Shown here: piece after piece, positions 1-64,000 of the stretch
How positions within the stretch are numbered: the stretch's first letter is position 1
Layout of the letters: each line of letters begins with the position of its first letter
Origin: Curtobacterium sp. VKM Ac-2922
Lineage (GTDB): Bacteria > Actinomycetota > Actinomycetes > Actinomycetales > Microbacteriaceae
Reading direction: 5' to 3'
Assembly: GCF_022815645.1 (NCBI RefSeq)
Contig: NZ_JALGRO010000002.1
Span: 186,001 to 250,000, forward strand
Length of the DNA: 64,000 nucleotides
The notes under the pieces: model-generated
What the model was told of the DNA's origin: nothing
The model's input: the letters and a program-made list of their open reading frames with translations, nothing else
Databases searched by the model: none
Program-made: the position numbers and the translations under genes

Positions 1-474
1 CAGGAACTCGAGCGGCGACGAGTTGACCCGCCACCCCACCGCCAGGCCCGTCACCATCATGATCACCATGGAGATCGTGTTGAGCACCAGGTCGCTGTTG
101 GTCCGGCCGACCAGCACCGCGGACGCCGACATCGGCAGGGTGCGGAACCGGTCGATGAGCCCTTCCTTCAGGTCCTGCGCCATCGCCGAGCCGGAGAACG
201 TGGCCCCGAACACGACCGTCTGCGCGAAGATCCCCGCCATCAGGAACTGCGTGTAGTCCGTCCCCTGCACGGCGATCGCGCCACCGTAGACCTGGCTGAA
301 CAGCAGCACGAACATGATCGGCTGCAGCACCGCGAACACGAGCATGTCCGGAGACCGCTTGATCTTGATCAGGTTGCGCTTGGTGACGGTCCAGCCGTCC
401 TCGAACCACACGGCCAGCGGCGCGGTGACGACGACGGGCAGCTGCCGACCGGGCGCGGTCACGGTGGCGGTCAT
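1..474 (-). CDS. ABC-2 type exporter permease, DrrB-like (partial)
   Basis: Membrane half of a drug or lipid-type ABC exporter; only the first 158 codons are in the window and the 3' part runs off the left edge. The visible part has a soluble N-terminus of about 35 residues (EDGWTVTKRNLIKIKRSP), then hydrophobic segments (MLVFAVLQPIMFVLLFSQVYGG and a second near residues 120-140). The motif TVTKRNLI before the first segment is typical of the DrrB/ABC2_membrane family. The ATG overlaps the stop of the upstream ATPase gene as ATGA, so the two are translationally coupled and surely form one transporter. Substrate is unknown; daunorubicin-type names for this family are homology labels only. Confidence 0.88.
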   Translation of the reverse strand, partial: MTATVTAPGRQLPVVVTAPLAVWFEDGWTVTKRNLIKIKRSPDMLVFAVLQPIMFVLLFSQVYGGAIAVQGTDYTQFLMAGIFAQTVVFGATFSGSAMAQDLKEGLIDRFRTLPMSASAVLVGRTNSDLVLNTISMVIMMVTGLAVGWRVNSSPLEFL

Positions 475-1571
475 CGGACCCGCTCCTCGGATGCGTCAGC
501 ACGACCGCGCGAGCGCGCAGCACCACCAGCACCGGCACCGGGACCGGCGCCAGCAGCAGCAGCACCCGAACGACCACCGACACTGGCGCCGGCAGCACCG
601 CCGGGCCCGTCGCCGTCGTCCTCGGTCGCCGCGTGCCCCGTCAGACGCAGGAACACGTCGTCGAGCGTGGGGCGTCGCATGCCGGCGTCGTGGAGTTCGA
701 TGCCCGCCTCGCCCAGGTCGGCGAGCACGCGCTGCAGCGCCGGGGGCCCGGCGTCGACTGCGATGCCGAACGTGCGCCCGTCGCCGGAGACCTCGACCGC
801 ACCCGTGCCGTACCGCCGCAGCACCGTCGTGGCCGCGTCGCCGTCGGCGTCGTCGACCAGCGTGACCACCACCCGGTGGCCGCCGACCTGGGCCTTGAGC
901 TGGTCGGCGGTTCCCTCGGCGATGACCGTGCCGTCGTCGATCACCGCGATGTCGTCGGCGAGCCGGTCGGCTTCTTCCAGGTACTGGGTTGTCAGCAGCA
1001 CGGTCGCGCCGTCGGCGACCAGACGCTCGATGATCCCCCAGAGCGCGAGTCGGCTGCGCGGGTCGAGTCCGGTCGTCGGTTCGTCGAGGAACAGCACGCT
1101 CGGGTTCATCACGAGCGCACCGGCCAGGTCGATCCGCCGCCGCATGCCGCCGGAGAACCCCTTGACGGGTCGGTCGCCGGCCTCGGACAGGTCGAACACG
1201 TCGATGAGCTCACGTGCCCGCTGCCGCGAGGCCCTGCCGCCCAGGTGGTAGAGCCGCCCGATCATCTCGAGGTTCTCGAACCCGGTCAGGTTCTCGTCGA
1301 CGGCGGCGTACTGCCCGGAGACGCCGATCGACCGCCGGGTGGCCTGGGGATCGGCGACGACGTCGATGCCCGCGATCGTGGCGGTGCCCGCGTCGGGCTT
1401 GATCAGGGTCGTCAGCACCTTGACCGTGGTGGTCTTGCCGGCGCCGTTGGGCCCGAGGAGCGCCATGACGGTGCCCTGCGGGACGGACAGGTCGAGGCCG
1501 GCGAGCGCGTGCACCGGCCCCGACTTGGATCGGTAGGTCTTGGTCAGCCCGGAGGCCTCGATGATGGCCAT
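471..1571 (-). CDS. ABC exporter ATPase, DrrA-like
   Basis: Energises the exporter whose permease follows. The ATPase domain occupies roughly residues 1-230: Walker A GPNGAGKTT, signature SGGMRRR, Walker B VLFLDEPTTGLDP and the H-loop region (TTQYLEE). A further 80 residues match the DUF4162-like tail of DrrA ATPases (ending DDVFLRLTGH). The last 45 residues are a Gly/Ala-rich low-complexity tail that is probably disordered. I chose the ATG at 1571 (MAIIEASGLTK) because AAGGAG lies 8 bases upstream; a start at 1601 would only add ten unconserved residues. The stop overlaps the permease start (ATGA). Confidence 0.93.
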   Translation of the reverse strand: MAIIEASGLTKTYRSKSGPVHALAGLDLSVPQGTVMALLGPNGAGKTTTVKVLTTLIKPDAGTATIAGIDVVADPQATRRSIGVSGQYAAVDENLTGFENLEMIGRLYHLGGRASRQRARELIDVFDLSEAGDRPVKGFSGGMRRRIDLAGALVMNPSVLFLDEPTTGLDPRSRLALWGIIERLVADGATVLLTTQYLEEADRLADDIAVIDDGTVIAEGTADQLKAQVGGHRVVVTLVDDADGDAATTVLRRYGTGAVEVSGDGRTFGIAVDAGPPALQRVLADLGEAGIELHDAGMRRPTLDDVFLRLTGHAATEDDGDGPGGAAGASVGGRSGAAAAGAGPGAGAGGAARSRGRADASEERVR

Positions 1572-1625
1572 GCCGCCACTCCTTCGTGGACCGTGCAACA
1601 AGGAAGGGTCGGCACCGGTCAGGCG

Positions 1626-2423
1626 TCAGATGTCGAATCCGCCGCCCATGTCGCCGCCGAAGTCGTCGAAGCCGCCGCCGCCTCCGAAGTCGGAGCCGCC
1701 GCCGTCGTCCCACGACGCGTTCTCGGCACCAGTGTCCCCCGAACCACCGTCACCCGCATCCCCCGATCCGGCGTCGTTGCCGCCGTCGCCCGAGGCGTCC
1801 GTCCCGCCGTCGAACCCGGAGGGGTCCGGCAGGAAGGCGCTCATCAGCGTCGAACCGATCACGTAGCCGGCCACGGTCCCCAGGATCGACGCGCCGAGCA
1901 TCCCGCCGAACGACGGACCCTGGCGCTGGCCGAACCCGCCGCCCATGCCGCCGCGACCGTTCATGCCACCGTTCATGCCGCCGAGCGAGCGCTCCATGAA
2001 GCCGGGCTGCCGGATCTCGGAGCGGGTCGCCGCCTGTGCCAGCGAGCGTGGGTCGTCGCCGCGCGGGGCCTCGCCCGCGGGGGCGGTGCGGGTGAACTCG
2101 TCGTAGACCATGCGGCGCTGCTCGGGCGTCAGGCGCTCGAAGGCCTCGGCGTGGACCTCTTCGATGCGCTCGGGCGGCGCGGTCTTCAGCAGGTAGCGGT
2201 ACCGCTCGACGGCCTGTTCGTCCTCGGAGCGCGCACCACCCGGACCAGCGACCCCACCCGGGGCGCCGGCACCGGGAACGGGCGCTGCGTTGTACGACTG
2301 CTGGCCGTACTGGTAGCCCTGCTGCTGGGGCTGCCCCCAGGTCGGCTGCTGCGGCTGCTGCGCGTTCCAGCCCTGCTGCTGCGATCGGTCCTCACGGCCG
2401 AGCAGGCGGTCGAGGAATCCCAT
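1626..2423 (-). CDS. Hypothetical Gly/Gln-rich protein with one membrane segment
   Basis: Function not recognised. The protein of 265 residues begins MGFLDRLLGRED, continues with a Gln/Gly/Tyr-rich stretch (QQQGWNAQQPQQPTW), then a charged helical domain at about residues 75-140 (AVERYRYLLKTAPPERIEEV, LTPEQRRMVYDEFTR), a Met/Gly-rich linker, a short hydrophobic segment (LGASILGTVAGYVIGSTLMSAF), and an Asp/Gly/Ser-rich tail ending GGDMGGGFDI. The ATG at 2423 follows AAGGAG at a good distance. It sits 54 bases upstream of the exporter ATPase start and may share its transcript. The mix of a helical domain and disordered tails suggests an anchored scaffold protein, but that is inference only. Confidence 0.75.
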   Translation of the reverse strand: MGFLDRLLGREDRSQQQGWNAQQPQQPTWGQPQQQGYQYGQQSYNAAPVPGAGAPGGVAGPGGARSEDEQAVERYRYLLKTAPPERIEEVHAEAFERLTPEQRRMVYDEFTRTAPAGEAPRGDDPRSLAQAATRSEIRQPGFMERSLGGMNGGMNGRGGMGGGFGQRQGPSFGGMLGASILGTVAGYVIGSTLMSAFLPDPSGFDGGTDASGDGGNDAGSGDAGDGGSGDTGAENASWDDGGGSDFGGGGGFDDFGGDMGGGFDI

Positions 2424-2536
2424 GGCGTTGCTCCTTCGGCACGGACACGGTGTCCGTGGAGTTGCCACAGTAGGGTCGCCGGACGACCGGTGACTGTGTG
2501 GCCGCACAGAATGCGGTGGACGTCACCACCGAACGG

Positions 2537-2579
2537 CCTGGAGGCGCGGGGCGGGCCCGCCACGCGCCTCCCGTCCGAT
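2537..2579 (-). terminator. Hairpin of the GGAGGC[C/G]CGG element after the fusion gene
   Basis: GGAGGCGCG (2540-2548) pairs with CGCGCCTCC (2563-2571) across a GC-rich loop that is itself partly palindromic (GCGGGCCCGC). It lies 3 bases past the stop of the GDPD/IMPase gene, on the transcript side, so it could terminate the importer operon. There is no T-tract, as is common in high-GC actinobacteria. It is one copy of the dispersed palindrome family described in the findings. Confidence 0.5.
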
Positions 2580-2582
2580 GCG

Positions 2583-4160
2583 TCAGCGGGCGGCGCGGAG
2601 CGCCCCCACCCACACCTGGTGCAGTTCGTCGGCGGCTCCGGGGTGGGCCACCAGGAACGGCGCACCGAGCTCGGGGAAGCCGGACACCGGACCGTCCTCG
2701 GTCATCACGACGCCGCCTGCCTCGTGGACGAGCAGCACCGCGGCGCCGTGGTCCACCGGGTTGAACGACGACACGCAGCCGCCGATCCCCCGACCGGCCG
2801 CGACCTGCGCGATCGTCAGCGTGCCGGAGCCCTGCACCCGCAGCGTGCAGGACCGGGCGGCGAGCGCGTCGAGGAACGCGCCGAAGCCCGGCCACGGCAG
2901 GTGCCCGTCGAGCTCGGTGCCGACGACGGCGCCCGCCAACGGCCGAGGCACGTCGTCGAGCCGGAGCTGCCGGTCGCGGATCGTGGCACCGCGACCACGA
3001 CGGGCCTCGAGCACCTCGCCCCGCCACGGGTCCGCGACGACGCCCACGACGGGTCGGCCGCTGCGGGTCAGACAGAGCGACATGCTGGTCCACGGGATGC
3101 CGTTCGCCAGGTTCGTCGTGCCGTCGACGGGGTCGAGGTACCAGCGGTGCTTGTCGCCGGGGGCCTCGCCGTACTCCTCGCCGGTGAACCCGTGCGTCGG
3201 GAAGGCAGCGCGGACCCGACCGCGGACGTGCTGCTCGACGAGCCGGTCGACGTCGGTCACCAGGTCGGCTGCGTGTGCCTTCGTCGTGATCGTGCCGACG
3301 GGGTGCTCGCGCGTGAAGGCGATGACCTCGTGCGCGATCCGGTGTGCCAGGGCCTGGGCCCGTGATGCCACCTCGGTCTCGGTCGGCTCGCGCGCGGGCT
3401 CCGGCCAACCGTCACGCTCGGCGGCGGCCATGGCGGCACGGACCAGCGCCAGGTCGTTCGTCGTGATCGAGTCGGCACCGAGCCGGGCGGCCCACAGCGC
3501 GGGTTCCGGGTCGTCGACCGTCCACACGGACACCTGCAGTCCGAGGTCGTGCGCCGCCCGGACCGTGCGCGGGGTCAGGAACGCGACGTCGAGGTTGAGC
3601 GTCGACGGGGTCAGGTCGACCAGGTCGGCGGGCGTCGGCGGTTCGAGCGACTCCCACGCAAGCCAGACGTCGGCGTCCGGCAGGACCGTGCGCACGGCGT
3701 GCATGGCGTCGGGCGCCCCGCACCAGGCGACGGTGACCGACGCCGTGGAGCCCGCGACGGTGGCGGCGGCGACCACGGCGTCCACGGGGTCGGTCAGGTC
3801 GACGAGCAGCACCGACCGGCAGCCGTCGAGCCGCTCGAGCACGGCGTCGAGCCGCGGGATGCGGTCGAGGCCGTTGCCCAGCCGGGCCACGTCGCACCAC
3901 GCGACCTCCGACACGCGGCGTGCGTCGCCCCACAGCCGGCCGAGGGTCTCGTCGTGCACCAGCACGGCGACCCCGTCGGCGGTGCGCCGGACGTCGACCT
4001 CGATCGTGTCGGCCCCGAGCGCCTCGGCGACCGCGACGGCGGGCAGGGTGTTCTCGCGGCGGACACGCGGCGCACCGCGGTGGGCGACCAGGCGCGGCAG
4101 GCGTACACGGGACCGCGCGCCGTGCTCGGCGTCGACCGTCGGCAGCGTCTCGGTGCTCAT
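2583..4160 (-). CDS. Glycerophosphodiester phosphodiesterase / inositol monophosphatase fusion
   Basis: Two enzymes in one 525-residue chain. Residues about 20-245 are a GDPD TIM barrel: H27-R28-G29, E36-N37, E54-x-D56 and H69-D70 match the catalytic and metal ligands of that family. Residues about 262-520 are an IMPase-type phosphatase: E328-E329, then D343-P-V-D346-G347-T348-T, and the late NPVDHGAA motif. No signal peptide, so it acts in the cytoplasm. The ATG overlaps the stop of the ATPase gene (ATGA), making it the last gene of the importer operon. Chemically the pair would turn a glycerophospho-alcohol into free products, for example glycerophosphoinositol to glycerol, inositol and phosphate; substrate is inferred. 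The phosphatase half could instead act on 3'-phosphoadenosine or fructose bisphosphate-type substrates. Confidence 0.93.
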   Translation of the reverse strand: MSTETLPTVDAEHGARSRVRLPRLVAHRGAPRVRRENTLPAVAVAEALGADTIEVDVRRTADGVAVLVHDETLGRLWGDARRVSEVAWCDVARLGNGLDRIPRLDAVLERLDGCRSVLLVDLTDPVDAVVAAATVAGSTASVTVAWCGAPDAMHAVRTVLPDADVWLAWESLEPPTPADLVDLTPSTLNLDVAFLTPRTVRAAHDLGLQVSVWTVDDPEPALWAARLGADSITTNDLALVRAAMAAAERDGWPEPAREPTETEVASRAQALAHRIAHEVIAFTREHPVGTITTKAHAADLVTDVDRLVEQHVRGRVRAAFPTHGFTGEEYGEAPGDKHRWYLDPVDGTTNLANGIPWTSMSLCLTRSGRPVVGVVADPWRGEVLEARRGRGATIRDRQLRLDDVPRPLAGAVVGTELDGHLPWPGFGAFLDALAARSCTLRVQGSGTLTIAQVAAGRGIGGCVSSFNPVDHGAAVLLVHEAGGVVMTEDGPVSGFPELGAPFLVAHPGAADELHQVWVGALRAAR

Positions 4161-5248
4161 CGAGGGCCCTCCACCAGTGCGCCGTCGCGGTAGACCAGCA
4201 CCGACCCGAGCCGGACGCCCGTGGTGCTGCCGATCACTGGCGGCGCACCGGTCACGAACGACCGCAGCTCGGCGTCACCGGCGGCGAGCACGACCTCGGC
4301 GAAGTGCCCGCGCATGAGCACACGGGTGACGGTCGCCGTGACGGTCGAGTCCGGCACGAGCGTGACCTCCTCCGGTCGGACGAGGACCTCGTCCCCGTCG
4401 GCGATCGGCGTGCGCACGTCGGCCAGGAACGCGCCGCGCACGAAGCTGGTGGCACCGATGAACGAGGCCACGAACCGGGTGGCGGGCCGGGCGTACAGGT
4501 CGGTCGGCGACGCCACCTGCTCGATCCGGCCGTCGTGCATCACCGCGATCCGGTCCGACACGCTGAGCGCCTCGTCCTGGTCGTGCGTGACGATCACGGT
4601 CGTGATGCCCAGGCGCTGCTGGATCCGGCGGATCTCGTCGCGGACGCTCACCCGCAGCTTGGCGTCGAGGTTCGACAGCGGCTCGTCGAGCAGCAGCACG
4701 TCGGGCTCCTGCACGATCGCCCGCGCCAGGGCGACGCGCTGCTGCTCGCCACCCGAGATCGCGGTCGGCTTCGACCCGGCGTGGTGCGTCAGCCCGACCA
4801 GCTCGAGGGCTTCGCGCACGCGTTCGGCCGTGCGCTGCTTGGACACGCGGCGGGTGCGGAGCGGGAACGCCACGTTCTGCGTGACGGTCATGTGCGGCCA
4901 GAGGGCGTAGTTCTGGAACACCATCGCACTCGGACGGCGCTCCGGTCCCAGGTCGGTGACGTCGGCGCCGCCCATCGTCACGGTGCCGCCGTCGACCGGC
5001 AGGAAGCCGGCCACCATGCGGAGCGTGGTCGTCTTGCCGCAGCCGGACGGGCCGAGCAGCGAGACGAGCTCACCCTTCGCCACGTCGAGGTCGATGCCGG
5101 CGACGACGTCGCGGCCGCCGAGGAACTTGGTCAGTCCCCGCAGCGCGAGCCCGCCGCCGGTGCGGCCGTCGGTGGTCCGGCCGTCGGTGGGCCGTCCGCC
5201 GGTCTGGAGGCTCGGTGCGGGGTCCGCGACGAGCGTTGCGTCCGTCAT
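4157..5248 (-). CDS. ABC importer ATPase, PotA/FbpC/UgpC type
   Basis: Nucleotide-binding subunit of the importer encoded upstream. Walker A GPSGCGKTT, signature SGGEQQRVALARA, Walker B VLLLDEPLSNLDAKLR and the H-loop THDQDEA are intact, followed by a C-terminal TOBE-like domain (VLVRPEEVTLVPD). The first 35 residues are a low-complexity Gly/Arg/Thr tail (TDGRTTDGRTGGG). I chose the ATG at 5248 because AAAGG lies 7 bases upstream; an in-frame ATG at 5278 overlaps the preceding permease stop as ATGA but has no ribosome site of its own. The family serves polyamine, iron, glycerol-3-phosphate and phosphonate importers, so the ATPase alone does not fix the substrate. Confidence 0.93.
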   Translation of the reverse strand: MTDATLVADPAPSLQTGGRPTDGRTTDGRTGGGLALRGLTKFLGGRDVVAGIDLDVAKGELVSLLGPSGCGKTTTLRMVAGFLPVDGGTVTMGGADVTDLGPERRPSAMVFQNYALWPHMTVTQNVAFPLRTRRVSKQRTAERVREALELVGLTHHAGSKPTAISGGEQQRVALARAIVQEPDVLLLDEPLSNLDAKLRVSVRDEIRRIQQRLGITTVIVTHDQDEALSVSDRIAVMHDGRIEQVASPTDLYARPATRFVASFIGATSFVRGAFLADVRTPIADGDEVLVRPEEVTLVPDSTVTATVTRVLMRGHFAEVVLAAGDAELRSFVTGAPPVIGSTTGVRLGSVLVYRDGALVEGPR

Positions 5249-5274
5249 GGGGTCGCCTTTCGTGCTGGGAGTGG

Positions 5275-6087
5275 TCATCGGATCTGGAACCCGTCCGCCA
5301 GGCGGCCGCCCATGATGTGCTTGCGGGCCAGGGTCATGAGCACCACGGACGGGATGCTCAGCGCGATCGCGAACACCGCCGACACCTGCCGCGGCGAGTT
5401 CAGGACGAGCGAGTACATCGCGGTCGGCATGGTCATGTACGTCGGGGCGCCGACCAGGTAGGTGCCCTGGGCCTCGTCGAACGAGGCCAGGAAGCTCATC
5501 ACCATCGCGACGAGGATGCCCGGCCAGGCGATCGGGAGCGTGACGGACCAGAACGTGCGCCAGCGACCTGCCCCGGCGTCGCGCGCGGCCTCTTCGAGGG
5601 AGCGCGGCACGGCCGAGAACGCCGCCGCGGGCAGCCACGTCATGAACACGACGCAACCGAGCACGTGCACGATGAGGATGCCGGTCACGGTGTTCATCAG
5701 GTTCAGCGCGGTGAACATCGCCGACATCGTGACGAACAGGCCCATCTTCGGGAAGGCGTTCGTGGCGAACAGCCCGACGAGCACCAGCCGGCGTCCGGGG
5801 AACTCGATCCGGCTGATCGCCCACGCAGCGGGCAGGCAGACCACCGCGGCGATCAGGACGGTCAGCGGTGCCAGCACGAGCGAGTTCTGCACGGCGACGG
5901 CGAGGGACGGGTCCTGGAACACGGTCCCCCACCACGACAGGGTCCACCCGTCGGGCAGCAGGTTCGGGTACGTCCAGCTGGTGGCGAAGGCCCGGACGGC
6001 CAGCCACAGCAGGGGGCCGGCGATGAACACGGCCAGGACGACGGCGGTCGCCCAGACCAGTGCGGTGCCGGTGAGGCGCTTGATCAT
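5275..6087 (-). CDS. ABC importer permease, second subunit
   Basis: Binding-protein-dependent transport permease of 270 residues with about six membrane segments. The cytoplasmic EAA loop is clear: EEAARDAGAGRWRTFWSVTLPIAWPG. The start ATG (MIKRLTGTALVWATAVVLAV) overlaps the stop of the first permease as ATGA, so the two membrane subunits are coupled in translation and probably form a heterodimer. Its relatives are PotC, UgpE and PhnV-like proteins of the MetI superfamily. Confidence 0.92.
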   Translation of the reverse strand: MIKRLTGTALVWATAVVLAVFIAGPLLWLAVRAFATSWTYPNLLPDGWTLSWWGTVFQDPSLAVAVQNSLVLAPLTVLIAAVVCLPAAWAISRIEFPGRRLVLVGLFATNAFPKMGLFVTMSAMFTALNLMNTVTGILIVHVLGCVVFMTWLPAAAFSAVPRSLEEAARDAGAGRWRTFWSVTLPIAWPGILVAMVMSFLASFDEAQGTYLVGAPTYMTMPTAMYSLVLNSPRQVSAVFAIALSIPSVVLMTLARKHIMGGRLADGFQIR

Positions 6088-7109
6088 CGCTGTCCCTTCC
6101 CGAGCTCGCGCGCGTTCGAGCGCACGGTGGACCGGAGGTAGAAGACGCTGGCAGCTGCGGCGAACGCGAACACGATGAACGCCATCGCGGTGGACTGCTG
6201 CGGCCGGTTGTACGACTGGAAGTACTTGGAGATGTCGACGCCGAGCATCGACGGGGCGTTCGGACCGGTGAAGTACGGCACCGTGAACGACCCGAGCACA
6301 CCGATCACGGTGAACGTCGTCGCGATGACGATGGGCGTCGCGGCCATCGGCAGCAGGACCTGCCACACGACGCGCCACGTGCTGGCACCGGCGTCCTTCG
6401 CGGCCTCGATCAGGGCGTCGGGTGTGCCCTGCAGCGCCCCGGCGATCATGAGCACGGCGAACGGCAGACTGGTCCAGACGCTGCCGAACACGACCGCGAC
6501 GAGCGTGTAGCCCCACACCGGCACGTCGATGCCCACCTGGGCGCCGGCGCTGCGCAGGAACCCCTGCGCGTCGGTGAACGTCAGGATCGACCAGCTCGCG
6601 ATCACCACGGGGACGAAGATCGGCACGACGGCCAGCACGCTGAGTGTCCGGCCGAGGAACCCGCCGCGCAGCCGCAGGATCACGGCGATCAGCACGGCGA
6701 GCGCGATCGTCAGTCCGGTCGAGGCGACCGTGACCCCGATCGTGGCGCCGAGGTCGCGCAGGAACGTGGGGTTGCCGAGCAGCGTTCCGTACACCCCGAA
6801 CGAGAACCCGCGCACGGTGTCCTGGCCGATGTCGGCGAGCGCCTGGTTCAGCCCGCCGGTGAACCCGAGGCTGAACAGGGCGGCGTTGACCACCGGCACG
6901 CCGACGAACAGCACGACCACCAGCACCGGGGCGGTGACGAGCGCGATGCCCTGCAGGCGCCGGCGGCGCTCCAGCCGCTGCTGGACCGTGCGCCGGTCGG
7001 TCGGGTCGGTGGCGCCCTGGGCTGGGGCGGGGACGGGCGAGAGGCCCGTGGCGGAGTCGCCACGGGCCTCCCGGTCGAGCGCCGGGCCGTTCGGGACGGT
7101 CTGGGTCAC
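6084..7109 (-). CDS. ABC importer permease, first subunit
   Basis: Permease of 341 residues. A cytoplasmic N-terminal tail of about 55 charged residues precedes the first membrane helix (GIALVTAPVLVVVLFVGVPVV). The EAA loop reads IEAAKDAGASTWRVVWQVLLPM. The start is GTG at 7109 (VTQTVPNGPALD), which overlaps the stop of the binding-protein gene as GTGA. Longer frames upstream run through that gene and are not credible. Together with its partner it forms the membrane channel of the importer. Confidence 0.92.
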   Translation of the reverse strand: MTQTVPNGPALDREARGDSATGLSPVPAPAQGATDPTDRRTVQQRLERRRRLQGIALVTAPVLVVVLFVGVPVVNAALFSLGFTGGLNQALADIGQDTVRGFSFGVYGTLLGNPTFLRDLGATIGVTVASTGLTIALAVLIAVILRLRGGFLGRTLSVLAVVPIFVPVVIASWSILTFTDAQGFLRSAGAQVGIDVPVWGYTLVAVVFGSVWTSLPFAVLMIAGALQGTPDALIEAAKDAGASTWRVVWQVLLPMAATPIVIATTFTVIGVLGSFTVPYFTGPNAPSMLGVDISKYFQSYNRPQQSTAMAFIVFAFAAAASVFYLRSTVRSNARELGKGQR

Positions 7110-8266
7110 TGCGGGACCTTCGCGTCCCACGCCGCGTTCATGTCGGCGGCGAACTCGCTCTGGAAGCCGAGGCGGAGCTTCGACGGGTCGGCCTTCGAGA
7201 ACTGCTCGGCGACGCTCGACGGCAGCGAGCTGAGCGGGATGACCGGGTAGCCGGACACGGCGTTCGCGACGAGCTGCTGTCCCTTCGAGGACAGGACGAA
7301 GTCGGCGAGTTCCTCGGCGGCCTGCTTCTTGGCCTTCGGCTCGGTCTTCGGGATGCCGAGGTAGCTCGCGCTGCCCGTGAACGTCGGGTCGGAGATCTGC
7401 GTGAACGCGATGTCCTTGCCGATCGTGCCGGCCTTCTGCGCGGTGATGAACTGGTCGCTCCACACCGGGGCCATGGCGATCTGGCCGGAGCCGAGCATCT
7501 GCAGCACCTGGTCGTTGCCGTTCGGGTAGACGCCCTTCTGGTACATCGACGGGCCGAGGTCCTTGAGCGTGGCGAAGCCCTCGTCCCACTTCGACTCGAG
7601 CGACTTGTCGTACGTCGTCTGCATCGTGGACTGCTCGCTCTTCGACAGGTACTTCGCCAGGACCGTCATCACGAACGAACCACCCGAACCGCCCGAGGAC
7701 GGCGAGTTGTAGGCGAACTGACCGGGGTTGTCCTTGATCCACGACAGCAGGGCGTCAAGGGTCTTCGGCGGCGTCGACACCTTCTTGGTGTCGTACGCCA
7801 GCAGCACGCTCGATGCGCGGTACGGGATGGCCCGGTCGCCGCCCTGCTGCTTCGTCGCCTTCGGCACGTTGGCCAGGTTCGGGATCGCGCTGTCGTCGAC
7901 CGTCGCCATCAGGCCGGCCTTGCCCGCGGTGGTGACGAAGCCGGCGTCGACCAGGTCGTAGGCCACGGTCTTGTCGGCCTTGACCGCGGTCGCCAGGTTG
8001 GCCTGGGTCTGCGCGTCGTGCTCGCCGTGCAGGTCGATGCTGGTGCGGACGGAGATCTTCGGGTGCTGCTTCTCGAAGGCGGGGATGAGCGACTTGTCCC
8101 AGAGGTCCTGGACGTTCGTGTCGCCGCTGATGAACACGGTGAGGCTGGTGCTGCCGGTGTCGCTGTCGGCGCTGTCGTTCGCGGCGTTGGCGCTCTGGAC
8201 GCAGCCGGACAGTGCGACGGTGGCGACGGCGGCGATCGCGAGGCCGGCGAGGGCTCGGGTCTTCAC
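7106..8266 (-). CDS. ABC importer solute-binding lipoprotein
   Basis: First gene of the five-gene importer operon and its substrate receptor. The signal peptide MKTRALAGLAIAAVATVALSGC ends in a lipobox (LSGC), so the mature protein is lipid-anchored outside the membrane. The body resembles the SBP_bac_8/PotD-like fold used for polyamines, iron, 2-aminoethylphosphonate and phosphodiesters (TVFISGDTNVQDLWDKSLIPAFEKQ near the N-terminus). The start is GTG at 8266 with GGGAG 9 bases upstream. A perfect 20-bp palindrome lies 113 bases upstream of the start. No substrate can be read from sequence; the GDPD/IMPase partner makes a glycerophosphodiester the leading idea. Confidence 0.92.
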   Translation of the reverse strand: MKTRALAGLAIAAVATVALSGCVQSANAANDSADSDTGSTSLTVFISGDTNVQDLWDKSLIPAFEKQHPKISVRTSIDLHGEHDAQTQANLATAVKADKTVAYDLVDAGFVTTAGKAGLMATVDDSAIPNLANVPKATKQQGGDRAIPYRASSVLLAYDTKKVSTPPKTLDALLSWIKDNPGQFAYNSPSSGGSGGSFVMTVLAKYLSKSEQSTMQTTYDKSLESKWDEGFATLKDLGPSMYQKGVYPNGNDQVLQMLGSGQIAMAPVWSDQFITAQKAGTIGKDIAFTQISDPTFTGSASYLGIPKTEPKAKKQAAEELADFVLSSKGQQLVANAVSGYPVIPLSSLPSSVAEQFSKADPSKLRLGFQSEFAADMNAAWDAKVPQ

Positions 8267-8292
8267 GGCGGTGGTCTCCCTGGTTCGTGGGG

Positions 8293-8340
8293 TGGTGCGT
8301 GGGGGTGTGGTGCGTGGGGGTGTCGTGCGTGTGGGGGTCG
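8293..8340. repeat. Tandem 15-bp repeats in the importer leader
   Basis: TGGTGCGTGGGGGTG occurs exactly twice (8293-8307, 8308-8322), followed by a degenerate third copy at 8323-8340. The array lies in the untranslated leader between the operator-like palindrome and the binding-protein start; on the transcribed strand it reads as C-rich CACCCCCACGCACCA units. Confidence 0.8.
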
Positions 8341-8378
8341 TGCTCGGGGTGTGGAGCGTGGTGTCGTCTGGGCGTGCC

Positions 8379-8398
8379 GTGCGGGAACGTTCCCGCAC
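8379..8398. promoter_or_regulatory. Perfect 20-bp palindrome, probable LacI-family operator
   Basis: GTGCGGGAACGTTCCCGCAC is a perfect palindrome with a central CG, the usual form of LacI/GalR operators. It lies 113 bases upstream of the importer's first gene and is the only such site noticed in the stretch. A LacI-family gene lies 1.8 kb away at 10160-11173 and is the natural candidate to bind it. Direct evidence is the palindrome; the pairing with that regulator is inference. Confidence 0.6.
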
Positions 8399-8469
8399 TG
8401 TGGTCGAGTGTGACGCGGCCCGGTGAACTCCCGGTGCCGCCGCAGTGCCGCCTCGGTGAACTCGTGCCC

Positions 8470-8615
8470 GTGCGCATGGTGCGAGCTTCGCGGCCGGTGC
8501 GAGGTTGACGGCCCCGTGCCGGCAATCAACCTCGCACCGGCCCACTGTCGAGGCACGGACCCCGAACCTCGCACCGTGCGCGCCACACACCCGCCCGCGA
8601 ACCTCGCACCGTGCA
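8470..8615. repeat. Palindromic repeat cluster A
   Basis: Several copies of a GGTGCGAG[C/G]TT motif in both orientations fill this gap. The centre is a perfect inverted repeat with 17-base arms (8492-8508 and 8526-8542, GGCCGGTGCGAGGTTGA). Two more copies of AACCTCGCACCGTGC follow near 8565 and 8597. A 43-base core (8496-8538) matches the reverse complement of 11276-11318 in 36 of 43 positions. With 8293-8398 this accounts for the 353-base gap between the importer and the nuclease-like gene. Confidence 0.8.
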
Positions 8616-8619
8616 CCCG

Positions 8620-9570
8620 TCAGCGGGTCATCCGCACGCCTGCACGACGGAGCGCAGCCCGAAGACGCCCCTCGTCCCACAGGTCCGACCACGCGAGCCG
8701 GACGACCCATCGCACGCCGGGCATCGCGCGGAGTCGGTCCTCGCGCTGCTTCTCGGCGATGACGACGTCCTCGGCCGAGCGCCCGGCACGCATCTGCGCG
8801 TCGCGGTACTTGACCTCACCGTCGAACTCGACGACCACGCCTGCTTCCGGGAACCAGAAGTCGACGACGATGTCGGGCAACCCCGCTTGCCGAAATCGGT
8901 GTTGCAGCACCGGGCGCTCGGTGCCGAGATCGTCGAACCGGACCCGCAACACGGACTCCCCCACGGAACCCGACGCAGGATCCGCCAACGCGACGGCACG
9001 GAGCGCACGCCGACGGCCTTTCGGGCCGCGCCGTTCGATCGACTGCTGCACGCGGGCTCGGTCCGTTCCTCGCCGCAGCAGGTCATCGAGCGCGACCACG
9101 GCGTCGACCAGCGGGAACGTCAGCGCAAGGTCCGCTGCGACACGTTCCGGGCCAGACGTGCGGAGTCCGTCGGGAGTGACGACCGTACTGCGATCCCCCG
9201 ACGGGTCCATGTCCGCGTGCACGATGAACGTGGCGTTCGTCGTGCGACCATCGGCCCCGTGCGTCGTCAGGTGCACCCGGTCCGGCGGATCGGTGACGAG
9301 TGGCACCGCGAGGACGACGGCTGCCGACACGTGCGAGATGATCCGGTCCGACCGGATCCGGTCGGCGACCGCCTCGATCCGCAGGCGGTGCCGGTCAGCG
9401 GGTCGCAATGCGTTCCACTCCGCCGTACCGACGAAGAGCCCCCGACTGATCCGGGTGAGCTCGCCCGTCGAGGCACGCTTCCGGATGCGGTCGGATTCGT
9501 CAGGCCGGTGCGAAGACGTTCGGAAGAGCGGGACGTGTGGAACAGGTGCGAGGGTGAAGGTTCGTTTCAT
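8620..9570 (-). CDS. DUF559/Vsr-like domain protein (AbiEi-type architecture)
   Basis: Soluble protein of 316 residues. The N-terminal half (residues about 10-130) resembles the winged-helix/AbiEi-like region found in many actinobacterial proteins (RKRASTGELTRISRGLFVG). The C-terminal 110 residues look like the DUF559 PD-(D/E)XK nuclease fold: DIVVDFWFPEAGVVVEFDG followed by EVKYRD. I chose the ATG at 9570 (MKRTFTLAPVP) because GAGG lies upstream; the longer frame adds unconserved residues. No partner toxin gene is adjacent. Such proteins are common in Microbacteriaceae in many copies; their job is not established. Confidence 0.85.
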   Translation of the reverse strand: MKRTFTLAPVPHVPLFRTSSHRPDESDRIRKRASTGELTRISRGLFVGTAEWNALRPADRHRLRIEAVADRIRSDRIISHVSAAVVLAVPLVTDPPDRVHLTTHGADGRTTNATFIVHADMDPSGDRSTVVTPDGLRTSGPERVAADLALTFPLVDAVVALDDLLRRGTDRARVQQSIERRGPKGRRRALRAVALADPASGSVGESVLRVRFDDLGTERPVLQHRFRQAGLPDIVVDFWFPEAGVVVEFDGEVKYRDAQMRAGRSAEDVVIAEKQREDRLRAMPGVRWVVRLAWSDLWDEGRLRAALRRAGVRMTR

Positions 9571-9680
9571 GGCGTGATCCTCGTGAGACGCGACGCAGCG
9601 CGACGACGCGCTCGTGTGAGCTGTGCACAGGAGGCCGAAGAGTGGCACCTGTGGAGGAACCGGGCTGCGAGAATGGCGCT

Positions 9681-10163
9681 GTGACCGATCGCACCTGGGG
9701 CTGGCTCGCAGCCGTCATCGACGTCGTCCTCATCGTCGTGTTCGCCTTGATCGGGCGGTCCTCGCACGGCGAGGCGAACTCACTCGGCGCGCTCTGGACC
9801 ACCGCGTACCCGTTCCTGGCCGGCTGGGCGATCGCCTACGTCACCAGCGGCGCCTGGGCCAGACCCCTGCGGACGTGGCCGACCGGCGTCGTCGCGTGGA
9901 TCCTCACGGTCTTCGTCGGGATGGCCATCCGCGTCGCCACCGGCCAGGGCGTCGTCGACGGCAACCCGCTGCCCATCTCGTTCCTCATCGTCGCGACGAT
10001 CGTCCTCGGCGTGTTCCTGCTCGGGTGGCGCGCGATCGCTCGTGTCGTCCTGCGCGCGGTCGCACGTCGCCGCGCCACCGACGCACCGGCGCTCGACGAC
10101 CCCGTGACGAAGGACCCGGCGGCGGATCCGTCGAACAGCCCCGGCGTCACGCCGGGTACGTGA
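9681..10163 (+). CDS. DUF3054 family membrane protein
   Basis: Small integral membrane protein of 160 residues with four hydrophobic segments (AAVIDVVLIVVFALIG, LWTTAYPFLAGWAIAYV, VVAWILTVFVGMAIRVATG, PISFLIVATIVLGVFLLGW) and a charged C-terminal tail. The pattern RxSHGE...W.TAYPFL..W matches DUF3054. Start is GTG at 9681 (VTDRTWGW), giving the family's usual N-terminus; no strong ribosome site is seen. Its stop overlaps the LacI start as GTGA. Function is unknown. Confidence 0.87.
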   Translation: MTDRTWGWLAAVIDVVLIVVFALIGRSSHGEANSLGALWTTAYPFLAGWAIAYVTSGAWARPLRTWPTGVVAWILTVFVGMAIRVATGQGVVDGNPLPISFLIVATIVLGVFLLGWRAIARVVLRAVARRRATDAPALDDPVTKDPAADPSNSPGVTPGT

Positions 10164-11173
10164 ACGGCAGCCGCGGCTCGCAGCCGACGATCGTCGACGT
10201 CGCCGCACGGGCAGGGGTCTCCAAGTCCGCGGTGAGCCGGGTCCTCTCCGGCACCGGACGGTTCTCCGACGAGACCCGCGAACGCGTCGAGCGCGCCGCA
10301 GCGGAGCTCGGTTACGTGGCGAACGCGATGGCACGCGGGCTGGTCAGCGGGCGGACCCACACCATCGGGATGCTCGTGCGCGACGCCTCGTCGATGCTCT
10401 ACACCGCGCTGCACGCCGTCATGGAGCAGCGTGCCTCGGAGCTCGGCTACCGCGTCGTCACGACGACGGGGGTCGGCCGGGTCGAGGACGAGAAGTCCGC
10501 CCTGGCGTCGCTCGTGTCCATGCGCGTCGACGGACTGGTCGTGTGCAGCGGACTCCTGCCGTCGGCGGACATCGCCGAGTTCGCGCCGCGGATCGCGACC
10601 GTCGTCGCCGGGCGCCCCGAACTGCACCCGGCGCTGTCCAGTGTGTACTGCGACGAGGTCGACGGCGGGCACCGCATCGCCGATGCGGTGGCGGACGCGG
10701 GCCACGCGGTCGTGGTCGTGCTGACCGTCCCGTTGGACAACGCGATCACGCAGCACGCGCGGTCGACGGCGATGGCAGGACGGCTGCGCGGCCGCGGCGT
10801 CACGGCGATCGACATCGACGCCAGTTTCGTCCGCCCGGCCGACGACATCGCCGCGGACGTGGTCGACGTCATGCGGGAGTCCGGTGCGACCGCGGTGATG
10901 TGCCCGACCGACCGGCTCATGCTCGACGTCTGCGACGCTCTGGCCAAGCGCGGCGTCAGTGTGCCGAGCGACGTCTCGGTCACGGGCTTCGACGGTGTCT
11001 ACCCGCTCGCGAACGACTGGATCGGGTTCACGACGCTGCAGCAGCCCGTCGACCGCATCGGCCGCGAGGCCATCGACCTGGTCATCGGCCGCATCGACGA
11101 CCCCGGCCGGGCCGTCGAGCACCGGTCGCTCCGCGGCACGGTGCTGCCCGGCCGCACCCTGCTCCGCCGCTGA
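10160..11173 (+). CDS. LacI-family transcriptional regulator
   Basis: DNA-binding repressor of 337 residues. The N-terminal helix-turn-helix reads PTIVDVAARAGVSKSAVSRV, the hinge helix is ANAMARGLVSGRT, and the rest is a periplasmic-binding-protein-like effector domain ending LRGTVLPGRTLLRR. The GTG at 10160 overlaps the DUF3054 stop (GTGA), so the two are co-translated. The importer operon on the opposite strand 2 kb away carries a LacI-like palindrome at 8379-8398, making it the likely target. The effector could be the importer's substrate or a breakdown product. Confidence 0.93.
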   Translation: MNGSRGSQPTIVDVAARAGVSKSAVSRVLSGTGRFSDETRERVERAAAELGYVANAMARGLVSGRTHTIGMLVRDASSMLYTALHAVMEQRASELGYRVVTTTGVGRVEDEKSALASLVSMRVDGLVVCSGLLPSADIAEFAPRIATVVAGRPELHPALSSVYCDEVDGGHRIADAVADAGHAVVVVLTVPLDNAITQHARSTAMAGRLRGRGVTAIDIDASFVRPADDIAADVVDVMRESGATAVMCPTDRLMLDVCDALAKRGVSVPSDVSVTGFDGVYPLANDWIGFTTLQQPVDRIGREAIDLVIGRIDDPGRAVEHRSLRGTVLPGRTLLRR

Positions 11174-11233
11174 CGCGCTGCCGCCGTGCGCACGGTGCGC
11201 CGCTGTGCGGCTGGTGCGGCGTTCGTGGGGGCG

Positions 11234-11352
11234 AGCACCGTGCGAGTTTCGCCGCCCGTGCGGCCTCGGCCGCCTGGTGCGAGGAAACATGCCGGCACGG
11301 GGCGGTCAACCGCGCACCACCGGTGGGCGCAGCACCGTGCGAGCTTCGCCAC
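11234..11352. repeat. Palindromic repeat cluster B
   Basis: Same family as cluster A, in inverted orientation. It holds CACCGTGCGAG[T/C]TTCGCC at about 11236 and 11332 and a 43-base core at 11276-11318 that is the reverse complement of the cluster A core with 7 mismatches. It fills the gap between the LacI gene and the next gene. Confidence 0.8.
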
Positions 11353-11404
11353 CCGCGCGCACCCGCCCCCGCACCGCCCCCGGCTCCGCCGCCCGCACGC
11401 GGCG

Positions 11405-12052
11405 TCAGAACAGCCCGCCGCGCGGCCCGTCCCCGTCCAGCCCGCGGAACATGTCCGACACGAGCGCCTCGATCTGCGGCTCGACGAGCCGTTCGACCGC
11501 CTCGGCGATCCGCTCCCGGTGGTCGATCAGCGCCAGGCACACGGCGGTCCCCGTCGACCGGGCACACTCGTCGGACAGCTCGATCTCGTGACGCAGCGCA
11601 GCCTTGGCCTGGTCGGACAGCGGCTCGCGGGGCGCGGGCTCGGACGCGCCGGTGCCGGCGAGCTCCTCCAACGTGAACAGGAACGGTGAGCCGTCCTGCG
11701 GCTGCGGGTCGATGTCGAGCCCCTGGAACTCGGGCGACAGGCCCTCGGCCGGTTGGTACCCCGCGTGGCGCTTCCGGGCGTCGGCGCGCGCGAGTTCACG
11801 GTGCAGCAGTGGCAGGTTCTTTGCGGTGTAGTCGTCCACGGCGTCGTCGATGATGGTCGAGATCCGCCCGATCAGCGCGTGCTGGACCGGGTGCGGCACG
11901 TCCGGCCCGAAGCCCGCCGCGCTGGCGATCGGCGACCCGGTGCACTTCCGGCAGATCCGCGTGCGCGGCCGGGCGGTCCCGATCTGCCACCGCGGCAGCC
12001 ACCGCAGCCACAGGTCGACGGCGTTCCGCACACGCCCGTCGATGCCGTCCAT
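11405..12052 (-). CDS. Hypothetical protein
   Basis: Not recognised. A 215-residue soluble, mostly helical protein: basic N-terminus with a single CRKC pair near residue 35, a helical middle (RISTIIDDAVDDYTAKNLP), an acidic linker and a helical C-terminus (EAVERLVEPQIEALVSDMF). No signal peptide or membrane helix. The ATG at 12052 is preceded by TATCGT and six bases (TGGAGG), a leaderless-type promoter, although the GGAGG could also be read as a ribosome site placed too close. It lies 70 bases downstream of the DUF3097 gene on the same strand. Confidence 0.75.
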   Translation of the reverse strand: MDGIDGRVRNAVDLWLRWLPRWQIGTARPRTRICRKCTGSPIASAAGFGPDVPHPVQHALIGRISTIIDDAVDDYTAKNLPLLHRELARADARKRHAGYQPAEGLSPEFQGLDIDPQPQDGSPFLFTLEELAGTGASEPAPREPLSDQAKAALRHEIELSDECARSTGTAVCLALIDHRERIAEAVERLVEPQIEALVSDMFRGLDGDGPRGGLF

Positions 12053-12121
12053 CCTCCAACGATACGGACCTGGAGGCCCGGATCACCCCCGCCACGGCCG
12101 TCCCGTCCCCGATCCGCCGGC

Positions 12122-13087
12122 TCACCGCCGCGCGGGACGCTCCTGGATCGGCTCGGTCACGAAGTCGATGAGCTCCTCGACGCGACCCAGCAGCTCGGGT
12201 TCCAGGTCGGCGAACGTCCGCACCTGCCCGAGGATCCGCTGCCATGCCCGCGCGATGTCGGCCTGTTCGGCGTGCGGCCACCCGAGCGCGGCGCAGATGC
12301 CGGCCTTCCACTCGATCGACCGCGGGATCGTGGGCCACGCGCGCAGTCCGACCCGTGCGGGCTTGACCGACTGCCAGACGTCGACGAACGGGTGTCCGAC
12401 GACCAGCACGTGCGCGCCCCACTTCCCCTGCATGACGGCATCGGCGAAGCGGGACTCCTTCGAGCCGGGCACCAGGTGGTCCACGAGCACGCCGACGCGT
12501 CGGTCGCGGGAGGGCTGGAAGTCGTCCAGCACCGAAGCCAGGTTGTCGACACCGGAGAGCTCCTCGACGACGACGCCCTCGACGCGCAGGTCCGCTCCCC
12601 AGACCTTCTCGACGAGCTCGGCGTCGTGCTTGCCCTCGACCATGATCCGCGACGGCAGTGCCACCCGCGCGCGCTGCGACTCCACCGCGAACGATCCGGA
12701 CGCCGTGCGCAGCCGACCGCCGTCGGACGCCTGCCGGACCGCCGGGGCCGAGCCGGGCCTCCAGTCCGTGTGCACGGAACCGAGCGACGGACCGGAACCC
12801 GCTCGCGCGGCCCCACCGCCTCTGCCGACCGGCGCCTGCGGGCGACCCAGCGTCACGAGCTCGCCCTCAAGCAGGAACTGCCCGTCGAACGGGAAGGCGC
12901 GCGTGCGGCCCTTCCAGTCCTCGAGCGCGATGTTCCCGGCCTCGAGTCCGACCACGGCACCGGCCCAGCCCGACGCCGGGTCCTCGAGCACCATGTCCCG
13001 TTCGAGCGGCACCTGCCGCACCTTCCGCACGCCCTTCGAGCGCCAGTCGCCCGAGAGCACGTCGTTGCCGTACCGGTCCTCGTCCAC
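12122..13087 (-). CDS. DUF3097 family protein
   Basis: Actinobacterial conserved protein of 321 residues. The middle (RIMVEGKHDAELVEKVWG, then VVVEELSGVDNLASVLDDF) has the EG and DxxD-like spacing of a Toprim-type fold, and the family motif VLVDHLVPGSKESRF follows. I chose the GTG at 13087 (VDEDRYGNDVL): TACGCT lies 7 bases upstream, a leaderless promoter, and a start at 13165 would leave only two bases to the divergent gene. An identical 25-bp copy of the dispersed palindrome (12744-12768) sits inside a Gly/Ala-rich linker and encodes part of DWRPGSAPA. Function is unknown. Confidence 0.88.
   Translation of the reverse strand: MDEDRYGNDVLSGDWRSKGVRKVRQVPLERDMVLEDPASGWAGAVVGLEAGNIALEDWKGRTRAFPFDGQFLLEGELVTLGRPQAPVGRGGGAARAGSGPSLGSVHTDWRPGSAPAVRQASDGGRLRTASGSFAVESQRARVALPSRIMVEGKHDAELVEKVWGADLRVEGVVVEELSGVDNLASVLDDFQPSRDRRVGVLVDHLVPGSKESRFADAVMQGKWGAHVLVVGHPFVDVWQSVKPARVGLRAWPTIPRSIEWKAGICAALGWPHAEQADIARAWQRILGQVRTFADLEPELLGRVEELIDFVTEPIQERPARR
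12744..12768. repeat. Dispersed palindromic element inside the DUF3097 gene
   Basis: A 25-base copy (core GAGCCGGGCCTCCAGTCCG) lies within the reading frame, in a linker between two conserved parts of the protein. The same 25 bases occur at 20458-20482 in the kinase gene, in another frame relative to the coding strand. Identity over 25 bases in unrelated genes points to a dispersed element. Confidence 0.75.
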
Positions 13088-13167
13088 CCGCACGAGCGTA
13101 GTGTCGACGGGGCTCCGGACGACGTCGACCGGCCGACACCACCCACTCCCGACGGAAGGCACCACCC

Positions 13168-14220
13168 GTGCGCGCAGCAGTCATCCACGCCCCTCGCGAC
13201 ATCCGCGTCGAGGATCGCGACGCCCCCGAACTCCTCGCCCCCACCGACGCCGTCGTGCGCGTCGTCGCCGCCTGCGTGTGCGGCTCGGACCTGTGGCCGT
13301 ACCGCGGCGTCCGCGACACGAAGGAGCCCCGTGCGATCGGCCACGAGTTCGTCGGCGTCGTCGAGCAGCTCGGAGAGTCCACCGGCGACCTGCACGTGGG
13401 TGACTTCGTGATCGCACCGTTCACCACCAACGACGGCACCTGCCAGGCGTGCGCGCACGGCATGACGAGCGGCTGCGACCACGGATCGACCTTCGGCGTG
13501 ACGCCGGACGCCCACGGGCTGCCGCTCGGCGGTGCCCAGGCCGAGGCCGTCCGCGTGCCCGACGCCGCCGCATCACTCGTGGTTGTGCCCGGCCCGGTCG
13601 ACGACGACCTGATCCCGTCGCTGTTGACCCTGTCGGACGTGTTCTCCACCGGGCACCACGCCGCCGTGTCGGCCGAGGTCGGCCCGGGCCGCACCGTCGT
13701 CGTGGTCGGCGACGGAGCCGTCGGACTGTCCGCGGTGCTGGCGGCCAAGCGTCTCGGCGCCGAGCGGATCATCGCGATGAGCCGGCACGCCGACCGCCAG
13801 GCGCTGGCCCGCGAGTTCGGCGCGACCGACATCGTCGACACCCGCGGCGACGAGGGGGTGCAGGCCGTGCGCGACCTGCTCGACGGGGACCTGGCCGACT
13901 GCGCGCTCGAGGCCGTCGGCACCGCCGAGAGCATGGACCAGGCGCTGCGCGTCGTCCGCGCCGGTGGCAACGTCGGCTACGTCGGCGTCCCGGCGGGCGA
14001 CCCCGAGCTGCCGATGCCGTTCCTGTTCGGCCGGAACATCACGGTCGGCGGCGGCATGGCCCCGGCGCGCGCCTACATCCCCGAGCTGCTGCCGGACGTG
14101 CTCGCCCGTCGCATCGAGCCGGGCAAGGTGTTCGACCTCGAGCTGCCGCTCGAGCAGGCCGCCGAGGCGTACGCCGCGATGGACGAGCGCCGTGCGATCA
14201 AGGTGCTGCTGCGCCCGTAG
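13168..14220 (+). CDS. Zinc-dependent alcohol dehydrogenase
   Basis: Medium-chain dehydrogenase/reductase of 350 residues. Catalytic zinc ligands are visible as C38 (CVCGSDLW) and the GHEFVG motif; the NAD(P) fold carries GDGAVGLSAVLAAK. The structural-zinc lobe is atypical: after CQAC only two further cysteine positions near CDHG are present rather than the regular four-cysteine pattern. Start is GTG with GGAAGG 8 bases upstream. The gene is divergent from DUF3097 and stands alone before a strong palindrome. It could act on threonine, a polyol or another alcohol; the substrate is not evident. Confidence 0.9.
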   Translation: MRAAVIHAPRDIRVEDRDAPELLAPTDAVVRVVAACVCGSDLWPYRGVRDTKEPRAIGHEFVGVVEQLGESTGDLHVGDFVIAPFTTNDGTCQACAHGMTSGCDHGSTFGVTPDAHGLPLGGAQAEAVRVPDAAASLVVVPGPVDDDLIPSLLTLSDVFSTGHHAAVSAEVGPGRTVVVVGDGAVGLSAVLAAKRLGAERIIAMSRHADRQALAREFGATDIVDTRGDEGVQAVRDLLDGDLADCALEAVGTAESMDQALRVVRAGGNVGYVGVPAGDPELPMPFLFGRNITVGGGMAPARAYIPELLPDVLARRIEPGKVFDLELPLEQAAEAYAAMDERRAIKVLLRP

Positions 14221-14238
14221 CGCGTCGCGCGCACCCAC

Positions 14239-14282
14239 CGGACAGGAGGCCCGGTGCCAGCTGGCACCGAGCCTCCTGTCCG
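14239..14282. terminator. 44-bp near-perfect palindrome after the dehydrogenase
   Basis: GGACAGGAGGCCCGGTGCC pairs with GGCACCGAGCCTCCTGTCC with one mismatch and CAGCTG at the centre. It lies 18 bases past the stop and can form a 22-bp stem. A sister copy at 53149-53196 differs mainly at one base pair. Probably a transcription terminator built from the dispersed element. Confidence 0.75.
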
Positions 14283-14351
14283 TCTCGACGCCCGTCCGGG
14301 CGGCGGCGTGTTTCGCGGAACAGAACGCATGTTGCGGAATTGTGAACAAAC

Positions 14352-14363
14352 CTTTCAGTAAAG
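14352..14363. promoter_or_regulatory. Candidate ROK operator upstream of the sugar operon
   Basis: CTTTCAGTAAAG has arms CTTT and AAAG around a four-base centre, within a wider imperfect inverted repeat (ACAAACC...GGTTGT). It lies 26 bases upstream of the ROK start in an AT-rich island, unlike the surrounding sequence. TTTACTAAA-like sites are usual for ROK regulators such as XylR and NagC. Autoregulation of the operon is the likely role. Confidence 0.45.
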
Positions 14364-14388
14364 AAGGTTGTCCGTTACAGTCCTCGAC

Positions 14389-15630
14389 ATGACCACACGA
14401 GGACGCACCCCCGGGCAGCCCGCACTGCTCCGTGTCCTCAACGACCGCGCCGCCCTCGGCATGCTGCTGGACGACGGTCCGATGACCCGCAACGAGATCG
14501 CGCAGCGCACCGGGCTGAGCAAGCCGACCGCCGCCGAGATCATCCGCCGGCTCGAGGCGACCGGGCTGATCCGCGAGGCCGGCACCGACACGCAGACCGG
14601 ACGCCGCGGCCCCAGCGCCGTCGTGTACGAGGCGATCACCGACCGCGACCTCGCCGTCGCCGTGGACGTGCAGCTGGTCGACGTCCGCTCGACCGTGGTC
14701 GACGCCACCGGCCGGAGCTACCCCGTCGCCGAGCACCGCATGGACGACGACGAGGTGCGCGCGGCGGGCGAGGACATCGTCGCCGCGGCCGTCCGACGCG
14801 CCGCAGCCGCTGCCGGTGTCGACGCCGACCTGGTCACCGCCGTGGCCGTCGGGGTGCAGGCCAGCGTCGACCACGCCACCGACACCCTCATCTTCACCGA
14901 CGGGCTGCCCGGCTGGCCGCGCGACCAGGTCGCCGCCACGCTGTCCGGTGCGCTCGGCGTGCAGGTCGTCATCGAGAACGACGCCAACCTCGCCGCGATC
15001 GCCGAACGGAACATGGGCGCCGGCCGTACCCCGAGCTCGTTCGCGGTGCTGTGGATGGCCGAGGGCCTCGGCATGGCGCTCGACCTGGACGGCCGACTGC
15101 ACGCGGGAGCCTCGGGCGCCGCGGGTGAGATCGGCTACCTGAGCGTGCCTGCCGACGCGCTCCCCCTCGACCCGACGGCGACGATCGTCGCGGACCTCAT
15201 CTCCGAGACCGCGATCACCCGACTCGCCGCCGACCACGGGATCACGGCTCCGGACGGCACCGCTGCCGACTGGCGCCAGGTGCTCCCGCAGCTGCCCGGT
15301 CTGCCGGCGCAGCACCCCTTCACGACCGCCCTCGGCGAGCGCGTCGGGCACAACGTGCTCCCCGTCCTCGCCGTCGCCGATCCCGAGACGGTCGTGCTGC
15401 ACGGCCCGACCGGGATCGCGGGTGGTCCCGCCCTGGCCGCCGCCGTGACCGCCTGGCTCCGGACCCGCTCGCGCTGGTCCACCGCCGTGGTGGCACCCGG
15501 CGTCCCCGACACCCCTGTCCTGCACGGCGCACGCCACGTCCTCATCGACGTCGTGCGCACCGCGCTCGCGGGCCGACTCGACCGCATCAGTGACGACGCG
15601 TCCGAGCCCGACCCCGCGCAGCGCGCCTGA
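14389..15630 (+). CDS. ROK-family transcriptional regulator
   Basis: Sugar-responsive repressor of 413 residues. The winged helix is at residues about 12-75 (PMTRNEIAQRTGLSKPTAAE) and the ROK sugar-kinase-like domain follows, with FTDGLPGWP, VIENDANLAAIAE and GASGAAGEIGYL. The family cysteine cluster (CxCGxxGC) is missing, so zinc-dependent kinase function is unlikely; it is a regulator only. I chose the ATG at 14389 (MTTRGRTPGQPALLR). It heads a plus-strand operon with an ABC importer, a GH4 enzyme and a kinase, which it very likely controls. Confidence 0.9.
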   Translation: MTTRGRTPGQPALLRVLNDRAALGMLLDDGPMTRNEIAQRTGLSKPTAAEIIRRLEATGLIREAGTDTQTGRRGPSAVVYEAITDRDLAVAVDVQLVDVRSTVVDATGRSYPVAEHRMDDDEVRAAGEDIVAAAVRRAAAAAGVDADLVTAVAVGVQASVDHATDTLIFTDGLPGWPRDQVAATLSGALGVQVVIENDANLAAIAERNMGAGRTPSSFAVLWMAEGLGMALDLDGRLHAGASGAAGEIGYLSVPADALPLDPTATIVADLISETAITRLAADHGITAPDGTAADWRQVLPQLPGLPAQHPFTTALGERVGHNVLPVLAVADPETVVLHGPTGIAGGPALAAAVTAWLRTRSRWSTAVVAPGVPDTPVLHGARHVLIDVVRTALAGRLDRISDDASEPDPAQRA

Positions 15631-15713
15631 GCCAGCACCGCCGCCCGTACCGCCGCCAGCCGCACCGTCAGCACCGCCAGCTCCACCCACCCGCACCACT
15701 CGAGGCACCACAC

Positions 15714-15747
15714 CAGCCCTGTCCGAAGGCCAGCCCTGTCCGAGGGC
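15714..15747. repeat. Two 17-base direct repeats before the binding-protein gene
   Basis: CAGCCCTGTCCGAAGGC (15714-15730) is followed directly by CAGCCCTGTCCGAGGGC (15731-15747). The second copy can fold GCCCT against AGGGC. They lie in the 193-base gap between the ROK gene and the binding-protein gene, where a promoter or attenuator would be expected; no other signal is clear there. Confidence 0.6.
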
Positions 15748-15823
15748 TCTCCGGCGCGCCCGCAGACCGACCCCGTCGGCCGGCGACCAGCGCTCCGGAG
15801 CGAGACCAGAGAGCGAGTACCGC

Positions 15824-17164
15824 ATGTCACACCCCAGGCCGACCCTCCGGCGGATCCTCACCGCCGCCGCCATCGCCACCACGGGCGCGCTCGTCGTGGC
15901 GGGTTGCAGCTCCGGCAGCAGCGCGTCGTCGATCGACAAGACCGCACCGAAGGACCTCAAGGGCACCGTGTCCCTGTGGCACTTCTTCACGGGGCGCGAG
16001 GCCGGTGTCGTCAAGAGCGCCGTCGCGGGCTTCGAGAAGGCGAACCCCGACGTCACGGTCGACATCCACGCCGGGCAGGACGACGAGAAGCTGCAGAAGG
16101 CGATCTCGTCGGGTCAGAACATCGACGTCGGGCTGTCGTACTCGACGGCGATCGTCGGCAGCTTCTGCTCGTCGGGGGCGTTCCGCGACCTGTCGACGTA
16201 CATCAAGCGCGACAAGGTGGACCTGTCCGACATCCCGCAGGCCGTCCGCGGGTACACCGCGTACAAGGGCACCCGGTGCACGCTGCCGGCCCTGGCCGAC
16301 GTCAGCGCGCTGATGTACAACAAGCAGGCCTTCGCCGCCGCCGGCATCACCAGCCCGCCCAAGACGCTCGACGAGCTGCAGACCGACGGCCTGAAGATGA
16401 CGACGTACAACGCGGACGGGTCGATCAAGCAGCTGGGCTTCAACCCGCTCATCGACTTCTACGAGAACTCCCCCGAGCACTTCTCGCCGATGATCAACGG
16501 CACGTGGCTGGACAGCAAGGGCAACAGCGAGATCGGCACCTCGGCTGCCTGGAAGAAGCTCATCGAGTGGCAGAAGGGCTACGTCGACGCCATCGGCTAC
16601 GACAAGCTCAAGACGTTCACGTCGGGCCTCGGCCAGGAGTTCGCCGCCGACAACGCGTTCCAGACCGGTCAGGTCGCGATGCAGATCGACGGTGAGTACC
16701 GCACCGCCTTCATCAAGGACCAGAAGCCCGACCTGCAGTACGGCACCGCACCGACGCCCGTGATGTCCGGGGTCGGCAACTACGGCTCCACCTACATCGC
16801 GGGCAACGTGGCCGGCATCGCGAAGGGCTCGAAGAACCCCGAGCTCGCCTGGGCGCTGCTGAAGTACCTGTCGACGAACACCGACGCGCAGGTCACGATG
16901 GCGAACGGGCTGAAGAACATCCCGACCATCACGTCGGCGTTGACGTCCCCCGACCTCGAGGTGGACGAGAACTACAAGACCTTCGTCGACGTCGCCGGCG
17001 ACCCGAAGACGATCACGTCGCCCGCCACCTCGGACGGTGCCGCCTACATCGGCACCTTCACGAAGTTCTGGCAGGCGTACCAGGAGAACGGTGGCGACCT
17101 GAGTGCGAAGCTCAAGAAGCTCGACTCCGACATCGACAACGCGAACCAGCTGGCCGGTCCGTGA
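15824..17164 (+). CDS. Sugar ABC importer solute-binding lipoprotein
   Basis: Receptor of a CUT1-type carbohydrate importer, 446 residues. Signal peptide with lipobox VVAGC at residues about 22-26, then a Ser-rich linker and the SBP_bac_1 fold (GTVSLWHFFTGREAGVVKSA, ALMYNKQAFAAAGI, GQVAMQIDGEY). The ATG at 15824 (MSHPRPTLRR) gives a proper signal peptide. The stop overlaps the permease start (TGATG). The neighbouring GH4 enzyme and kinase suggest an oligosaccharide ligand such as a beta-linked disaccharide or an amino sugar oligomer. Confidence 0.93.
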   Translation: MSHPRPTLRRILTAAAIATTGALVVAGCSSGSSASSIDKTAPKDLKGTVSLWHFFTGREAGVVKSAVAGFEKANPDVTVDIHAGQDDEKLQKAISSGQNIDVGLSYSTAIVGSFCSSGAFRDLSTYIKRDKVDLSDIPQAVRGYTAYKGTRCTLPALADVSALMYNKQAFAAAGITSPPKTLDELQTDGLKMTTYNADGSIKQLGFNPLIDFYENSPEHFSPMINGTWLDSKGNSEIGTSAAWKKLIEWQKGYVDAIGYDKLKTFTSGLGQEFAADNAFQTGQVAMQIDGEYRTAFIKDQKPDLQYGTAPTPVMSGVGNYGSTYIAGNVAGIAKGSKNPELAWALLKYLSTNTDAQVTMANGLKNIPTITSALTSPDLEVDENYKTFVDVAGDPKTITSPATSDGAAYIGTFTKFWQAYQENGGDLSAKLKKLDSDIDNANQLAGP

Positions 17165-18204
17165 TGAGCGCCACGACCAAGACCGCCGGACGGGAGGCGC
17201 GGCCCACCCGCGCCTCCCGCCCCGCGGGCCCGACGGGGTCGGGTCCACTGCCCCCCACGGGTCGGACACGCCGGCCCCGCTCGGCCGAGTCCCGCCGCCG
17301 CATCGTCGCGCTGACGATGCTGGCTCCCGCGATCCTGGGGCTGATCGTCTTCTTCGCCTACCCCCTGGTCGCGAGCATCTTCTACTCGTTCACGCGGTAC
17401 AACCAACTGCAGGAACCGCAGTTCGTCGGGCTGCTGAACTACCGGTTCCTGTTCACCCAGGACCCGCAGATCGGCCCGGCCGTGCTCAACACGATCTGGT
17501 TCGTCGTGATCCTGGTGCCGGTCCGGATCATCTGCGGGCTGCTGGTCGCCGGGCTGCTCAGCCGCGCGAAGACGGCCACGGGCTTCTGGCGCACGCTGTT
17601 CTACCTGCCCGCACTGGTGCCGCCGGTGGCGAGCGTCGTGGCCTTCGTGTTCCTGTTCAACCCCGGCACCGGCCCGGTCAACCAGGTCCTGAAGCTGTTC
17701 GGCATCGACGGTCCGCTCTGGTTCAACGACCCGTCGTGGTCGAAGCCGTCGCTCGTGATCATGGGCGTCTGGGTGATGGGCGACATCATGATCATCTTCC
17801 TGGCGTCGCTGCTCGACGTGCCGCGTGACCTGTACGAGGCCGCGTCGCTCGACGGGGCGAACGGCGTGCAGCAGGTGCGGCACATCACCCTGCCGACCAT
17901 CGCGCCGGTGATCGGCTTCGCGGCAGTCACGGGGGTGATCGCGGCGCTGCAGTACTTCACCGAGGCCGCGGTCGCATCCGGTGTCGCGAGCGGCAAGGCG
18001 ACGATCGGCGGTGGGAGCGCAGCCGAGCTCGGGTACCCGGGCACGTCGCTGCTGACCTACACGGAGCTGCTGTACCAGCACGGCTTCGCGAACTTCCAGT
18101 TCGGCTACGCGTCGGCGATGGCCGTCGTGCTGTTCGTCGTCACCGCCGTCGTGCTCGTGTTCACGATGCGCCGGATCTCGGTCTTCCGGCCGGAGGCCGA
18201 CTGA
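17164..18204 (+). CDS. Sugar ABC importer permease, first subunit
   Basis: UgpA/MalF-like permease of about 346 residues with six membrane segments. The EAA loop reads YEAASLDGANGVQQVRHITLP. The first 45 residues are an unconserved Arg/Pro/Gly-rich tail that contains a copy of the dispersed palindrome (17188-17223, encoding GREARPTRASRPAG). The ATG at 17164 overlaps the binding-protein stop; a GTG three bases earlier is also possible. It works with the permease at 18233. Confidence 0.92.
   Translation: MSATTKTAGREARPTRASRPAGPTGSGPLPPTGRTRRPRSAESRRRIVALTMLAPAILGLIVFFAYPLVASIFYSFTRYNQLQEPQFVGLLNYRFLFTQDPQIGPAVLNTIWFVVILVPVRIICGLLVAGLLSRAKTATGFWRTLFYLPALVPPVASVVAFVFLFNPGTGPVNQVLKLFGIDGPLWFNDPSWSKPSLVIMGVWVMGDIMIIFLASLLDVPRDLYEAASLDGANGVQQVRHITLPTIAPVIGFAAVTGVIAALQYFTEAAVASGVASGKATIGGGSAAELGYPGTSLLTYTELLYQHGFANFQFGYASAMAVVLFVVTAVVLVFTMRRISVFRPEAD
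17188..17223. repeat. Dispersed palindromic element in the permease N-terminus
   Basis: GGACGGGAGGCGCGG and CCGCGCCTCCCG-type arms form a hairpin within the first 20 codons of the permease gene. The encoded residues (GREARPTRASRPAG) are outside the conserved permease domain, as expected if the element entered a tolerant position. Confidence 0.65.
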
Positions 18205-18233
18205 TGAGCACTGCCAGACCCGAGGAGTCCTGA
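18204..18233 (+). CDS. Nine-codon bridge ORF between the two permease genes
   Basis: A tiny frame, MSTARPEES and stop, begins on the last base of the first permease stop (TGATG) and ends with a stop that overlaps the start of the second permease (TGATG). It contains the GAGGAG ribosome site of the second permease. It could keep ribosomes on the transcript between the two subunit genes; a chance frame is possible. Confidence 0.35.
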   Translation: MSTARPEES

Positions 18234-19126
18234 TGACCGCCGTCTCCCAGTCCCCGCTCGCCCGGGCACCCCGCGGCTCCGCGCCCGGCGACGCGCGTGG
18301 TCCCCGTCGCAGCCCGCTGCTGTGGATCGCCGAGCACGCGGCCCTCGTCGCGATCGGCGTCCTGACCCTCGCACCGATCGTGTTCGTGGTGCTGACGTCG
18401 GTGATGTCGAGCAACCAGGCCCTGACGGCGTCGATCATCCCCCGGCCGTTCGACCTCGGCAACTACGTGCGGGTGTTCACCGAGGTGCCGCTGTTGCAGT
18501 GGTTCGGCAACTCGGCGCTGTACGCCGTGCTCGCCACCGCGTTCATGCTGCTGAGCTCGGTGCCAGCCGCCTACGCGCTGGCGCAGATCCGGTTCAAGGG
18601 CGCGAACCTGGTCTTCACGGTGATCATCGTCGCGATGCTCCTGCCCCCGCAGGTCACCGCGGTGCCGGTCTACGTGATGTGGTCGCACCTGCACCTGACC
18701 GGCACGCTCTGGCCGCTGATCCTGCCGAACCTGCTCGGCGACGCGTTCAGCATCTTCCTGCTCCGCCAGTTCTTCATGACGATCCCGAAGGAGTACGGCG
18801 ACGCCGCCCGGATGGACGGCTGCAGCGAGTGGGGCGTGCTGATGCGCGTCGTGGTGCCGATGGCCCGCCCGGGCATCGCGTCAGCGGCGATCTTCATGTT
18901 CTTCAACTCGTGGAACGACTACTACGGCCCGCTGCTGTACGCGTCGGAGAACCAGGCCGCGTGGCCGGTGGCGTACGGCCTGGCCACGTTCCGCGGGCAG
19001 CACGGCACCGACTGGTCGATGACGATGGCGATGACCGTCGTCGTCATGGTCCCGGTCGTCATCATCTTCTTCTTCGCACAGAAGGCATTCGTCGAGGGCA
19101 TCGCGCTCACCGGCGTGAAGGGATAG
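18233..19126 (+). CDS. Sugar ABC importer permease, second subunit
   Basis: UgpE/MalG-like permease of 297 residues with six membrane segments. The EAA loop reads GDAARMDGCSEWGVLMRVVVPMARPG. Start ATG at 18233 with GAGGAG five bases upstream. No ATPase gene is present in the operon, so the importer must borrow a shared ATPase of the MsiK type encoded elsewhere, as is usual for actinobacterial CUT1 systems. Confidence 0.92.
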   Translation: MTAVSQSPLARAPRGSAPGDARGPRRSPLLWIAEHAALVAIGVLTLAPIVFVVLTSVMSSNQALTASIIPRPFDLGNYVRVFTEVPLLQWFGNSALYAVLATAFMLLSSVPAAYALAQIRFKGANLVFTVIIVAMLLPPQVTAVPVYVMWSHLHLTGTLWPLILPNLLGDAFSIFLLRQFFMTIPKEYGDAARMDGCSEWGVLMRVVVPMARPGIASAAIFMFFNSWNDYYGPLLYASENQAAWPVAYGLATFRGQHGTDWSMTMAMTVVVMVPVVIIFFFAQKAFVEGIALTGVKG

Positions 19127-19133
19127 CACCACA

Positions 19134-20441
19134 GTGAAACTCGCAGTCATCGGCGGCGGTTCGACCTACACCCCCGAACTCGTGGACGGCTTCGCCCGGC
19201 TCCGCGACCAGCTCCCCATCGACGAACTCTGGCTCGTCGACCCCGACCCCGTGCGTCGCGAACTCGTCGGCGGTGTGGCGAAGCGGATGTTCGCACACGC
19301 CGGACACCCGGGCACCGTGCACGTGACGGACGACGTCGTCGCGGGCGTGTCCGACGCCGACGCCGTGATGTTCCAGCTCCGCATCGGCGGGCAGGCCGCA
19401 CGCCAGCAGGACGAGACGTGGCCGCACGAGGCGTGCTGCATCGGCCAGGAGACCACCGGCCCCGGCGGGTTCGCGAAGGCGCTCCGCACCGTGCCGGTCG
19501 TGCTGGAGTACGCCGAGCTGGTCCGCAAGCACGCCAAGCCGGACGCCTGGATCGTCGACTTCACCAACCCGGTCGGCATCGTCACGCGGGCCCTGCTGCA
19601 GGCCGGACACCGCGCCGTCGGGCTGTGCAACGTCGCCATCGGGTTCCAGCGCCGCTTCGCGCAGGAGTACGGCGTCGCTCCGGGTGCCGTCCGGCTCGAC
19701 CACGTCGGCCTGAACCACCTGACGTGGGAACGCGGTGTGCACGTCACCGGCGCCGACGGCCGTGAGCGCGACGTCATCGACGAGCTGCTCGACCCGGACG
19801 GCGGGGCCCTGGCTCGGATGGCCGAGAGCGTGCACATGCCCCAGGACCTGATCCGCCTGCAGCACGCCGTGCCCTCGTACTACCTGCGCTACTTCTACGC
19901 CCACGACGTCGTGCTGCAGGAACAGCTACACGAACCCACCCGTGCCGAAGCGGTGATGGCGACCGAGCGCGCCCTGCTGGCGCAGTACGCCGACGAGTCC
20001 GTCGTCACCAAGCCCGTCGAGCTCGAGCAGCGCGGCGGCGCGTACTACTCCGAGGCCGCGATCGACGTGCTGTCCTCGATCCTCGGGGACCGCGGCGACG
20101 TGCAGGTGCTCAACGTGCGGAACGACGGCACGTTCCCGTTCCTTCCCGACGACCACGTGATCGAGGTCCCCGCCCGCGTGACCCGGCAGGCGATCACCCC
20201 GCTGCCCGTCGCCGCCCTCGACGCGGACATGGTCGGGCTGGTGTCGCACGTGGCCGCGTACGAACGGCTCGCGCTCGACGCTGCCGTCCACGGTGGCCGC
20301 GACCGGGTGCTGCGCGCGATGTGGGCGCACCCCCTGGTCGGCCAGGTCGACAGGGCCGAACAGCTGACGGACCTGCTGCTGGCGGCGAACGCCGAGCACA
20401 TCCCGTGGGCGCGAGCGGAGCAGGTGACGTGGGCGCGCTGA
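19134..20441 (+). CDS. GH4-family glycosidase (6-phospho-beta-glucosidase-like)
   Basis: NAD- and metal-dependent glycosidase of 435 residues, cytoplasmic. The dinucleotide fold starts at once (KLAVIGGGSTYTPELV); the metal-site cysteine and following residues are in LCNVAIGFQRRFA, and GLNHLTWERG carries the conserved histidine. Length fits the 6-phospho-beta-glucosidase branch (CelF/LicH-like). The GTG start lies 7 bases after the permease stop. Oddity: the operon has an ABC importer and no PTS, so the substrate would reach the cell unphosphorylated; either the kinase encoded next acts first, or this GH4 accepts free glycosides. Confidence 0.92.
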   Translation: MKLAVIGGGSTYTPELVDGFARLRDQLPIDELWLVDPDPVRRELVGGVAKRMFAHAGHPGTVHVTDDVVAGVSDADAVMFQLRIGGQAARQQDETWPHEACCIGQETTGPGGFAKALRTVPVVLEYAELVRKHAKPDAWIVDFTNPVGIVTRALLQAGHRAVGLCNVAIGFQRRFAQEYGVAPGAVRLDHVGLNHLTWERGVHVTGADGRERDVIDELLDPDGGALARMAESVHMPQDLIRLQHAVPSYYLRYFYAHDVVLQEQLHEPTRAEAVMATERALLAQYADESVVTKPVELEQRGGAYYSEAAIDVLSSILGDRGDVQVLNVRNDGTFPFLPDDHVIEVPARVTRQAITPLPVAALDADMVGLVSHVAAYERLALDAAVHGGRDRVLRAMWAHPLVGQVDRAEQLTDLLLAANAEHIPWARAEQVTWAR

Positions 20442-21493
20442 GCCGCGCCGACGGGGCGGGGCCGAGCCGGGCCTCCAGTCCGACCGTGCCGGAGGTGGTG
20501 CTCGCCGTCGACGGCGGTGGCAGCAAGACGGACGTCGTCGCCATCGCGCTCGACGGCACCCTGGTCGGCCACGCGCGCGGACCGGGCTCGAACCCGCAGA
20601 CCCGCGGGTGGGAGCTCGCCGGACCGATCCTGGACGACGTCCGCGGACGGGTGGTCGATGCGCTCGACGGCGCCCGGATCCGGACGACGCACGTGTACCT
20701 GGCCGGACTCGACCTGCCCGACGAGCTGACGGCGGCGACCGCTGCACTGGCGCACTGGGACGCGGACGGCGGGGCGCCCGACGTGCTCGACAACGACCTG
20801 TTCGCGTTGCTGCGGGCCGGCACGCTGTCGCCGGACGCCGCGGCCGTGGTGTGCGGCACCGGGATCAACGCGCTGGCGGTCCGGGCCGACGGCGCCTCCG
20901 CGCGGTTCCCGGCGATCGGCGACGTGTCCGGCGACTGGGGCGGCGGCGCCTACCTGGGCAACCGTGCGCTCTGGCACGCCGCCCGCGCCGAGGACGGGCG
21001 GGGACCCGCGACCGCGCTCGTGCAGGCGGTGCCCGCGGCGCTCGGGCTCGACACCGTCCGCGCGGTGACCGAGGCCGTCCACTTCGGCCGGCTCGACCAG
21101 CGTGTGTTCAACCGGCTCTGCCCCGTGCTGTTCGAGGTCGCGGCGTCCGGTGACACCGTCGCTGCCCGGGTCGTCGCACGGCAGGCCGAGGAGATCGTGC
21201 TGCTGGCGTCGGTCGCACTCGAGCGACTCGGTCTCGGGGCATCCGCCGCCGTGCCCGTGGTGCTCGGGGGCGGTGTGCTCGCCGCGCGGCACCCGTTGCT
21301 CGTGGACGCCGTCGTCGGCGGGCTGCGCGAGCGGGTGCCGGGCGCGGAGCCGACGTGGGTGACCGCTCCCCCGGTGCTCGGTGCGGGGCTCGCGGCGCTG
21401 GAGTCGGTCGGGGCCTCGGCCGAGGCGCTCGAGCGCTACCGGGCGGCGGTGCTGTCGCGGTCGTTCGCGTCGACCACGGCGCTCATCGCGTAG
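20429..21493 (+). CDS. BadF/BadG-type kinase (N-acetylglucosamine kinase-like)
   Basis: Sugar kinase-like ATPase of 354 residues. Phosphate-1 motif VDGGGSKTDVVA, phosphate-2 VVCGTGINA and the glycine-rich GDVSGDWGGGAYLG match eukaryote-type N-acetylglucosamine kinases. I chose GTG at 20429, with GGAG 8 bases upstream and a 13-base overlap with the GH4 gene. The first 20 residues then include a 25-bp copy of the dispersed palindrome; a later in-frame GTG at 20486 would exclude it but has no ribosome site. It probably phosphorylates the sugar released or taken up by this operon. Confidence 0.88.
   Translation: MGALSRADGAGPSRASSPTVPEVVLAVDGGGSKTDVVAIALDGTLVGHARGPGSNPQTRGWELAGPILDDVRGRVVDALDGARIRTTHVYLAGLDLPDELTAATAALAHWDADGGAPDVLDNDLFALLRAGTLSPDAAAVVCGTGINALAVRADGASARFPAIGDVSGDWGGGAYLGNRALWHAARAEDGRGPATALVQAVPAALGLDTVRAVTEAVHFGRLDQRVFNRLCPVLFEVAASGDTVAARVVARQAEEIVLLASVALERLGLGASAAVPVVLGGGVLAARHPLLVDAVVGGLRERVPGAEPTWVTAPPVLGAGLAALESVGASAEALERYRAAVLSRSFASTTALIA
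20458..20482. repeat. Dispersed palindromic element at the kinase 5' end
   Basis: A 25-base copy identical to 12744-12768 (core GAGCCGGGCCTCCAGTCCG). It lies between the chosen GTG start and the conserved kinase fold, so it encodes an extra N-terminal segment GPSRASSPT. Confidence 0.75.
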
Positions 21494-21558
21494 CGGCGCT
21501 GCGCGGCGGCGCAGCGGCGCCGCCGCCCCGCCGCCGCCGCACGGCCGGACCCCTCCGC

Positions 21559-21605
21559 AAAAGCGACAGTTCTCGCCCACCTTCCGGGCAAGAACTGTCG
21601 CTTTC
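21559..21605. terminator. 20-bp-stem hairpin between convergent genes
   Basis: AAAAGCGACAGTTCTCGCCC (21559-21578) pairs with GGGCAAGAACTGTCGCTTTC (21586-21605) apart from the stem end and one internal mismatch, with a 7-base loop. It separates the plus-strand kinase from the minus-strand GAPDH and has A-runs on the left, so it can terminate both. Its moderate AT content differs from the surroundings, as for a dispersed repeat. Confidence 0.75.
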
Positions 21606-21665
21606 GCGGATCTTCCGGACCGACAGCGCCCACAGCCGCAGCCACCGCCGGACCCGCGCCGCGCG

Positions 21666-22676
21666 CTACGCCGCGGCTCGCGCCAGCATCCCGAGCGTGT
21701 CCACGACCCGGTTCGAGAAGCCCCACTCGTTGTCGTACCAGGCGACGACCTTCACGTGGCGGCCCCCGTCGACGCGGGTCAGCAGCGAGTCGAACACGCT
21801 CGACTCGCTGCGCCCGGTGATGTCCGTCGACACGAGCGGGTCGGCGGTGTACGCCAGCACCCCGGCGAGTGGCCCGGCAGCTGCAGTCCGGTACGCCGCG
21901 TTCACCTGCTCCACGGTGACGTCCCGCGCCACGACGGTGTTCAGCTCGACGATCGACCCGACGGGCACCGGCACACGGATGGCATCGCCGGACAGCTTGC
22001 CCTCCAGTCGCGGCAGCACCAGGCCGATCGCCTTCGCGGCCCCGGTCGTCGTGGGCACGATGTTCACGCCGGCCGCACGAGCGCGGCGAAGGTCGCGGTG
22101 CGGCCCGTCCTGCAGGTTCTGCTCCTGCGTGTAGGCGTGCACGGTCGTCATGAAGCCGTGCTCGATCCCGGCCAGGTCGTCGAGCACCGAGGCCAGCGGC
22201 GCCAGCGCGTTGGTCGTGCAGCTCGCGTTGCTGATGACGGTGTGGCGGGCCGGGTCGAACGTGTCCGAGTTCACGCCGTACGCGATCGTGGCGTCGACCC
22301 CGGTCGCCGGAGCGCTGATCAGCACCCGTGCGGCACCGGCCTGCAGGTGCGCGGCCGCGGCGTCGCGGGCGGTGAAGCGCCCCGTCGACTCCAGGACCAC
22401 CTCGACCCCGAGCTCGCCCCACGGCAACGCGGCGGGGTCACGTTCCGCCAGGACGCGGATCGGCGCGCCGTCGACCACCAGGGTGTCGCCGTCGACCTCG
22501 ACGGTGCCGGCGAACGGGCCGAGTGCCGAGTCGTAGCGGAAGAGGTGCGCCAGCGTCTCCGGCGCGGTCAGGTCGTTGACGGCGACGACCTGCAGGTCGT
22601 CACCGCCGCGGGCGAGCAGTGCGCGGAGGGTGTTGCGTCCGATGCGGCCGAAGCCGTTGATGCCGATGCGGGTCAT
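21666..22676 (-). CDS. gap: Glyceraldehyde-3-phosphate dehydrogenase, type I
   Basis: Glycolytic enzyme converting glyceraldehyde-3-phosphate, NAD and phosphate to 1,3-bisphosphoglycerate; 336 residues, the normal length. Nucleotide fold RIGINGFGRIGRN, catalytic cysteine in NASCTTNALAP, catalytic histidine in TTVHAYTQEQ, and the C-terminal WYDNEWGFSNRVVD. The second cysteine usually found four residues after the catalytic one is alanine here; it is not essential. ATG with AAAGGA upstream. It is not next to pgk and tpi, so this may be a second, stand-alone copy. Confidence 0.95.
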   Translation of the reverse strand: MTRIGINGFGRIGRNTLRALLARGGDDLQVVAVNDLTAPETLAHLFRYDSALGPFAGTVEVDGDTLVVDGAPIRVLAERDPAALPWGELGVEVVLESTGRFTARDAAAAHLQAGAARVLISAPATGVDATIAYGVNSDTFDPARHTVISNASCTTNALAPLASVLDDLAGIEHGFMTTVHAYTQEQNLQDGPHRDLRRARAAGVNIVPTTTGAAKAIGLVLPRLEGKLSGDAIRVPVPVGSIVELNTVVARDVTVEQVNAAYRTAAAGPLAGVLAYTADPLVSTDITGRSESSVFDSLLTRVDGGRHVKVVAWYDNEWGFSNRVVDTLGMLARAAA

Positions 22677-22710
22677 GGGGTTCCTTTCGTCCCGCTGTCC
22701 ATGCTCACCG

Positions 22711-22735
22711 GCCTGGAGGCGCGGCTCCAGTGGCA
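22711..22735. terminator. Short copy of the dispersed element after the GlxA-like gene
   Basis: GGCCTGGAGGCGCGGCTCC contains the family core and its CTGGAG can pair with CTCCAG a few bases on. It lies in the 158-base gap between the GlxA-like regulator stop and the GAPDH start. The rest of the gap (22736-22834) shows no further signal. Confidence 0.4.
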
Positions 22736-22834
22736 AGGAAGCCATCGTCCGCAAGGATCTCGCCAACGCCGCCCGGCCCGGCCCGGCTCAGCCAGGCCCC
22801 TGCCCCGAGGCCGACCCCGGGCCGCCCGTCGGGC

Positions 22835-23785
22835 TCAGTCCTGGAACGTCTGCCGGTACGCCGTCGGCGTCGTGCCGAGCACCCGGCGGAAGTGCGACCG
22901 CAGGTTCGCGTCCGACCCGAGTCCGGCGCGTTCGGCCACCTGGTCCACCGCCAGGTCCGTCCGCTCGAGCAACTCGCGGGCACGGTCCACCCTCGCTCGG
23001 AGCACCCACTGCATCGGCGTGTACCCGGTGTCCTCGACGAAGCGCCGCGAGAACGTCCGGGCGGACACCGTCGCCGTGCGCGCGAGGACCTCGAGCGTCA
23101 ACGGCTCGGCCAGGTGCCGCAGCGCCCACTCCCGGGTGTCGGCGAACACGTCGCCGAGCGGTTCGGGGACGCTCCGCGGGACGTACTGGGCCTGCCCGCC
23201 GCTGCGGTACGGCGCGCTGACCAGCCGGCGGGCGACGTGGTTCGACAGCGCGACCCCGTGGTCACGGCGCACCAGGTGCAGACACAGGTCGATGCCGCTC
23301 GCCGCTCCGGCGCTCGTCAGGACCGAGCCGGCGTCGACGAACAGGACGTTCTCGTCGACCTCGACCGCGGGGTACCGCTCACCGAGGATCCGCGTGTAGT
23401 GCCAGTGCGTGGTCGCCCGTCGGCCGTCGAGCAGTCCCGCGGCGGCCAGGGCGAACGCGCCGGTCGAGATCGCCGCGATGCGCACCCCGCGCTCGTGCGC
23501 GCGTCGAAGCGCAGCCACGACGGACTCGGGCGGCGGGGTGTCGGCCGGGAACCGGTAGCCGGGGACGAACACCGTGTCCGCCCAGTCGAAGGCCTCGAGT
23601 CCGTGGTCCACGGCGTAGGCCAGCCCGTCCCCACCGGCGACCCGCCCCGCGTGCGGACCGCACACCCGGACCTCGTACGGCATGCTCGGCCGGTTCGAGA
23701 ACACCTGCGCCGGGATCCCGACGTCGAGCGGCTTCGCTCCGTCGAGCACGAGCACCGCGACCCGGTGGAGACGTGGAGGCACCAT
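22835..23785 (-). CDS. GlxA-like AraC-family regulator
   Basis: Regulator of 316 residues with two domains: an N-terminal DJ-1/PfpI-like fold (residues about 8-185; VAVLVLDGAKPLDVG, FVPGYRF, AISTGAFALAAAGLLDGRRATTHW) and a C-terminal AraC helix-turn-helix pair (about 215-312; LEVLARTATVSARTFSRRF, VAERAGLGSDANLRSHFRRV). The nucleophile position holds Thr-Gly (STGAF) instead of the Cys of active DJ-1 enzymes, so it is a sensor and not an enzyme. The ATG has TAGCGT six bases upstream, a leaderless promoter. Its target is unknown. Confidence 0.92.
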   Translation of the reverse strand: MVPPRLHRVAVLVLDGAKPLDVGIPAQVFSNRPSMPYEVRVCGPHAGRVAGGDGLAYAVDHGLEAFDWADTVFVPGYRFPADTPPPESVVAALRRAHERGVRIAAISTGAFALAAAGLLDGRRATTHWHYTRILGERYPAVEVDENVLFVDAGSVLTSAGAASGIDLCLHLVRRDHGVALSNHVARRLVSAPYRSGGQAQYVPRSVPEPLGDVFADTREWALRHLAEPLTLEVLARTATVSARTFSRRFVEDTGYTPMQWVLRARVDRARELLERTDLAVDQVAERAGLGSDANLRSHFRRVLGTTPTAYRQTFQD

Positions 23786-23838
23786 GGTCCGACGCTAGCC
23801 GACACCGAGTGCGACCCGGACTGCCCGGTCCCGCCGGC

Positions 23839-24558
23839 TCAGACGTCGCGGATCGCGAGCACGCGGTGCGGTGCCGCGGCCTCGGCGCGCCAGCCCTTCG
23901 GCAGCGCGGCATGCAGTTCGGGCAGCGTGAAGCTCCGACGGATCGACCGCAGCCCGTCGACCCGGACGAAGGTGCCGGCAGCGACGAGCGTGGACCCGAG
24001 CGCGTACGCCCGGTAGGCGGCCGGCGAGCGGCGGATGTCCGAGTGCAGGCTGCGTTTCGCCGCCAGGTGTTCCGAGTCCGCCAGGAACCCGGCACGCTCG
24101 TCGTCGTCCAGGTGGTGCAGCACGTGGTTCGACACGACCACGTCGAACTGCTCCCCCGCGGCCACCAGCGCGCCACTCGACTGTTCGCGAAAGGTCACCC
24201 CGCGCGTCGTCGCCCGGTTGGCAGCGGCGATGGCGCGCGGGTCGGGGTCGACGCCGACCACCTCGATGTCGAAGCCGTCACCGTCCGCCCACTTCACGAG
24301 CGCGCGAGCCAGGTCGCCGCCACCGCATCCCAGGTCGAGCACCCGCCCGCGCCCATGGGCCGGCAGCGCCGGCACGACGTGGGTCCGCCAGGCGGCACGC
24401 CACCCGCTCACCAGTGCGTTCACCACCGCGAACCGCCGGAACGTCCGTTCGAGCGCGCGCGGGTCGCAGTCGGGGTCGTCCATCAGCTCGCGGAGCACCA
24501 GGTCACGGGTGCTCAGGTCGATCGGGAGGCCCGGCTCGGCTCCGCGGGGCCGGCTCAC
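23839..24558 (-). CDS. Class I SAM-dependent methyltransferase
   Basis: Soluble methyltransferase of 239 residues. Motif I VLDLGCGGGDLARAL, acidic loop VVGVDPDP, and post-motif SNHVLHHLDDDE are clear. The start is GTG at 24558, overlapping the type III polyketide synthase stop as GTGA, so it must modify that enzyme's product or a close precursor. The N-terminal VSRPRGAEPGLPIDL is encoded by a copy of the dispersed palindrome (24520-24543). O-methylation of a phenolic lipid is the likely reaction; this is inference from context. Confidence 0.92.
   Translation of the reverse strand: MSRPRGAEPGLPIDLSTRDLVLRELMDDPDCDPRALERTFRRFAVVNALVSGWRAAWRTHVVPALPAHGRGRVLDLGCGGGDLARALVKWADGDGFDIEVVGVDPDPRAIAAANRATTRGVTFREQSSGALVAAGEQFDVVVSNHVLHHLDDDERAGFLADSEHLAAKRSLHSDIRRSPAAYRAYALGSTLVAAGTFVRVDGLRSIRRSFTLPELHAALPKGWRAEAAAPHRVLAIRDV
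24520..24543. repeat. Dispersed palindromic element in the methyltransferase N-terminus
   Basis: Read on the coding strand it is GGAGCCGAGCCGGGCCTCCC, the same core as in the kinase, MFS and DUF3097 genes. It encodes GAEPGLP within the first 12 residues, before the conserved fold begins. Confidence 0.65.
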
Positions 24559-25694
24559 CGGAGCTCTCCGGCGAGTTCCGGTTCGGCGATCACGTCGGCG
24601 GTCGCGCTCGCGGCGTTCGTCCCCACCGCGGTCAGCCGGGCGCTCTCGACCGTCAGCCCCGGTCCGAAGGCCAGCGCCACCACGGGCGTACCGTCCGTGA
24701 GCCCGGCGTCCACCGCGTCGCGCAACACGAACAGGACGGTCGCACTGGACATGTTGCCGTGGTCGCGCAGCACCGCACGGCTGCTGGCCATCGCGCTGTC
24801 GGGCAGGGCGAGCGCGTCCTGGGTGCGGTCGAGGATCGCGCGGCCGCCGGGGTGCACCGCCCAGATCGGGACTGCGGCGGCGGGACCGTCCAGCAGGGGC
24901 GCGACGGCCTGGGCCACGGTGGCTCCGACGAGCTTCGGGACGGCGGTGCTGAGGACCATCTCGAACCCTTCGTCGCCGATGTTCCACGCCATCTCCGACG
25001 CGCCCTCGGGCACGAGGGTCGTCGCGAAGGTGTCGAGCCGGAGCCCGGGGCCGTCGGCCGTGACGACCGCCGCGGCGGCACCGTCCCCGAAGACGCTGTT
25101 CGCGACGATCTGGTCGGGGTCGTCCGACGCGCGGACGTGCAGCGTGCAGAGTTCGGCGCAGACCACCAGCACGACGGCGTCCGGGTCGGACTCGGCGAAG
25201 GCGGCAGCGCTCCGGAGGGCCGGGAACGCCGCGCAGCAGCCCATGAACCCGATGTGGTGCCGGAACACGGTGCGCCGCAGCCCGAGTTCCTCGACGATCG
25301 CCAGGTCGGGCCCGGGCTGCGTGAAGCCCGTGCACGACACGGTCACCAGGTGCGTCACGGACGCCGGGTCGACCGCGGCGCGCTCGAGGGCGTCACGCGC
25401 CGACGCGACGAACAGCGGCGGAGCGAGTTCGCGGTACCGGTCGTTGCGCATGCCCGTCGACGGTGAGTGCAGCAGGCCGTCGGCGTCGCGGAAGGGTCCG
25501 GGCGCGGCCGCGGGGTCGAGCTCGGGCAGGACCGTGTGCCGGTGCTCGACGTGGGACGCGTCGAACGCCGCGGGCACCACCCGCCGGCCGAGTCGTCCCA
25601 GGCCCGGCTGCGCGGCGAAGAGCTGCCGGACAGCCACCTGCTGCAGCGTCGTCGTGGGGACGGCGGTACCGATGGCGCGGATCGTTGCGGACAC
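24555..25694 (-). CDS. Type III polyketide synthase
   Basis: Chalcone-synthase-like homodimeric enzyme of 379 residues that extends an acyl-CoA with malonyl-CoA. The catalytic triad is complete: Cys in HHIGFMGCCAAFPAL, His in WAVHPGGRAIL, Asn in RDHGNMSSATVLFVL; TVSCTGFTQPGPD is the usual motif before it. The start is GTG at 25694 (VSATIRAIG) with GAGG close upstream. Relatives make alkylresorcinols, alkylpyrones or tetrahydroxynaphthalene; the chain length cannot be read here. The pair with a methyltransferase suggests a methylated phenolic lipid. Confidence 0.94.
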   Translation of the reverse strand: MSATIRAIGTAVPTTTLQQVAVRQLFAAQPGLGRLGRRVVPAAFDASHVEHRHTVLPELDPAAAPGPFRDADGLLHSPSTGMRNDRYRELAPPLFVASARDALERAAVDPASVTHLVTVSCTGFTQPGPDLAIVEELGLRRTVFRHHIGFMGCCAAFPALRSAAAFAESDPDAVVLVVCAELCTLHVRASDDPDQIVANSVFGDGAAAAVVTADGPGLRLDTFATTLVPEGASEMAWNIGDEGFEMVLSTAVPKLVGATVAQAVAPLLDGPAAAVPIWAVHPGGRAILDRTQDALALPDSAMASSRAVLRDHGNMSSATVLFVLRDAVDAGLTDGTPVVALAFGPGLTVESARLTAVGTNAASATADVIAEPELAGELR

Positions 25695-25774
25695 GCCTCA
25701 TCCTGTCACTCGAGCGATGACGCGCCCCCAGGAAGCACGGCTCCCCGGGGACGCGTCGACACGTGCGTGGGCGC

Positions 25775-27277
25775 TCAGGCCTGGGCGCGCTCCAGCACGA
25801 GCTCGCGCACGCGGGCGGCGTCCGCCTGGCCCTGCATGGCCTTCATGACGGCACCGATGATGGCGCCGGCGGCCTGGACCTTGCCGTCGCGGATCTTCGC
25901 GAGCACGTCCGGCTGCGCGGCGAGTGCCTGGTCCACCGCGGCAGTCAGCGCCGAGTCGTCCGAGACGACCTTCAGCCCGCGCGACTCGACGACCGCGGAC
26001 GGGGATCCCTCGCCGGCGATGACCCCCTCGAGCACCTGACGTGCGAGACGATCGGTGAGCTCACCGGACTCGACCAGTGTGATGAGCTCGGCGACGTGCG
26101 CGGGCGACACCAGGTCACCGGGGGCCGCGTCCCGCGTGTTGGCGACACGGCTGATCTCGCCGGTCCACCACTTGCGGGCCGCCTGGGCCGGGGCACCGGC
26201 GGCGACGGTGGCCTCGAGCTCGTCGAGCAGGCCGCCGTTCACCACGTCCTGGAACTCCAGGTCCGCGAAGCCCCAGTCGCCCTTCAGCCGACGTCGGCGT
26301 GCCACCGGCGCCTCGGGCAGGGACGCACGGAGTTCCTCGATCATCGCCGGGTCCGGGACGACCGGCAGCAGGTCGGGCTCCGGGAAGTAGCGGTAGTCGT
26401 CCGCGTCCGACTTGGGGCGACCGGCCGAGGTCCGACCGGTGTCCTCGTGCCAGTGCCGGGTCTCCTGCGTGATGGTGCCGCCGTCGGCCAGGATGGCCGC
26501 CTGCCGCTGGATCTCGTAGCGGATGGCGCGCTCGACGGCACGGAACGAGTTGACGTTCTTGGTCTCGGTGCGGGTGCCGAGCTTCTCCTGGCCCCAGGGG
26601 CGCAGCGAGATGTTGGCGTCGCAGCGCAGGTTGCCGCGTTCCATCCGGGCCTCGGAGACACCGAGCGCGCGCACCAGGTCGCGGATCACCTGCACGTACG
26701 CGGCACCGAGCTCGGGGGCACGGTGTGCGGCGCCGAAGATCGGCTTGGTGACGATCTCGACGAGCGGCACGCCGGCACGGTTGTAGTCGACGAGCGAGTA
26801 CTCGGCGCCCTGGATCCGACCGGTCGCACCACCGACGTGGGTGAGCTTGCCCGCGTCTTCTTCCATGTGGGCACGCTCGATCGGTACCTGGAAGATCGTG
26901 CCGTCGGCGAGCTCGACCTCGACTTCGCCCTCGAACGCGATCGGCTCGTCGTACTGCGAGATCTGGTAGTTCTTCGGGTTGTCCGGGTAGTAGTAGTTCT
27001 TCCGGGCGAACCGCGAGGACTCGGCGATCGAGCAGCCGAGGGCGAGCCCGAGGTTGATCGAGAAGCGCACGGCCTGCTCGTTGACCACCGGCAGCGACCC
27101 GGGCAGCCCGAGGTCGACCGGCGTGACGTTGGTGTTCGGTTCGCCACCGAAGAAGTTCGGGGCGTCGGAGAACATCTTGGTCTTCGTCGCGAGCTCGACG
27201 TGCACCTCGAAGCCGAGCACCGGCTCGAAGCGCTCGAGTGCCTCGTCGAAGTCCATCAGTGCGTCCTTGGCGGCCAT
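25775..27277 (-). CDS. gatB: Asp/Glu-tRNA amidotransferase subunit B
   Basis: Subunit of GatCAB, which converts misacylated Glu-tRNA(Gln) (and Asp-tRNA(Asn)) to the amide form. 500 residues, the standard length. N-terminal [21 protein letters not shown], cradle-domain [13 protein letters not shown] and [19 protein letters not shown], and the helical C-terminal tRNA-binding YqeY-like domain ([16 protein letters not shown]). The ATG overlaps the gatA stop by one base (TGATG). Confidence 0.98.
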
Positions 27278-28824
27278 CAGACCACGCCTTCCTCTGCTGC
27301 CGACTGCTGACTCTGGTCGAGGTCGGGGATCCGGTCGATGAGCGGGGCGCCCCACTGCTGCTCGAGCAGGCGTTCGAGCGCCGCGCCGTAGCGGTACAGC
27401 CGCTCGTCGGCGCGCTGCGGTGCCATCAGCTGGACGCCGGTGGGCAGGCCGTCCTCGGGGGCCAGGCCGTTCGGGATGCTCATGCCGGGCACGCCCGCCA
27501 GGTTGGCCGGGATGGTGGTCAGGTCGTTCAAGTACATCGCCAGCGGGTCGTCGAGGCGCTCACCCAGGGGGAACGCGGTCGTCGGCGCCGACGGGCTGAC
27601 CAGCAGGTCGACCTGCGCGAAGGCGGCGTCGAAGTCGCGCTGCACCAGCGTGCGGACCTTCTGCGCGCTGCCGTAGTACGCGTCGTAGTAGCCGGCGCTC
27701 AGCGCGTAGGTGCCGAGGATGATGCGACGCTTGACCTCGGGACCGAAGCCCGCTTCGCGCGTGGCGGCCATCACGTCCTCGACGGTGGCGCTGTCCTGGG
27801 GGGTGACCCGCAGGCCGAAGCGCACGGAGTCGAACTTCGCCAGGTTCGACGATGCCTCGGCCGGGAGGATCAGGTAGTACGCGCTGATGGCGTACGCGAA
27901 GCTCGGGGCGTCGATCTCGACCACCTGGGCACCGGCGGACTCGAGGATCGCCACGGTCTCCTGGAACCGCTGGACGACGCCGGCCTGGAAGCCCTCGCCC
28001 CCCGCCAGTTCCTTGACCACGCCCACGCGGAGCCCACGCAGCGTGTCGGCCTGCAGGCCGTCGCGCGCGGCGGCAGCGAACGAGGGCCACTCCTGCGGGA
28101 TGGAGGTGGAGTCGCGCGGGTCGTGCCCGCCGATCACGTCGTGCAGCAGCGCCGCGTCGAGGACGGTGCGGGCGACGGGACCGACCTGGTCGAGCGAGGA
28201 CGCCAGGGCGATCGCGCCGTACCGGCTGACCCCACCGTAGGTCGGCTTGACACCGACGGTGCCGGTCACGGCCCCCGGCTGGCGGATGGACCCGCCCGTG
28301 TCGGAGCCGAGCGCGAGCGGCGCTTCGAACGCGGCGACCGCAGCGGCGGACCCACCGCCGGATCCGCCCGGGATCCGGCCGAGGTCCCACGGGTTGTGCG
28401 TCGGGCCGTAGGCGGAGAACTCGGTGGTCGAGCCCATCGCGAACTCGTCCATGTTCGTCTTGCCGAGCAGCACCATGCCGGCCCGGCGCAGCTTGCTCAC
28501 CGTGGTGGCGTCGTACGGCGGGACCCATCCTTCGAGGATCTTCGAGCCCGCGGTCGACGGCATGTCGATCGTGCAGAGGACGTCCTTGACGGCGACCGGG
28601 ACGCCCGCGAGCGCGCCGAGGTCGTCACCGGCGGCGCGGCGCGAGTCGATGGACTTCGCGGCGCTGACGGCGTGCTCGTTGACGTGCAGGAACGCGTGCA
28701 CGTCTGGGTCGACGGCCGCGATCCGGTCGAGGTGGGCCTGCGTGGCTTCGACGCTCGAGACGTCGCGCGCGACCAGGGCGTCGGCGAGCGCAGCGGCGCT
28801 CAGCCGGGTGATGTCGTCGGTCAC
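27277..28824 (-). CDS. gatA: Asp/Glu-tRNA amidotransferase subunit A
   Basis: Amidase subunit that releases ammonia from glutamine for the GatCAB complex. The Ser-cisSer-Lys triad is in VAVKDVLCT (Lys), [14 protein letters not shown] (cis-Ser) and [13 protein letters not shown] (Ser nucleophile region). 515 residues, close to the usual 485-500. The GTG start overlaps the gatC stop as GTGA. Confidence 0.98.
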
Positions 28825-29120
28825 TGTTCTTCTCCCAGGATGGCCGTCACGCGGAATCGTTCGCCGTCGGAGTCGGGCGCCCCGGAGAGCGCCTGCTGCT
28901 GCGTCAGGGTCTCGCCGACGACGTCGGGTCGCAGGACGTTCGGCAGCGCGACCGGGTGACTCGTCGCGGGGACGTCCGGCGTGGCGACCTCGGTCACCTT
29001 CGCGACGCTGTCGACGATGTGCGACAGCTCCCCGGTCAGCTTCTCGATCTCGTCGGGCGTGAGGGCGATGCGCGCGAGGTCCGCCAGGTGGGCGACCTGC
29101 TCGCTCGTGATGTCAGGCAT
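28821..29120 (-). CDS. gatC: Asp/Glu-tRNA amidotransferase subunit C
   Basis: Small subunit (99 residues) that stabilises GatA-GatB. Starts [20 protein letters not shown] and carries the family motif [17 protein letters not shown] and the late [20 protein letters not shown] lies 7 bases before the ATG. First gene of gatCAB; the promoter should lie between 29121 and 29235, where nothing else was recognised. Confidence 0.97.
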
Positions 29121-29235
29121 GGTGCTCCGTCGATCGGTTCGTGGAATGGCCACCAGTCTATTGTCCGCACCGAGCACGTCGCCCCGCGGTCGGTCGGCTG
29201 TGGACGAGCGGGCCGGACCGCGACAGTGTGCAGGA

Positions 29236-29288
29236 CCGTCTGGAGGCCCAGTGCCGGTCCGACGGACCGGCACCGGGCCTCCAGACGG
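29236..29288. terminator. 53-bp near-perfect palindrome after the PBP gene
   Basis: CCGTCTGGAGGCCCAGTGCC starts a 26-base arm (29236-29261) that pairs with 29263-29288 with one mismatch. It shares GGAGGCCC[A/G]GTGCC[A/G]G with the copies at 14239 and 53149. It lies about 80 bases past the stop of the class A PBP gene and before gatC, fitting a terminator. Confidence 0.75.
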
Positions 29289-29297
29289 TGACGACTC

Positions 29298-29360
29298 CGG
29301 TGACGACCGCGGCCGCGGCCGCGACCGCGGCCGCGGCGGCGACTTCGGTGACGACCGCGG
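29298..29360. repeat. GCGGCC microsatellite flanked by 15-bp direct repeats
   Basis: CGGTGACGACCGCGG at 29298-29312 and again at 29346-29360 flank a GCGGCC/GCGACC-rich core that holds three GCGGCCGC octamers (29309, 29315, 29327). It lies just beyond the PBP stop. Confidence 0.75.
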
Positions 29361-29366
29361 TGGCGC

Positions 29367-31622
29367 CTAGTTCCCGGTGGTCGGCGCGGCCGGATCGGCG
29401 GGTGCGGCCGGCGCAGCAGGCGTCGCCGGAGCGGCGGGGGTGCCCTGGTCGCCACCCTGGGACGACGACGACTGCGCCTTCGGCGTCGGTACCGTCCCGA
29501 TCATCGCCTGGTCCGGAGCCGGCAACGCGTCGCCGCCGTAGTGCGCGTCGAGGTACTGCATCATCGACTTCCCCACACCGAACTTCGCGCTGTACCCGGT
29601 CGTCCCCTGCAGGAACGGCCAGTTCGCCAGCCGCACGTTGCCCTGCACGTTGCCGATCCAGGTCGCGTTCGTGTACTTCGTGCTCGACGCGACCAACCAG
29701 TTCTGCACGTCACCGTCGGTGGTGCCCGTCTTGGCGAACTTCGGCGTGCTGTCGCCGGGGTTGGCGGTGGCGGCGGTGCCGTTCCCACTGAGCACGCCCT
29801 GCAGCGCGTAGTCCACGGTGCCGGCGACCTCGGGTGAGACGCCCTGCGTGCACGACGCGGGGGTCGGGGTGATCTTCGTGCCGTCCGAGGTGGTGACGGA
29901 GTCGATCGCGGTCGGGGTGCAGACCGTGCCGTCGTTCGCGAAGCCGGCGTAGGCCTCGGCCAGGTCGATCGGGGACAGTTCGTTCACGCCGAGGATCGAC
30001 GACGGGGTCTGCCCGAGCGTGCCACCGTCGGCACGGTGGATGCCCATCGACTTCGCCAGCTGGGCGATCTTGCACAGGTCGAGCTGCTTGCCCATCGCGC
30101 CGAACGCGGTGTTGATCGACTCGGTCGTGGCGTCCTGCACGGTCATCGAGGCCGGCACGGACTCGGCGTTCGCGACCTGCCACGGCGCACCGCCCACCCC
30201 GACGCACGAGTTCGTGAACTCGGACTGCGGGAAGGTGTGCTCGGTGGTCGAGACGGACTCGGACAGCGTGTGCCCGCTCGCCAGCCACTCGGCGAGCGTG
30301 AAGACCTTGTACGTCGACCCGGTCTGGAACCCCGTGGAGTTGCCGTAGCCCTCGTCCGCGCTGTAGTTCACCGCGGTCTGACCGGCGGTCGCCGCGTCCG
30401 ACTGCGTGTAGGTCGTGTTCTGCACCATCGACAGGATGCGCCCGGTCCCCGGCTCGACCGTGACGTTCGACCCGCCCGCGTCGACGCCCGCCATGGTCGT
30501 CGGCACGTACGTCGACAGCGCCGACTGGCTCTGCGCCTGCAGGTCCAGGTCGAGCGAGGTGTGGATCTGCAGGCCCTTGGTGTCGAGCGTCGCGATCCGG
30601 TCGGCCGAGGTCTTGCCGAAGGCCGGGTCCTGCAGCACCTGGTCGCGCACGTAGTCGCAGAAGTACCCGGCGTCGTGGTTCGTCGCGGCCGCGCTGCAGC
30701 CGTTCGCGGTCTCGGTGATCTTCGGCTGGACGGGGGTCGCGACGGCCTGCTGCTCCTGGGCCTTCGTGATCGAGTGGTGCGCGAGCATGCGCCGCAGCAC
30801 GTAGTCGCGCCGTTCCTTCGTCGCCGCGTAACCGTTGGCCGACCCGTTGTCCTTGTTGTCGGGCTGGTCGATGCGCAGGTTCGACGGGTTGTTCAGGATC
30901 GCGACGAGCGTGGCCGACTGCTCGAGCGACAGGTCCTTCGCGTGCACCCCGAAGTAGTACTCGGCACCGGCCTCGGCACCGTAGACACGGCCGCCCAGCC
31001 CGACGATGTTCAGGTAGCCGGTCAGGATCTGGGCCTTGGAGTACTTCTTGTTGACCGCGATCGCGTACCGCATCTCCTGCAGCTTGCGCTGCGGGGTGAC
31101 ACCGGCAGCGTCGTGGTAGCAGGCGTCGATCTTGGCCTGGGTCGCCGCGGCGTCCTTGCCCGTCAGCTGCTCGCACTGCTGCACCAGCACGTTCTTGACG
31201 TACTGCTGCGTGATGCTCGAGCCACCCTGCACGTCGTCGCCGACGGCGGTGGCCGCGGCACCGCGCAGGGTGCCGATGACGTCGATGCCGCCCTCGTCGT
31301 AGTAGCGCGGGTCCTCGGTGTCGATCGCGGCCTGCTGCAGCGTCTTCGCGATGGCGTCCGCCTTGACGATCGTGCGGTTCTCGGCGTAGAACGACGCGAT
31401 CGCGACGTCCTGCCCGCCCTGCTTCGCGTAGACGGTGGACACCTGCTGCGGCGTCTGCACGTCCAGGTAGCTCGGCAGGTCCTCGAAGAACGCGGCCGCG
31501 CCCGAGGCGCCCTCGCCGGCGACCGCGACGGCGGGTGTGACGGCGACCGCGACCAGCAGGCCCGCCAGCACGGACATGACCACGAACATCAGGAGGGCCC
31601 CTGGCCACCGCACGACACGCAT
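29367..31622 (-). CDS. Class A penicillin-binding protein (transglycosylase/transpeptidase)
   Basis: Peptidoglycan polymerase and cross-linker, 751 residues. One N-terminal membrane anchor (ALLMFVVMSVLAGLLVAVAV). The GT51 domain spans about residues 60-260: EDPRYYDEGGIDVIGTLRG with the catalytic Glu, and QGGSSITQQYVKN. The transpeptidase domain (about 370-690) has SxxK in TGSTYKVFTLAEW, SxN in ESINTAFG and KTG in FAKTGTTDG. The C-terminal 45 residues are Ala/Pro/Ser rich. I chose the ATG at 31622 (MRVVRWPGALL), the shortest start giving a full anchor; a GTG at 31682 preceded by GAGG is an alternative. Confidence 0.95.
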   Translation of the reverse strand: MRVVRWPGALLMFVVMSVLAGLLVAVAVTPAVAVAGEGASGAAAFFEDLPSYLDVQTPQQVSTVYAKQGGQDVAIASFYAENRTIVKADAIAKTLQQAAIDTEDPRYYDEGGIDVIGTLRGAAATAVGDDVQGGSSITQQYVKNVLVQQCEQLTGKDAAATQAKIDACYHDAAGVTPQRKLQEMRYAIAVNKKYSKAQILTGYLNIVGLGGRVYGAEAGAEYYFGVHAKDLSLEQSATLVAILNNPSNLRIDQPDNKDNGSANGYAATKERRDYVLRRMLAHHSITKAQEQQAVATPVQPKITETANGCSAAATNHDAGYFCDYVRDQVLQDPAFGKTSADRIATLDTKGLQIHTSLDLDLQAQSQSALSTYVPTTMAGVDAGGSNVTVEPGTGRILSMVQNTTYTQSDAATAGQTAVNYSADEGYGNSTGFQTGSTYKVFTLAEWLASGHTLSESVSTTEHTFPQSEFTNSCVGVGGAPWQVANAESVPASMTVQDATTESINTAFGAMGKQLDLCKIAQLAKSMGIHRADGGTLGQTPSSILGVNELSPIDLAEAYAGFANDGTVCTPTAIDSVTTSDGTKITPTPASCTQGVSPEVAGTVDYALQGVLSGNGTAATANPGDSTPKFAKTGTTDGDVQNWLVASSTKYTNATWIGNVQGNVRLANWPFLQGTTGYSAKFGVGKSMMQYLDAHYGGDALPAPDQAMIGTVPTPKAQSSSSQGGDQGTPAAPATPAAPAAPADPAAPTTGN

Positions 31623-31822
31623 GACGGCACGGTAAGGACTCGTGCTGGGTCGGGACTGCTCCGAGCGTCGCGCAAGCTGCACCGGTCCTCAGGTTCGTTC
31701 ACGGACACCGCTTCGCGGGACGGGCGGACCGCCTGGAGGCGCGGATCGCGCCCGTCCCGCCGCCACGGTCACGATCCGGTCACGTCCAGCCCGCGGTGGC
31801 CGGGACGACCGGGTCACCGGGC

Positions 31823-33172
31823 TCAGTCGCGGGGCTGCAGGTCCTGCGGGCGCACCAGGTACAGGTCGAGCGAGGGCTGCACGTCGCCGCCGTCGTCACC
31901 GCCGTGGTGGTGCAGCGCGTCCCGCACCAGGTCGCCCCGGCCGACGGCGATGAGTGCGACGTCGTGCAGGGACGCCGTCCCCGGCTTGAGGTAGTCGTTG
32001 TGGCCGACCGGGCGCCGGAACACGTCCCCGTCCGCGCGGGCCACCGTCCCACCGGCCAGGTCGAGCACCGTCGCGCCGAACGACGACGCCGCCGGGTCCG
32101 TGCCGAAGTAGCCGGAGCCGGCAACCGGGTCCAGGTGGGCACCGCCGACGTACACCTGGCCGGCGGCGACGGACAGCTCCGATGCGCGCCGGACGTCACT
32201 GCCCGGCGACCCGAGCACGGTCAGGCTGTCCGCGCTCATCCGTCCCGACGCCAGCGCCATCAGCGCCGTGGTCGACCCGTACGAGTGGGCGACGATCCCC
32301 AGGCGCGGCTGGTCGCCGTCGCGGAGTGTCCGGATGCCCTCGACCGTCCGCTCCAGTCGGCTCGCCCCCGTGTCCGCCAGCCCGAGGGACAGCACGTTCG
32401 ACAGGTCCGGCGTGCGGTACCCCAACCACGCCAGCACGGCCACGCCGGTGCCGGACGCCGGGGCCGCGACGGGCGCGAGCGTCGCCTGTTCGTCGTACAG
32501 GTCCCCCGCGGTGGCGATGAAGTCGTCCATCTGCCCGGTGACGGTGAAGAACATCCCCGGCACCAGCACCGTGACGTCGGCCGCGGTCGTCAGGTCGCCG
32601 ATCGCGATGGCTGCGCGACCGGCGCCGCGGGTGTCGAGCGTGACGAGCGACTTCGGTGGCGCTCCCGGTGCGCGGTGCAGGGCGTCGCGGACCTGTCCGA
32701 GCATCGCCCGCTGCGACGCGTCGGTCCGCGGGTCGGCGAGCCCCGCCGCCAGCACCGTCCGGTTCGCGTGGTCGCGCACCGCGACGGGGACGCCGTCGAG
32801 GCAGCCGACGACGACGGGTGCGGTCCGCGCGAGCCGGGTCTGCGTCCGGCCGTCGAGCCCGGACCACCACGCGGCGACGACCGCGGCGCTCGGCGGCTCG
32901 TCCATCGCGGTGGCGACGACGCGGCTGTCCTGGTCGGCGGCCGACAGCTGCGCGGGTGTCGCCGCGACCAGCGCGTCGAGCAGACCCCGGCCGCGCGCCG
33001 CACGCAGTCGGTCCAGGCTCGCCCGGTCGTCGGACCGGGCCGGCGTGTCCGACCGGTCGGTGTCCGGCACGTGCACGACGGCGGACGACGTGTCGCCGGG
33101 CAGGACGGACGACTCGACCACTCCGAGGGAGTGCATCGAGACTGTGAGCAGAGCAGCGGCGAGGAGCAGCAA
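31823..33172 (-). CDS. DUF1023 alpha/beta hydrolase, secreted or membrane-anchored
   Basis: Hydrolase of 449 residues. A hydrophobic N-terminus (MLLLAAALLTVSMHSLG) acts as signal or anchor. The catalytic core at about residues 195-400 has VTVLVPGMFFTVTG, the nucleophile elbow AHSYGSTTA and late VGHNDYL with the candidate histidine. DUF1023 proteins in actinobacteria are often near cell-wall genes; substrate unknown. The start is TTG at 33172, chosen because GGGGGAG lies 7 bases upstream. The gap to the PBP gene holds a short copy of the dispersed palindrome (CTGGAGGCGCGG near 31732). Confidence 0.88.
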   Translation of the reverse strand: MLLLAAALLTVSMHSLGVVESSVLPGDTSSAVVHVPDTDRSDTPARSDDRASLDRLRAARGRGLLDALVAATPAQLSAADQDSRVVATAMDEPPSAAVVAAWWSGLDGRTQTRLARTAPVVVGCLDGVPVAVRDHANRTVLAAGLADPRTDASQRAMLGQVRDALHRAPGAPPKSLVTLDTRGAGRAAIAIGDLTTAADVTVLVPGMFFTVTGQMDDFIATAGDLYDEQATLAPVAAPASGTGVAVLAWLGYRTPDLSNVLSLGLADTGASRLERTVEGIRTLRDGDQPRLGIVAHSYGSTTALMALASGRMSADSLTVLGSPGSDVRRASELSVAAGQVYVGGAHLDPVAGSGYFGTDPAASSFGATVLDLAGGTVARADGDVFRRPVGHNDYLKPGTASLHDVALIAVGRGDLVRDALHHHGGDDGGDVQPSLDLYLVRPQDLQPRD

Positions 33173-33349
33173 ACCGGTCTCCCCCGGGAAGGCCTGCCTG
33201 TCGACTCCCTGAAGACGACAGGTGATGCTCCGTCGAGTTTACGGAGGACCGGCCCGATCCGGTCGTGCCCGATGCAACTTGTCCCCCGCACTGGGGACGA
33301 CGGTACGTGCGCCGCGTTTTGCGGACAGGGCGAGGCCGCTCGCGCCCTG

Positions 33350-36878
<3,529 letters not shown>

Positions 36879-36884
36879 GTGTCC

Positions 36885-36912
36885 AGGGTAACTCCCGCAC
36901 CGGGCGTAGCGT
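36885..36912. promoter_or_regulatory. Back-to-back promoters for mnmA and the MFS gene
   Basis: TACCCT (36890-36885, minus strand) lies six bases before the mnmA ATG, and TAGCGT (36907-36912, plus strand) lies ten bases before the MFS ATG. With only 44 bases between starts, each polymerase footprint covers the other -10 box. Confidence 0.5.
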
Positions 36913-36922
36913 TGGTCGGGCG

Positions 36923-38209
36923 ATGACCACCAGCAGCCACGACGCCTTCGACTTCCGCGGCGTCCTGCTGTCCGGCTTCCTGCCCGCCGCGCTCTTCGCC
37001 ATCGGCGAGGGCGCGATCATCCCGATCATCCCGATCGCGGCGACCTCGCTCGGTGCGACGCTGGCCATCGCGGGCTTCGTCGCGTCGCTCATCCTGGTCG
37101 GCGAGCTCATCGGCGACGTGCCGTCCGGGGTCGTCGTCGCCCGGATCGGCGAGCGCAACGCGATGATCGGCGCGGCCCTGGTGTCGATCGTCGGGCTGGT
37201 CGTGTGCACGGTCGCCCCGAACCCCGTCGTGCTGGCGGTCGGCGTCTTCCTGGTGGGGATCTCGACCGCGGTGTTCGCGCTCGCCCGGCACGCGTACATG
37301 ACCACCGCGATCCCGATCCAGATCCGGGCCCGCGCGCTGTCCAGCCTGGGCGGCGTCTTCCGCTTCGGCTACTTCGTCGGCCCGTTCCTCGCCGCCGGGG
37401 TGGTCCACCTGACCGGCACCACGCAGAGCGCCTTCTGGATCCACATCGTGTGCTGCCTGGCAGCGGCGGTGACGCTGCTGGTCATCCGCGACCCCGCGAC
37501 GGGCGTGCGCGGACTGCGGTGGCCGAGCCGGGCCTCCCGTCCGGACGGCGCCACCCCGGCCGGTGACGCGACGGACACCGGCGCGATCCTGGTGCAGCAG
37601 GAGTCGCACGGCCTGTTCCGGACGCTGCGGCAGCACCACCGGGTGCTGTTCCGGATGGGCAGCGGGGCCGCGCTCATCGGCGCGATGCGGGCCGGGCGCC
37701 AGGTCATCCTGCCGCTCTGGGCCGTCAGCGTCGGACTCGACGACGCCACCGCGGCCCTGGTGATCGGCATCGCCGGGGCGGTCGACTTCGCGCTCTTCTA
37801 CACGAGCGGGCAGATCATGGACCGCTGGGGGCGGCTCGCCAGCGCCCTGCCGTGCATGCTCGGCCTGAGCGTCAGCTACTTCCTGCTGGCGTGGAGCGGC
37901 CACCTCGACGCCCGCGTCGGCTGGTTCGTCGGCATCGCGATCGGGATGTCGCTGGCGAACGGCGTGGGGTCGGGCATCCTGATGACCCTCGGCGCCGACC
38001 TGGCACCCCGCGACGCCCCGGCGCCGTTCCTGGGTGCGTGGCGCTTCACGGGCGACTTCGGGCAGGCAGCCGCGCCGCTCGTCATCTCGGGCATCACGGC
38101 CGTCGCCTCGATCGCCGTCGCCAGCGGCGTGATGGGCGTACTGGGCCTGGTCGGCGCGGGACTGCTGCTGCGGTACGTGCCGCGGTACCTGCCCCGCCAG
38201 CTGCGCTGA
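36923..38209 (+). CDS. MFS transporter
   Basis: Major facilitator of 428 residues with about twelve membrane segments in two halves. The loop between helices 2 and 3 is [18 protein letters not shown] (GxxxxRxGER type), a drug-efflux-like motif. The long central cytoplasmic loop (residues about 195-235) contains a copy of the dispersed palindrome (37521-37543, encoding [10 protein letters not shown]). ATG at 36923 gives a normal first helix. Substrate unknown; the family exports drugs, sugars or metabolites. Confidence 0.9.
37521..37543. repeat. Dispersed palindromic element in the MFS central loop
   Basis: GGCCGAGCCGGGCCTCCCGT followed by CCG, the same core as in the kinase and DUF3097 genes. 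It encodes residues in the unconserved cytoplasmic loop joining the two halves of the transporter. Confidence 0.65.
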
Positions 38210-38309
38210 CGCGCGGACACCCGCACCGGCACCGCACCGGACGGGGGGCCCGGGTCGGCCCCGCCCCGCGGGTCCGGCTCCGACGTGGCCGGGTACGCTG
38301 TCGGTGCTC

Positions 38310-38390
38310 GCGGGAGTGGTGGAATCGGTAGACACGCAGGATTTAGGTTCCTGTGCCCCAGGCGTGAGGGTTCGAGTCCCTCCTTCCGCA
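38310..38390 (+). tRNA. tRNA-Leu (anticodon UAG)
   Basis: Acceptor stem GCGGGAG pairs with CTTCCGC with one GU pair; D arm GTGGTGGAATCGGTAGACAC; anticodon arm CAGGATTTAGGTTCCTG with TAG in the loop; a class II variable arm; T arm GAGGGTTCGAGTCCCTC; discriminator A at 38390. The next bases are CC and then G, so the terminal A is not encoded. No integrase or duplicated 3' end nearby. Confidence 0.95.
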
Positions 38391-38463
38391 CCGGTGACGG
38401 CCCGACGCACATCTCATCACCCCGGCGGACGGACCCCGGAGGGCTGCACGGTACCCTCGTCCT

Positions 38464-38479
38464 GCAGGAGGCCTCCTGC
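38464..38479. repeat. 16-bp perfect palindrome between tRNA-Leu and dedA
   Basis: GCAGGAGGCCTCCTGC. It holds a variant of the dispersed element core (GGAGGCC) and could serve as the tRNA terminator or as an element of the dedA leader. The remaining sequence between 38392 and 38506 shows no other feature. Confidence 0.45.
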
Positions 38480-38506
38480 CTCCGCACCAGCACGACCGGA
38501 AGAAGC

Positions 38507-39199
38507 ATGCACTCCGTCGCACTCGCCCTGATCCCCTGGCTGGATCCGCAGTACATCCTCGACCACTTCGGGGCCGTCGCCGTGCTCGTCGTGTGCGCCA
38601 TCATCTTCGCCGAGACCGGTCTGCTGATCGGGTTCATCTTCCCCGGTGACAGCCTGCTCGTGATCACCGGCCTGTTCGCCTTCGACCGCGGTGGCGCCAT
38701 CGGCGGCATCCCGATCTGGGTCGCCGCGCTGATGATCGCCGCCGCCGCGTTCCTGGGTGGCGAACTCGGCTACTACATCGGCAAGAAGGCCGGTCCGCCG
38801 ATCTTCGAGCGCCGTGAGAGCGGTCTGTTCTCCAAGGCCAACGTCGACCGGACCAACGCGTTCTTCCACCGCTTCGGCCCGCTCGCGGTGATCCTGGCCC
38901 GCTTCGTGCCGGTCGTCCGCACGTTCCTGCCGATCGCCGCCGGCGTCGGCCGGATGGACTACAAGAAGTACTCACTGTTCAACGCCATCGGCGCGCTCAT
39001 CTGGGGTCTCGGCGTCACGTTCCTCGGCTACTTCCTGGGCTACATCCCGTTCGTCGCCCACATCGTCCGCGAGTACATCGACGTCATCCTGCTCGCCGCG
39101 GTCGTCGTGACGGTCGTGCCCATGGCGCTGACCTACATCCGCAATGCGCGCAAGGCGAAGAAGGACCAGCAGGAGCACGGCCAGCCAACCGTCGACTGA
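38507..39199 (+). CDS. DedA/SNARE-associated family membrane protein
   Basis: Integral membrane protein of 230 residues, likely a phospholipid (undecaprenyl phosphate or phosphatidylethanolamine-type) flippase. Family motifs: ETGLLIGFIFPGDSLL, the re-entrant loop, LGGELGYYIGKKAG, FFHRFGPLAVILARFVPVVRTFLPIAAGVGRM and FLGYFLGY. The catalytic-like Glu and the Arg pair in RFVPVVRT are present. ATG at 38507 with GGAAGAAG just upstream. Confidence 0.94.
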   Translation: MHSVALALIPWLDPQYILDHFGAVAVLVVCAIIFAETGLLIGFIFPGDSLLVITGLFAFDRGGAIGGIPIWVAALMIAAAAFLGGELGYYIGKKAGPPIFERRESGLFSKANVDRTNAFFHRFGPLAVILARFVPVVRTFLPIAAGVGRMDYKKYSLFNAIGALIWGLGVTFLGYFLGYIPFVAHIVREYIDVILLAAVVVTVVPMALTYIRNARKAKKDQQEHGQPTVD

Positions 39200-39217
39200 C
39201 GCGTGCCCCCGGTCGGG

Positions 39218-39820
39218 TCAGCCCGCCGTGGTGGCGAACCACTCCCGCACGATCGGTGCGATGCCCCGGAAGGCCTTGGCCCGGTGGCTCAGGGCGTTCT
39301 TCTCGGCACGGGTGAGCTCGGCCGACGACCGGTCCGCGTCGTCCGGCTGGAACACCGGGTCGTACCCGTGCCCGCCGTCACCGCGGCGCTCTGTCAGCAC
39401 CTCGCCGTTCCACACCGCCTCGACCACGTGCTCGACCCCGTCGGGTGTCACGAACGCGGCCGCACAGACGAACGCCGCGGTCCGTTCCACGACGCCCTGC
39501 AGGTTCTGCAGCAGCAGGTCGATGTTGTCCGCGTCCACACGGGTGCCGGCGTACCGCGCCGAGTGGATCCCCGGCGCGCCACCGAGCGCGTCGACCGCGA
39601 TGCCGGAGTCGTCCGCCAGGGCCGGCAACCCGGTGTGGGCGACCGCCGCGCGGGCCTTGATCAGCGCGTTCGCGGCGTAGGTGTCGCCGTCCTCGACCGG
39701 CTCGGGGCCGTCGTAGGCCTGCAGCGCGACACCGTCGCCGAGTGCCCCGCCCAGGATCTCGCGCAGCTCGACCACCTTGCCCTGGTTGTGGGTGGCCAGC
39801 ACCACCGAGCGGCTGGTCAC
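39218..39820 (-). CDS. rdgB: XTP/dITP pyrophosphatase
   Basis: Housecleaning enzyme hydrolysing deoxyinosine and xanthosine triphosphates to monophosphates. 200 residues; [19 protein letters not shown] at the N-terminus, catalytic [26 protein letters not shown], and [11 protein letters not shown] with SHRAKAF near the end. The GTG start overlaps the rph stop as GTGA; rph, rdgB and murI form one operon. Confidence 0.97.
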
Positions 39821-40545
39821 GCGAGTCCCAGTGCGGTCTTCTGGATCGCCGCGAGCGACGCGTTGCCCGCCAGGCCCAGGTCGAGCAGGACGTTCAGCTC
39901 GTCGCGGTCGAACGGCGCGTGCTCGGCGGTGCCCTGCACCTCGATGAACTTGCCGGAGCCGGTCGTGACGATGTTCATGTCGGTGTCGGCCGCCGAGTCC
40001 TCGGTGTACGCCAGGTCGAGCATCGGCTCGCCCTTGACGATGCCGACCGAGACGGCCTGCACGCTGTCGGTGAGCGGCGTGGCCTTCTTCGCGATGAAGC
40101 CCTTGTCGCGGCCCCACTCGATCGCGTCGACCATCGCGACGTAGGCGCCCGTGATCGACGCCGTGCGGGTGCCACCGTCGGCCTGCAGCACGTCGCAGTC
40201 CAGCACCAGGGTGTTCTCGCCCAGGCCCTTCATGTCGACGACGGCACGCAGCGAGCGCCCGATCAGGCGGGAGATCTCGTGCGTGCGCCCGCCGACCTTG
40301 CCCTTGATGGACTCGCGCTGCATCCGCTCGTTGGTGGAGCGCGGCAGCATCGAGTACTCGGCGGTGACCCAACCCGAGCCCTTGCCGGCCATCCAGCGCG
40401 GGACGCCGTTCGTGAACGACGCGGTGCACAGCACCTTCGTGTTGCCGAACGAGATGAGCGCACTGCCCTCGGCCTGGGCGCTCCAGCCGCGTTCGATCGT
40501 GACGGGGCGGTGCTCGGTGGTCTGACGGCCGTCGATGCGGGTCAT
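39817..40545 (-). CDS. rph: Ribonuclease PH
   Basis: Phosphate-dependent 3' exonuclease that trims tRNA ends; 242 residues. [30 protein letters not shown] at the start, [18 protein letters not shown] with the phosphate-binding arginines, and [19 protein letters not shown]. Complete and unremarkable. The start ATG overlaps the murI stop (ATGA) and AAGGA lies upstream. Confidence 0.97.
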
Positions 40546-41387
40546 GGTGTCCTTCCGGGGTGGGGCAGGGTGATCGCGTCGGTCTCGAGGTGACCGACAC
40601 GGACGATCTCGGGGCCGAGGAACCGGCGGGCGAGCCGGAGGAACCCGGTCTCGTCGGCGCCGGTGGCCTCGAACGCGTAGGTGGGGGGTTCGGTGGTGGT
40701 GCGCTCGAGCCCGTGCTCGACCAGGCGACGGTAGACGTCGCTGGCGGTCTCCTCGGCGCTCGACACCAGTGTGACGTCGGGACCCATGACGTACTGGATC
40801 GCCGCGGACATCAACGGGTAGTGCGTGCAGCCGAGCACGAGCGTGTCGACGTCCGCCGCACGGATCGGCTCGAGGTACCCGGCCGCGACCCGGCGGAGCT
40901 CCGGCGACGACGTGTCCCCGGCCTCGACGAACTCGACGAAGCGCGGGCAGGCCGCCAGCGTCAGGGTGACGTCAGCCGCCACGGCGAAGGCGTCCTCGTA
41001 CGACCGCGAGGCGATGGTGCCGACCGTGCCGATCACGCCGACCCGACCGGTCCTGGTCTGTTTGACGGCCGCGCGGGCCGCGGGCTGGATGACCTCGACG
41101 ACGGGGATGCCGTACGCCTGCTCGTACCGTTCGCGGGCGTCGCGCAGGACCGCGGACGACGCCGTGTTGCACGCGATGACCAGGGCCTTGACGCCCTGGT
41201 CGACCAGGTCGTCCATCACCTGCAGGGCGTACCGGCGGACGTCCGCGATGGGCTTGGGGCCGTACGGGGAGTGCAGCGTGTCGCCGACGTACCGGATGCT
41301 CTCGCGCGGGAGCTGGTCGATGATCGCGCGGGCGACCGTCAGGCCACCGACGCCGCTGTCGAAGACTCCGATCGGTGCATCCGTCAC
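40542..41387 (-). CDS. murI: Glutamate racemase
   Basis: Makes D-glutamate for peptidoglycan; 281 residues. The two catalytic cysteines are in VIACNTASS and [10 protein letters not shown], each with its acidic partner ([13 protein letters not shown]). The GTG start is six bases after TACGCT, a leaderless promoter. First gene of murI-rph-rdgB, an order common in actinobacteria. Confidence 0.97.
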
Positions 41388-41393
41388 GGCACC

Positions 41394-41460
41394 AGCGTAC
41401 CGACGCGGGCCGACGTGCCGGACGCCACCCGGGCCTCCAGCCGCAGGTCCTGACTAGTGT
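41394..41460. promoter_or_regulatory. Divergent leaderless promoters of murI and pncB
   Basis: TACGCT (41399-41394, minus) lies six bases before the murI GTG; TAGTGT (41455-41460, plus) lies seven bases before the pncB GTG. Between them is a copy of the dispersed element core (CCGGGCCTCCAG near 41428), so the two promoters share one element. Confidence 0.5.
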
Positions 41461-41467
41461 CGATGGG

Positions 41468-42757
41468 GTGACCAGCGCGCTCCTGACGGACCAGTACGAA
41501 CTCACCATGGTCGATGCGGCCCTGAAGGACGGCACCGCCGACCGGCGCTGCGTGTTCGAGGTCTTCGCGCGACGGCTGCCGGACGGGCGTCGCTACGGCG
41601 TGGCGGCCGGCCTCGGGCGGTTCCTCACCGCACTCGGGGACTTCCGGTTCGGCGACGACGAGATCGGGTTCCTGCGCGACCGCGGCGTCGTGGACGCGGG
41701 GACCGCGGACTGGCTGGCCGGGTACCGCTTCACCGGGGACGTCCGGGCGTACCGCGAGGGCGAGGTGTTCTTCCCGAACTCCCCCGTGCTGCAGATCGAG
41801 GGCACGTTCGCCGAGGCCGTCCTGCTCGAGACCCTGGCCCTGTCGGTCTTCAACGCCGACTCGGCGATCGCCTCGGCAGCAGCGCGCATGGTGTCCGCCG
41901 CCGACCACCGCCCGATCGCCGAGATGGGCTCTCGGCGCACCGGCGAGTGGAACGCGGTCGCCGCGGCCCGCGCTGCGTACATCGCCGGGTTCGGCGCGAC
42001 GAGCAACCTCGAGGCCGGCCGCACGTGGGGCATCCCGACGATGGGCACCGCCGCGCACGCGTTCACCCTGCTGCACGACTCGGAAGAAGCGGCGTTCCGC
42101 TCCCAGCTCGACGCCCTCGGTGACGGCACGACGCTGCTCGTCGACACCTACGACATCGAGGCGGCCGTCGACACCGCGGTCCGGCTGACATCCGGTCGGT
42201 TGGGTGCCGTCCGCATCGACAGCGGCGACCTGCCGTCCGTCGTGGCGTCGGTCCGCGCGCAGCTCGACCGGCTCGGCGCGACGAGCACGAAGATCACCGT
42301 CACGAACGACCTGGACGAGTACACGATCGCCGCGCTCCGTGCCGCCCCGGTCGACTCGTACGGCGTCGGGACCTCGGTCGTGTCCGGGTCCGGGCACCCC
42401 GCTGCCGGGATGGTCTTCAAGCTCGTCGCGCACCAGTCGCCGGCCGGCGAATGGGTGTCCGTGGCCAAGAAGTCCGCCGACAAGGCGTCGATCGGCGGGC
42501 GCAAGGAGGCCGGGCGGCGCCTGCGCAACGGCATCGCGACGGCCGAGGTCGTCCGCACCCCGGGCACGTCCGCCGGTCCGGACGAGCGTCCGCTGCTCGT
42601 GCCCGTCGTGACCCACGGCGAGGTCGACCCGGCGTTCCTCGGCAGTCACGGGGTCGAGGCTGCGCGGGCACACCACGCCAACGCCAAGGCCGAGCTGCCG
42701 GTCGACGCGGCACGGATCGGTCGGGGCGACCCCGCGATCCCGACGCTGATCGTGTGA
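41468..42757 (+). CDS. pncB: Nicotinate phosphoribosyltransferase
   Basis: First step of NAD salvage from nicotinate, 429 residues. N-terminal ALLTDQYELTMVDAAL, GEVFFPNSPVLQIEG, the catalytic-region GSRRTGEWNAVAAARAAYIAGFGATSNLEAG, and VRIDSGDLPSV with the phosphoribosyl-binding residues. The GTG at 41468 follows TAGTGT by seven bases, so the mRNA is probably leaderless. Confidence 0.96.
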   Translation: MTSALLTDQYELTMVDAALKDGTADRRCVFEVFARRLPDGRRYGVAAGLGRFLTALGDFRFGDDEIGFLRDRGVVDAGTADWLAGYRFTGDVRAYREGEVFFPNSPVLQIEGTFAEAVLLETLALSVFNADSAIASAAARMVSAADHRPIAEMGSRRTGEWNAVAAARAAYIAGFGATSNLEAGRTWGIPTMGTAAHAFTLLHDSEEAAFRSQLDALGDGTTLLVDTYDIEAAVDTAVRLTSGRLGAVRIDSGDLPSVVASVRAQLDRLGATSTKITVTNDLDEYTIAALRAAPVDSYGVGTSVVSGSGHPAAGMVFKLVAHQSPAGEWVSVAKKSADKASIGGRKEAGRRLRNGIATAEVVRTPGTSAGPDERPLLVPVVTHGEVDPAFLGSHGVEAARAHHANAKAELPVDAARIGRGDPAIPTLIV

Positions 42758-42758
42758 G

Positions 42759-43022
42759 CTACTCGGCCTGCATCTTCTCGTAGATGGCCTTGCAGTCCGG
42801 GCAGACCGGGAACTTCTCCGGGTCGCGGCCCGGGATCCACTTCTTGCCGCACAAGGCCTTGACGGGCTTGCCGCTCAGGGCCGACTGCAGGATCTTGTCC
42901 TTCTTGACGTAGTGCGAGAAGCGCTCGTGGTCGCCGGGCTCGATCGCCTCTTCCTCGAGGAGCTTCTCGAGCTCGCGGTCCATCACGTCGAGTCCGCCGC
43001 CACCGGGTTCCGTCATGCTCAT
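42759..43022 (-). CDS. DUF3039 family zinc-ribbon-like protein
   Basis: Small actinobacterial protein of 87 residues. Acidic N-terminus (DRELEKLLEEEAIEPGDHERFSHYV), then a metal-binding-like pattern: ALCGKKW, 12 residues, VCPDC. Start ATG at 43022, six bases after TACCCT (leaderless). It converges on pncB with one base between stops. Function is unknown, though the family is conserved next to pncB and murI in many Microbacteriaceae. Confidence 0.93.
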   Translation of the reverse strand: MSMTEPGGGGLDVMDRELEKLLEEEAIEPGDHERFSHYVKKDKILQSALSGKPVKALCGKKWIPGRDPEKFPVCPDCKAIYEKMQAE

Positions 43023-43046
43023 GGGACCAGGGTACGTCCGTCCGCG

Positions 43047-43128
43047 GTCAGTTGCGCTGCGCCGCTGCTCCGCGGCGTCAGTTGCGCTGCGCCGCTGCTC
43101 CGCGGCGTCAGTTGCGCTGCGCCGCTGC
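43047..43128. repeat. 30-bp tandem repeat covering the exporter gene's 3' end
   Basis: GTCAGTTGCGCTGCGCCGCT plus GCTCCGCGGC repeats exactly at 43047-43076 and 43077-43106, with a third partial copy from 43107. The third copy is the end of the permease gene (codons AAAQRN and stop at 43108), so the other two are copies of the gene's 3' end, each with its own stop-like TGA. Each unit folds GCCGC against GCGGC. Confidence 0.85.
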
Positions 43129-44682
43129 GAGCAGGTCCGGGCCGTGCCGGTCGAACAGCTTGCCACCCACCACGACACCGAGCCCGAGCACCACGACGCC
43201 GACGCCGGCACCGACGAGCAACGTCAGCATCGCCCACCTCGCCGCACTGTCCGTGAAGGCCAGCACCGCGAGCCACCCAGCGGGGACCGAGAACACCAGG
43301 ATCCCGATGATCGTGACCGACTGCGACACGGTCGACACCACGCCGGCGGCCTGCGGCTGCTGGAACGCCCGGTCGCCCGGTCGCACCGTCGGGTAGGGCA
43401 GTGCCACGGACACGACACTCGAGATCCCGAGGCCCGCGAACAGCGCCCCGACGCACACGCCGATCAGCACCGGGAAGGCCGCGGCGTCGCCGAAGAGCCA
43501 GGCGGACACCCCGCTGCCCGCGACGATCACCGGCACCCCGACGACGATCACGGGCGTCAGCCGGCCCAGCCGGTCGCTCCATCCGGGTGCCCCCGAAGCC
43601 ACGTGCAGCCACACCGCGGTGTTGTCGTACGCGACGTCGTTGTGCGGCAGGAACCCCGCGATGACGGCCATCAGCGGCAGCGGGATGAGCGCGGTCCAGT
43701 GCCAGGGCATGCCGGCGACGCCGAGCGGCACGACGACGATCGGCACGAAGAGCAGGATCAGGTACGAGGTGCGGTACCGCGGGTCACGGCCCCAGTAGGT
43801 CAACGCACGGGCGGCGACGGCACCGACCGGGGTCGCCCCGAGCCGGTCGAACCACCCCAGGGTCCGGTAGCTCCGGACCGACGCACGGTCGTCGACCGTG
43901 ACGAGCAGGTGCCCGACGAGCGCCCACCACGCCCAGGCCAGCAGACCGAGGACCGCCAGCGCGATCAGGAGCTCGACGACGGCTCCGCCGGTGTCGCCGA
44001 CGGCGGCCGCAGCGGGCACGGCCCACGCGGCTCCCCACGGGGTCCACCCGGCGATGTCGGCGATCCGGTCGAGTTCGGTGCTGCGCGGGTCGACCCAGTC
44101 GACGCGCAGCAGCAGCGACACGGTCGGGATCGCCAGGACCACGACCACGAGCGTCACCAACCAGCCGGCGTCGCGTGTCGGACGGTGCCCGCCGAAGAGC
44201 CACGCTCCCAGTGCACACCCGACCCGCACCAGCAGGGCGGCGGTCGCGACGACGAGCACCGCCGCGACGACCCCGAGGACCCCGCTGCCGGCGTCCCGCA
44301 TCCAGGTCACCGACTGGGCGACCGCGACGATCGCCACGGACACGATCGGCACGCCGACCAGTCCGGCCACGCCGAGTCCCACGGCCAGGTCGCGTCGGGT
44401 GACGCCGAACACGGCGAACCGTCGCGGGTCGAACTGGTCCGCGCCGCCGACGGCGAGCGGGATGATCGTGAACCCGACCATCACCAGCGTGCCGACGGGC
44501 ACGACGACGGTCCGGGCGACCTCGGGGTCGGCGGTACGCAGGGCGGTGACCGCCATGGCGACGAGCACGGCCGCGGCGAGTCCGGCGAGGCTGCCGACGA
44601 CGACCAGGACCGAGCGACGCGCACTCCCCCTGACCTCGCCCGCCAGCAGGTCGGCCCTCAGCCGGAGAAGCTGTGCAACCAT
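43108..44682 (-). CDS. ABC-2 exporter permease, large multi-span
   Basis: Membrane protein of 524 residues with about twelve hydrophobic segments and little soluble domain, suggesting two fused six-helix halves. Conserved-looking DPRYRTSYLILLFVPIVVVPL and FLPHNDVAYDNTAVWLHVASG resemble a family of actinobacterial transporter proteins that travel with an ATPase of this type. The ATG at 44682 overlaps the ATPase gene by 25 bases. The 3' end is part of a tandem repeat. Substrate unknown. Confidence 0.88.
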   Translation of the reverse strand: MVAQLLRLRADLLAGEVRGSARRSVLVVVGSLAGLAAAVLVAMAVTALRTADPEVARTVVVPVGTLVMVGFTIIPLAVGGADQFDPRRFAVFGVTRRDLAVGLGVAGLVGVPIVSVAIVAVAQSVTWMRDAGSGVLGVVAAVLVVATAALLVRVGCALGAWLFGGHRPTRDAGWLVTLVVVVLAIPTVSLLLRVDWVDPRSTELDRIADIAGWTPWGAAWAVPAAAAVGDTGGAVVELLIALAVLGLLAWAWWALVGHLLVTVDDRASVRSYRTLGWFDRLGATPVGAVAARALTYWGRDPRYRTSYLILLFVPIVVVPLGVAGMPWHWTALIPLPLMAVIAGFLPHNDVAYDNTAVWLHVASGAPGWSDRLGRLTPVIVVGVPVIVAGSGVSAWLFGDAAAFPVLIGVCVGALFAGLGISSVVSVALPYPTVRPGDRAFQQPQAAGVVSTVSQSVTIIGILVFSVPAGWLAVLAFTDSAARWAMLTLLVGAGVGVVVLGLGVVVGGKLFDRHGPDLLAAAQRN

Positions 44683-45941
44683 TCCATGCTCTCTGCGACG
44701 ACGCGGCCACCCGCGAGCTCGACGAACTTGTCCTCGAGGCTCTTCCGGCCACGCACCTGCGCCATGGTGCCCGACGCGAGCACCTTGCCGCCGACGATCA
44801 CGGCGACCGAGTCGCACGTGCGCTGGACGAGTTCCATCGAGTGGCTCGACAGGACGACGGTGCCGCCGCCCTGGGTGTAGCGGCGCAGGATCTCGACGAT
44901 CGTCGCCGAGCTGACCGGGTCGACCGACTCGAACGGCTCGTCGAGCACGAGCACGCGCGGGGAGTGGATGAGGGTCGCGGCCAGGGCGATCTTCTTCGCC
45001 ATCCCGACGGAGTAGTCGGCGACCTGACGACCGAGTGCGTCGCCGAGCCCGAAGGCCTCGGCCAGGTCGGCGCTCCGCGCTCGGGCGGTCTTGCCGTCGA
45101 GCCCGCGCAGCGTCGCCGAGTAGAACAGCAGCTGCGCACCGGTCAGACGGTCGAACAGACGGAGTCGGTCGGGCAGCACGCCCATGCTCCGTTTCGCCGC
45201 GGCCGGGTCGGCCCACACGTCGTGGTCGAGCACGGTCGCGGTGCCGGCGTCGGGACGCAGCAGACCGGTGAGCATCGACAGTGTCGTGGTCTTGCCCGCG
45301 CCGTTGGGTCCGACGACCCCGAAGATCGATCCCTGGCGGATCTCGAGGTCGACCTCGTCCGCGGCGATCGTCTGGCCGTACCGCTTGACCAGGCCGGCAG
45401 CACGGAGCACCACGGGCTGCTGCGGTGCCGGAGCGGCGGCCGTGGCGCGTTTCGTCGCGGTCGGCCGCGGTGCGCGCTTCTTCGCCGGCGCGGTCTGCCC
45501 GGCGGCCGGCGCGGTCTGCCCGGCGCCTGGCGCGTCGGCTGCGTCGTTCCGGACGGGAGGCTCGGTGGCGGTCGCGTCGACCCCCTCCGCCCGCCCCTCG
45601 GTCCGGTCCACCACGCCGGTCCGGCCCGACTTCGACGCCGCGGCGCCCTGCGGGCGTGTCGCGCGGCCCTTCTTGCCGGTGCGCTGCCCGGCACCCGGGC
45701 CCGTGCCGGTGCGTGCAGCGCCGCCCGTGCCGTCCGTCCGGACGTCGTCGGCGACGCGGGTGTCCGTCGCGGTGTCGTCCGTCATGCCGTCCTGTGCAGG
45801 GCGATCGTCCGCATCCCTGTCCCCCGTGTCTGCGTTGTCGTCGTCCACGGCGTCGTCGCCGTCGAACTCGGTCGTCTCGGTGAGCCAGGCCGCGTCGGAC
45901 GTCGCGTACACGTCGTTCTCATCCCCTGCTGCAGCCGCCAC
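44658..45941 (-). CDS. ABC exporter ATPase with a long disordered N-terminus
   Basis: 427 residues. Residues 1-75 are acidic (DGDDAVDDDNADTGDRDADD), 80-175 basic and Ala/Pro/Gly rich; neither looks folded. The ATPase domain starts near residue 177 with Walker A GPNGAGKTTT at 211, signature YSVGMAKK, Walker B VLVLDEPFESVDPVSS and H-loop SSHSMEL. The signature has Val where Lys or Gly is usual. GTG at 45941 lies six bases after TACGGT (leaderless), which supports the long N-terminus being real. Partner of the permease downstream. Confidence 0.9.
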   Translation of the reverse strand: MAAAAGDENDVYATSDAAWLTETTEFDGDDAVDDDNADTGDRDADDRPAQDGMTDDTATDTRVADDVRTDGTGGAARTGTGPGAGQRTGKKGRATRPQGAAASKSGRTGVVDRTEGRAEGVDATATEPPVRNDAADAPGAGQTAPAAGQTAPAKKRAPRPTATKRATAAAPAPQQPVVLRAAGLVKRYGQTIAADEVDLEIRQGSIFGVVGPNGAGKTTTLSMLTGLLRPDAGTATVLDHDVWADPAAAKRSMGVLPDRLRLFDRLTGAQLLFYSATLRGLDGKTARARSADLAEAFGLGDALGRQVADYSVGMAKKIALAATLIHSPRVLVLDEPFESVDPVSSATIVEILRRYTQGGGTVVLSSHSMELVQRTCDSVAVIVGGKVLASGTMAQVRGRKSLEDKFVELAGGRVVAESMEWLHSFSG

Positions 45942-46047
45942 GGCCCCACCGTACCAATGCGCCGGACGCGTCGGGGTGGGCGGATCCCCAGGGTCACGAA
46001 ATGACTACGAACCCGTTCAGGACGTACCCCGACGGGGGGACTTTCCG

Positions 46048-46053
46048 TATCAT
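46048..46053 (+). promoter_or_regulatory. Likely -10 box of the glycopolymer operon
   Basis: TATCAT is the best -10 match in the 297-base gap between the ATPase gene and the cytidylyltransferase-like gene. A start near 46060 would leave a leader of about 180 bases, much longer than typical here; it holds no recognised riboswitch. The gap also carries the leaderless promoter of the ATPase gene (45948-45953). Confidence 0.4.
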
Positions 46054-46238
46054 TCACGAGGACACGACGGAGTGTTCACCACTTGGAAACCTGCCCCGGA
46101 TGCCTGCGGGGCCGCGGATCGCTCCCCTGTCGTCGACGGCCGGGCGCGGCTCACGGCTCGTTCGCACCTGATCGGAGCACACTCGAGAAGGCCTGCCTGT
46201 GCCCAACGGCGCGCGGGCAGACACCCGAAGGGACCAGC

Positions 46239-46934
46239 ATGACCACGCAGATCGTCATCCTCGCAGCGGGGATGGGCAGCCGCCTCGGGCGCAGCCTGCC
46301 GAAGCCGCTCACCGAACTCAGTGACGGCCGCTCCATCATGCAGCAGCAGTTCGACAACATCCGCGCCGCGTTCGGTTCGAGCGCCAAGGTGACGGTCGTC
46401 GTCGGCTACAAGTCCGAGTACATCGTCGAGGCCTTCCCCGAAGCCGCCTTCGTCTACAACGAGTCCTACGACTCCACCAACACCTCGAAGAGCCTGCTCC
46501 GTGCGCTCAAGGCCACGGGCAAGGGCGGCGTCCTCTGGATGAACGGCGACGTCGTCTTCGACCCGCGGGCCCTCGTCCGCGCGGCCGACATGATGGACCA
46601 GGACCGCTCGTTCGTCAGCGTCAACACCGAGAAGGTGTCCGACGAAGAAGTCAAGTACACGGTCGACGCCGAAGGCTGCATCCACAAGCTGTCCAAGCAG
46701 GTCGTGGGCGGTCTGGGCGAAGCGGTGGGCATCAACTACGTCTCCGCCGCCGACAAGCAGGCGCTCATCCACCAGCTCGGCCGGGTCGACGACCAGGAGT
46801 ACTTCGAGGGCGGCATCGAGGCAGCCATCGCTGAAGACGGTCTACGCTGGACGCCGATCGACATCTCCGACCTGTACGCGGTCGAGATCGACTTCGCCGA
46901 GGACCTCGAGCGCGCGAACAACCTGTTCGCCTGA
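46239..46934 (+). CDS. LicC-like nucleotidyltransferase (phospho-alcohol cytidylyltransferase family)
   Basis: 231-residue Rossmann-type nucleotidyltransferase. LAAGMGSRLGRSLPKPLTEL is the nucleotide and metal site, WMNGDVVFDP the second metal-binding Asp region, and the late VEIDFAEDLERAN fits the family. Length and pattern match CTP:phosphocholine cytidylyltransferase (LicC) and related inositol phosphate or sugar phosphate enzymes. The ATG follows AAGGGA. It opens an operon with a TagG/TagH-like exporter and lies near a CDP-alcohol phosphotransferase, so it probably makes the CDP-linked donor. The activated alcohol is not identified. Confidence 0.88.
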   Translation: MTTQIVILAAGMGSRLGRSLPKPLTELSDGRSIMQQQFDNIRAAFGSSAKVTVVVGYKSEYIVEAFPEAAFVYNESYDSTNTSKSLLRALKATGKGGVLWMNGDVVFDPRALVRAADMMDQDRSFVSVNTEKVSDEEVKYTVDAEGCIHKLSKQVVGGLGEAVGINYVSAADKQALIHQLGRVDDQEYFEGGIEAAIAEDGLRWTPIDISDLYAVEIDFAEDLERANNLFA

Positions 46935-46975
46935 GCGACTGGCATCCTCTCGGTGATCCCAGCCGGAAGGACCCC

Positions 46976-47800
46976 ATGACGACATCGAGTGCGCCGACCG
47001 CGCCGCCGGTCGTTGCCCCGGCAACGGCCCGCAGTGCGACTCGGCGCTATCGTCATGCGCTCTGGCTGCTCACCAAGCGCGACCTGCGCGTCCGGTACTC
47101 CACCTCGGCGCTCGGCTACGTGTGGTCGATCCTCGACCCCCTCGTCATGTCGGGGATCTACTGGTTCGTCTTCACGCAGGTGTTCCACCGCGGGTCCGTG
47201 GGCGAAGAGCCCTACATCGTGTTCCTGCTGTCGGCGCTGCTGCCGTGGATGTGGTTCACGGGGGCCGTGTCCGACTCCACCCGCGCGTTCATCTCCGAGT
47301 CCAAGCTGATCCGCTCGACGACGATCCCCCGCAGCATCTGGGTGCTCCGGATCGACGCGTCCAAGGGCATCGAGTTCCTGCTGAGCATCCCCGTGCTCGC
47401 GGTGTTCGTCATCGCGACGGGTGCGCACCTGCACTGGCAGGTCGTCCTCTGGCCGCTCGCGATCCTGCTGCAGGCGGCGCTGGTCTACGGCATCGGCCTG
47501 ATCGTGGCCCCGCTCGTGGTGTTCTTCCGCGACCTCGAGCGTGCGGTGAAGCTGCTGCTCCGGTTCGCCTTCTACGCCTCGCCCATCATCTACGGCACGC
47601 ACGCGCTCCCCCGGGTCCTGCACGACCTGGCGGCGATCAACCCCCTCACCGGCATCTTCGGCATCTACCGCGCGGCGTTCTTCCCCAGCCAGCTCGACTG
47701 GACCGAGGTCCTGGCGTCGGCGGTCACGACCGCGGTGGTCGTCGCCATCGGTCTCGCGGTGTTCCGTCGCAGCGAGCACCGCGTCCTCAAGGAGCTGTGA
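46976..47800 (+). CDS. Wall glycopolymer ABC exporter permease (TagG/Wzm-like)
   Basis: Membrane protein of 274 residues with six hydrophobic segments and the typical RDLRVRYSTSALGYVWSILDPL at the first helix, then LPWMWFTGAVSDSTRAF and FYASPIIYG. ABC2 export family that moves lipid-linked teichoic acid or O-antigen-like polymers outwards. ATG with GGAAGGA upstream. The stop overlaps the ATPase start (TGATG), so both subunits are coupled. Confidence 0.94.
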   Translation: MTTSSAPTAPPVVAPATARSATRRYRHALWLLTKRDLRVRYSTSALGYVWSILDPLVMSGIYWFVFTQVFHRGSVGEEPYIVFLLSALLPWMWFTGAVSDSTRAFISESKLIRSTTIPRSIWVLRIDASKGIEFLLSIPVLAVFVIATGAHLHWQVVLWPLAILLQAALVYGIGLIVAPLVVFFRDLERAVKLLLRFAFYASPIIYGTHALPRVLHDLAAINPLTGIFGIYRAAFFPSQLDWTEVLASAVTTAVVVAIGLAVFRRSEHRVLKEL

Positions 47801-48570
47801 TGACCTCGACCCAGGCACCTGACCAGGCCAAGACCGTCGCGCCGGTCATCTCGGTCACCGACGCCGGCATCCGGTTCAAGCGCAACCGCAAGGCCGCGCG
47901 GAACTTCAAGGACCTGTTCGCGGGGAGCAACCGCCGGCAGCGCGGCGACGAGTTCTGGGCCCTGCGCCACGTCTCCTTCGACGTGCGTCCAGGTGAGGCG
48001 ATCGGTGTCGTCGGCCGCAACGGGCAGGGCAAGTCGACCCTGCTCAAGCTCGTGGCGCAGGTGATGCTGCCGGACGAGGGTCGTGTCCGGGTCGGGGCCG
48101 GCGTCGCACCGCTCATCGAGATCACGGGTGGGTTCGTCGGCGACCTCACGGTGCGCGACAACGTCTACCTGACGGCCGGCCTGCACGGCATGTCCCGGAC
48201 CGAGATCCGCGACGACTTCGACGAGATCATCGACTTCGCCGAGATCGGCGACTTCGTGGACACTCCCTACAAGCACCTGTCGAGCGGCATGAAGGTCCGC
48301 ATCGCCTTCTCGGTCATCTCCCGCCTCGACGAACCCGTCATCCTGGTCGACGAGGTCCTGGCGGTCGGCGACAAGGCCTTCCGCGAGAAGTGCTACAAGC
48401 GCATCGAGCAGCTGCTCGCCGGCGGACGGACCCTGTTCTTCGTCTCCCACAGCGACAAGGACATCCGACGCTTCTGCGACCGCGGCCTGTACCTCGACAA
48501 GGGCCGGCTGCAGCTCGACGGCACCGTCGACCAGGCGCTCGCGCAGTACGCCGCCGACTACGCGGTCTGA
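47800..48570 (+). CDS. Wall glycopolymer ABC exporter ATPase (TagH/Wzt-like)
   Basis: 256 residues. Walker A GRNGQGKSTLLK, signature LSSGMKVRIAF, Walker B ILVDEVLAVGD, typical of the TagH/Wzt branch (LSSGM, DEVLAVGD). It lacks the C-terminal carbohydrate-binding domain of Wzt and the long tail of TagH. The first 30 residues form a tail ending with a basic segment (FKRNRKAARNFKDLF). Confidence 0.94.
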   Translation: MTSTQAPDQAKTVAPVISVTDAGIRFKRNRKAARNFKDLFAGSNRRQRGDEFWALRHVSFDVRPGEAIGVVGRNGQGKSTLLKLVAQVMLPDEGRVRVGAGVAPLIEITGGFVGDLTVRDNVYLTAGLHGMSRTEIRDDFDEIIDFAEIGDFVDTPYKHLSSGMKVRIAFSVISRLDEPVILVDEVLAVGDKAFREKCYKRIEQLLAGGRTLFFVSHSDKDIRRFCDRGLYLDKGRLQLDGTVDQALAQYAADYAV

Positions 48571-48690
48571 GCACGCGGACGGGTCCCCCTCCCCTCCACA
48601 ACCCGCCCCACCGCACCTCGCTCCACAGGCCATGCGCCACCGAGGGATCCCCAGCCCCCAGCGTCGGACCCTCCCCCTACCGTTTCCCCC

Positions 48691-48993
48691 ATGCACCCAG
48701 CACCAACCGCCTACCGTGTCCCGTTCGCCGTCGACCGCAGCCAGGCCCCGCACCGGTACGACCTCGTCAACATGGGTGACGAGCCCGTCGACGGCCTGAG
48801 CCTCACCCACCTCGGAACGGGCTACTGCCCACCCCTCGTCGTCCGTCGTCTCGACCCGGGCCGCAGCATCGGGATCGCGGTGTTCGGCGTCGCCCCGGAC
48901 GAGACCGGCGTGGTCATCGTCCGGTGGCGCCGACCGGACCGCTCCGAGTACGTCTGGCGGATGTCCCTGGTCGGCCCGGGGCTCGCGCCGTGA
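48691..48993 (+). CDS. Small hypothetical protein
   Basis: 100 residues, not recognised. Predicted all-beta pattern (YDLVNMGDEPVDGLSLTHLG, SIGIAVFGVAPDETGVVIVRWRR, EYVWRMSLVG), like a small beta-sandwich, no cysteine pair. TACCGT lies seven bases before the ATG, giving a leaderless promoter that supports it as a real gene. It stands between the exporter ATPase and the convergent polymerase gene. Confidence 0.7.
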   Translation: MHPAPTAYRVPFAVDRSQAPHRYDLVNMGDEPVDGLSLTHLGTGYCPPLVVRRLDPGRSIGIAVFGVAPDETGVVIVRWRRPDRSEYVWRMSLVGPGLAP

Positions 48994-49004
48994 ACCAGGG
49001 CCCC

Positions 49005-50237
49005 TCAGCGGCCGCCGTGGGCACGGTCGACCTCGTGCCAGCGTGCGACCAGCCGCTCGACCGCGGCGTGGAACCGCGCGGTCGCCACCCCGGGCGTGGT
49101 GTCGCCGAAGTACCGCGTGACCCAGCGCCGCAGCTCCGCGAGCTCGGCCTCGTCGTGCGCCGCGGCGTCCACACGGCCGATCACGTCGCCGGCGTCCTCG
49201 GCCCGCAGCCAGTTCGCGGCGGCCAGGTACCCGCGCTCGTCGACGTCGGCCTCGGCGGCTGCCGGGCGGGTGACGATCAGTGGCTTGCCGACGGCCAGCC
49301 GGTCGTAGATCATCGCGCTGATGTCGGTGATCGCCACGTCGGCGTCGGCGAGCTGCCACCCCATGCCCGGCCCGTCGTCGTACACGTGGTGGGCGCTCGC
49401 GTCGGCGGCGTTGGCGGCCGCGATGGCAGCGACGATCCGTTCGTGCGCCGCGCGGTACCCGGCATCGGTGACGCCGCTGCGCGGGTGTGGCCGGTACACC
49501 AGACGGTGCCGGGGCGACGCCAGCACGCGCTCCGCGATGGTCGTGCCGTGGCTCTGGATCGACCCGTAGGCAGCGGCGGCGCGGTCGCCCTCCCACGTCG
49601 GCGCGTACAGCACCACCGTGCGGTCGTCGGACGGGTACGGCGGCTCCCCGGCGAAGTGGTCCGCCTGGGGGCGTCCGATGGCGATCGCCCGCCGGTCCAG
49701 GTCGTAGTCCCACAGCGCCTCGGCCAGGCGGTCACGAGCGGCGTCCCCGGCGATCAGGGCGTAGTCGTACGCCTTGAACTGGTTGGTCGTCATGTACATC
49801 TTGTCGCTCTCGCCGTGGTTGACGAAGACGTGCCACATCCGTCCGTACCGCATCATCTGGAAGTTGCGGGCGTTCTGGTTGACGTACAACACCAGCTTCG
49901 GCGCCTGCTCGTCGACGAACCGCTCCAGGTCGACCACCTGCCGGGCGTACACCGCGGGCACGGGGGCCTCGTCGAGCAGGGTCAGCATGGTGCCGGGGTT
50001 GCGCGAGATGATCGCGACGGGGTGGGTCCGTGCCAACTCGGCCAGCGGCGCGTACCACTGCCGCACCTGGTACATGTTCACGGGGCCGTCGGCGAAGTAC
50101 ACGGCGACCTCGACGGTGCCCGGCACCAGCGGGCGCTCGGTCGCCAGGCGCCGGGCCAGGTCGCGCCGGTTGCCACGTGCGGTCAACAGGCGCTGCACCA
50201 GCCGCAGGGCCGTTCGGGCGTCGCGCAGGATCGGCAT
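49005..50237 (-). CDS. TagB/TagF-like CDP-glycerol glycerophosphotransferase family enzyme
   Basis: 410 residues, GT-B fold. HVFVNHGESDKMYMTTNQ is the usual HGxxxK-type segment, VVLYAPTWEGD and HRLVYRPHPRSG follow, and ADVAITDISAMIYDRL carries the conserved DxSS/S region. The N-terminal 40 residues are a basic amphipathic stretch likely to associate with the membrane. It would add polyol phosphate units to the wall polymer exported by the TagG/H-like pair. It is transcribed opposite to the exporter. Confidence 0.9.
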   Translation of the reverse strand: MPILRDARTALRLVQRLLTARGNRRDLARRLATERPLVPGTVEVAVYFADGPVNMYQVRQWYAPLAELARTHPVAIISRNPGTMLTLLDEAPVPAVYARQVVDLERFVDEQAPKLVLYVNQNARNFQMMRYGRMWHVFVNHGESDKMYMTTNQFKAYDYALIAGDAARDRLAEALWDYDLDRRAIAIGRPQADHFAGEPPYPSDDRTVVLYAPTWEGDRAAAAYGSIQSHGTTIAERVLASPRHRLVYRPHPRSGVTDAGYRAAHERIVAAIAAANAADASAHHVYDDGPGMGWQLADADVAITDISAMIYDRLAVGKPLIVTRPAAAEADVDERGYLAAANWLRAEDAGDVIGRVDAAAHDEAELAELRRWVTRYFGDTTPGVATARFHAAVERLVARWHEVDRAHGGR

Positions 50238-50264
50238 GCTCGGATCTCTCTCGTTCGGTCTGGG

Positions 50265-51173
50265 TCAGACGACGGGCGGGCGCCCGGCCAGGGTCATCCG
50301 GCCGATCGTCAGCCACCCCATCGTGCGCGCGGCGCCGCAGTCGGACGTCCAGCCCTCGCGGACACCGGCGAACCACACCCGCAGCTGCCGGGGACGACGC
50401 CACCACCGCAGGGTCTGGATCGCGGCCCACGAGCCGACGTACAGGGGGCGCAGCGCCACGGGCAGGTTCCGGCGTGCCAGCCACACTCGGTTCCGGGCGT
50501 TCAGTCGGACGTACTCGGCGTGCCGGGCCGGGTCGATGGCCGGGTGGTGCGCGACCAGGTCGCCGTCGTACCAGGCCCGACGTCCGGCGTCCCACACGCG
50601 CCAGGCCAGCTCGATGCCCTCGTGCGCGTAGAAGTACGGTGCACCCCAGCCCCCCACGGCGCGGTACACGTCCATCGGCAGGACGACGGCGCCCTCCCAC
50701 ACCGAGAACACCGCCGACGACTCGGCCGGGTCGCCCTTGCGGATCCGCGGCACCCAGCGCAGCGGGTTGGCAGCGCCGGATGGGTCGACCACCCGCGGCT
50801 GCAGCAGGCCGAGCGACGGGTCGGCGGCGAAGCGTGCGATCGCGTCCCGCAGGAACGTCTCGGACGGCACGGACGCGTCGTCGTCCAGGAAGAACACGTA
50901 GTCGCCGTCGACCACGTCGGCACCGGCGTTCCGACCAGCGGGGATCCCCACGTTCTCGGGCAACGCCAGGGTCCGGACGCCGTCGGGCAGGCCGGTCGGT
51001 TCCCAGCCGTTGCCGACGCACACGACGTCGAGCTCGACGCCCTGTTGCGCGAGCACGCTCTCGAGCCCCCGGCGCAGGTCGTCCGGACGCGTCCCCTGCG
51101 ACAGGCTCACCACGGCCACCCGCGGGTGGTCACGATGCGGCACCGCGTGCCGACGCGTCGTACCGGGCGTCAC
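50265..51173 (-). CDS. GT2 glycosyltransferase
   Basis: Family 2 glycosyltransferase of 302 residues. VAVVSLSQGTRPDDLRRGLES at the start, VGNGWEPTG, the metal-binding DDD in YVFFLDDDASVP, and GWGAPYFYAHEGIELAWR near the acceptor site resemble rhamnosyl or galactofuranosyl transferases of wall polymers. Start GTG at 51173 overlaps the CDP-alcohol transferase stop (GTGA), so it is coupled to that gene. Confidence 0.9.
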   Translation of the reverse strand: MTPGTTRRHAVPHRDHPRVAVVSLSQGTRPDDLRRGLESVLAQQGVELDVVCVGNGWEPTGLPDGVRTLALPENVGIPAGRNAGADVVDGDYVFFLDDDASVPSETFLRDAIARFAADPSLGLLQPRVVDPSGAANPLRWVPRIRKGDPAESSAVFSVWEGAVVLPMDVYRAVGGWGAPYFYAHEGIELAWRVWDAGRRAWYDGDLVAHHPAIDPARHAEYVRLNARNRVWLARRNLPVALRPLYVGSWAAIQTLRWWRRPRQLRVWFAGVREGWTSDCGAARTMGWLTIGRMTLAGRPPVV

Positions 51174-52012
51174 GCACGCACCCGCTTCGACGCCATGATC
51201 GCCACGAAGTGCCCCGCCGTCGCCAGGACCGCCAGCGGCAGGAGCGCTCCGACCAGGACCCGGTCGACCAGCGGATGACCGGCCACCAGACCGATCACCG
51301 CGAACACGAAGGCCAGCATCGACAGCTCGACCGAGTGGTACAGCCGGTGGAACGGCAGGAAGCGCGCAACCCGCCGCAACGACGCCAGACGACGGCCGGA
51401 CGGTGCCGTCGAGGCATCGCGGCGGTCGACCAGCTTCTCGAGGCCCGAGTTCGCCCGGGCCACGTGCACCATGTCGTTGAGCGCCTTGTTGAGCACGATC
51501 ACCAGGCCGAGCGCACACCCGATCGTGGTCCACATCCAGTCCGCACCGTGGATCGGCCATGTCGCTGCACGGACGCCGAGCGCGATCGGGATCAGCCCCT
51601 CGGTCGTGTAGTGCCCGACCTTGTCCAGGAACACCCCGGCCGGCGACCGCGTGCCACGCCACCGGGCGACCTCGCCGTCCGAGCAGTCGACGAGCATCTG
51701 CAGCTGGCCCAGCACGAGCGCCAGGGCCGCACCCCAGATCCCCGGGATCAGCAGCGCCGCGGCGACCGACCACCCCACCAGGATCATCAGGCCGGTGACC
51801 TGGTTCGCGCTCACCCGGGTCTTCAGCAGCACCCACGTCAGGTACGGCGAGACGTCGCGCAGGTACAGCGACGCCGTCCAGTGCTCGGCGTTCGCGCGCG
51901 ACCGGACCTCGTCGGGCTGGGCGACCGCCCGCAGCTCGGCGATCGACGACGGGTGGGAGTAGCCGCGCCGGTCTGGGGCCGACTCGTACTGGGGCTCGGG
52001 CAAGGGCGTCAC
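51170..52012 (-). CDS. CDP-alcohol phosphotransferase with an altered catalytic motif
   Basis: Integral membrane enzyme of 280 residues with about six hydrophobic segments. The CDP-alcohol motif is DCSDGEVAR, eight residues, G, three residues, D, three residues, then H: the fourth Asp, the proposed base, is His (LDKVGHY). All other signature residues are intact. A long soluble N-terminus (residues 1-45) precedes the first helix. It would move a phospho-alcohol from CDP onto a lipid or glycan in this wall polymer pathway. The GTG start overlaps the upstream GT2 stop (GTGA). Confidence 0.9.
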   Translation of the reverse strand: MTPLPEPQYESAPDRRGYSHPSSIAELRAVAQPDEVRSRANAEHWTASLYLRDVSPYLTWVLLKTRVSANQVTGLMILVGWSVAAALLIPGIWGAALALVLGQLQMLVDCSDGEVARWRGTRSPAGVFLDKVGHYTTEGLIPIALGVRAATWPIHGADWMWTTIGCALGLVIVLNKALNDMVHVARANSGLEKLVDRRDASTAPSGRRLASLRRVARFLPFHRLYHSVELSMLAFVFAVIGLVAGHPLVDRVLVGALLPLAVLATAGHFVAIMASKRVRA

Positions 52013-53052
52013 CGTCCGGTGTGGGTCGTCAGCTCAGAGGTCCGTGTCAGGAACCCGACGATGAACCCGACCCCCCAACCGATGTGGATGCAGGGCAGCA
52101 CGACGAGTAGCCATGCGCGAGTGGGCAGGTCCGAGCGTCGTGCGACCACCAGGCCACCGACGACGACGAACACCAGGTACACGGCGGGGACGACGAAGCC
52201 GAGCATCGCCCAGGCGGCGCCGCTGCCGACGAGCGCGCCGACGACACCGACGATCCCGGCGACGAGTCCCAGCCCGAGTCCCGCCACCATCGCCGGAGGC
52301 ACGAAGTACCGCAGACCGTTGTTCGCGGGGAACCGCCGAGCGAGCTCACCACGCCACAACCCCGTCGCGACGAACTGGCGGACCAGGCGCCGCAGGCTGG
52401 GCCGCGGCCGGTACGTCACGACCAGCTCGGGGGTGAACCACACCGTGCCGCCGGTCGAGCGCAGACGCCGGTTGAGCTCCCAGTCCTGGCCGCGCTTGAT
52501 CCCCTCGTCGAACAGTCCGACGGCGAACAACCGATCGCGACGGAACACCCCGAGGTACGCGGTCTCGGCCGGCCCCGCCTGGCCGCCGACGTGGTGCGGT
52601 GTGCCACCGAGACCCACGCGGCTTCCGTACGCCAGGGCGACGGCCTTCTCGAACGGGCTGCGTCCCTCGGCGCGCATGATCCCACCGACGTTGTCGGCGC
52701 CGGACTCCTGCAGTGTGCGGACGGCGATGCGCGTGTAGTCCGGCGGCAGGACCGAGTGGGCGTCCACCCGCACCACGACGGGGTGCGTCGATGCCCGGAT
52801 CGCGACGTTGAGCCCGGCGGGCGTGGACCCGACGACGTTCTCGACGGCACGGATGCGCGGGTCGGCCGCGCTCATCTCGGCGACGAGCTCGTTGGTGCCG
52901 TCGATCGAGGGCCCGAGCGCGAGCACCACCTCGAACGGCCCGGCGTAGTCCTGCTCGAGCAGACTGGCGACGGCGGCACGGACCTCGGTGACCTCGTTCA
53001 GCACGGGCATGACGTACGACACGCCCGGCAAGGGCTGTCCGTGTGTCTGCAT
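52009..53052 (-). CDS. GT2 glycosyltransferase with membrane tail (ExoA-like)
   Basis: 347 residues. The GT2 domain covers about residues 8-235: SYVMPVLNEVTEVRAAVASLL, VVRVDAHSVLPPDY with the DxD-like DAH, and FDEGIKRGQDWELNRRLR (ED-Q/RxxR-W-like). Three or four membrane segments follow (about 255-340). Related to succinoglycan ExoA-type enzymes. ATG at 53052 with GAGGAA upstream; first gene of the three-gene coupled set GT2, CDP-alcohol transferase, GT2. Confidence 0.92.
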   Translation of the reverse strand: MQTHGQPLPGVSYVMPVLNEVTEVRAAVASLLEQDYAGPFEVVLALGPSIDGTNELVAEMSAADPRIRAVENVVGSTPAGLNVAIRASTHPVVVRVDAHSVLPPDYTRIAVRTLQESGADNVGGIMRAEGRSPFEKAVALAYGSRVGLGGTPHHVGGQAGPAETAYLGVFRRDRLFAVGLFDEGIKRGQDWELNRRLRSTGGTVWFTPELVVTYRPRPSLRRLVRQFVATGLWRGELARRFPANNGLRYFVPPAMVAGLGLGLVAGIVGVVGALVGSGAAWAMLGFVVPAVYLVFVVVGGLVVARRSDLPTRAWLLVVLPCIHIGWGVGFIVGFLTRTSELTTHTGR

Positions 53053-53148
53053 GCGTTCCTCGGGGTCCTGGCGGTGAGCGACTCGCAGCCTATCAAGCGG
53101 GCGAGACCCGGACCTGCCGCCGCACTGGGCGCCGTCGGCGCACCCCGG

Positions 53149-53196
53149 GACGGACAGGAGGCCCGGTACCAGCTGGTACCGGGCCTCCTGTCCGTC
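53149..53196. terminator. 48-bp perfect palindrome after the HtrA gene
   Basis: GACGGACAGGAGGCCCGG begins a 24-base arm that is the exact reverse complement of 53173-53196, centred on CAGCTG and containing two GGTACC sites. It lies 10 bases past the HtrA stop and before the GT2 gene. Sister copies are at 14239 and 29236. It can form a 24-bp stem, which should stop transcription; its perfect symmetry suggests recent copying or selection. Confidence 0.8.
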
Positions 53197-53206
53197 GGTT
53201 CGAGCG

Positions 53207-55324
53207 TCAGCTCTTGCTGTCGTACGTCCCCAGGGTCACGTACGCCGTCCGCGACTGACCGTTGCGGATGTAGGTGATCTCGGTCTTCGCGCCGCCGGCG
53301 AAGTACCGGACCTGCGCGGTCAGGTCGGTCGCGTCCGACACGGTCGCGTCACCGATCTTGGTGACCACGTCGCCCTTCTGCAGACCGGCACCCGCTGCCG
53401 CGCCGCCCGACGAGACGGACTTGATGAGCGCACCCATCTGCGTGGCCTTGGCGTCCTCGTTGGCGTCGCCGACCGTCGCCCCGAGCAGGCCGTGCGTGGC
53501 CGAACCGTTGTCGATGATCTCGTTCGCGACACGCTTGACCAGGTTGGCGGGGATCGAGAACCCGACGCCGATGCTGCCGGACTGCGAGCCCGACGACTCC
53601 GAGCTGCTGCCCGCGCTGGCGATGGCGACGTTGATGCCGATCAGCTTGCCCTTGGAGTCCAGCAGCGCACCGCCGGAGTTGCCCGGGTTGATCGACGCGT
53701 CGGTCTGGATGACCGGCAGCGACACCGTCGCACTGGTGCCGGAGCTCGAACCGTTGTCGCCGTTGCCCCAGAAGTCGAACGGACCGCTGCCGTTGTTGCC
53801 CTGGCCCTCGTTGGAGTCGCCGCCCGAGTTCGGCGCGCTCGACGTGACCTGGATGCTGCGGTTGAGCGTCGAGACGATGCCGTCGGTGACGGTGTTCGAC
53901 AGCCCGAGCGGTGCGCCGATCGCCACGGCCGTGTCGCCCACGTTGAGCTTCGACGAGTCGGCGAAGGTCATCGGCTTCATGTCGGTCGCGTCGATCTTGA
54001 TGACCGCCAGGTCGACCGTCGGGTCCGTGCCGACGAGCTTGCCCGGGTAGATCTTGCCGTCGGACGTCGTGACCTGGATCGTGCCGCTCGAGCTGTCGCC
54101 GTCGAGCGTGACGACGTGCGTGTTCGTGACGATGTAGCCGTCCTTGCTCATGACGACACCCGACCCGGTGCCGGCCTCTTGCGAGGCGGAGACGTTGATC
54201 GTGACGACCGACGGCGTGGCCTGCGCCGCGACCGCGGTGACGACCGTGGCGGAGTTGTAGTCGTTGACCGTCAGGTTGCCGCCGCCGCTCGAGCCCGAGG
54301 AGCTCGTCGTCGTACCGCCACCGTTCGACGTCGCCGCGACCCAGCCGCCACCGGCCGCACCACCGACGAGCGCGCCGACGATGAGTCCGCCGACGAGCGG
54401 CAGGACGTACTTGTTGCGGGTGGACTTCGGCTTGGTCGCCGTCGCCGTGGCAGTCGAGCCGTTCGCTGCTGCGCCGGCGGCTGCCCCGCCGGCCGCGCCG
54501 GTGAAGTAGTAGCCGTTGGCCCGCTGGTCGGAGCCCTCGGTGTCGCCGAAGGCGCTCGACGTGGGTGCCGGAGCGGACTGCCCGTACTGGGTGCCCTGGT
54601 GGGCCTGGCTCTGGCCGTACTGGCTCTGCTGGCCGTACTGGCTCTGCTGGCCGTACTGGCTCTGCTGCCCGTACTGGCTGTCCTGGCCCTGACCGTACTG
54701 GCCGGACCCGTACTGGCTGTCCTGGCTGTCCTGGCTCTGACCGTACTGGCCGGACCCGTACTGGTTCTGCTGCCCGTACTGACCCTGCTGGCCGTACTGG
54801 CTGGTCTGCCCCTGGCCGTACTGGGAGTTCCCGTCCTGACCGTACGGCCCCTGGGCCGAGCCGTACTGGCTCGTCGGGTACTGGGCGGCATGGTCCTGAG
54901 CGGAGCCGTACTGGCTCGTCGGGTACTGGCCGGTCTGGTCTTGGCCGGAGCCGGCCTGCTGTCCGGAACCGGACTGCTGGTCGTACGCCGACGTCGGCGC
55001 CTGGGACGAGGCGGGCTGGGCGTACTCGCCGTAGCGGGGGCGAGCCTCCTGATCGGTCGTCGGGTACGGCGCCGTGTACTGGTCAGTGCGCTGGTCGTTC
55101 CCGAACTGCTCGATCGGGTACGACGACACGGGCTCGATCACGTCGGTGTGGTCGTCGTTGGTCTGGTCGGCGTCGGCGCGGTGGCCGGACGCGGTGTGGG
55201 AGTCGCTCGGCGTCGACGCTCCAGCGTCGCCCGCCTGCTGCGCGACATCGTCGGAGGCGGCCTCGGGGGTCGTGTCGTCCGGACGGTGGTCGTCGCCGTG
55301 CCCGTGGGGCGTGGTGTCGGTCAT
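53207..55324 (-). CDS. HtrA/DegP-type serine protease with a QYG-rich cytoplasmic tail
   Basis: 705 residues. Residues 1-130 acidic and Thr/Asp rich, 130-250 a low-complexity tract with 14 QYG triplets, one membrane helix at about 306-330, then a trypsin-like protease: His in NTHVV, Asp in VDLAVIKID, Ser in INPGNSGGAL, and a C-terminal PDZ domain (GLLGATVGDANEDAKA). A Gly/Asn/Ser-rich insert of about 35 residues lies between Asp and Ser. The protease domain is outside and the tail inside the cell. ATG with AAAGGAG upstream. Quality-control protease of the envelope. Confidence 0.95.
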   Translation of the reverse strand: MTDTTPHGHGDDHRPDDTTPEAASDDVAQQAGDAGASTPSDSHTASGHRADADQTNDDHTDVIEPVSSYPIEQFGNDQRTDQYTAPYPTTDQEARPRYGEYAQPASSQAPTSAYDQQSGSGQQAGSGQDQTGQYPTSQYGSAQDHAAQYPTSQYGSAQGPYGQDGNSQYGQGQTSQYGQQGQYGQQNQYGSGQYGQSQDSQDSQYGSGQYGQGQDSQYGQQSQYGQQSQYGQQSQYGQSQAHQGTQYGQSAPAPTSSAFGDTEGSDQRANGYYFTGAAGGAAAGAAANGSTATATATKPKSTRNKYVLPLVGGLIVGALVGGAAGGGWVAATSNGGGTTTSSSGSSGGGNLTVNDYNSATVVTAVAAQATPSVVTINVSASQEAGTGSGVVMSKDGYIVTNTHVVTLDGDSSSGTIQVTTSDGKIYPGKLVGTDPTVDLAVIKIDATDMKPMTFADSSKLNVGDTAVAIGAPLGLSNTVTDGIVSTLNRSIQVTSSAPNSGGDSNEGQGNNGSGPFDFWGNGDNGSSSGTSATVSLPVIQTDASINPGNSGGALLDSKGKLIGINVAIASAGSSSESSGSQSGSIGVGFSIPANLVKRVANEIIDNGSATHGLLGATVGDANEDAKATQMGALIKSVSSGGAAAGAGLQKGDVVTKIGDATVSDATDLTAQVRYFAGGAKTEITYIRNGQSRTAYVTLGTYDSKS

Positions 55325-55504
55325 GCTGAACGTGCTCCTTTCAAGCTCCTGCAGTCTGTCGGACGCACCTGGGCGATGGTCCTGGCGGTGCTGCGAGAGC
55401 CCTATGGCGATCTTATGCGTCACCTGTGGACGCACTCCCGGCCCGCGTCCGGCCACGCACTAGGTTGGGTGCGTCCAGCGTGACGACTCGTCGGAGGGAA
55501 CCAC

Positions 55505-56728
55505 ATGCGGCAGTCCGGACCATGGGTGCGCGCAGCGGCGGGAGCGATGCTGCTGGGTCCCGACGGCGTCCCGGCGCCGACCGTCTTCGCCGAGATGAGC
55601 GCCCTGGCGGCGAGCACCGGCGCGATCAACCTCGGACAGGGCTTCCCGGACGAGGACGGCCCCGCCGAGGTGCTCGAGGCCGCGGTTCGCGCGATCCGCG
55701 ACGGCGTCAACCAGTACCCGCCGGGGCGCGGGACCCCCGACCTGCGTCGGGCGATCGCGGAGCACCAGCAGCGGTGGTACGGGCTGCAGGTCGATCCGGA
55801 GCGCGAGGTCCTGGTCACCGCCGGCGCCACCGAGGCCCTGGCCGCGACGCTCCTGGCGCTCGTCGAGCCCGGCGACGAGGTGATCACCTTGGAACCGTTC
55901 TACGACGCGTACGGAGCACTGATCGGTCTGGCAGGAGGACACCACGTGACCGTGCCGTTGACCGCCCCGGACTTCCTGCCGGACGAGGCGACCCTGCGGG
56001 CGGCGTTCTCCGACCGCACGCGCGTCGTCCTGGTGAACACACCGCACAACCCGACCGGACGGGTCCTGCCCACCGAGGTCCTGCGCACCGTCGTCGAACT
56101 CGCCGAACGCCACGATGCGGTCATCCTCACCGACGAGGTCTACGAACATCTGACGTTCGCCGTGCAGCACGTGCCGATCGCGACGCTGCCCGGAGCCCGC
56201 GACCGCACCGTCACCGTGTCGAGCGCCGGCAAGACGTTCAGCACCACCGGGTGGAAGATCGGGTGGCTGACCGCTCCCCCGGCACTCGTCGACGCGATCA
56301 CCTCGGTCAAGCAGTTCCTGACGTACGTCAACGGTGCGCCGTTCCAGCCCGCTGTCGCTACCGGCCTGCGCCTGCCCGACGCCGTGTTCGCGGGCATCGC
56401 GGACGACCTGCGTGGCAAGCACGAGTTGCTCGCCGCAGGGTTGGGTGCGGCCGGTCTCGACGTGATGCGCCCGGACGGCGGCTACTTCGTCATCGCCGAC
56501 GTCGCGCCGCTCGGCTTCGCGGACGCTCGAGCGTTCTGCCAGGAACTGCCCGCGCTGGCCGGTGTCGTCGGCGTCCCGGTGTCGGCGTTCGTCCGCCCCG
56601 AGCGCGCCGCCGGGTACCGGTCGCTCGTGCGGTTCGCGTTCTGCAAGCGTCGCAGCGTGCTCGAGGACGCCGCCGCTCGGTTGGCAGGCCTCAGCGACCC
56701 GTCACGTCGGGCGGGTCGTCCGGCCTGA
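55505..56728 (+). CDS. PLP aminotransferase (kynurenine/glutamine transaminase-like)
   Basis: Class I aminotransferase of 407 residues. INLGQGFPDEDGP at the start, NTPHNPTGRVL, ILTDEVYEHLTF and the PLP-binding lysine in SSAGKTFSTTGWKIGW. Closest in pattern to YbdL and kynurenine or N-succinyldiaminopimelate aminotransferases. ATG with GGAGGGAA upstream. Its 3' end, including the stop, lies in a 35-bp tandem duplication. It converges on a nitrilase-family gene; such pairs occur where an aminotransferase makes a keto acid amide that an omega-amidase then cleaves. Confidence 0.92.
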   Translation: MRQSGPWVRAAAGAMLLGPDGVPAPTVFAEMSALAASTGAINLGQGFPDEDGPAEVLEAAVRAIRDGVNQYPPGRGTPDLRRAIAEHQQRWYGLQVDPEREVLVTAGATEALAATLLALVEPGDEVITLEPFYDAYGALIGLAGGHHVTVPLTAPDFLPDEATLRAAFSDRTRVVLVNTPHNPTGRVLPTEVLRTVVELAERHDAVILTDEVYEHLTFAVQHVPIATLPGARDRTVTVSSAGKTFSTTGWKIGWLTAPPALVDAITSVKQFLTYVNGAPFQPAVATGLRLPDAVFAGIADDLRGKHELLAAGLGAAGLDVMRPDGGYFVIADVAPLGFADARAFCQELPALAGVVGVPVSAFVRPERAAGYRSLVRFAFCKRRSVLEDAAARLAGLSDPSRRAGRPA

Positions 56729-56770
56729 CCGGACCGTCACGTCCGGCGGGTCGTCCGGCCTGACCGGACC
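56701..56770. repeat. 35-bp tandem duplication across two convergent gene ends
   Basis: GTCACGTC[G/C]GGCGGGTCGT followed by CCGGCCTGACCGGACC repeats at 56701-56735 and 56736-56770 with one mismatch. The first copy ends the aminotransferase gene; the second lies within the 3' end of the nitrilase gene on the other strand and repeats the aminotransferase's final codons and stop. Confidence 0.85.
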
Positions 56771-57573
56771 GTCACGTCGTACCGACGGAGTGACAGCGAC
56801 GGGTTGACGCGCCGGACCCGGTCCGTCACGTCGGTGTCGACCACACCGACCAGGAGGCCCGGCTCACCTCCCAGCGCAGCCGTCGCCACCCCGGACGGAT
56901 CGAGCAGGACGGTCCCACCGATCCCGACGGGCGGCGCCTGTCCCACCCCGAGCACCCAGGTGGTGTTCTCGATCGCGCGGGCGGTCAGCAGCGTGCGCCA
57001 GTGGTGTTCCTTGCCCGGACCACGCACCCACTCTGCGGGGAGCACCACGAGGTCGGCTGCGCCGGAGTCGGGCTCGACCAGACGACGGGTGACCTCGGGG
57101 AAGCGCAGGTCGTAGCAGGTCTCGAGGCCGATCCGGACGCCGTCCAGGTCGAACACGGGCAGCTGTTCGGGATCGCCGGGCTCGATGCGGTCGGACTCGC
57201 GCGAGCCGAACGCGTCGTAGAGGTGCACCTTCCGGTACGTGCAGCGCAGCTCGCCGGTCCGGTCGATCGCCACGAGGGTGTTCCGGAACCGGTCCGTCCG
57301 GCCCGCGGTCTCCGCGATGCCGACCACGAGTGCCAGACCGTGCTCGCGGGCGACCTGGCGGAGCCCCGTGACGAAGGGCCCGTCGAGCGGCTGCGCTGCC
57401 GCGACGAAGCGGTCGTCGATGTCCGCTGTGAAGTACGAGGTGTACTCGGGCGTGACGAGCAGCTGCGCACCGCGCGCCGCTGCGTCCCGTGCGGCCGTGC
57501 GGACCGTGTCGAGGTTCGCGTCCGGGTCGTCCACGGGGGCGAACTGGGCCGCCGCGATCGTGAGTGTCGCCAT
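56737..57573 (-). CDS. Nitrilase-family amidohydrolase (omega-amidase-like)
   Basis: C-N hydrolase of 278 residues with the Glu-Lys-Cys triad: Glu in VTPEYTSYF, Lys in YRKVHLYDAFG, Cys in GLETCYDLRFPE. The YDLRFPE motif fits the Nit2/YafV branch that removes the amide of alpha-ketoglutaramate or deaminated glutathione. The ATG is six bases after TAGGGT (leaderless). A copy of the dispersed core lies at 56851-56868 within the frame. The last 10 residues (VRSGRTTRRT) are encoded by the tandem repeat. Confidence 0.92.
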   Translation of the reverse strand: MATLTIAAAQFAPVDDPDANLDTVRTAARDAAARGAQLLVTPEYTSYFTADIDDRFVAAAQPLDGPFVTGLRQVAREHGLALVVGIAETAGRTDRFRNTLVAIDRTGELRCTYRKVHLYDAFGSRESDRIEPGDPEQLPVFDLDGVRIGLETCYDLRFPEVTRRLVEPDSGAADLVVLPAEWVRGPGKEHHWRTLLTARAIENTTWVLGVGQAPPVGIGGTVLLDPSGVATAALGGEPGLLVGVVDTDVTDRVRRVNPSLSLRRYDVTVRSGRTTRRT

Positions 57574-57624
57574 GCCCCGACCCTACCGAGGCCCCGTCAC
57601 GCGGGACCGCCCGCCGCACCCCGC

Positions 57625-57649
57625 CCTGCCCTGCCCTGCCCTGCCCTGC
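57625..57649. repeat. CCTGC pentanucleotide repeat
   Basis: Five exact CCTGC units, lying just upstream of the nitrilase gene promoter on its 5' side. Together with the array that follows it belongs to the 726-base non-coding stretch between the nitrilase gene and tRNA-fMet. Confidence 0.8.
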
Positions 57650-57660
57650 CCCGCCCTGCG

Positions 57661-58076
57661 CGAACGGGCGAAATGCCCCGGTTCCGGATGGACGCACGCG
57701 GGCATTCCGCCCGCTCACGTGCTCGTCTCGGGGCAGGGGGCTGGACGACCCGCCGCCCGCCCGTGCCCACCGCCCGCCCCTGCCCACCGCCCCACGTCCC
57801 CGAGCGGGTAGAACCGCACGGTCCCCGCCATCCGCACGCCGACATTCCGCCCGCTCACGTCGGGGCACGTCGCGACACCGCCCCCGCCCACCCCCGCCGC
57901 CCGCCCATGTCCGCGAGCGGGCAGAACCGCACGGTCCCCCGCCTTCCGCACGCCGGTGTTTCGCCCGCTCGCGTGGGAACTCGGAGCACGGCGGAGCAAT
58001 GCGGGGCGTGGAGCGCGAACGGGCGGAACCGCACAGTCCCCGTCGACGCGAACCACGGCATTTCGCCCGCTCGCGT
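57661..58076. repeat. Four-unit tandem array of a 60-bp palindromic repeat
   Basis: Units at 57661-57720, 57800-57860, 57913-57974 and 58014-58076. Each has a left arm like GAGCGGGCAGAACCGCACGG and a right arm like CATTTCGCCCGCTCGCGT, so GAGCGGGC..AA pairs with TT..GCCCGCTC in every unit. Unit starts are 139, 113 and 101 bases apart. Bases differ between copies but arms covary (for example GAACGGGCG with CGCCCGCTC), suggesting a folded structure. No reading frame with conserved features overlaps it. Confidence 0.85.
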
Positions 58077-58118
58077 GAGGACGCGGGGCGCAGGGAACGG
58101 CGGGCGCGGGTCACGCGG

Positions 58119-58154
58119 CACGGCGGGCACGGCGGGCACGGCGGGCACGGCGGG
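58119..58154. repeat. CACGGCGGG nonanucleotide repeat
   Basis: Four exact 9-base units, followed by a CGGG remainder. Nothing else is seen in 58155-58255. Confidence 0.8.
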
Positions 58155-58255
58155 CGGGCGGATCCGCGCCAGTCGACGGGACGAGCGGCAGCGGGACCCG
58201 GGACCCGAGACCCGAGCGACGACGTGCCGGGGCGGTCAGACACCCGGGCACACGA

Positions 58256-58287
58256 AGAAGCCCCGGTCCGAATGGACCGGGGCTTCT
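58256..58287 (-). terminator. Terminator of tRNA-fMet
   Basis: AGAAGCCCCGGTCC (58256-58269) pairs perfectly with GGACCGGGGCTTCT (58274-58287) around a GAAT loop. It lies 12 bases beyond the 3' end of the tRNA on its transcript. Confidence 0.85.
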
Positions 58288-58299
58288 GTGACGCGTTGG

Positions 58300-58373
58300 T
58301 TGCGGGGGCAGGATTTGAACCTACGACCTCTGGGTTATGAGCCCAGCGAGCTACCGAACTGCTCCACCCCGCG
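58300..58373 (-). tRNA. Initiator tRNA-fMet (anticodon CAU)
   Basis: Read on the minus strand: acceptor CGCGGGG with CCCCGCA, leaving the C1-A72 mismatch that marks initiators; anticodon arm TGGGCTCATAACCCA with three GC pairs next to the loop; T arm ending GGTTCAAATCC. Discriminator A; CC follows and the terminal A is not encoded. Confidence 0.95.
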
Positions 58374-58434
58374 GCACGTCTGTAACACTACACGGGTTCG
58401 AGCGGGGCGCCAAATCGAGCGCCCCGCCCGAGGG

Positions 58435-61400
58435 TCAGTTGCCCGACCCGGTGCTGTCCTCGGCATCGACCGCGGCGTTGATCGCCTCTTGCAGCCGCTT
58501 GTCCGCCTCGGCCGCTGCGACCAGGTCGTTGTCGGCGTAGGCCTGCTGGCGGTCCTGCAGGGCAGCACTTGCGTCGGCCAGAGCCTGACGCAGTGCCGGG
58601 CTCTGCGTGCCTGAGCCAGTCGACCCCGAGCCCGTCGAACCCGAACCGGTGGAGCCGGAGTCGGTCGACCCGGAGCCACTCGAGCCCGAGTCCGAACCCG
58701 ACGAGGACCCCGAGCCCGCGGCACCCGAGTCGCCGGCCGATGCACCCGAGTCGCCGCCGAACAGCTGGTTGAGCGCCTCGTCGAGGGTGTCCTCGAACGC
58801 GATCTTGTCGCCGAAGGCCACCAGGACCTTCTGCAGCAGGGGGTACGAGCCGCTCGACGTCGACTGGACGTAGACGGGCTGCACGTAGAGGAACCCACCG
58901 CCCACGGGCAGCGTCAGCAGGTTGCCCTGCTTCACCGTGCTGTTGCCGCGCTTCAGGATGTTCAGCTCCTGCGACACCGTGGTGTCCGAGTTGAACAGGT
59001 TCTGCACCTGGAGCGGGCCCGGGATGTTGTCCGTCTTCGGAATGGTCAACAGCGTGAGCTTGCCGTACCCGGACGAGCGTTTGCCCTTGCCGGCACCGCC
59101 GGCGTCCGAGTCCACGGCGAGGTACCCCGTCAGCACGTTCCGCGCGTTCGAGCCCGTCTGCTGCGGGATGTACGTCGTGTAGAGCGTGTACGCGGTCCCC
59201 TGCCCTGGGACCTTCATCGTCAGGTAGTACGGGTCCTGTTGGTCAGCCCGTGCCGCCGTCGTCTGGGTCCCCAGTGCGTTCGTCGTGGTGGTCGTGGTGG
59301 TGGACGCCGCGTCGCTGTCGTTCGAGCTCGCGGTGGGGTCGGACGGGGTGGTCCAGGCGTCGTCACCGGAGTAGAACGAGTTCGCGTTGGTGACGTGGTA
59401 CGTGCCGAGGATCGACCGCTGCACCTTGAACAGGTCGGTCGGGTACCGGACGTGGTCCAGGAGTTCGGCGCTCATCTCGGAGACCGGCTTGATCGACGTC
59501 GGGAAGATCTTCTGCCACGTCTTCAGCATGGGGTCCTTGGTGTCCCAGCTGTAGAGCGTCACCTTGCCCGTGTAGGCGTCGACCGTGGCCTTCACCGAGT
59601 TGCGGATGTAGTTCACCTGGTCGGTGCGGAACGTCGAGTTCTCGGTGCCGTTGATGCTGTCCGACAGGCTCTGGCTCTGCGAGTACGGGTACGCGTCAGA
59701 GGTCGTGTAGCCGTCGACGATCCACTGCAGACGGTGGTCGACGATCGCCGGGTACGCGTCGCTGTCGAGCGTCAGGTACGGCGCGACCTTCTGCACACGG
59801 GTGAGCGGGTCGCGGTCGTACAGGATCTGCGAGTCCGGGTTCACCGCGTTCGACAGCAGGATCTGCTCGGACTGGAACTTGGCCGCGTAGACCAACCGGT
59901 TGAAGAAGTTGCCGATGCTCGGCCCGCCGTCGCCCTGGTAGGTCGTGGTCGCGTTGCCGCCGTTCGCCGCGTTCGAGCTGTCCGACCCCGACGGGTAGTC
60001 GAGCTCGACGTTCTTCGTGCCCTTCGGCGCGCCGACGATCGAGTACGGCGGTGAGGTCTCGCCGAAGTACACGCGCTGCTGGTAGTCGCCGAGCGCACCG
60101 GTCGAGGGGATGCCGGACTCGAGGAAGACGGGCTTGCCGTCGCTGGCACGCTGGTTGCCGTACGCCGCCGAGACGCCGTAGCCGTGCGTGTACACGAACG
60201 TGCGGTTGTACTGCGTGTTGGCCGCGCTGCTCAGTCCGTCGAGGTCGATGTCGCGCACCGCGATGACGGTGTCCTCGGTCTGGCCCTTGATGTCGTACCG
60301 GTCGACGTCGAGTTCCTTGGGGAACTGGTAGTACTGCCGCGACTGCTGCAGCTGGCTGAAGGTGTCGGAGACGATCTTCGGGTCGATCAGGCGGATGTTC
60401 GTGGTCGTCTGGGCGTCCTGCGCCAGAGCCCCGGAGGCGGTCTCGGTGGTGGCGTCGTAGTTCGACTCCTTGACCCCGGCGACGTCGTACGCGTCGCGGG
60501 TGGCGTCGATGTTGCGCTGGATGTACGCCGACTCGAACGACCGCTCGGACGGTGCGACCTGCAGGCGCTGCACGATCCACGGGTAGATGCCGCCGATGAC
60601 GATGGCCGACACGAGCAGCAGCCCGGTGCCGACGATCGAGATGCGCCAGCGGCCGATCACCGCGGTCACGATGAACAGGATCGCGACGATCGCCGCGATG
60701 CCCGCCATGATCTCGCGACCCGGGATGGTCGCGTTCACCTCGGTGTACTGCGCACCCGTGATGAGCGAGTTGCTCTTGGTCAGGGCGGCGTACTGGTCGA
60801 GCCACAGGCTGACGGCCTGCAGGGCGATGTAGACCGCTGCGGTCACGGCGAGCTGCACGCGGGCGGCGCGGGAGATGCGGACCTCGCGCCCGCCGAACCG
60901 CATGGCGCCGTACAGGTAGCTGGCGGCAACGGCGGCGAGCCCGGCGATGAGCACCACGGCCGACGCGTACGCCACGACCGAGCGCCAGAACGGCAGTTCG
61001 AAGACGTAGAAGCCGATGTCGAGCCCGAACTGCGGGTCCGTCTTGCCGAACGGGGTCCGGTTGAAGTACTCGAGCACCATGCTCCAGCGCGGCGCCGTCG
61101 CGAGTCCCGCGAAGATGCCCAGGACGACCGGGATGCCGATCATCACGACGCGGCGGAGCGGCTCGATGACCTGCTGGTACCGGTCGAGCTGCGAGCCGAG
61201 CTTGGCGTAGACCGGCCGCAACCGGAACGCCAGCAGGATGCTGACGTACACCGGGATCGCCATGCCGAGGAAGCCGGCGAGGAACATCGCCGATCCTGCG
61301 AACCACCTGGTCGTGAGGACCTGCTGGAACCCGAGCTGCGCGAACCACTGGTAGTCCGTGTACAGGCTGGCGAAGATGAAGAAGGCGATCACCAGTGCCG

Positions 61401-61482
61401 CGAGCACGATGATCGTGACCACGATGGGGACGCGCGGCGAACGCCGTCCCGCGGTGGACGTGGTGGACGAGGGTGTCGTCAC
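58435..61482 (-). CDS. UPF0182 family membrane protein
   Basis: Large conserved actinobacterial protein, 1015 residues. Seven hydrophobic segments in the first 330 residues (VPIVVTIIVLAALVIAFFIFASLY and others), then a long extracytoplasmic region with many conserved stretches (YVYTHGYGVSAAYGNQ, YFGETSPPYSIVGAP, GPLQVQNLFNSD) and a Ser/Gly-rich tail near residue 930 that separates a short final helix (QALADASAALQDRQQAYADND). I chose GTG at 61482 with GGAG 9 bases upstream. Function is unknown despite wide conservation. Confidence 0.95.
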   Translation of the reverse strand: MTTPSSTTSTAGRRSPRVPIVVTIIVLAALVIAFFIFASLYTDYQWFAQLGFQQVLTTRWFAGSAMFLAGFLGMAIPVYVSILLAFRLRPVYAKLGSQLDRYQQVIEPLRRVVMIGIPVVLGIFAGLATAPRWSMVLEYFNRTPFGKTDPQFGLDIGFYVFELPFWRSVVAYASAVVLIAGLAAVAASYLYGAMRFGGREVRISRAARVQLAVTAAVYIALQAVSLWLDQYAALTKSNSLITGAQYTEVNATIPGREIMAGIAAIVAILFIVTAVIGRWRISIVGTGLLLVSAIVIGGIYPWIVQRLQVAPSERSFESAYIQRNIDATRDAYDVAGVKESNYDATTETASGALAQDAQTTTNIRLIDPKIVSDTFSQLQQSRQYYQFPKELDVDRYDIKGQTEDTVIAVRDIDLDGLSSAANTQYNRTFVYTHGYGVSAAYGNQRASDGKPVFLESGIPSTGALGDYQQRVYFGETSPPYSIVGAPKGTKNVELDYPSGSDSSNAANGGNATTTYQGDGGPSIGNFFNRLVYAAKFQSEQILLSNAVNPDSQILYDRDPLTRVQKVAPYLTLDSDAYPAIVDHRLQWIVDGYTTSDAYPYSQSQSLSDSINGTENSTFRTDQVNYIRNSVKATVDAYTGKVTLYSWDTKDPMLKTWQKIFPTSIKPVSEMSAELLDHVRYPTDLFKVQRSILGTYHVTNANSFYSGDDAWTTPSDPTASSNDSDAASTTTTTTTNALGTQTTAARADQQDPYYLTMKVPGQGTAYTLYTTYIPQQTGSNARNVLTGYLAVDSDAGGAGKGKRSSGYGKLTLLTIPKTDNIPGPLQVQNLFNSDTTVSQELNILKRGNSTVKQGNLLTLPVGGGFLYVQPVYVQSTSSGSYPLLQKVLVAFGDKIAFEDTLDEALNQLFGGDSGASAGDSGAAGSGSSSGSDSGSSGSGSTDSGSTGSGSTGSGSTGSGTQSPALRQALADASAALQDRQQAYADNDLVAAAEADKRLQEAINAAVDAEDSTGSGN

Positions 61483-61587
61483 GTGATGTGCTCCAGACGT
61501 GTCGGACCGGCCGGCCCGGCGCACCGGGCCGTCAGTCCCACGATCCTATGGGACGCGGCCGACAGCCAACCTGTACCCGAACTCAGG

Positions 61588-61628
61588 AACGTGCCCCGGG
61601 CCTCCAGGCCGGACGGGAGGCGCGGCAG
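61588..61628. terminator. Double copy of the dispersed element after the PDZ protease gene
   Basis: GCCCCGGGCCTCCAGGCC is followed at once by GGACGGGAGGCGCGGC, two cores in opposite orientation that can pair. It lies about 50 bases past the PDZ protease stop, before the UPF0182 gene. Confidence 0.5.
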
Positions 61629-61677
61629 ACTCCGCCACGCGACGCGCGTCACGCGGTCCCCGCCGTGCAGGCGGTGG

Positions 61678-62787
61678 TCAGGAACCGCAGGTCGCCAGAC
61701 CGGCCGTGCTCTTCCCGCTCGCGACCGTCTGCAGGTCGGTGACCGCCTGGTCCAGGGTCTTCACGGCGTAGACGTCGAGCCCGTCGGGGACGTGCCCGAC
61801 GACCTCGTCGCAGTTGGACGCGGGTGCCAGGAACACGGTCGCACCGGCGGCCTTCGCCCCGTAGAGCTTCTGGCGGATGCCGCCGATCGGGCCGACCTGG
61901 CCGTCCGCGGTGATGGTGCCGGTGCCCGCGACGTGCTTGCCGCCGTTGAGCTCGCCCGGCGTGATCTCGTCGATGATCCCGAGCGCGAACATCATGCCCG
62001 CGGACGGCCCGCCGACGTCCTGCAGCTTGATGGACACGTCGAACGGGAAGTCGTACCGCTCGACCACCCCGACACCGAGCAGCGGCGTGCCGCTCTGTTC
62101 GCGGGGGGTCACCTGCACGTCGCGCGAGGTGCCGTCGCGGGTGATCGTCACCGTGGCGGGCGAGGTCGTGCCGTGCTTCGCGACCAGGTCACGCAACGTG
62201 GTGGCGTCGGCATCGGTGGTGAGCGAGGTGCCGTCGAACGCGGTGATGACGTCGCCCTTGCGGATCGTGCCCTGTGCGGCGGTCCCCTGGCCGACGGTGC
62301 CGACCTCGAGCCTCGTCGGGACGCGGATGCCCTGCTGGATCATCGCGGCGGCGACGGCCGACTGCTGCGAGTTCGTCATGTCCGCCGCGTCCTGCTGGTT
62401 CACCTGCTCGGTGGTCGTGCCGGGCGGGTAGATCGCCGACGCGGGGACCACCGCCTGCGACTTCGTGAACAGCGCCCGGATGACGCTCGTCCAGGCCGGC
62501 CGCTGCGTGGCGGTGCCCTCGACGCTGACGGTCAGCATGTCGAGCGCGCCCGAGGTCGGGTAGGTCTTGCGGCCGTCGATCTGGATCAGCTCGACCTGCT
62601 TCGCGTCCTTGCCCGTGCCCTGCTGCTGCGTGCCGATCGTGTTGAAGACCGGTCCGGGCAGCTCGATGACGTAGGGGCTCGGCAGGACGCTCGCCACGAT
62701 CGCGAGCACGACGGCACCGACGACCAGGACCCACCCGACGGTGCGGGAGCGGGAGCGACGACGGGGCTCGGGGGCGAAGCGGGTCAA
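61678..62787 (-). CDS. YlbL-type PDZ and Lon-like serine protease
   Basis: Membrane-anchored protease of 369 residues. N-terminal helix (TVGWVLVVGAVVLAIVASVLPS), then a PDZ domain (IRKGDVITAFDGTSLT at about residues 155-215) and a Lon-type S16 domain with the Ser in DVGGPSAGMMFALG and the Lys in IRQKLYGAKAAGA. The start is TTG at 62787 (LTRFAPEPRRR), chosen because GGAAGGA lies 6 bases upstream. It probably cleaves envelope proteins. Confidence 0.93.
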   Translation of the reverse strand: MTRFAPEPRRRSRSRTVGWVLVVGAVVLAIVASVLPSPYVIELPGPVFNTIGTQQQGTGKDAKQVELIQIDGRKTYPTSGALDMLTVSVEGTATQRPAWTSVIRALFTKSQAVVPASAIYPPGTTTEQVNQQDAADMTNSQQSAVAAAMIQQGIRVPTRLEVGTVGQGTAAQGTIRKGDVITAFDGTSLTTDADATTLRDLVAKHGTTSPATVTITRDGTSRDVQVTPREQSGTPLLGVGVVERYDFPFDVSIKLQDVGGPSAGMMFALGIIDEITPGELNGGKHVAGTGTITADGQVGPIGGIRQKLYGAKAAGATVFLAPASNCDEVVGHVPDGLDVYAVKTLDQAVTDLQTVASGKSTAGLATCGS

Positions 62788-62913
62788 CGGGGTCCTTCCG
62801 AGGAACGGGACCGGGCCGCGCGGCCCGGTTGTTCGCCCTCGGCGCAGCCGGATGGGCGTTCCCACGGGGCCGTCCCAGGTGCGGCCCCACGAGCGGGGAT
62901 TAGCGTAGTCGGC

Positions 62914-64000
62914 ATGCCTGATGAACCGCAGCCGGGGCCGGACGACGACTTCCAGGAGATGCTCCGCAAGCTCCTCGCCGGCGAGGGGCAGATCGACCCC
63001 TCGCAGCTGGCCGGTGCCGCCGGACTGCCCAACGACCCGGCCTTCGTCGCGAACCTGATGAGCCAGCTCCAGCAGGCCGCGCAGAACGGTGGCGACGGCA
63101 TCGACTTCTCGGTGACCGCCGAGCGCGCCGTCGACATCGCCGAGGACGGCTCGCACGGGGTCGACCCGGCCACCAGCCAGGCCAGTGACCAGGCGTTCCA
63201 GGTGGCCGCGCTGTGGCTCGACGAGGTCACCACCGTCGCCGAGCTCACCGCGACCCCCAGCCTGTACACGCGCGAACAGTGGGCGAAGGCGACCGCCCCG
63301 GTGTGGACGCAGATCGCCGAGCCGGTGGCCGCCAGCATCGCGGACGCCCTGACCGAGGCGATCGACCAGCGCGCACCCGAAGAGCTCAAGGCCATGCTCG
63401 GCGACGTCTCCAAGGCGATGCGCGGCGTCGGCGGTGCGCTGTTCGCGATCCAGCTCGGCCAGGTCGTCGGGCAGCTCGCGAAGGAAGTGGTGTCCGGTGG
63501 CGACGTGGGCGTCCCGCTGCTCGACGAGCAGGTGGCCGCGCTGCTGCCGCAGAACGTCGCGGAGTTCGCCGAGGGCCTCGACGTCCCCGACGACGAGGTC
63601 CGCATCTACCTGGCGGTCCGCGAACTCGCCCACGCCCGGCTCTTCCGGTCGGCACGCTGGCTCCGGCTGCACATCATCTCCTCGATCACCGAGTACGCCC
63701 GCGGCATCCACATCCCGTTCGACCGGGTCGAGGAACTGGCCGCCGACATCGACCCGACCGACCAGGAGCAGCTGCGTGACGCACTGGCGTCCGGTGCACT
63801 GATCCCGCCCCGCACTCCCGAGCAGGACGCCGCACTCGCCCGGCTCGAGACGATGCTCGCGCTGGTCGAGGGCTGGGTCGACACCGTCACGGCAGCGGCG
63901 ACCGCCCGCCTGCCCCGCTCCGGTGCGATCGCCGAGACCGTGCGTCGCCGCCGTGCGGCCGGCGGCCCGGCCGAGTCCGCCTTCGCCACGCTGGTCGGTC
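62914..64000 (+). CDS. Zinc-dependent metalloprotease family protein, DUF2342 (partial)
   Basis: The first 362 codons of a gene that runs off the right edge. Acidic N-terminus (PDEPQPGPDDDFQEMLRKLL), then a helical domain with AMRGVGGALFAIQLGQVVGQLA, YLAVRELAHARLFRSARWLR (family metal motif in the form RELAH, not HExxH) and HIISSITEYARGIHI. TAGCGT lies seven bases before the ATG (leaderless). Proteins of this family are annotated as zinc metalloproteases in actinobacteria, but catalytic activity is not assured from the motif. Confidence 0.88.
   Translation, partial: MPDEPQPGPDDDFQEMLRKLLAGEGQIDPSQLAGAAGLPNDPAFVANLMSQLQQAAQNGGDGIDFSVTAERAVDIAEDGSHGVDPATSQASDQAFQVAALWLDEVTTVAELTATPSLYTREQWAKATAPVWTQIAEPVAASIADALTEAIDQRAPEELKAMLGDVSKAMRGVGGALFAIQLGQVVGQLAKEVVSGGDVGVPLLDEQVAALLPQNVAEFAEGLDVPDDEVRIYLAVRELAHARLFRSARWLRLHIISSITEYARGIHIPFDRVEELAADIDPTDQEQLRDALASGALIPPRTPEQDAALARLETMLALVEGWVDTVTAAATARLPRSGAIAETVRRRRAAGGPAESAFATLVG

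Follow-up and report, generated by a model that had tools for sequence, protein, structure and literature searches.

Several described gene sets resemble the locus studied here in combining a type III polyketide synthase (PKS) with tailoring enzymes; the publications on them are cited for those parts of their text that were accessible. Among them are the hierridin genes HidA-HidB-HidC of picocyanobacteria and a three-gene operon of Planctomycetota. HidC is described as an alkylresorcinol synthase (PMC8086630), and in C. glutamicum, resorcinols with a pentadecyl or heptadecyl chain were formed by the enzymes from Gimesia maris, Rhodopirellula baltica and Stieleria maiorica; addition of the methyltransferase (MT) and oxidoreductase genes of G. 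maris led to methylated resorcinols (PMC10896814). The PKS operon of S. maiorica has no oxidoreductase gene, and the accessible text of the same report does not mention an unlinked partner (PMC10896814). In Streptomyces and Mycobacterium, srsABC and pkqABC likewise consist of a PKS, a methyltransferase and an oxidoreductase, with a Trp at the ArsB position; their product is a methylated alkylbenzoquinone, and polyketide quinones act as electron carriers (PMC9927152), while SrsB is annotated as an isoprenylcysteine carboxyl methyltransferase (PMC6669644). A type III PKS near methyltransferase and UbiA genes has been reported for the losA region of Micromonospora endolithica, which yields the loseolamycins; these are alkylresorcinols, for which the accessible text makes no claim of prenylation (PMC7587189). 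Within the Microbacteriaceae, the clusters around type III PKS genes in Microbacterium have been sorted into types A to D according to other flanking genes, a type III PKS being present in 79% of the genomes in that study, and the words UbiA and prenyltransferase are absent from the main text of that study (PMC7438953). For a Curtobacterium, an antiSMASH T3PKS call with two regions has been published (PMC10456417), and the accessible parts of PMC12067966 and PMC5552033 hold nothing further on the gene pair described below. In the literature that we covered, which takes in few subscription journals and some papers only in part, we found no account of UbiA with a Microbacteriaceae type III PKS locus, or of the split Curtobacterium gene set presented here.

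The window analysed here is a stretch of 64,000 nucleotides from Curtobacterium sp. VKM Ac-2922, in which positions 24555-25694 of the minus strand encode a type III PKS. The frame translates into 379 residues with zero internal stops. Pfam scans returned PF00195 (91 bits) and PF02797 (83 bits), each above its cut-off, and the best PDB match of an AlphaFold2 model of the protein (mean pLDDT 92.4) was 4b0n, a type III PKS, at a TM score of 0.87. Residues Cys153, His281 and Asn314 are invariant in all 23 aligned PKS sequences from Actinobacteria, Bacteroidota, Cyanobacteria, Proteobacteria, Planctomycetota and others, as they are in the 36 sequences of a second alignment, mostly from Microbacteriaceae; a scan for the pattern GNMSSA matched 32 of these 36, and the aligned columns keep PKS residues in 36/36. 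With the catalytic triad and the CHS fold both present, the protein is a type III polyketide synthase of the chalcone/stilbene synthase superfamily. The preliminary description, which had called the enzyme complete with Cys, His and Asn in place, was right in this and exact in its coordinates. The protein has a second thiol, Cys121. Residue 154, which follows the catalytic Cys153, is also Cys in the window PKS; of four further Curtobacterium sequences in the alignment, two (L041 and L063) share it, and the remaining aligned relatives have Ala, Tyr, His, Gln or Phe at this site. A second PKS in the same genome was considered and rejected: the sole other PF00195 match (contig C26, 146677-146955; 37 bits, cut-off 27) falls within an open reading frame that we take to resemble HMG-CoA synthase. 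A recent island was rejected as well, the G+C content of the pair (0.74) falling inside the range of the window (0.67-0.75) and the PKS-MT pair being genus-wide.

The PKS gene is followed on the same strand by a class I SAM methyltransferase gene (23839-24558, 239 residues), and the two share a GTGA overlap, seen as TCAC on the plus strand at 24555-24558. The product reached 282 bits against NCBIfam NF004851 (PRK06202; cut-off 243), a model described merely as "hypothetical protein", and 57.5 bits against Methyltransf_25; at an E-value of 0.001 all of its Pfam matches were to class I methyltransferase families. A glycine-rich pattern that we tried matched 11 of 35 MT sequences. Of 42 related loci, 28 likewise have PKS and MT genes that overlap by four nucleotides, going by MT starts that were extrapolated from tblastn matches. 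The GTGA-coupled class I methyltransferase of the preliminary description is thus borne out by both the overlap and the profiles. Beyond it, 53 nucleotides past the MT gene and on the same strand, lies a gene for an FtrA-like DJ-1/AraC regulator (22835-23785), found 3' of the MT gene in 14 of 42 loci and within 150 nucleotides of it in 12, and then a minus-strand gene (21666-22688) that we take from its sequence to be GAPDH-like. No FAD oxidoreductase was found among the proteins of the window that were scanned, which lie between 18.2 and 28.8 kb.

On the upstream side, also on the minus strand, are gatB (25775-27277, with the start picked by eye), a conserved neighbour outside the pathway, and gatA (27277-28824). 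The position directly downstream of gatB had been put forward as an unusual place for secondary metabolism. The adjacency is real and nearly genus-wide: across 41 loci with more than 2.5 kb upstream each, two of them titled only Microbacteriaceae, gatB adjoins the PKS gene in 39, the other two (L042 and L069) having no gatB upstream. In the window, gatB and the PKS gene are separated by a gap with a strong 18-bp hairpin (25719-25757, minus strand; z -3.45), without a U tract, and an unbroken stem run of at least 13 is predicted in this gap, 85 to 243 nucleotides long, in 38 of the 39 loci. Scans for consensus promoters and terminators found none, and the hairpin is probably the end of the gat operon. 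In five genomes of the genus g66, the sequence read to either side of PKS contained no gatB. Because of the intervening hairpin, the two loci that lack gatB and the g66 stretches, the gatB neighbourhood looks positional.

An oxidoreductase, which the preliminary description named among the further genes of most such clusters, is present in the same genome, at a separate locus outside the window. Searched against this genome, the FAD protein of Nesterenkonia matched contig C26 at 119180-120316 (E 1.2e-58, 44% identity, residues 4-381 of 385), within a plus-strand gene (119159-120322) for an FAD monooxygenase of the FAD_binding_3, aromatic-hydroxylase type. Directly behind it, tail to tail on the opposite strand, is a gene for a UbiA prenyltransferase (C26, 120414-121268; PF01040, 85 bits), the product of which, compared over the best segment, shares 46-54% identity with the UbiA proteins of Microbacterium and Nesterenkonia PKS loci. 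The FAD and UbiA proteins were both assigned by Pfam and NCBIfam. The hallmark motifs of UbiA, one of the NDxxDxxxD type and a second Asp-rich motif, are present in 30 of 30 UbiA sequences. Values of dN/dS, from three comparisons per gene, were 0.12-0.16 for PKS, 0.10-0.18 for MT, 0.18-0.19 for FAD, 0.09-0.12 for UbiA and 0.03-0.05 for gatB. Two further features of the FAD loci were seen. A TetR-type regulator gene and an acyltransferase_3 gene precede FAD on the same strand in six of nine Curtobacterium FAD loci (L116, L194, L196, L198, L200 and L201; in the window genome at L116:5250-7068 on contig C26), the acyltransferase stands alone in L203, and neither gene is found in L190, L192 or the five g66 FAD loci. 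Two adjoining genes (L117:1940-4185, that is C26, 145939-148184), presumably for HMG-CoA synthase and HMG-CoA reductase, lie about 25 kb from the FAD-UbiA pair; a mevalonate route near the pair could supply isoprenoid.

We then counted the four genes in 60 Curtobacterium genomes. PKS and MT were each found in 59, G065 being without both. Some FAD-family match to the Nesterenkonia query occurs in all 60; it is strong (E about 2e-39 or better) in 56 and weak only in G009, G026, G032 and G076. UbiA was found in 57, partially in G009 and G077. All four genes are present in 55 genomes. FAD and UbiA are convergent in each of the 54 genomes that have both on one contig, at most 300 nucleotides apart in 46 and never more than 4.5 kb. 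PKS and FAD share a contig in 18 of the 55 genomes having both, and there they lie 1.03-2.11 Mb apart along it. There are exceptions in both directions: G032 and G076, each listed as 100% complete, have PKS and MT with no UbiA match and weak FAD-family matches, and G065 is the reverse case, with FAD and UbiA and neither PKS nor MT. The PKS match is split into two pieces in G026 and G067. In the latter (C1, 1632968-1634067) the pieces overlap and have short open frames, possibly through a frameshift in the PKS gene, and the matches for MT, FAD and UbiA are almost complete.

Outside Curtobacterium the four families are often found at one locus. A PKS-MT-FAD arrangement with a convergent UbiA is present in two Microbacterium and four Nesterenkonia loci, and PKS-MT-FAD in one Brevibacterium locus. 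In a sample of 299 genomes of the family, a match of E 1e-60 or better placed a PKS of the window clade in 117, and around that gene FAD was taken as linked within 5 kb and UbiA within 8 kb. By these limits FAD is near PKS in 83 of the 117, together with UbiA in 37 and without UbiA near in 46; in two of the latter, G152 and G273, UbiA matches were found at other sites. The split form, with FAD and UbiA together and away from PKS, accounts for 12 of the 117, namely all seven Curtobacterium and all five g66 genomes, and in 22 no FAD match was listed within 5 kb of PKS. MT lies between PKS and FAD in all 15 linked loci that were read (L164-L178). FAD and UbiA are within 3 kb of each other in 49 genomes of the family and convergent in 44; the five non-convergent ones belong to a single genus, g71, where UbiA is on the opposite side of PKS. 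The label of a minimal two-gene cluster is accurate for the window, PKS and MT being the whole local cluster. As a description of the pathway it misleads, because FAD is near PKS in most genomes of the clade and the FAD-UbiA pair of Curtobacterium is at another locus: two genes are probably not the whole pathway.

We asked whether UbiA belongs with type III PKS chemistry. UbiA matches occur in 53 of the 117 genomes with the window PKS clade, in 99 of 105 genomes with only another PKS-query match (E 0.001 or better, some weak enough for other ketosynthases), and in 13 of 77 without a PKS match; the last two differ at a Fisher p of about 1e-28, uncorrected for relatedness or genome size. In the one genome where the other PKS type was checked (G110), it is PKS11-like, of the srs/pkq kind, and 33% identical to the window PKS. 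UbiA lies about 1.6 kb from a different type III PKS at L209 (G176 C1, 1045835-1049273), the sole near case among the places listed and a second instance of UbiA linked to PKS, here of another type. Elsewhere, in the loci read, those neighbours of unlinked UbiA genes that were scanned with Pfam include members of the amylase, MFS transporter and short-chain dehydrogenase families and, in G152, which has the window PKS clade, a zinc dehydrogenase; that the UbiA relatives of other-PKS genomes stand amid sugar and transport genes tells against a shared pathway. A role of UbiA as carotenoid elongase was considered and rejected, none of five neighbours (one for each of five UbiA loci, a thin test) being of a carotenoid family. 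In five Bacteroidota loci (L084:5047-6090, L086, L087, L095 and L107), PKS and MT are accompanied by a UbiA-type gene of their own, adjoining PKS (one was scanned), and four of the five also have a gene called as geranylgeranyl-reductase-like. This UbiA-type gene had no similarity to Curtobacterium UbiA in tblastn at 1e-6, and the Bacteroidota pairing of PKS and prenyltransferase looks independent. For the Curtobacterium set, prenylation by UbiA is likely.

The two halves of the set have different histories, as judged by their trees. FAD and UbiA trees group Curtobacterium with g66 (support 100/98 and 99/99, respectively), whereas PKS and MT trees place g66 with Pseudoclavibacter, at 100/99 for PKS and a weak 83/55 for MT. 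Constraining Curtobacterium and g66 to group together was rejected for PKS (AU p 0.021) and MT (AU p 0.0027), in a test weakened by the post hoc choice of the group. The Pseudoclavibacter PKS locus has no FAD or UbiA match. FAD-UbiA was therefore probably already separate in a common ancestor, and PKS-MT probably moved or was exchanged as one unit. The arrangement is not a simple cut of one cluster, yet its parts are retained together in most genomes of the genus.

Compared with the hierridin genes and the planctomycetal operon, the Curtobacterium set shares the class I MT and Trp237 of the PKS. The window PKS shares 45% identity with its counterpart in Cyanobium sp. CH-040 (L093), a protein that we used as a stand-in for HidC of LEGE 06113 and whose gene sits after MT-family and oxidoreductase-family genes. 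By this comparison with a Cyanobium relative, the window pair consists of a HidC-related PKS and a class I MT, as the hierridin type does. The differences lie in the partners. The hierridin genes form one locus, whereas the Curtobacterium PKS-MT pair has no oxidoreductase among its neighbours scanned in the window and is never less than 1.03 Mb from FAD on shared contigs. The Cyanobium oxidoreductase clusters with proteins scoring as geranylgeranyl-reductase-like, in contrast to the FAD_binding_3 type of Curtobacterium; its cluster (2) was not joined at 1e-10 to the cluster (6) of Microbacterium, Brevibacterium, Nesterenkonia and Kiritimatiellae, though both clusters fall among FAD oxidoreductases. 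Two UbiA queries had no match in L093. Compared with srsABC and pkqABC, the Curtobacterium MT is of class I and not SrsB-type, the loci are separate and UbiA is extra. The two-gene operon of Stieleria maiorica resembles the window pair; the losA region resembles the Curtobacterium set by its gene description, and Microbacterium types A to D belong to the same family as the window PKS, in the published accounts as far as these were accessible.

Four gene families that share one locus in other genera thus occupy separate positions in Curtobacterium and g66 and are retained jointly. We consider it probable, with a good measure of doubt left, that they would act as one pathway, PKS-MT supplying one half and the unlinked FAD-UbiA pair the other. 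The PKS would load a long fatty acyl starter, add three malonyl units and close the ring by a C2-C7 aldol reaction, giving a 5-alkylresorcinol. MT would methylate this product, the FAD enzyme would hydroxylate the ring to an alkyl hydroquinone or quinone, and UbiA would probably add an isoprenoid chain, with no order of tailoring implied; the resulting phenolic lipid or quinone would reside in the membrane. We infer this chemistry, from alkylresorcinol to methylation, ring hydroxylation and prenylation, from HidC and from the planctomycetal and Streptomyces/Mycobacterium systems.

Other products have to be weighed against this one. A long-chain alkylpyrone synthase with a pyrone O-methyltransferase, like the Bacillus pair BpsA-BpsB, would have the same two-gene layout of PKS and methyltransferase. 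One pointer is the residue that decides between resorcinol and pyrone in ArsB, Trp281 (PMC6274091). The window PKS has Trp237 there, a residue present in 23/23 and 36/36 aligned sequences; it aligns with the Trp of PKS11, through which, and not by direct alignment, it was equated with the ArsB position (PMC5916927; PMC9927152), ArsC and ArsB being absent among the best 60 PDB search matches. The same Trp is found in FtpA, SrsA, PKS10 and PKS11 (PMC5916927; PMC9927152), and at this position the Leu of PKS18, called alkylpyrone-forming (PMC5916927), stands against the Cyanobium Trp. PKS11 blurs the rule: PDB titles and PMC8086630 name it a pyrone synthase, but PMC5916927 lists it among alkylresorcinol formers. 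Trp237 thus favours a resorcinol without being decisive, since PKS11, with Trp at this position too, is reported to form a pyrone. A comparison of cavity residues with alkylresorcinol and alkylpyrone synthases, proposed in the preliminary description and carried out here in part, sets the window enzyme with the former and apart from PKS18, with this reservation about PKS11. HidC and the three planctomycetal enzymes, of the same clade, make resorcinols in the accessible reports, and a hydroxylating FAD partner suits a phenol better, so that an alkylpyrone appears improbable; of the products first suggested, the methylated resorcinol is a likely one. A short-starter phenol such as 3,5-dihydroxyphenylacetate, from a DpgA-like enzyme, is the least credible product and very improbable: the NCBIfam model that fits the PKS best is that of DpgA (E 7.2e-46), but its 156.7 bits (157 rounded) fall far below the NF042429 cut-off of 425, and no dpg-type partner was found among the scanned neighbours.

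The four-gene pathway has also to be set against a shorter one, in which PKS and MT act alone, a methylated alkylresorcinol is the end product and FAD-UbiA serve another substrate. Two genomes, G032 and G076, keep PKS-MT without FAD-UbiA, the reverse case G065 exists, the trees of the two halves disagree, and 46 genomes of the family have PKS-FAD without UbiA near; all of these count against the four-gene pathway. These exceptions, and the Stieleria maiorica operon without an oxidoreductase gene, lend a two-gene product some probability. The retention of all four genes in 55 of 60 Curtobacterium genomes speaks against it, and in 83 of the 117 family genomes FAD lies close to PKS, whether UbiA is there too or not, which would be hard to explain otherwise. 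We thus hold the two-gene product to be unlikely, if the strongest of the alternatives, and return to the four-gene pathway as the reading that we prefer.

The enzyme families are ordinary and the kind of pathway is known; what distinguishes the Curtobacterium set is its arrangement, which is genus-wide, physically split and probably prenylating. Gene-cluster mining would log Curtobacterium as having a two-gene T3PKS cluster and miss half of the probable pathway. The split set predicts a product recognisable by mass spectrometry from its isoprenoid chain, its single methyl group and either one ring oxygen or the corresponding quinone form. Curtobacterium are mostly plant-associated bacteria. 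Should the resorcinol be a substrate of UbiA, a phenolic lipid or quinone with a prenyl group, as yet undescribed, would be produced by a large group of Actinobacteria. We suggest tentatively, and as a possibility open to considerable doubt, that many Microbacteriaceae may make an undescribed prenylated and methylated alkyl-hydroquinone or quinone, a polyketide-terpenoid membrane lipid, for which a dedicated UbiA would act with two or more clades of type III PKS, from an unlinked locus both in Curtobacterium and in those lineages where the PKS is of another type, and which may provide an alternative electron carrier beside menaquinone.
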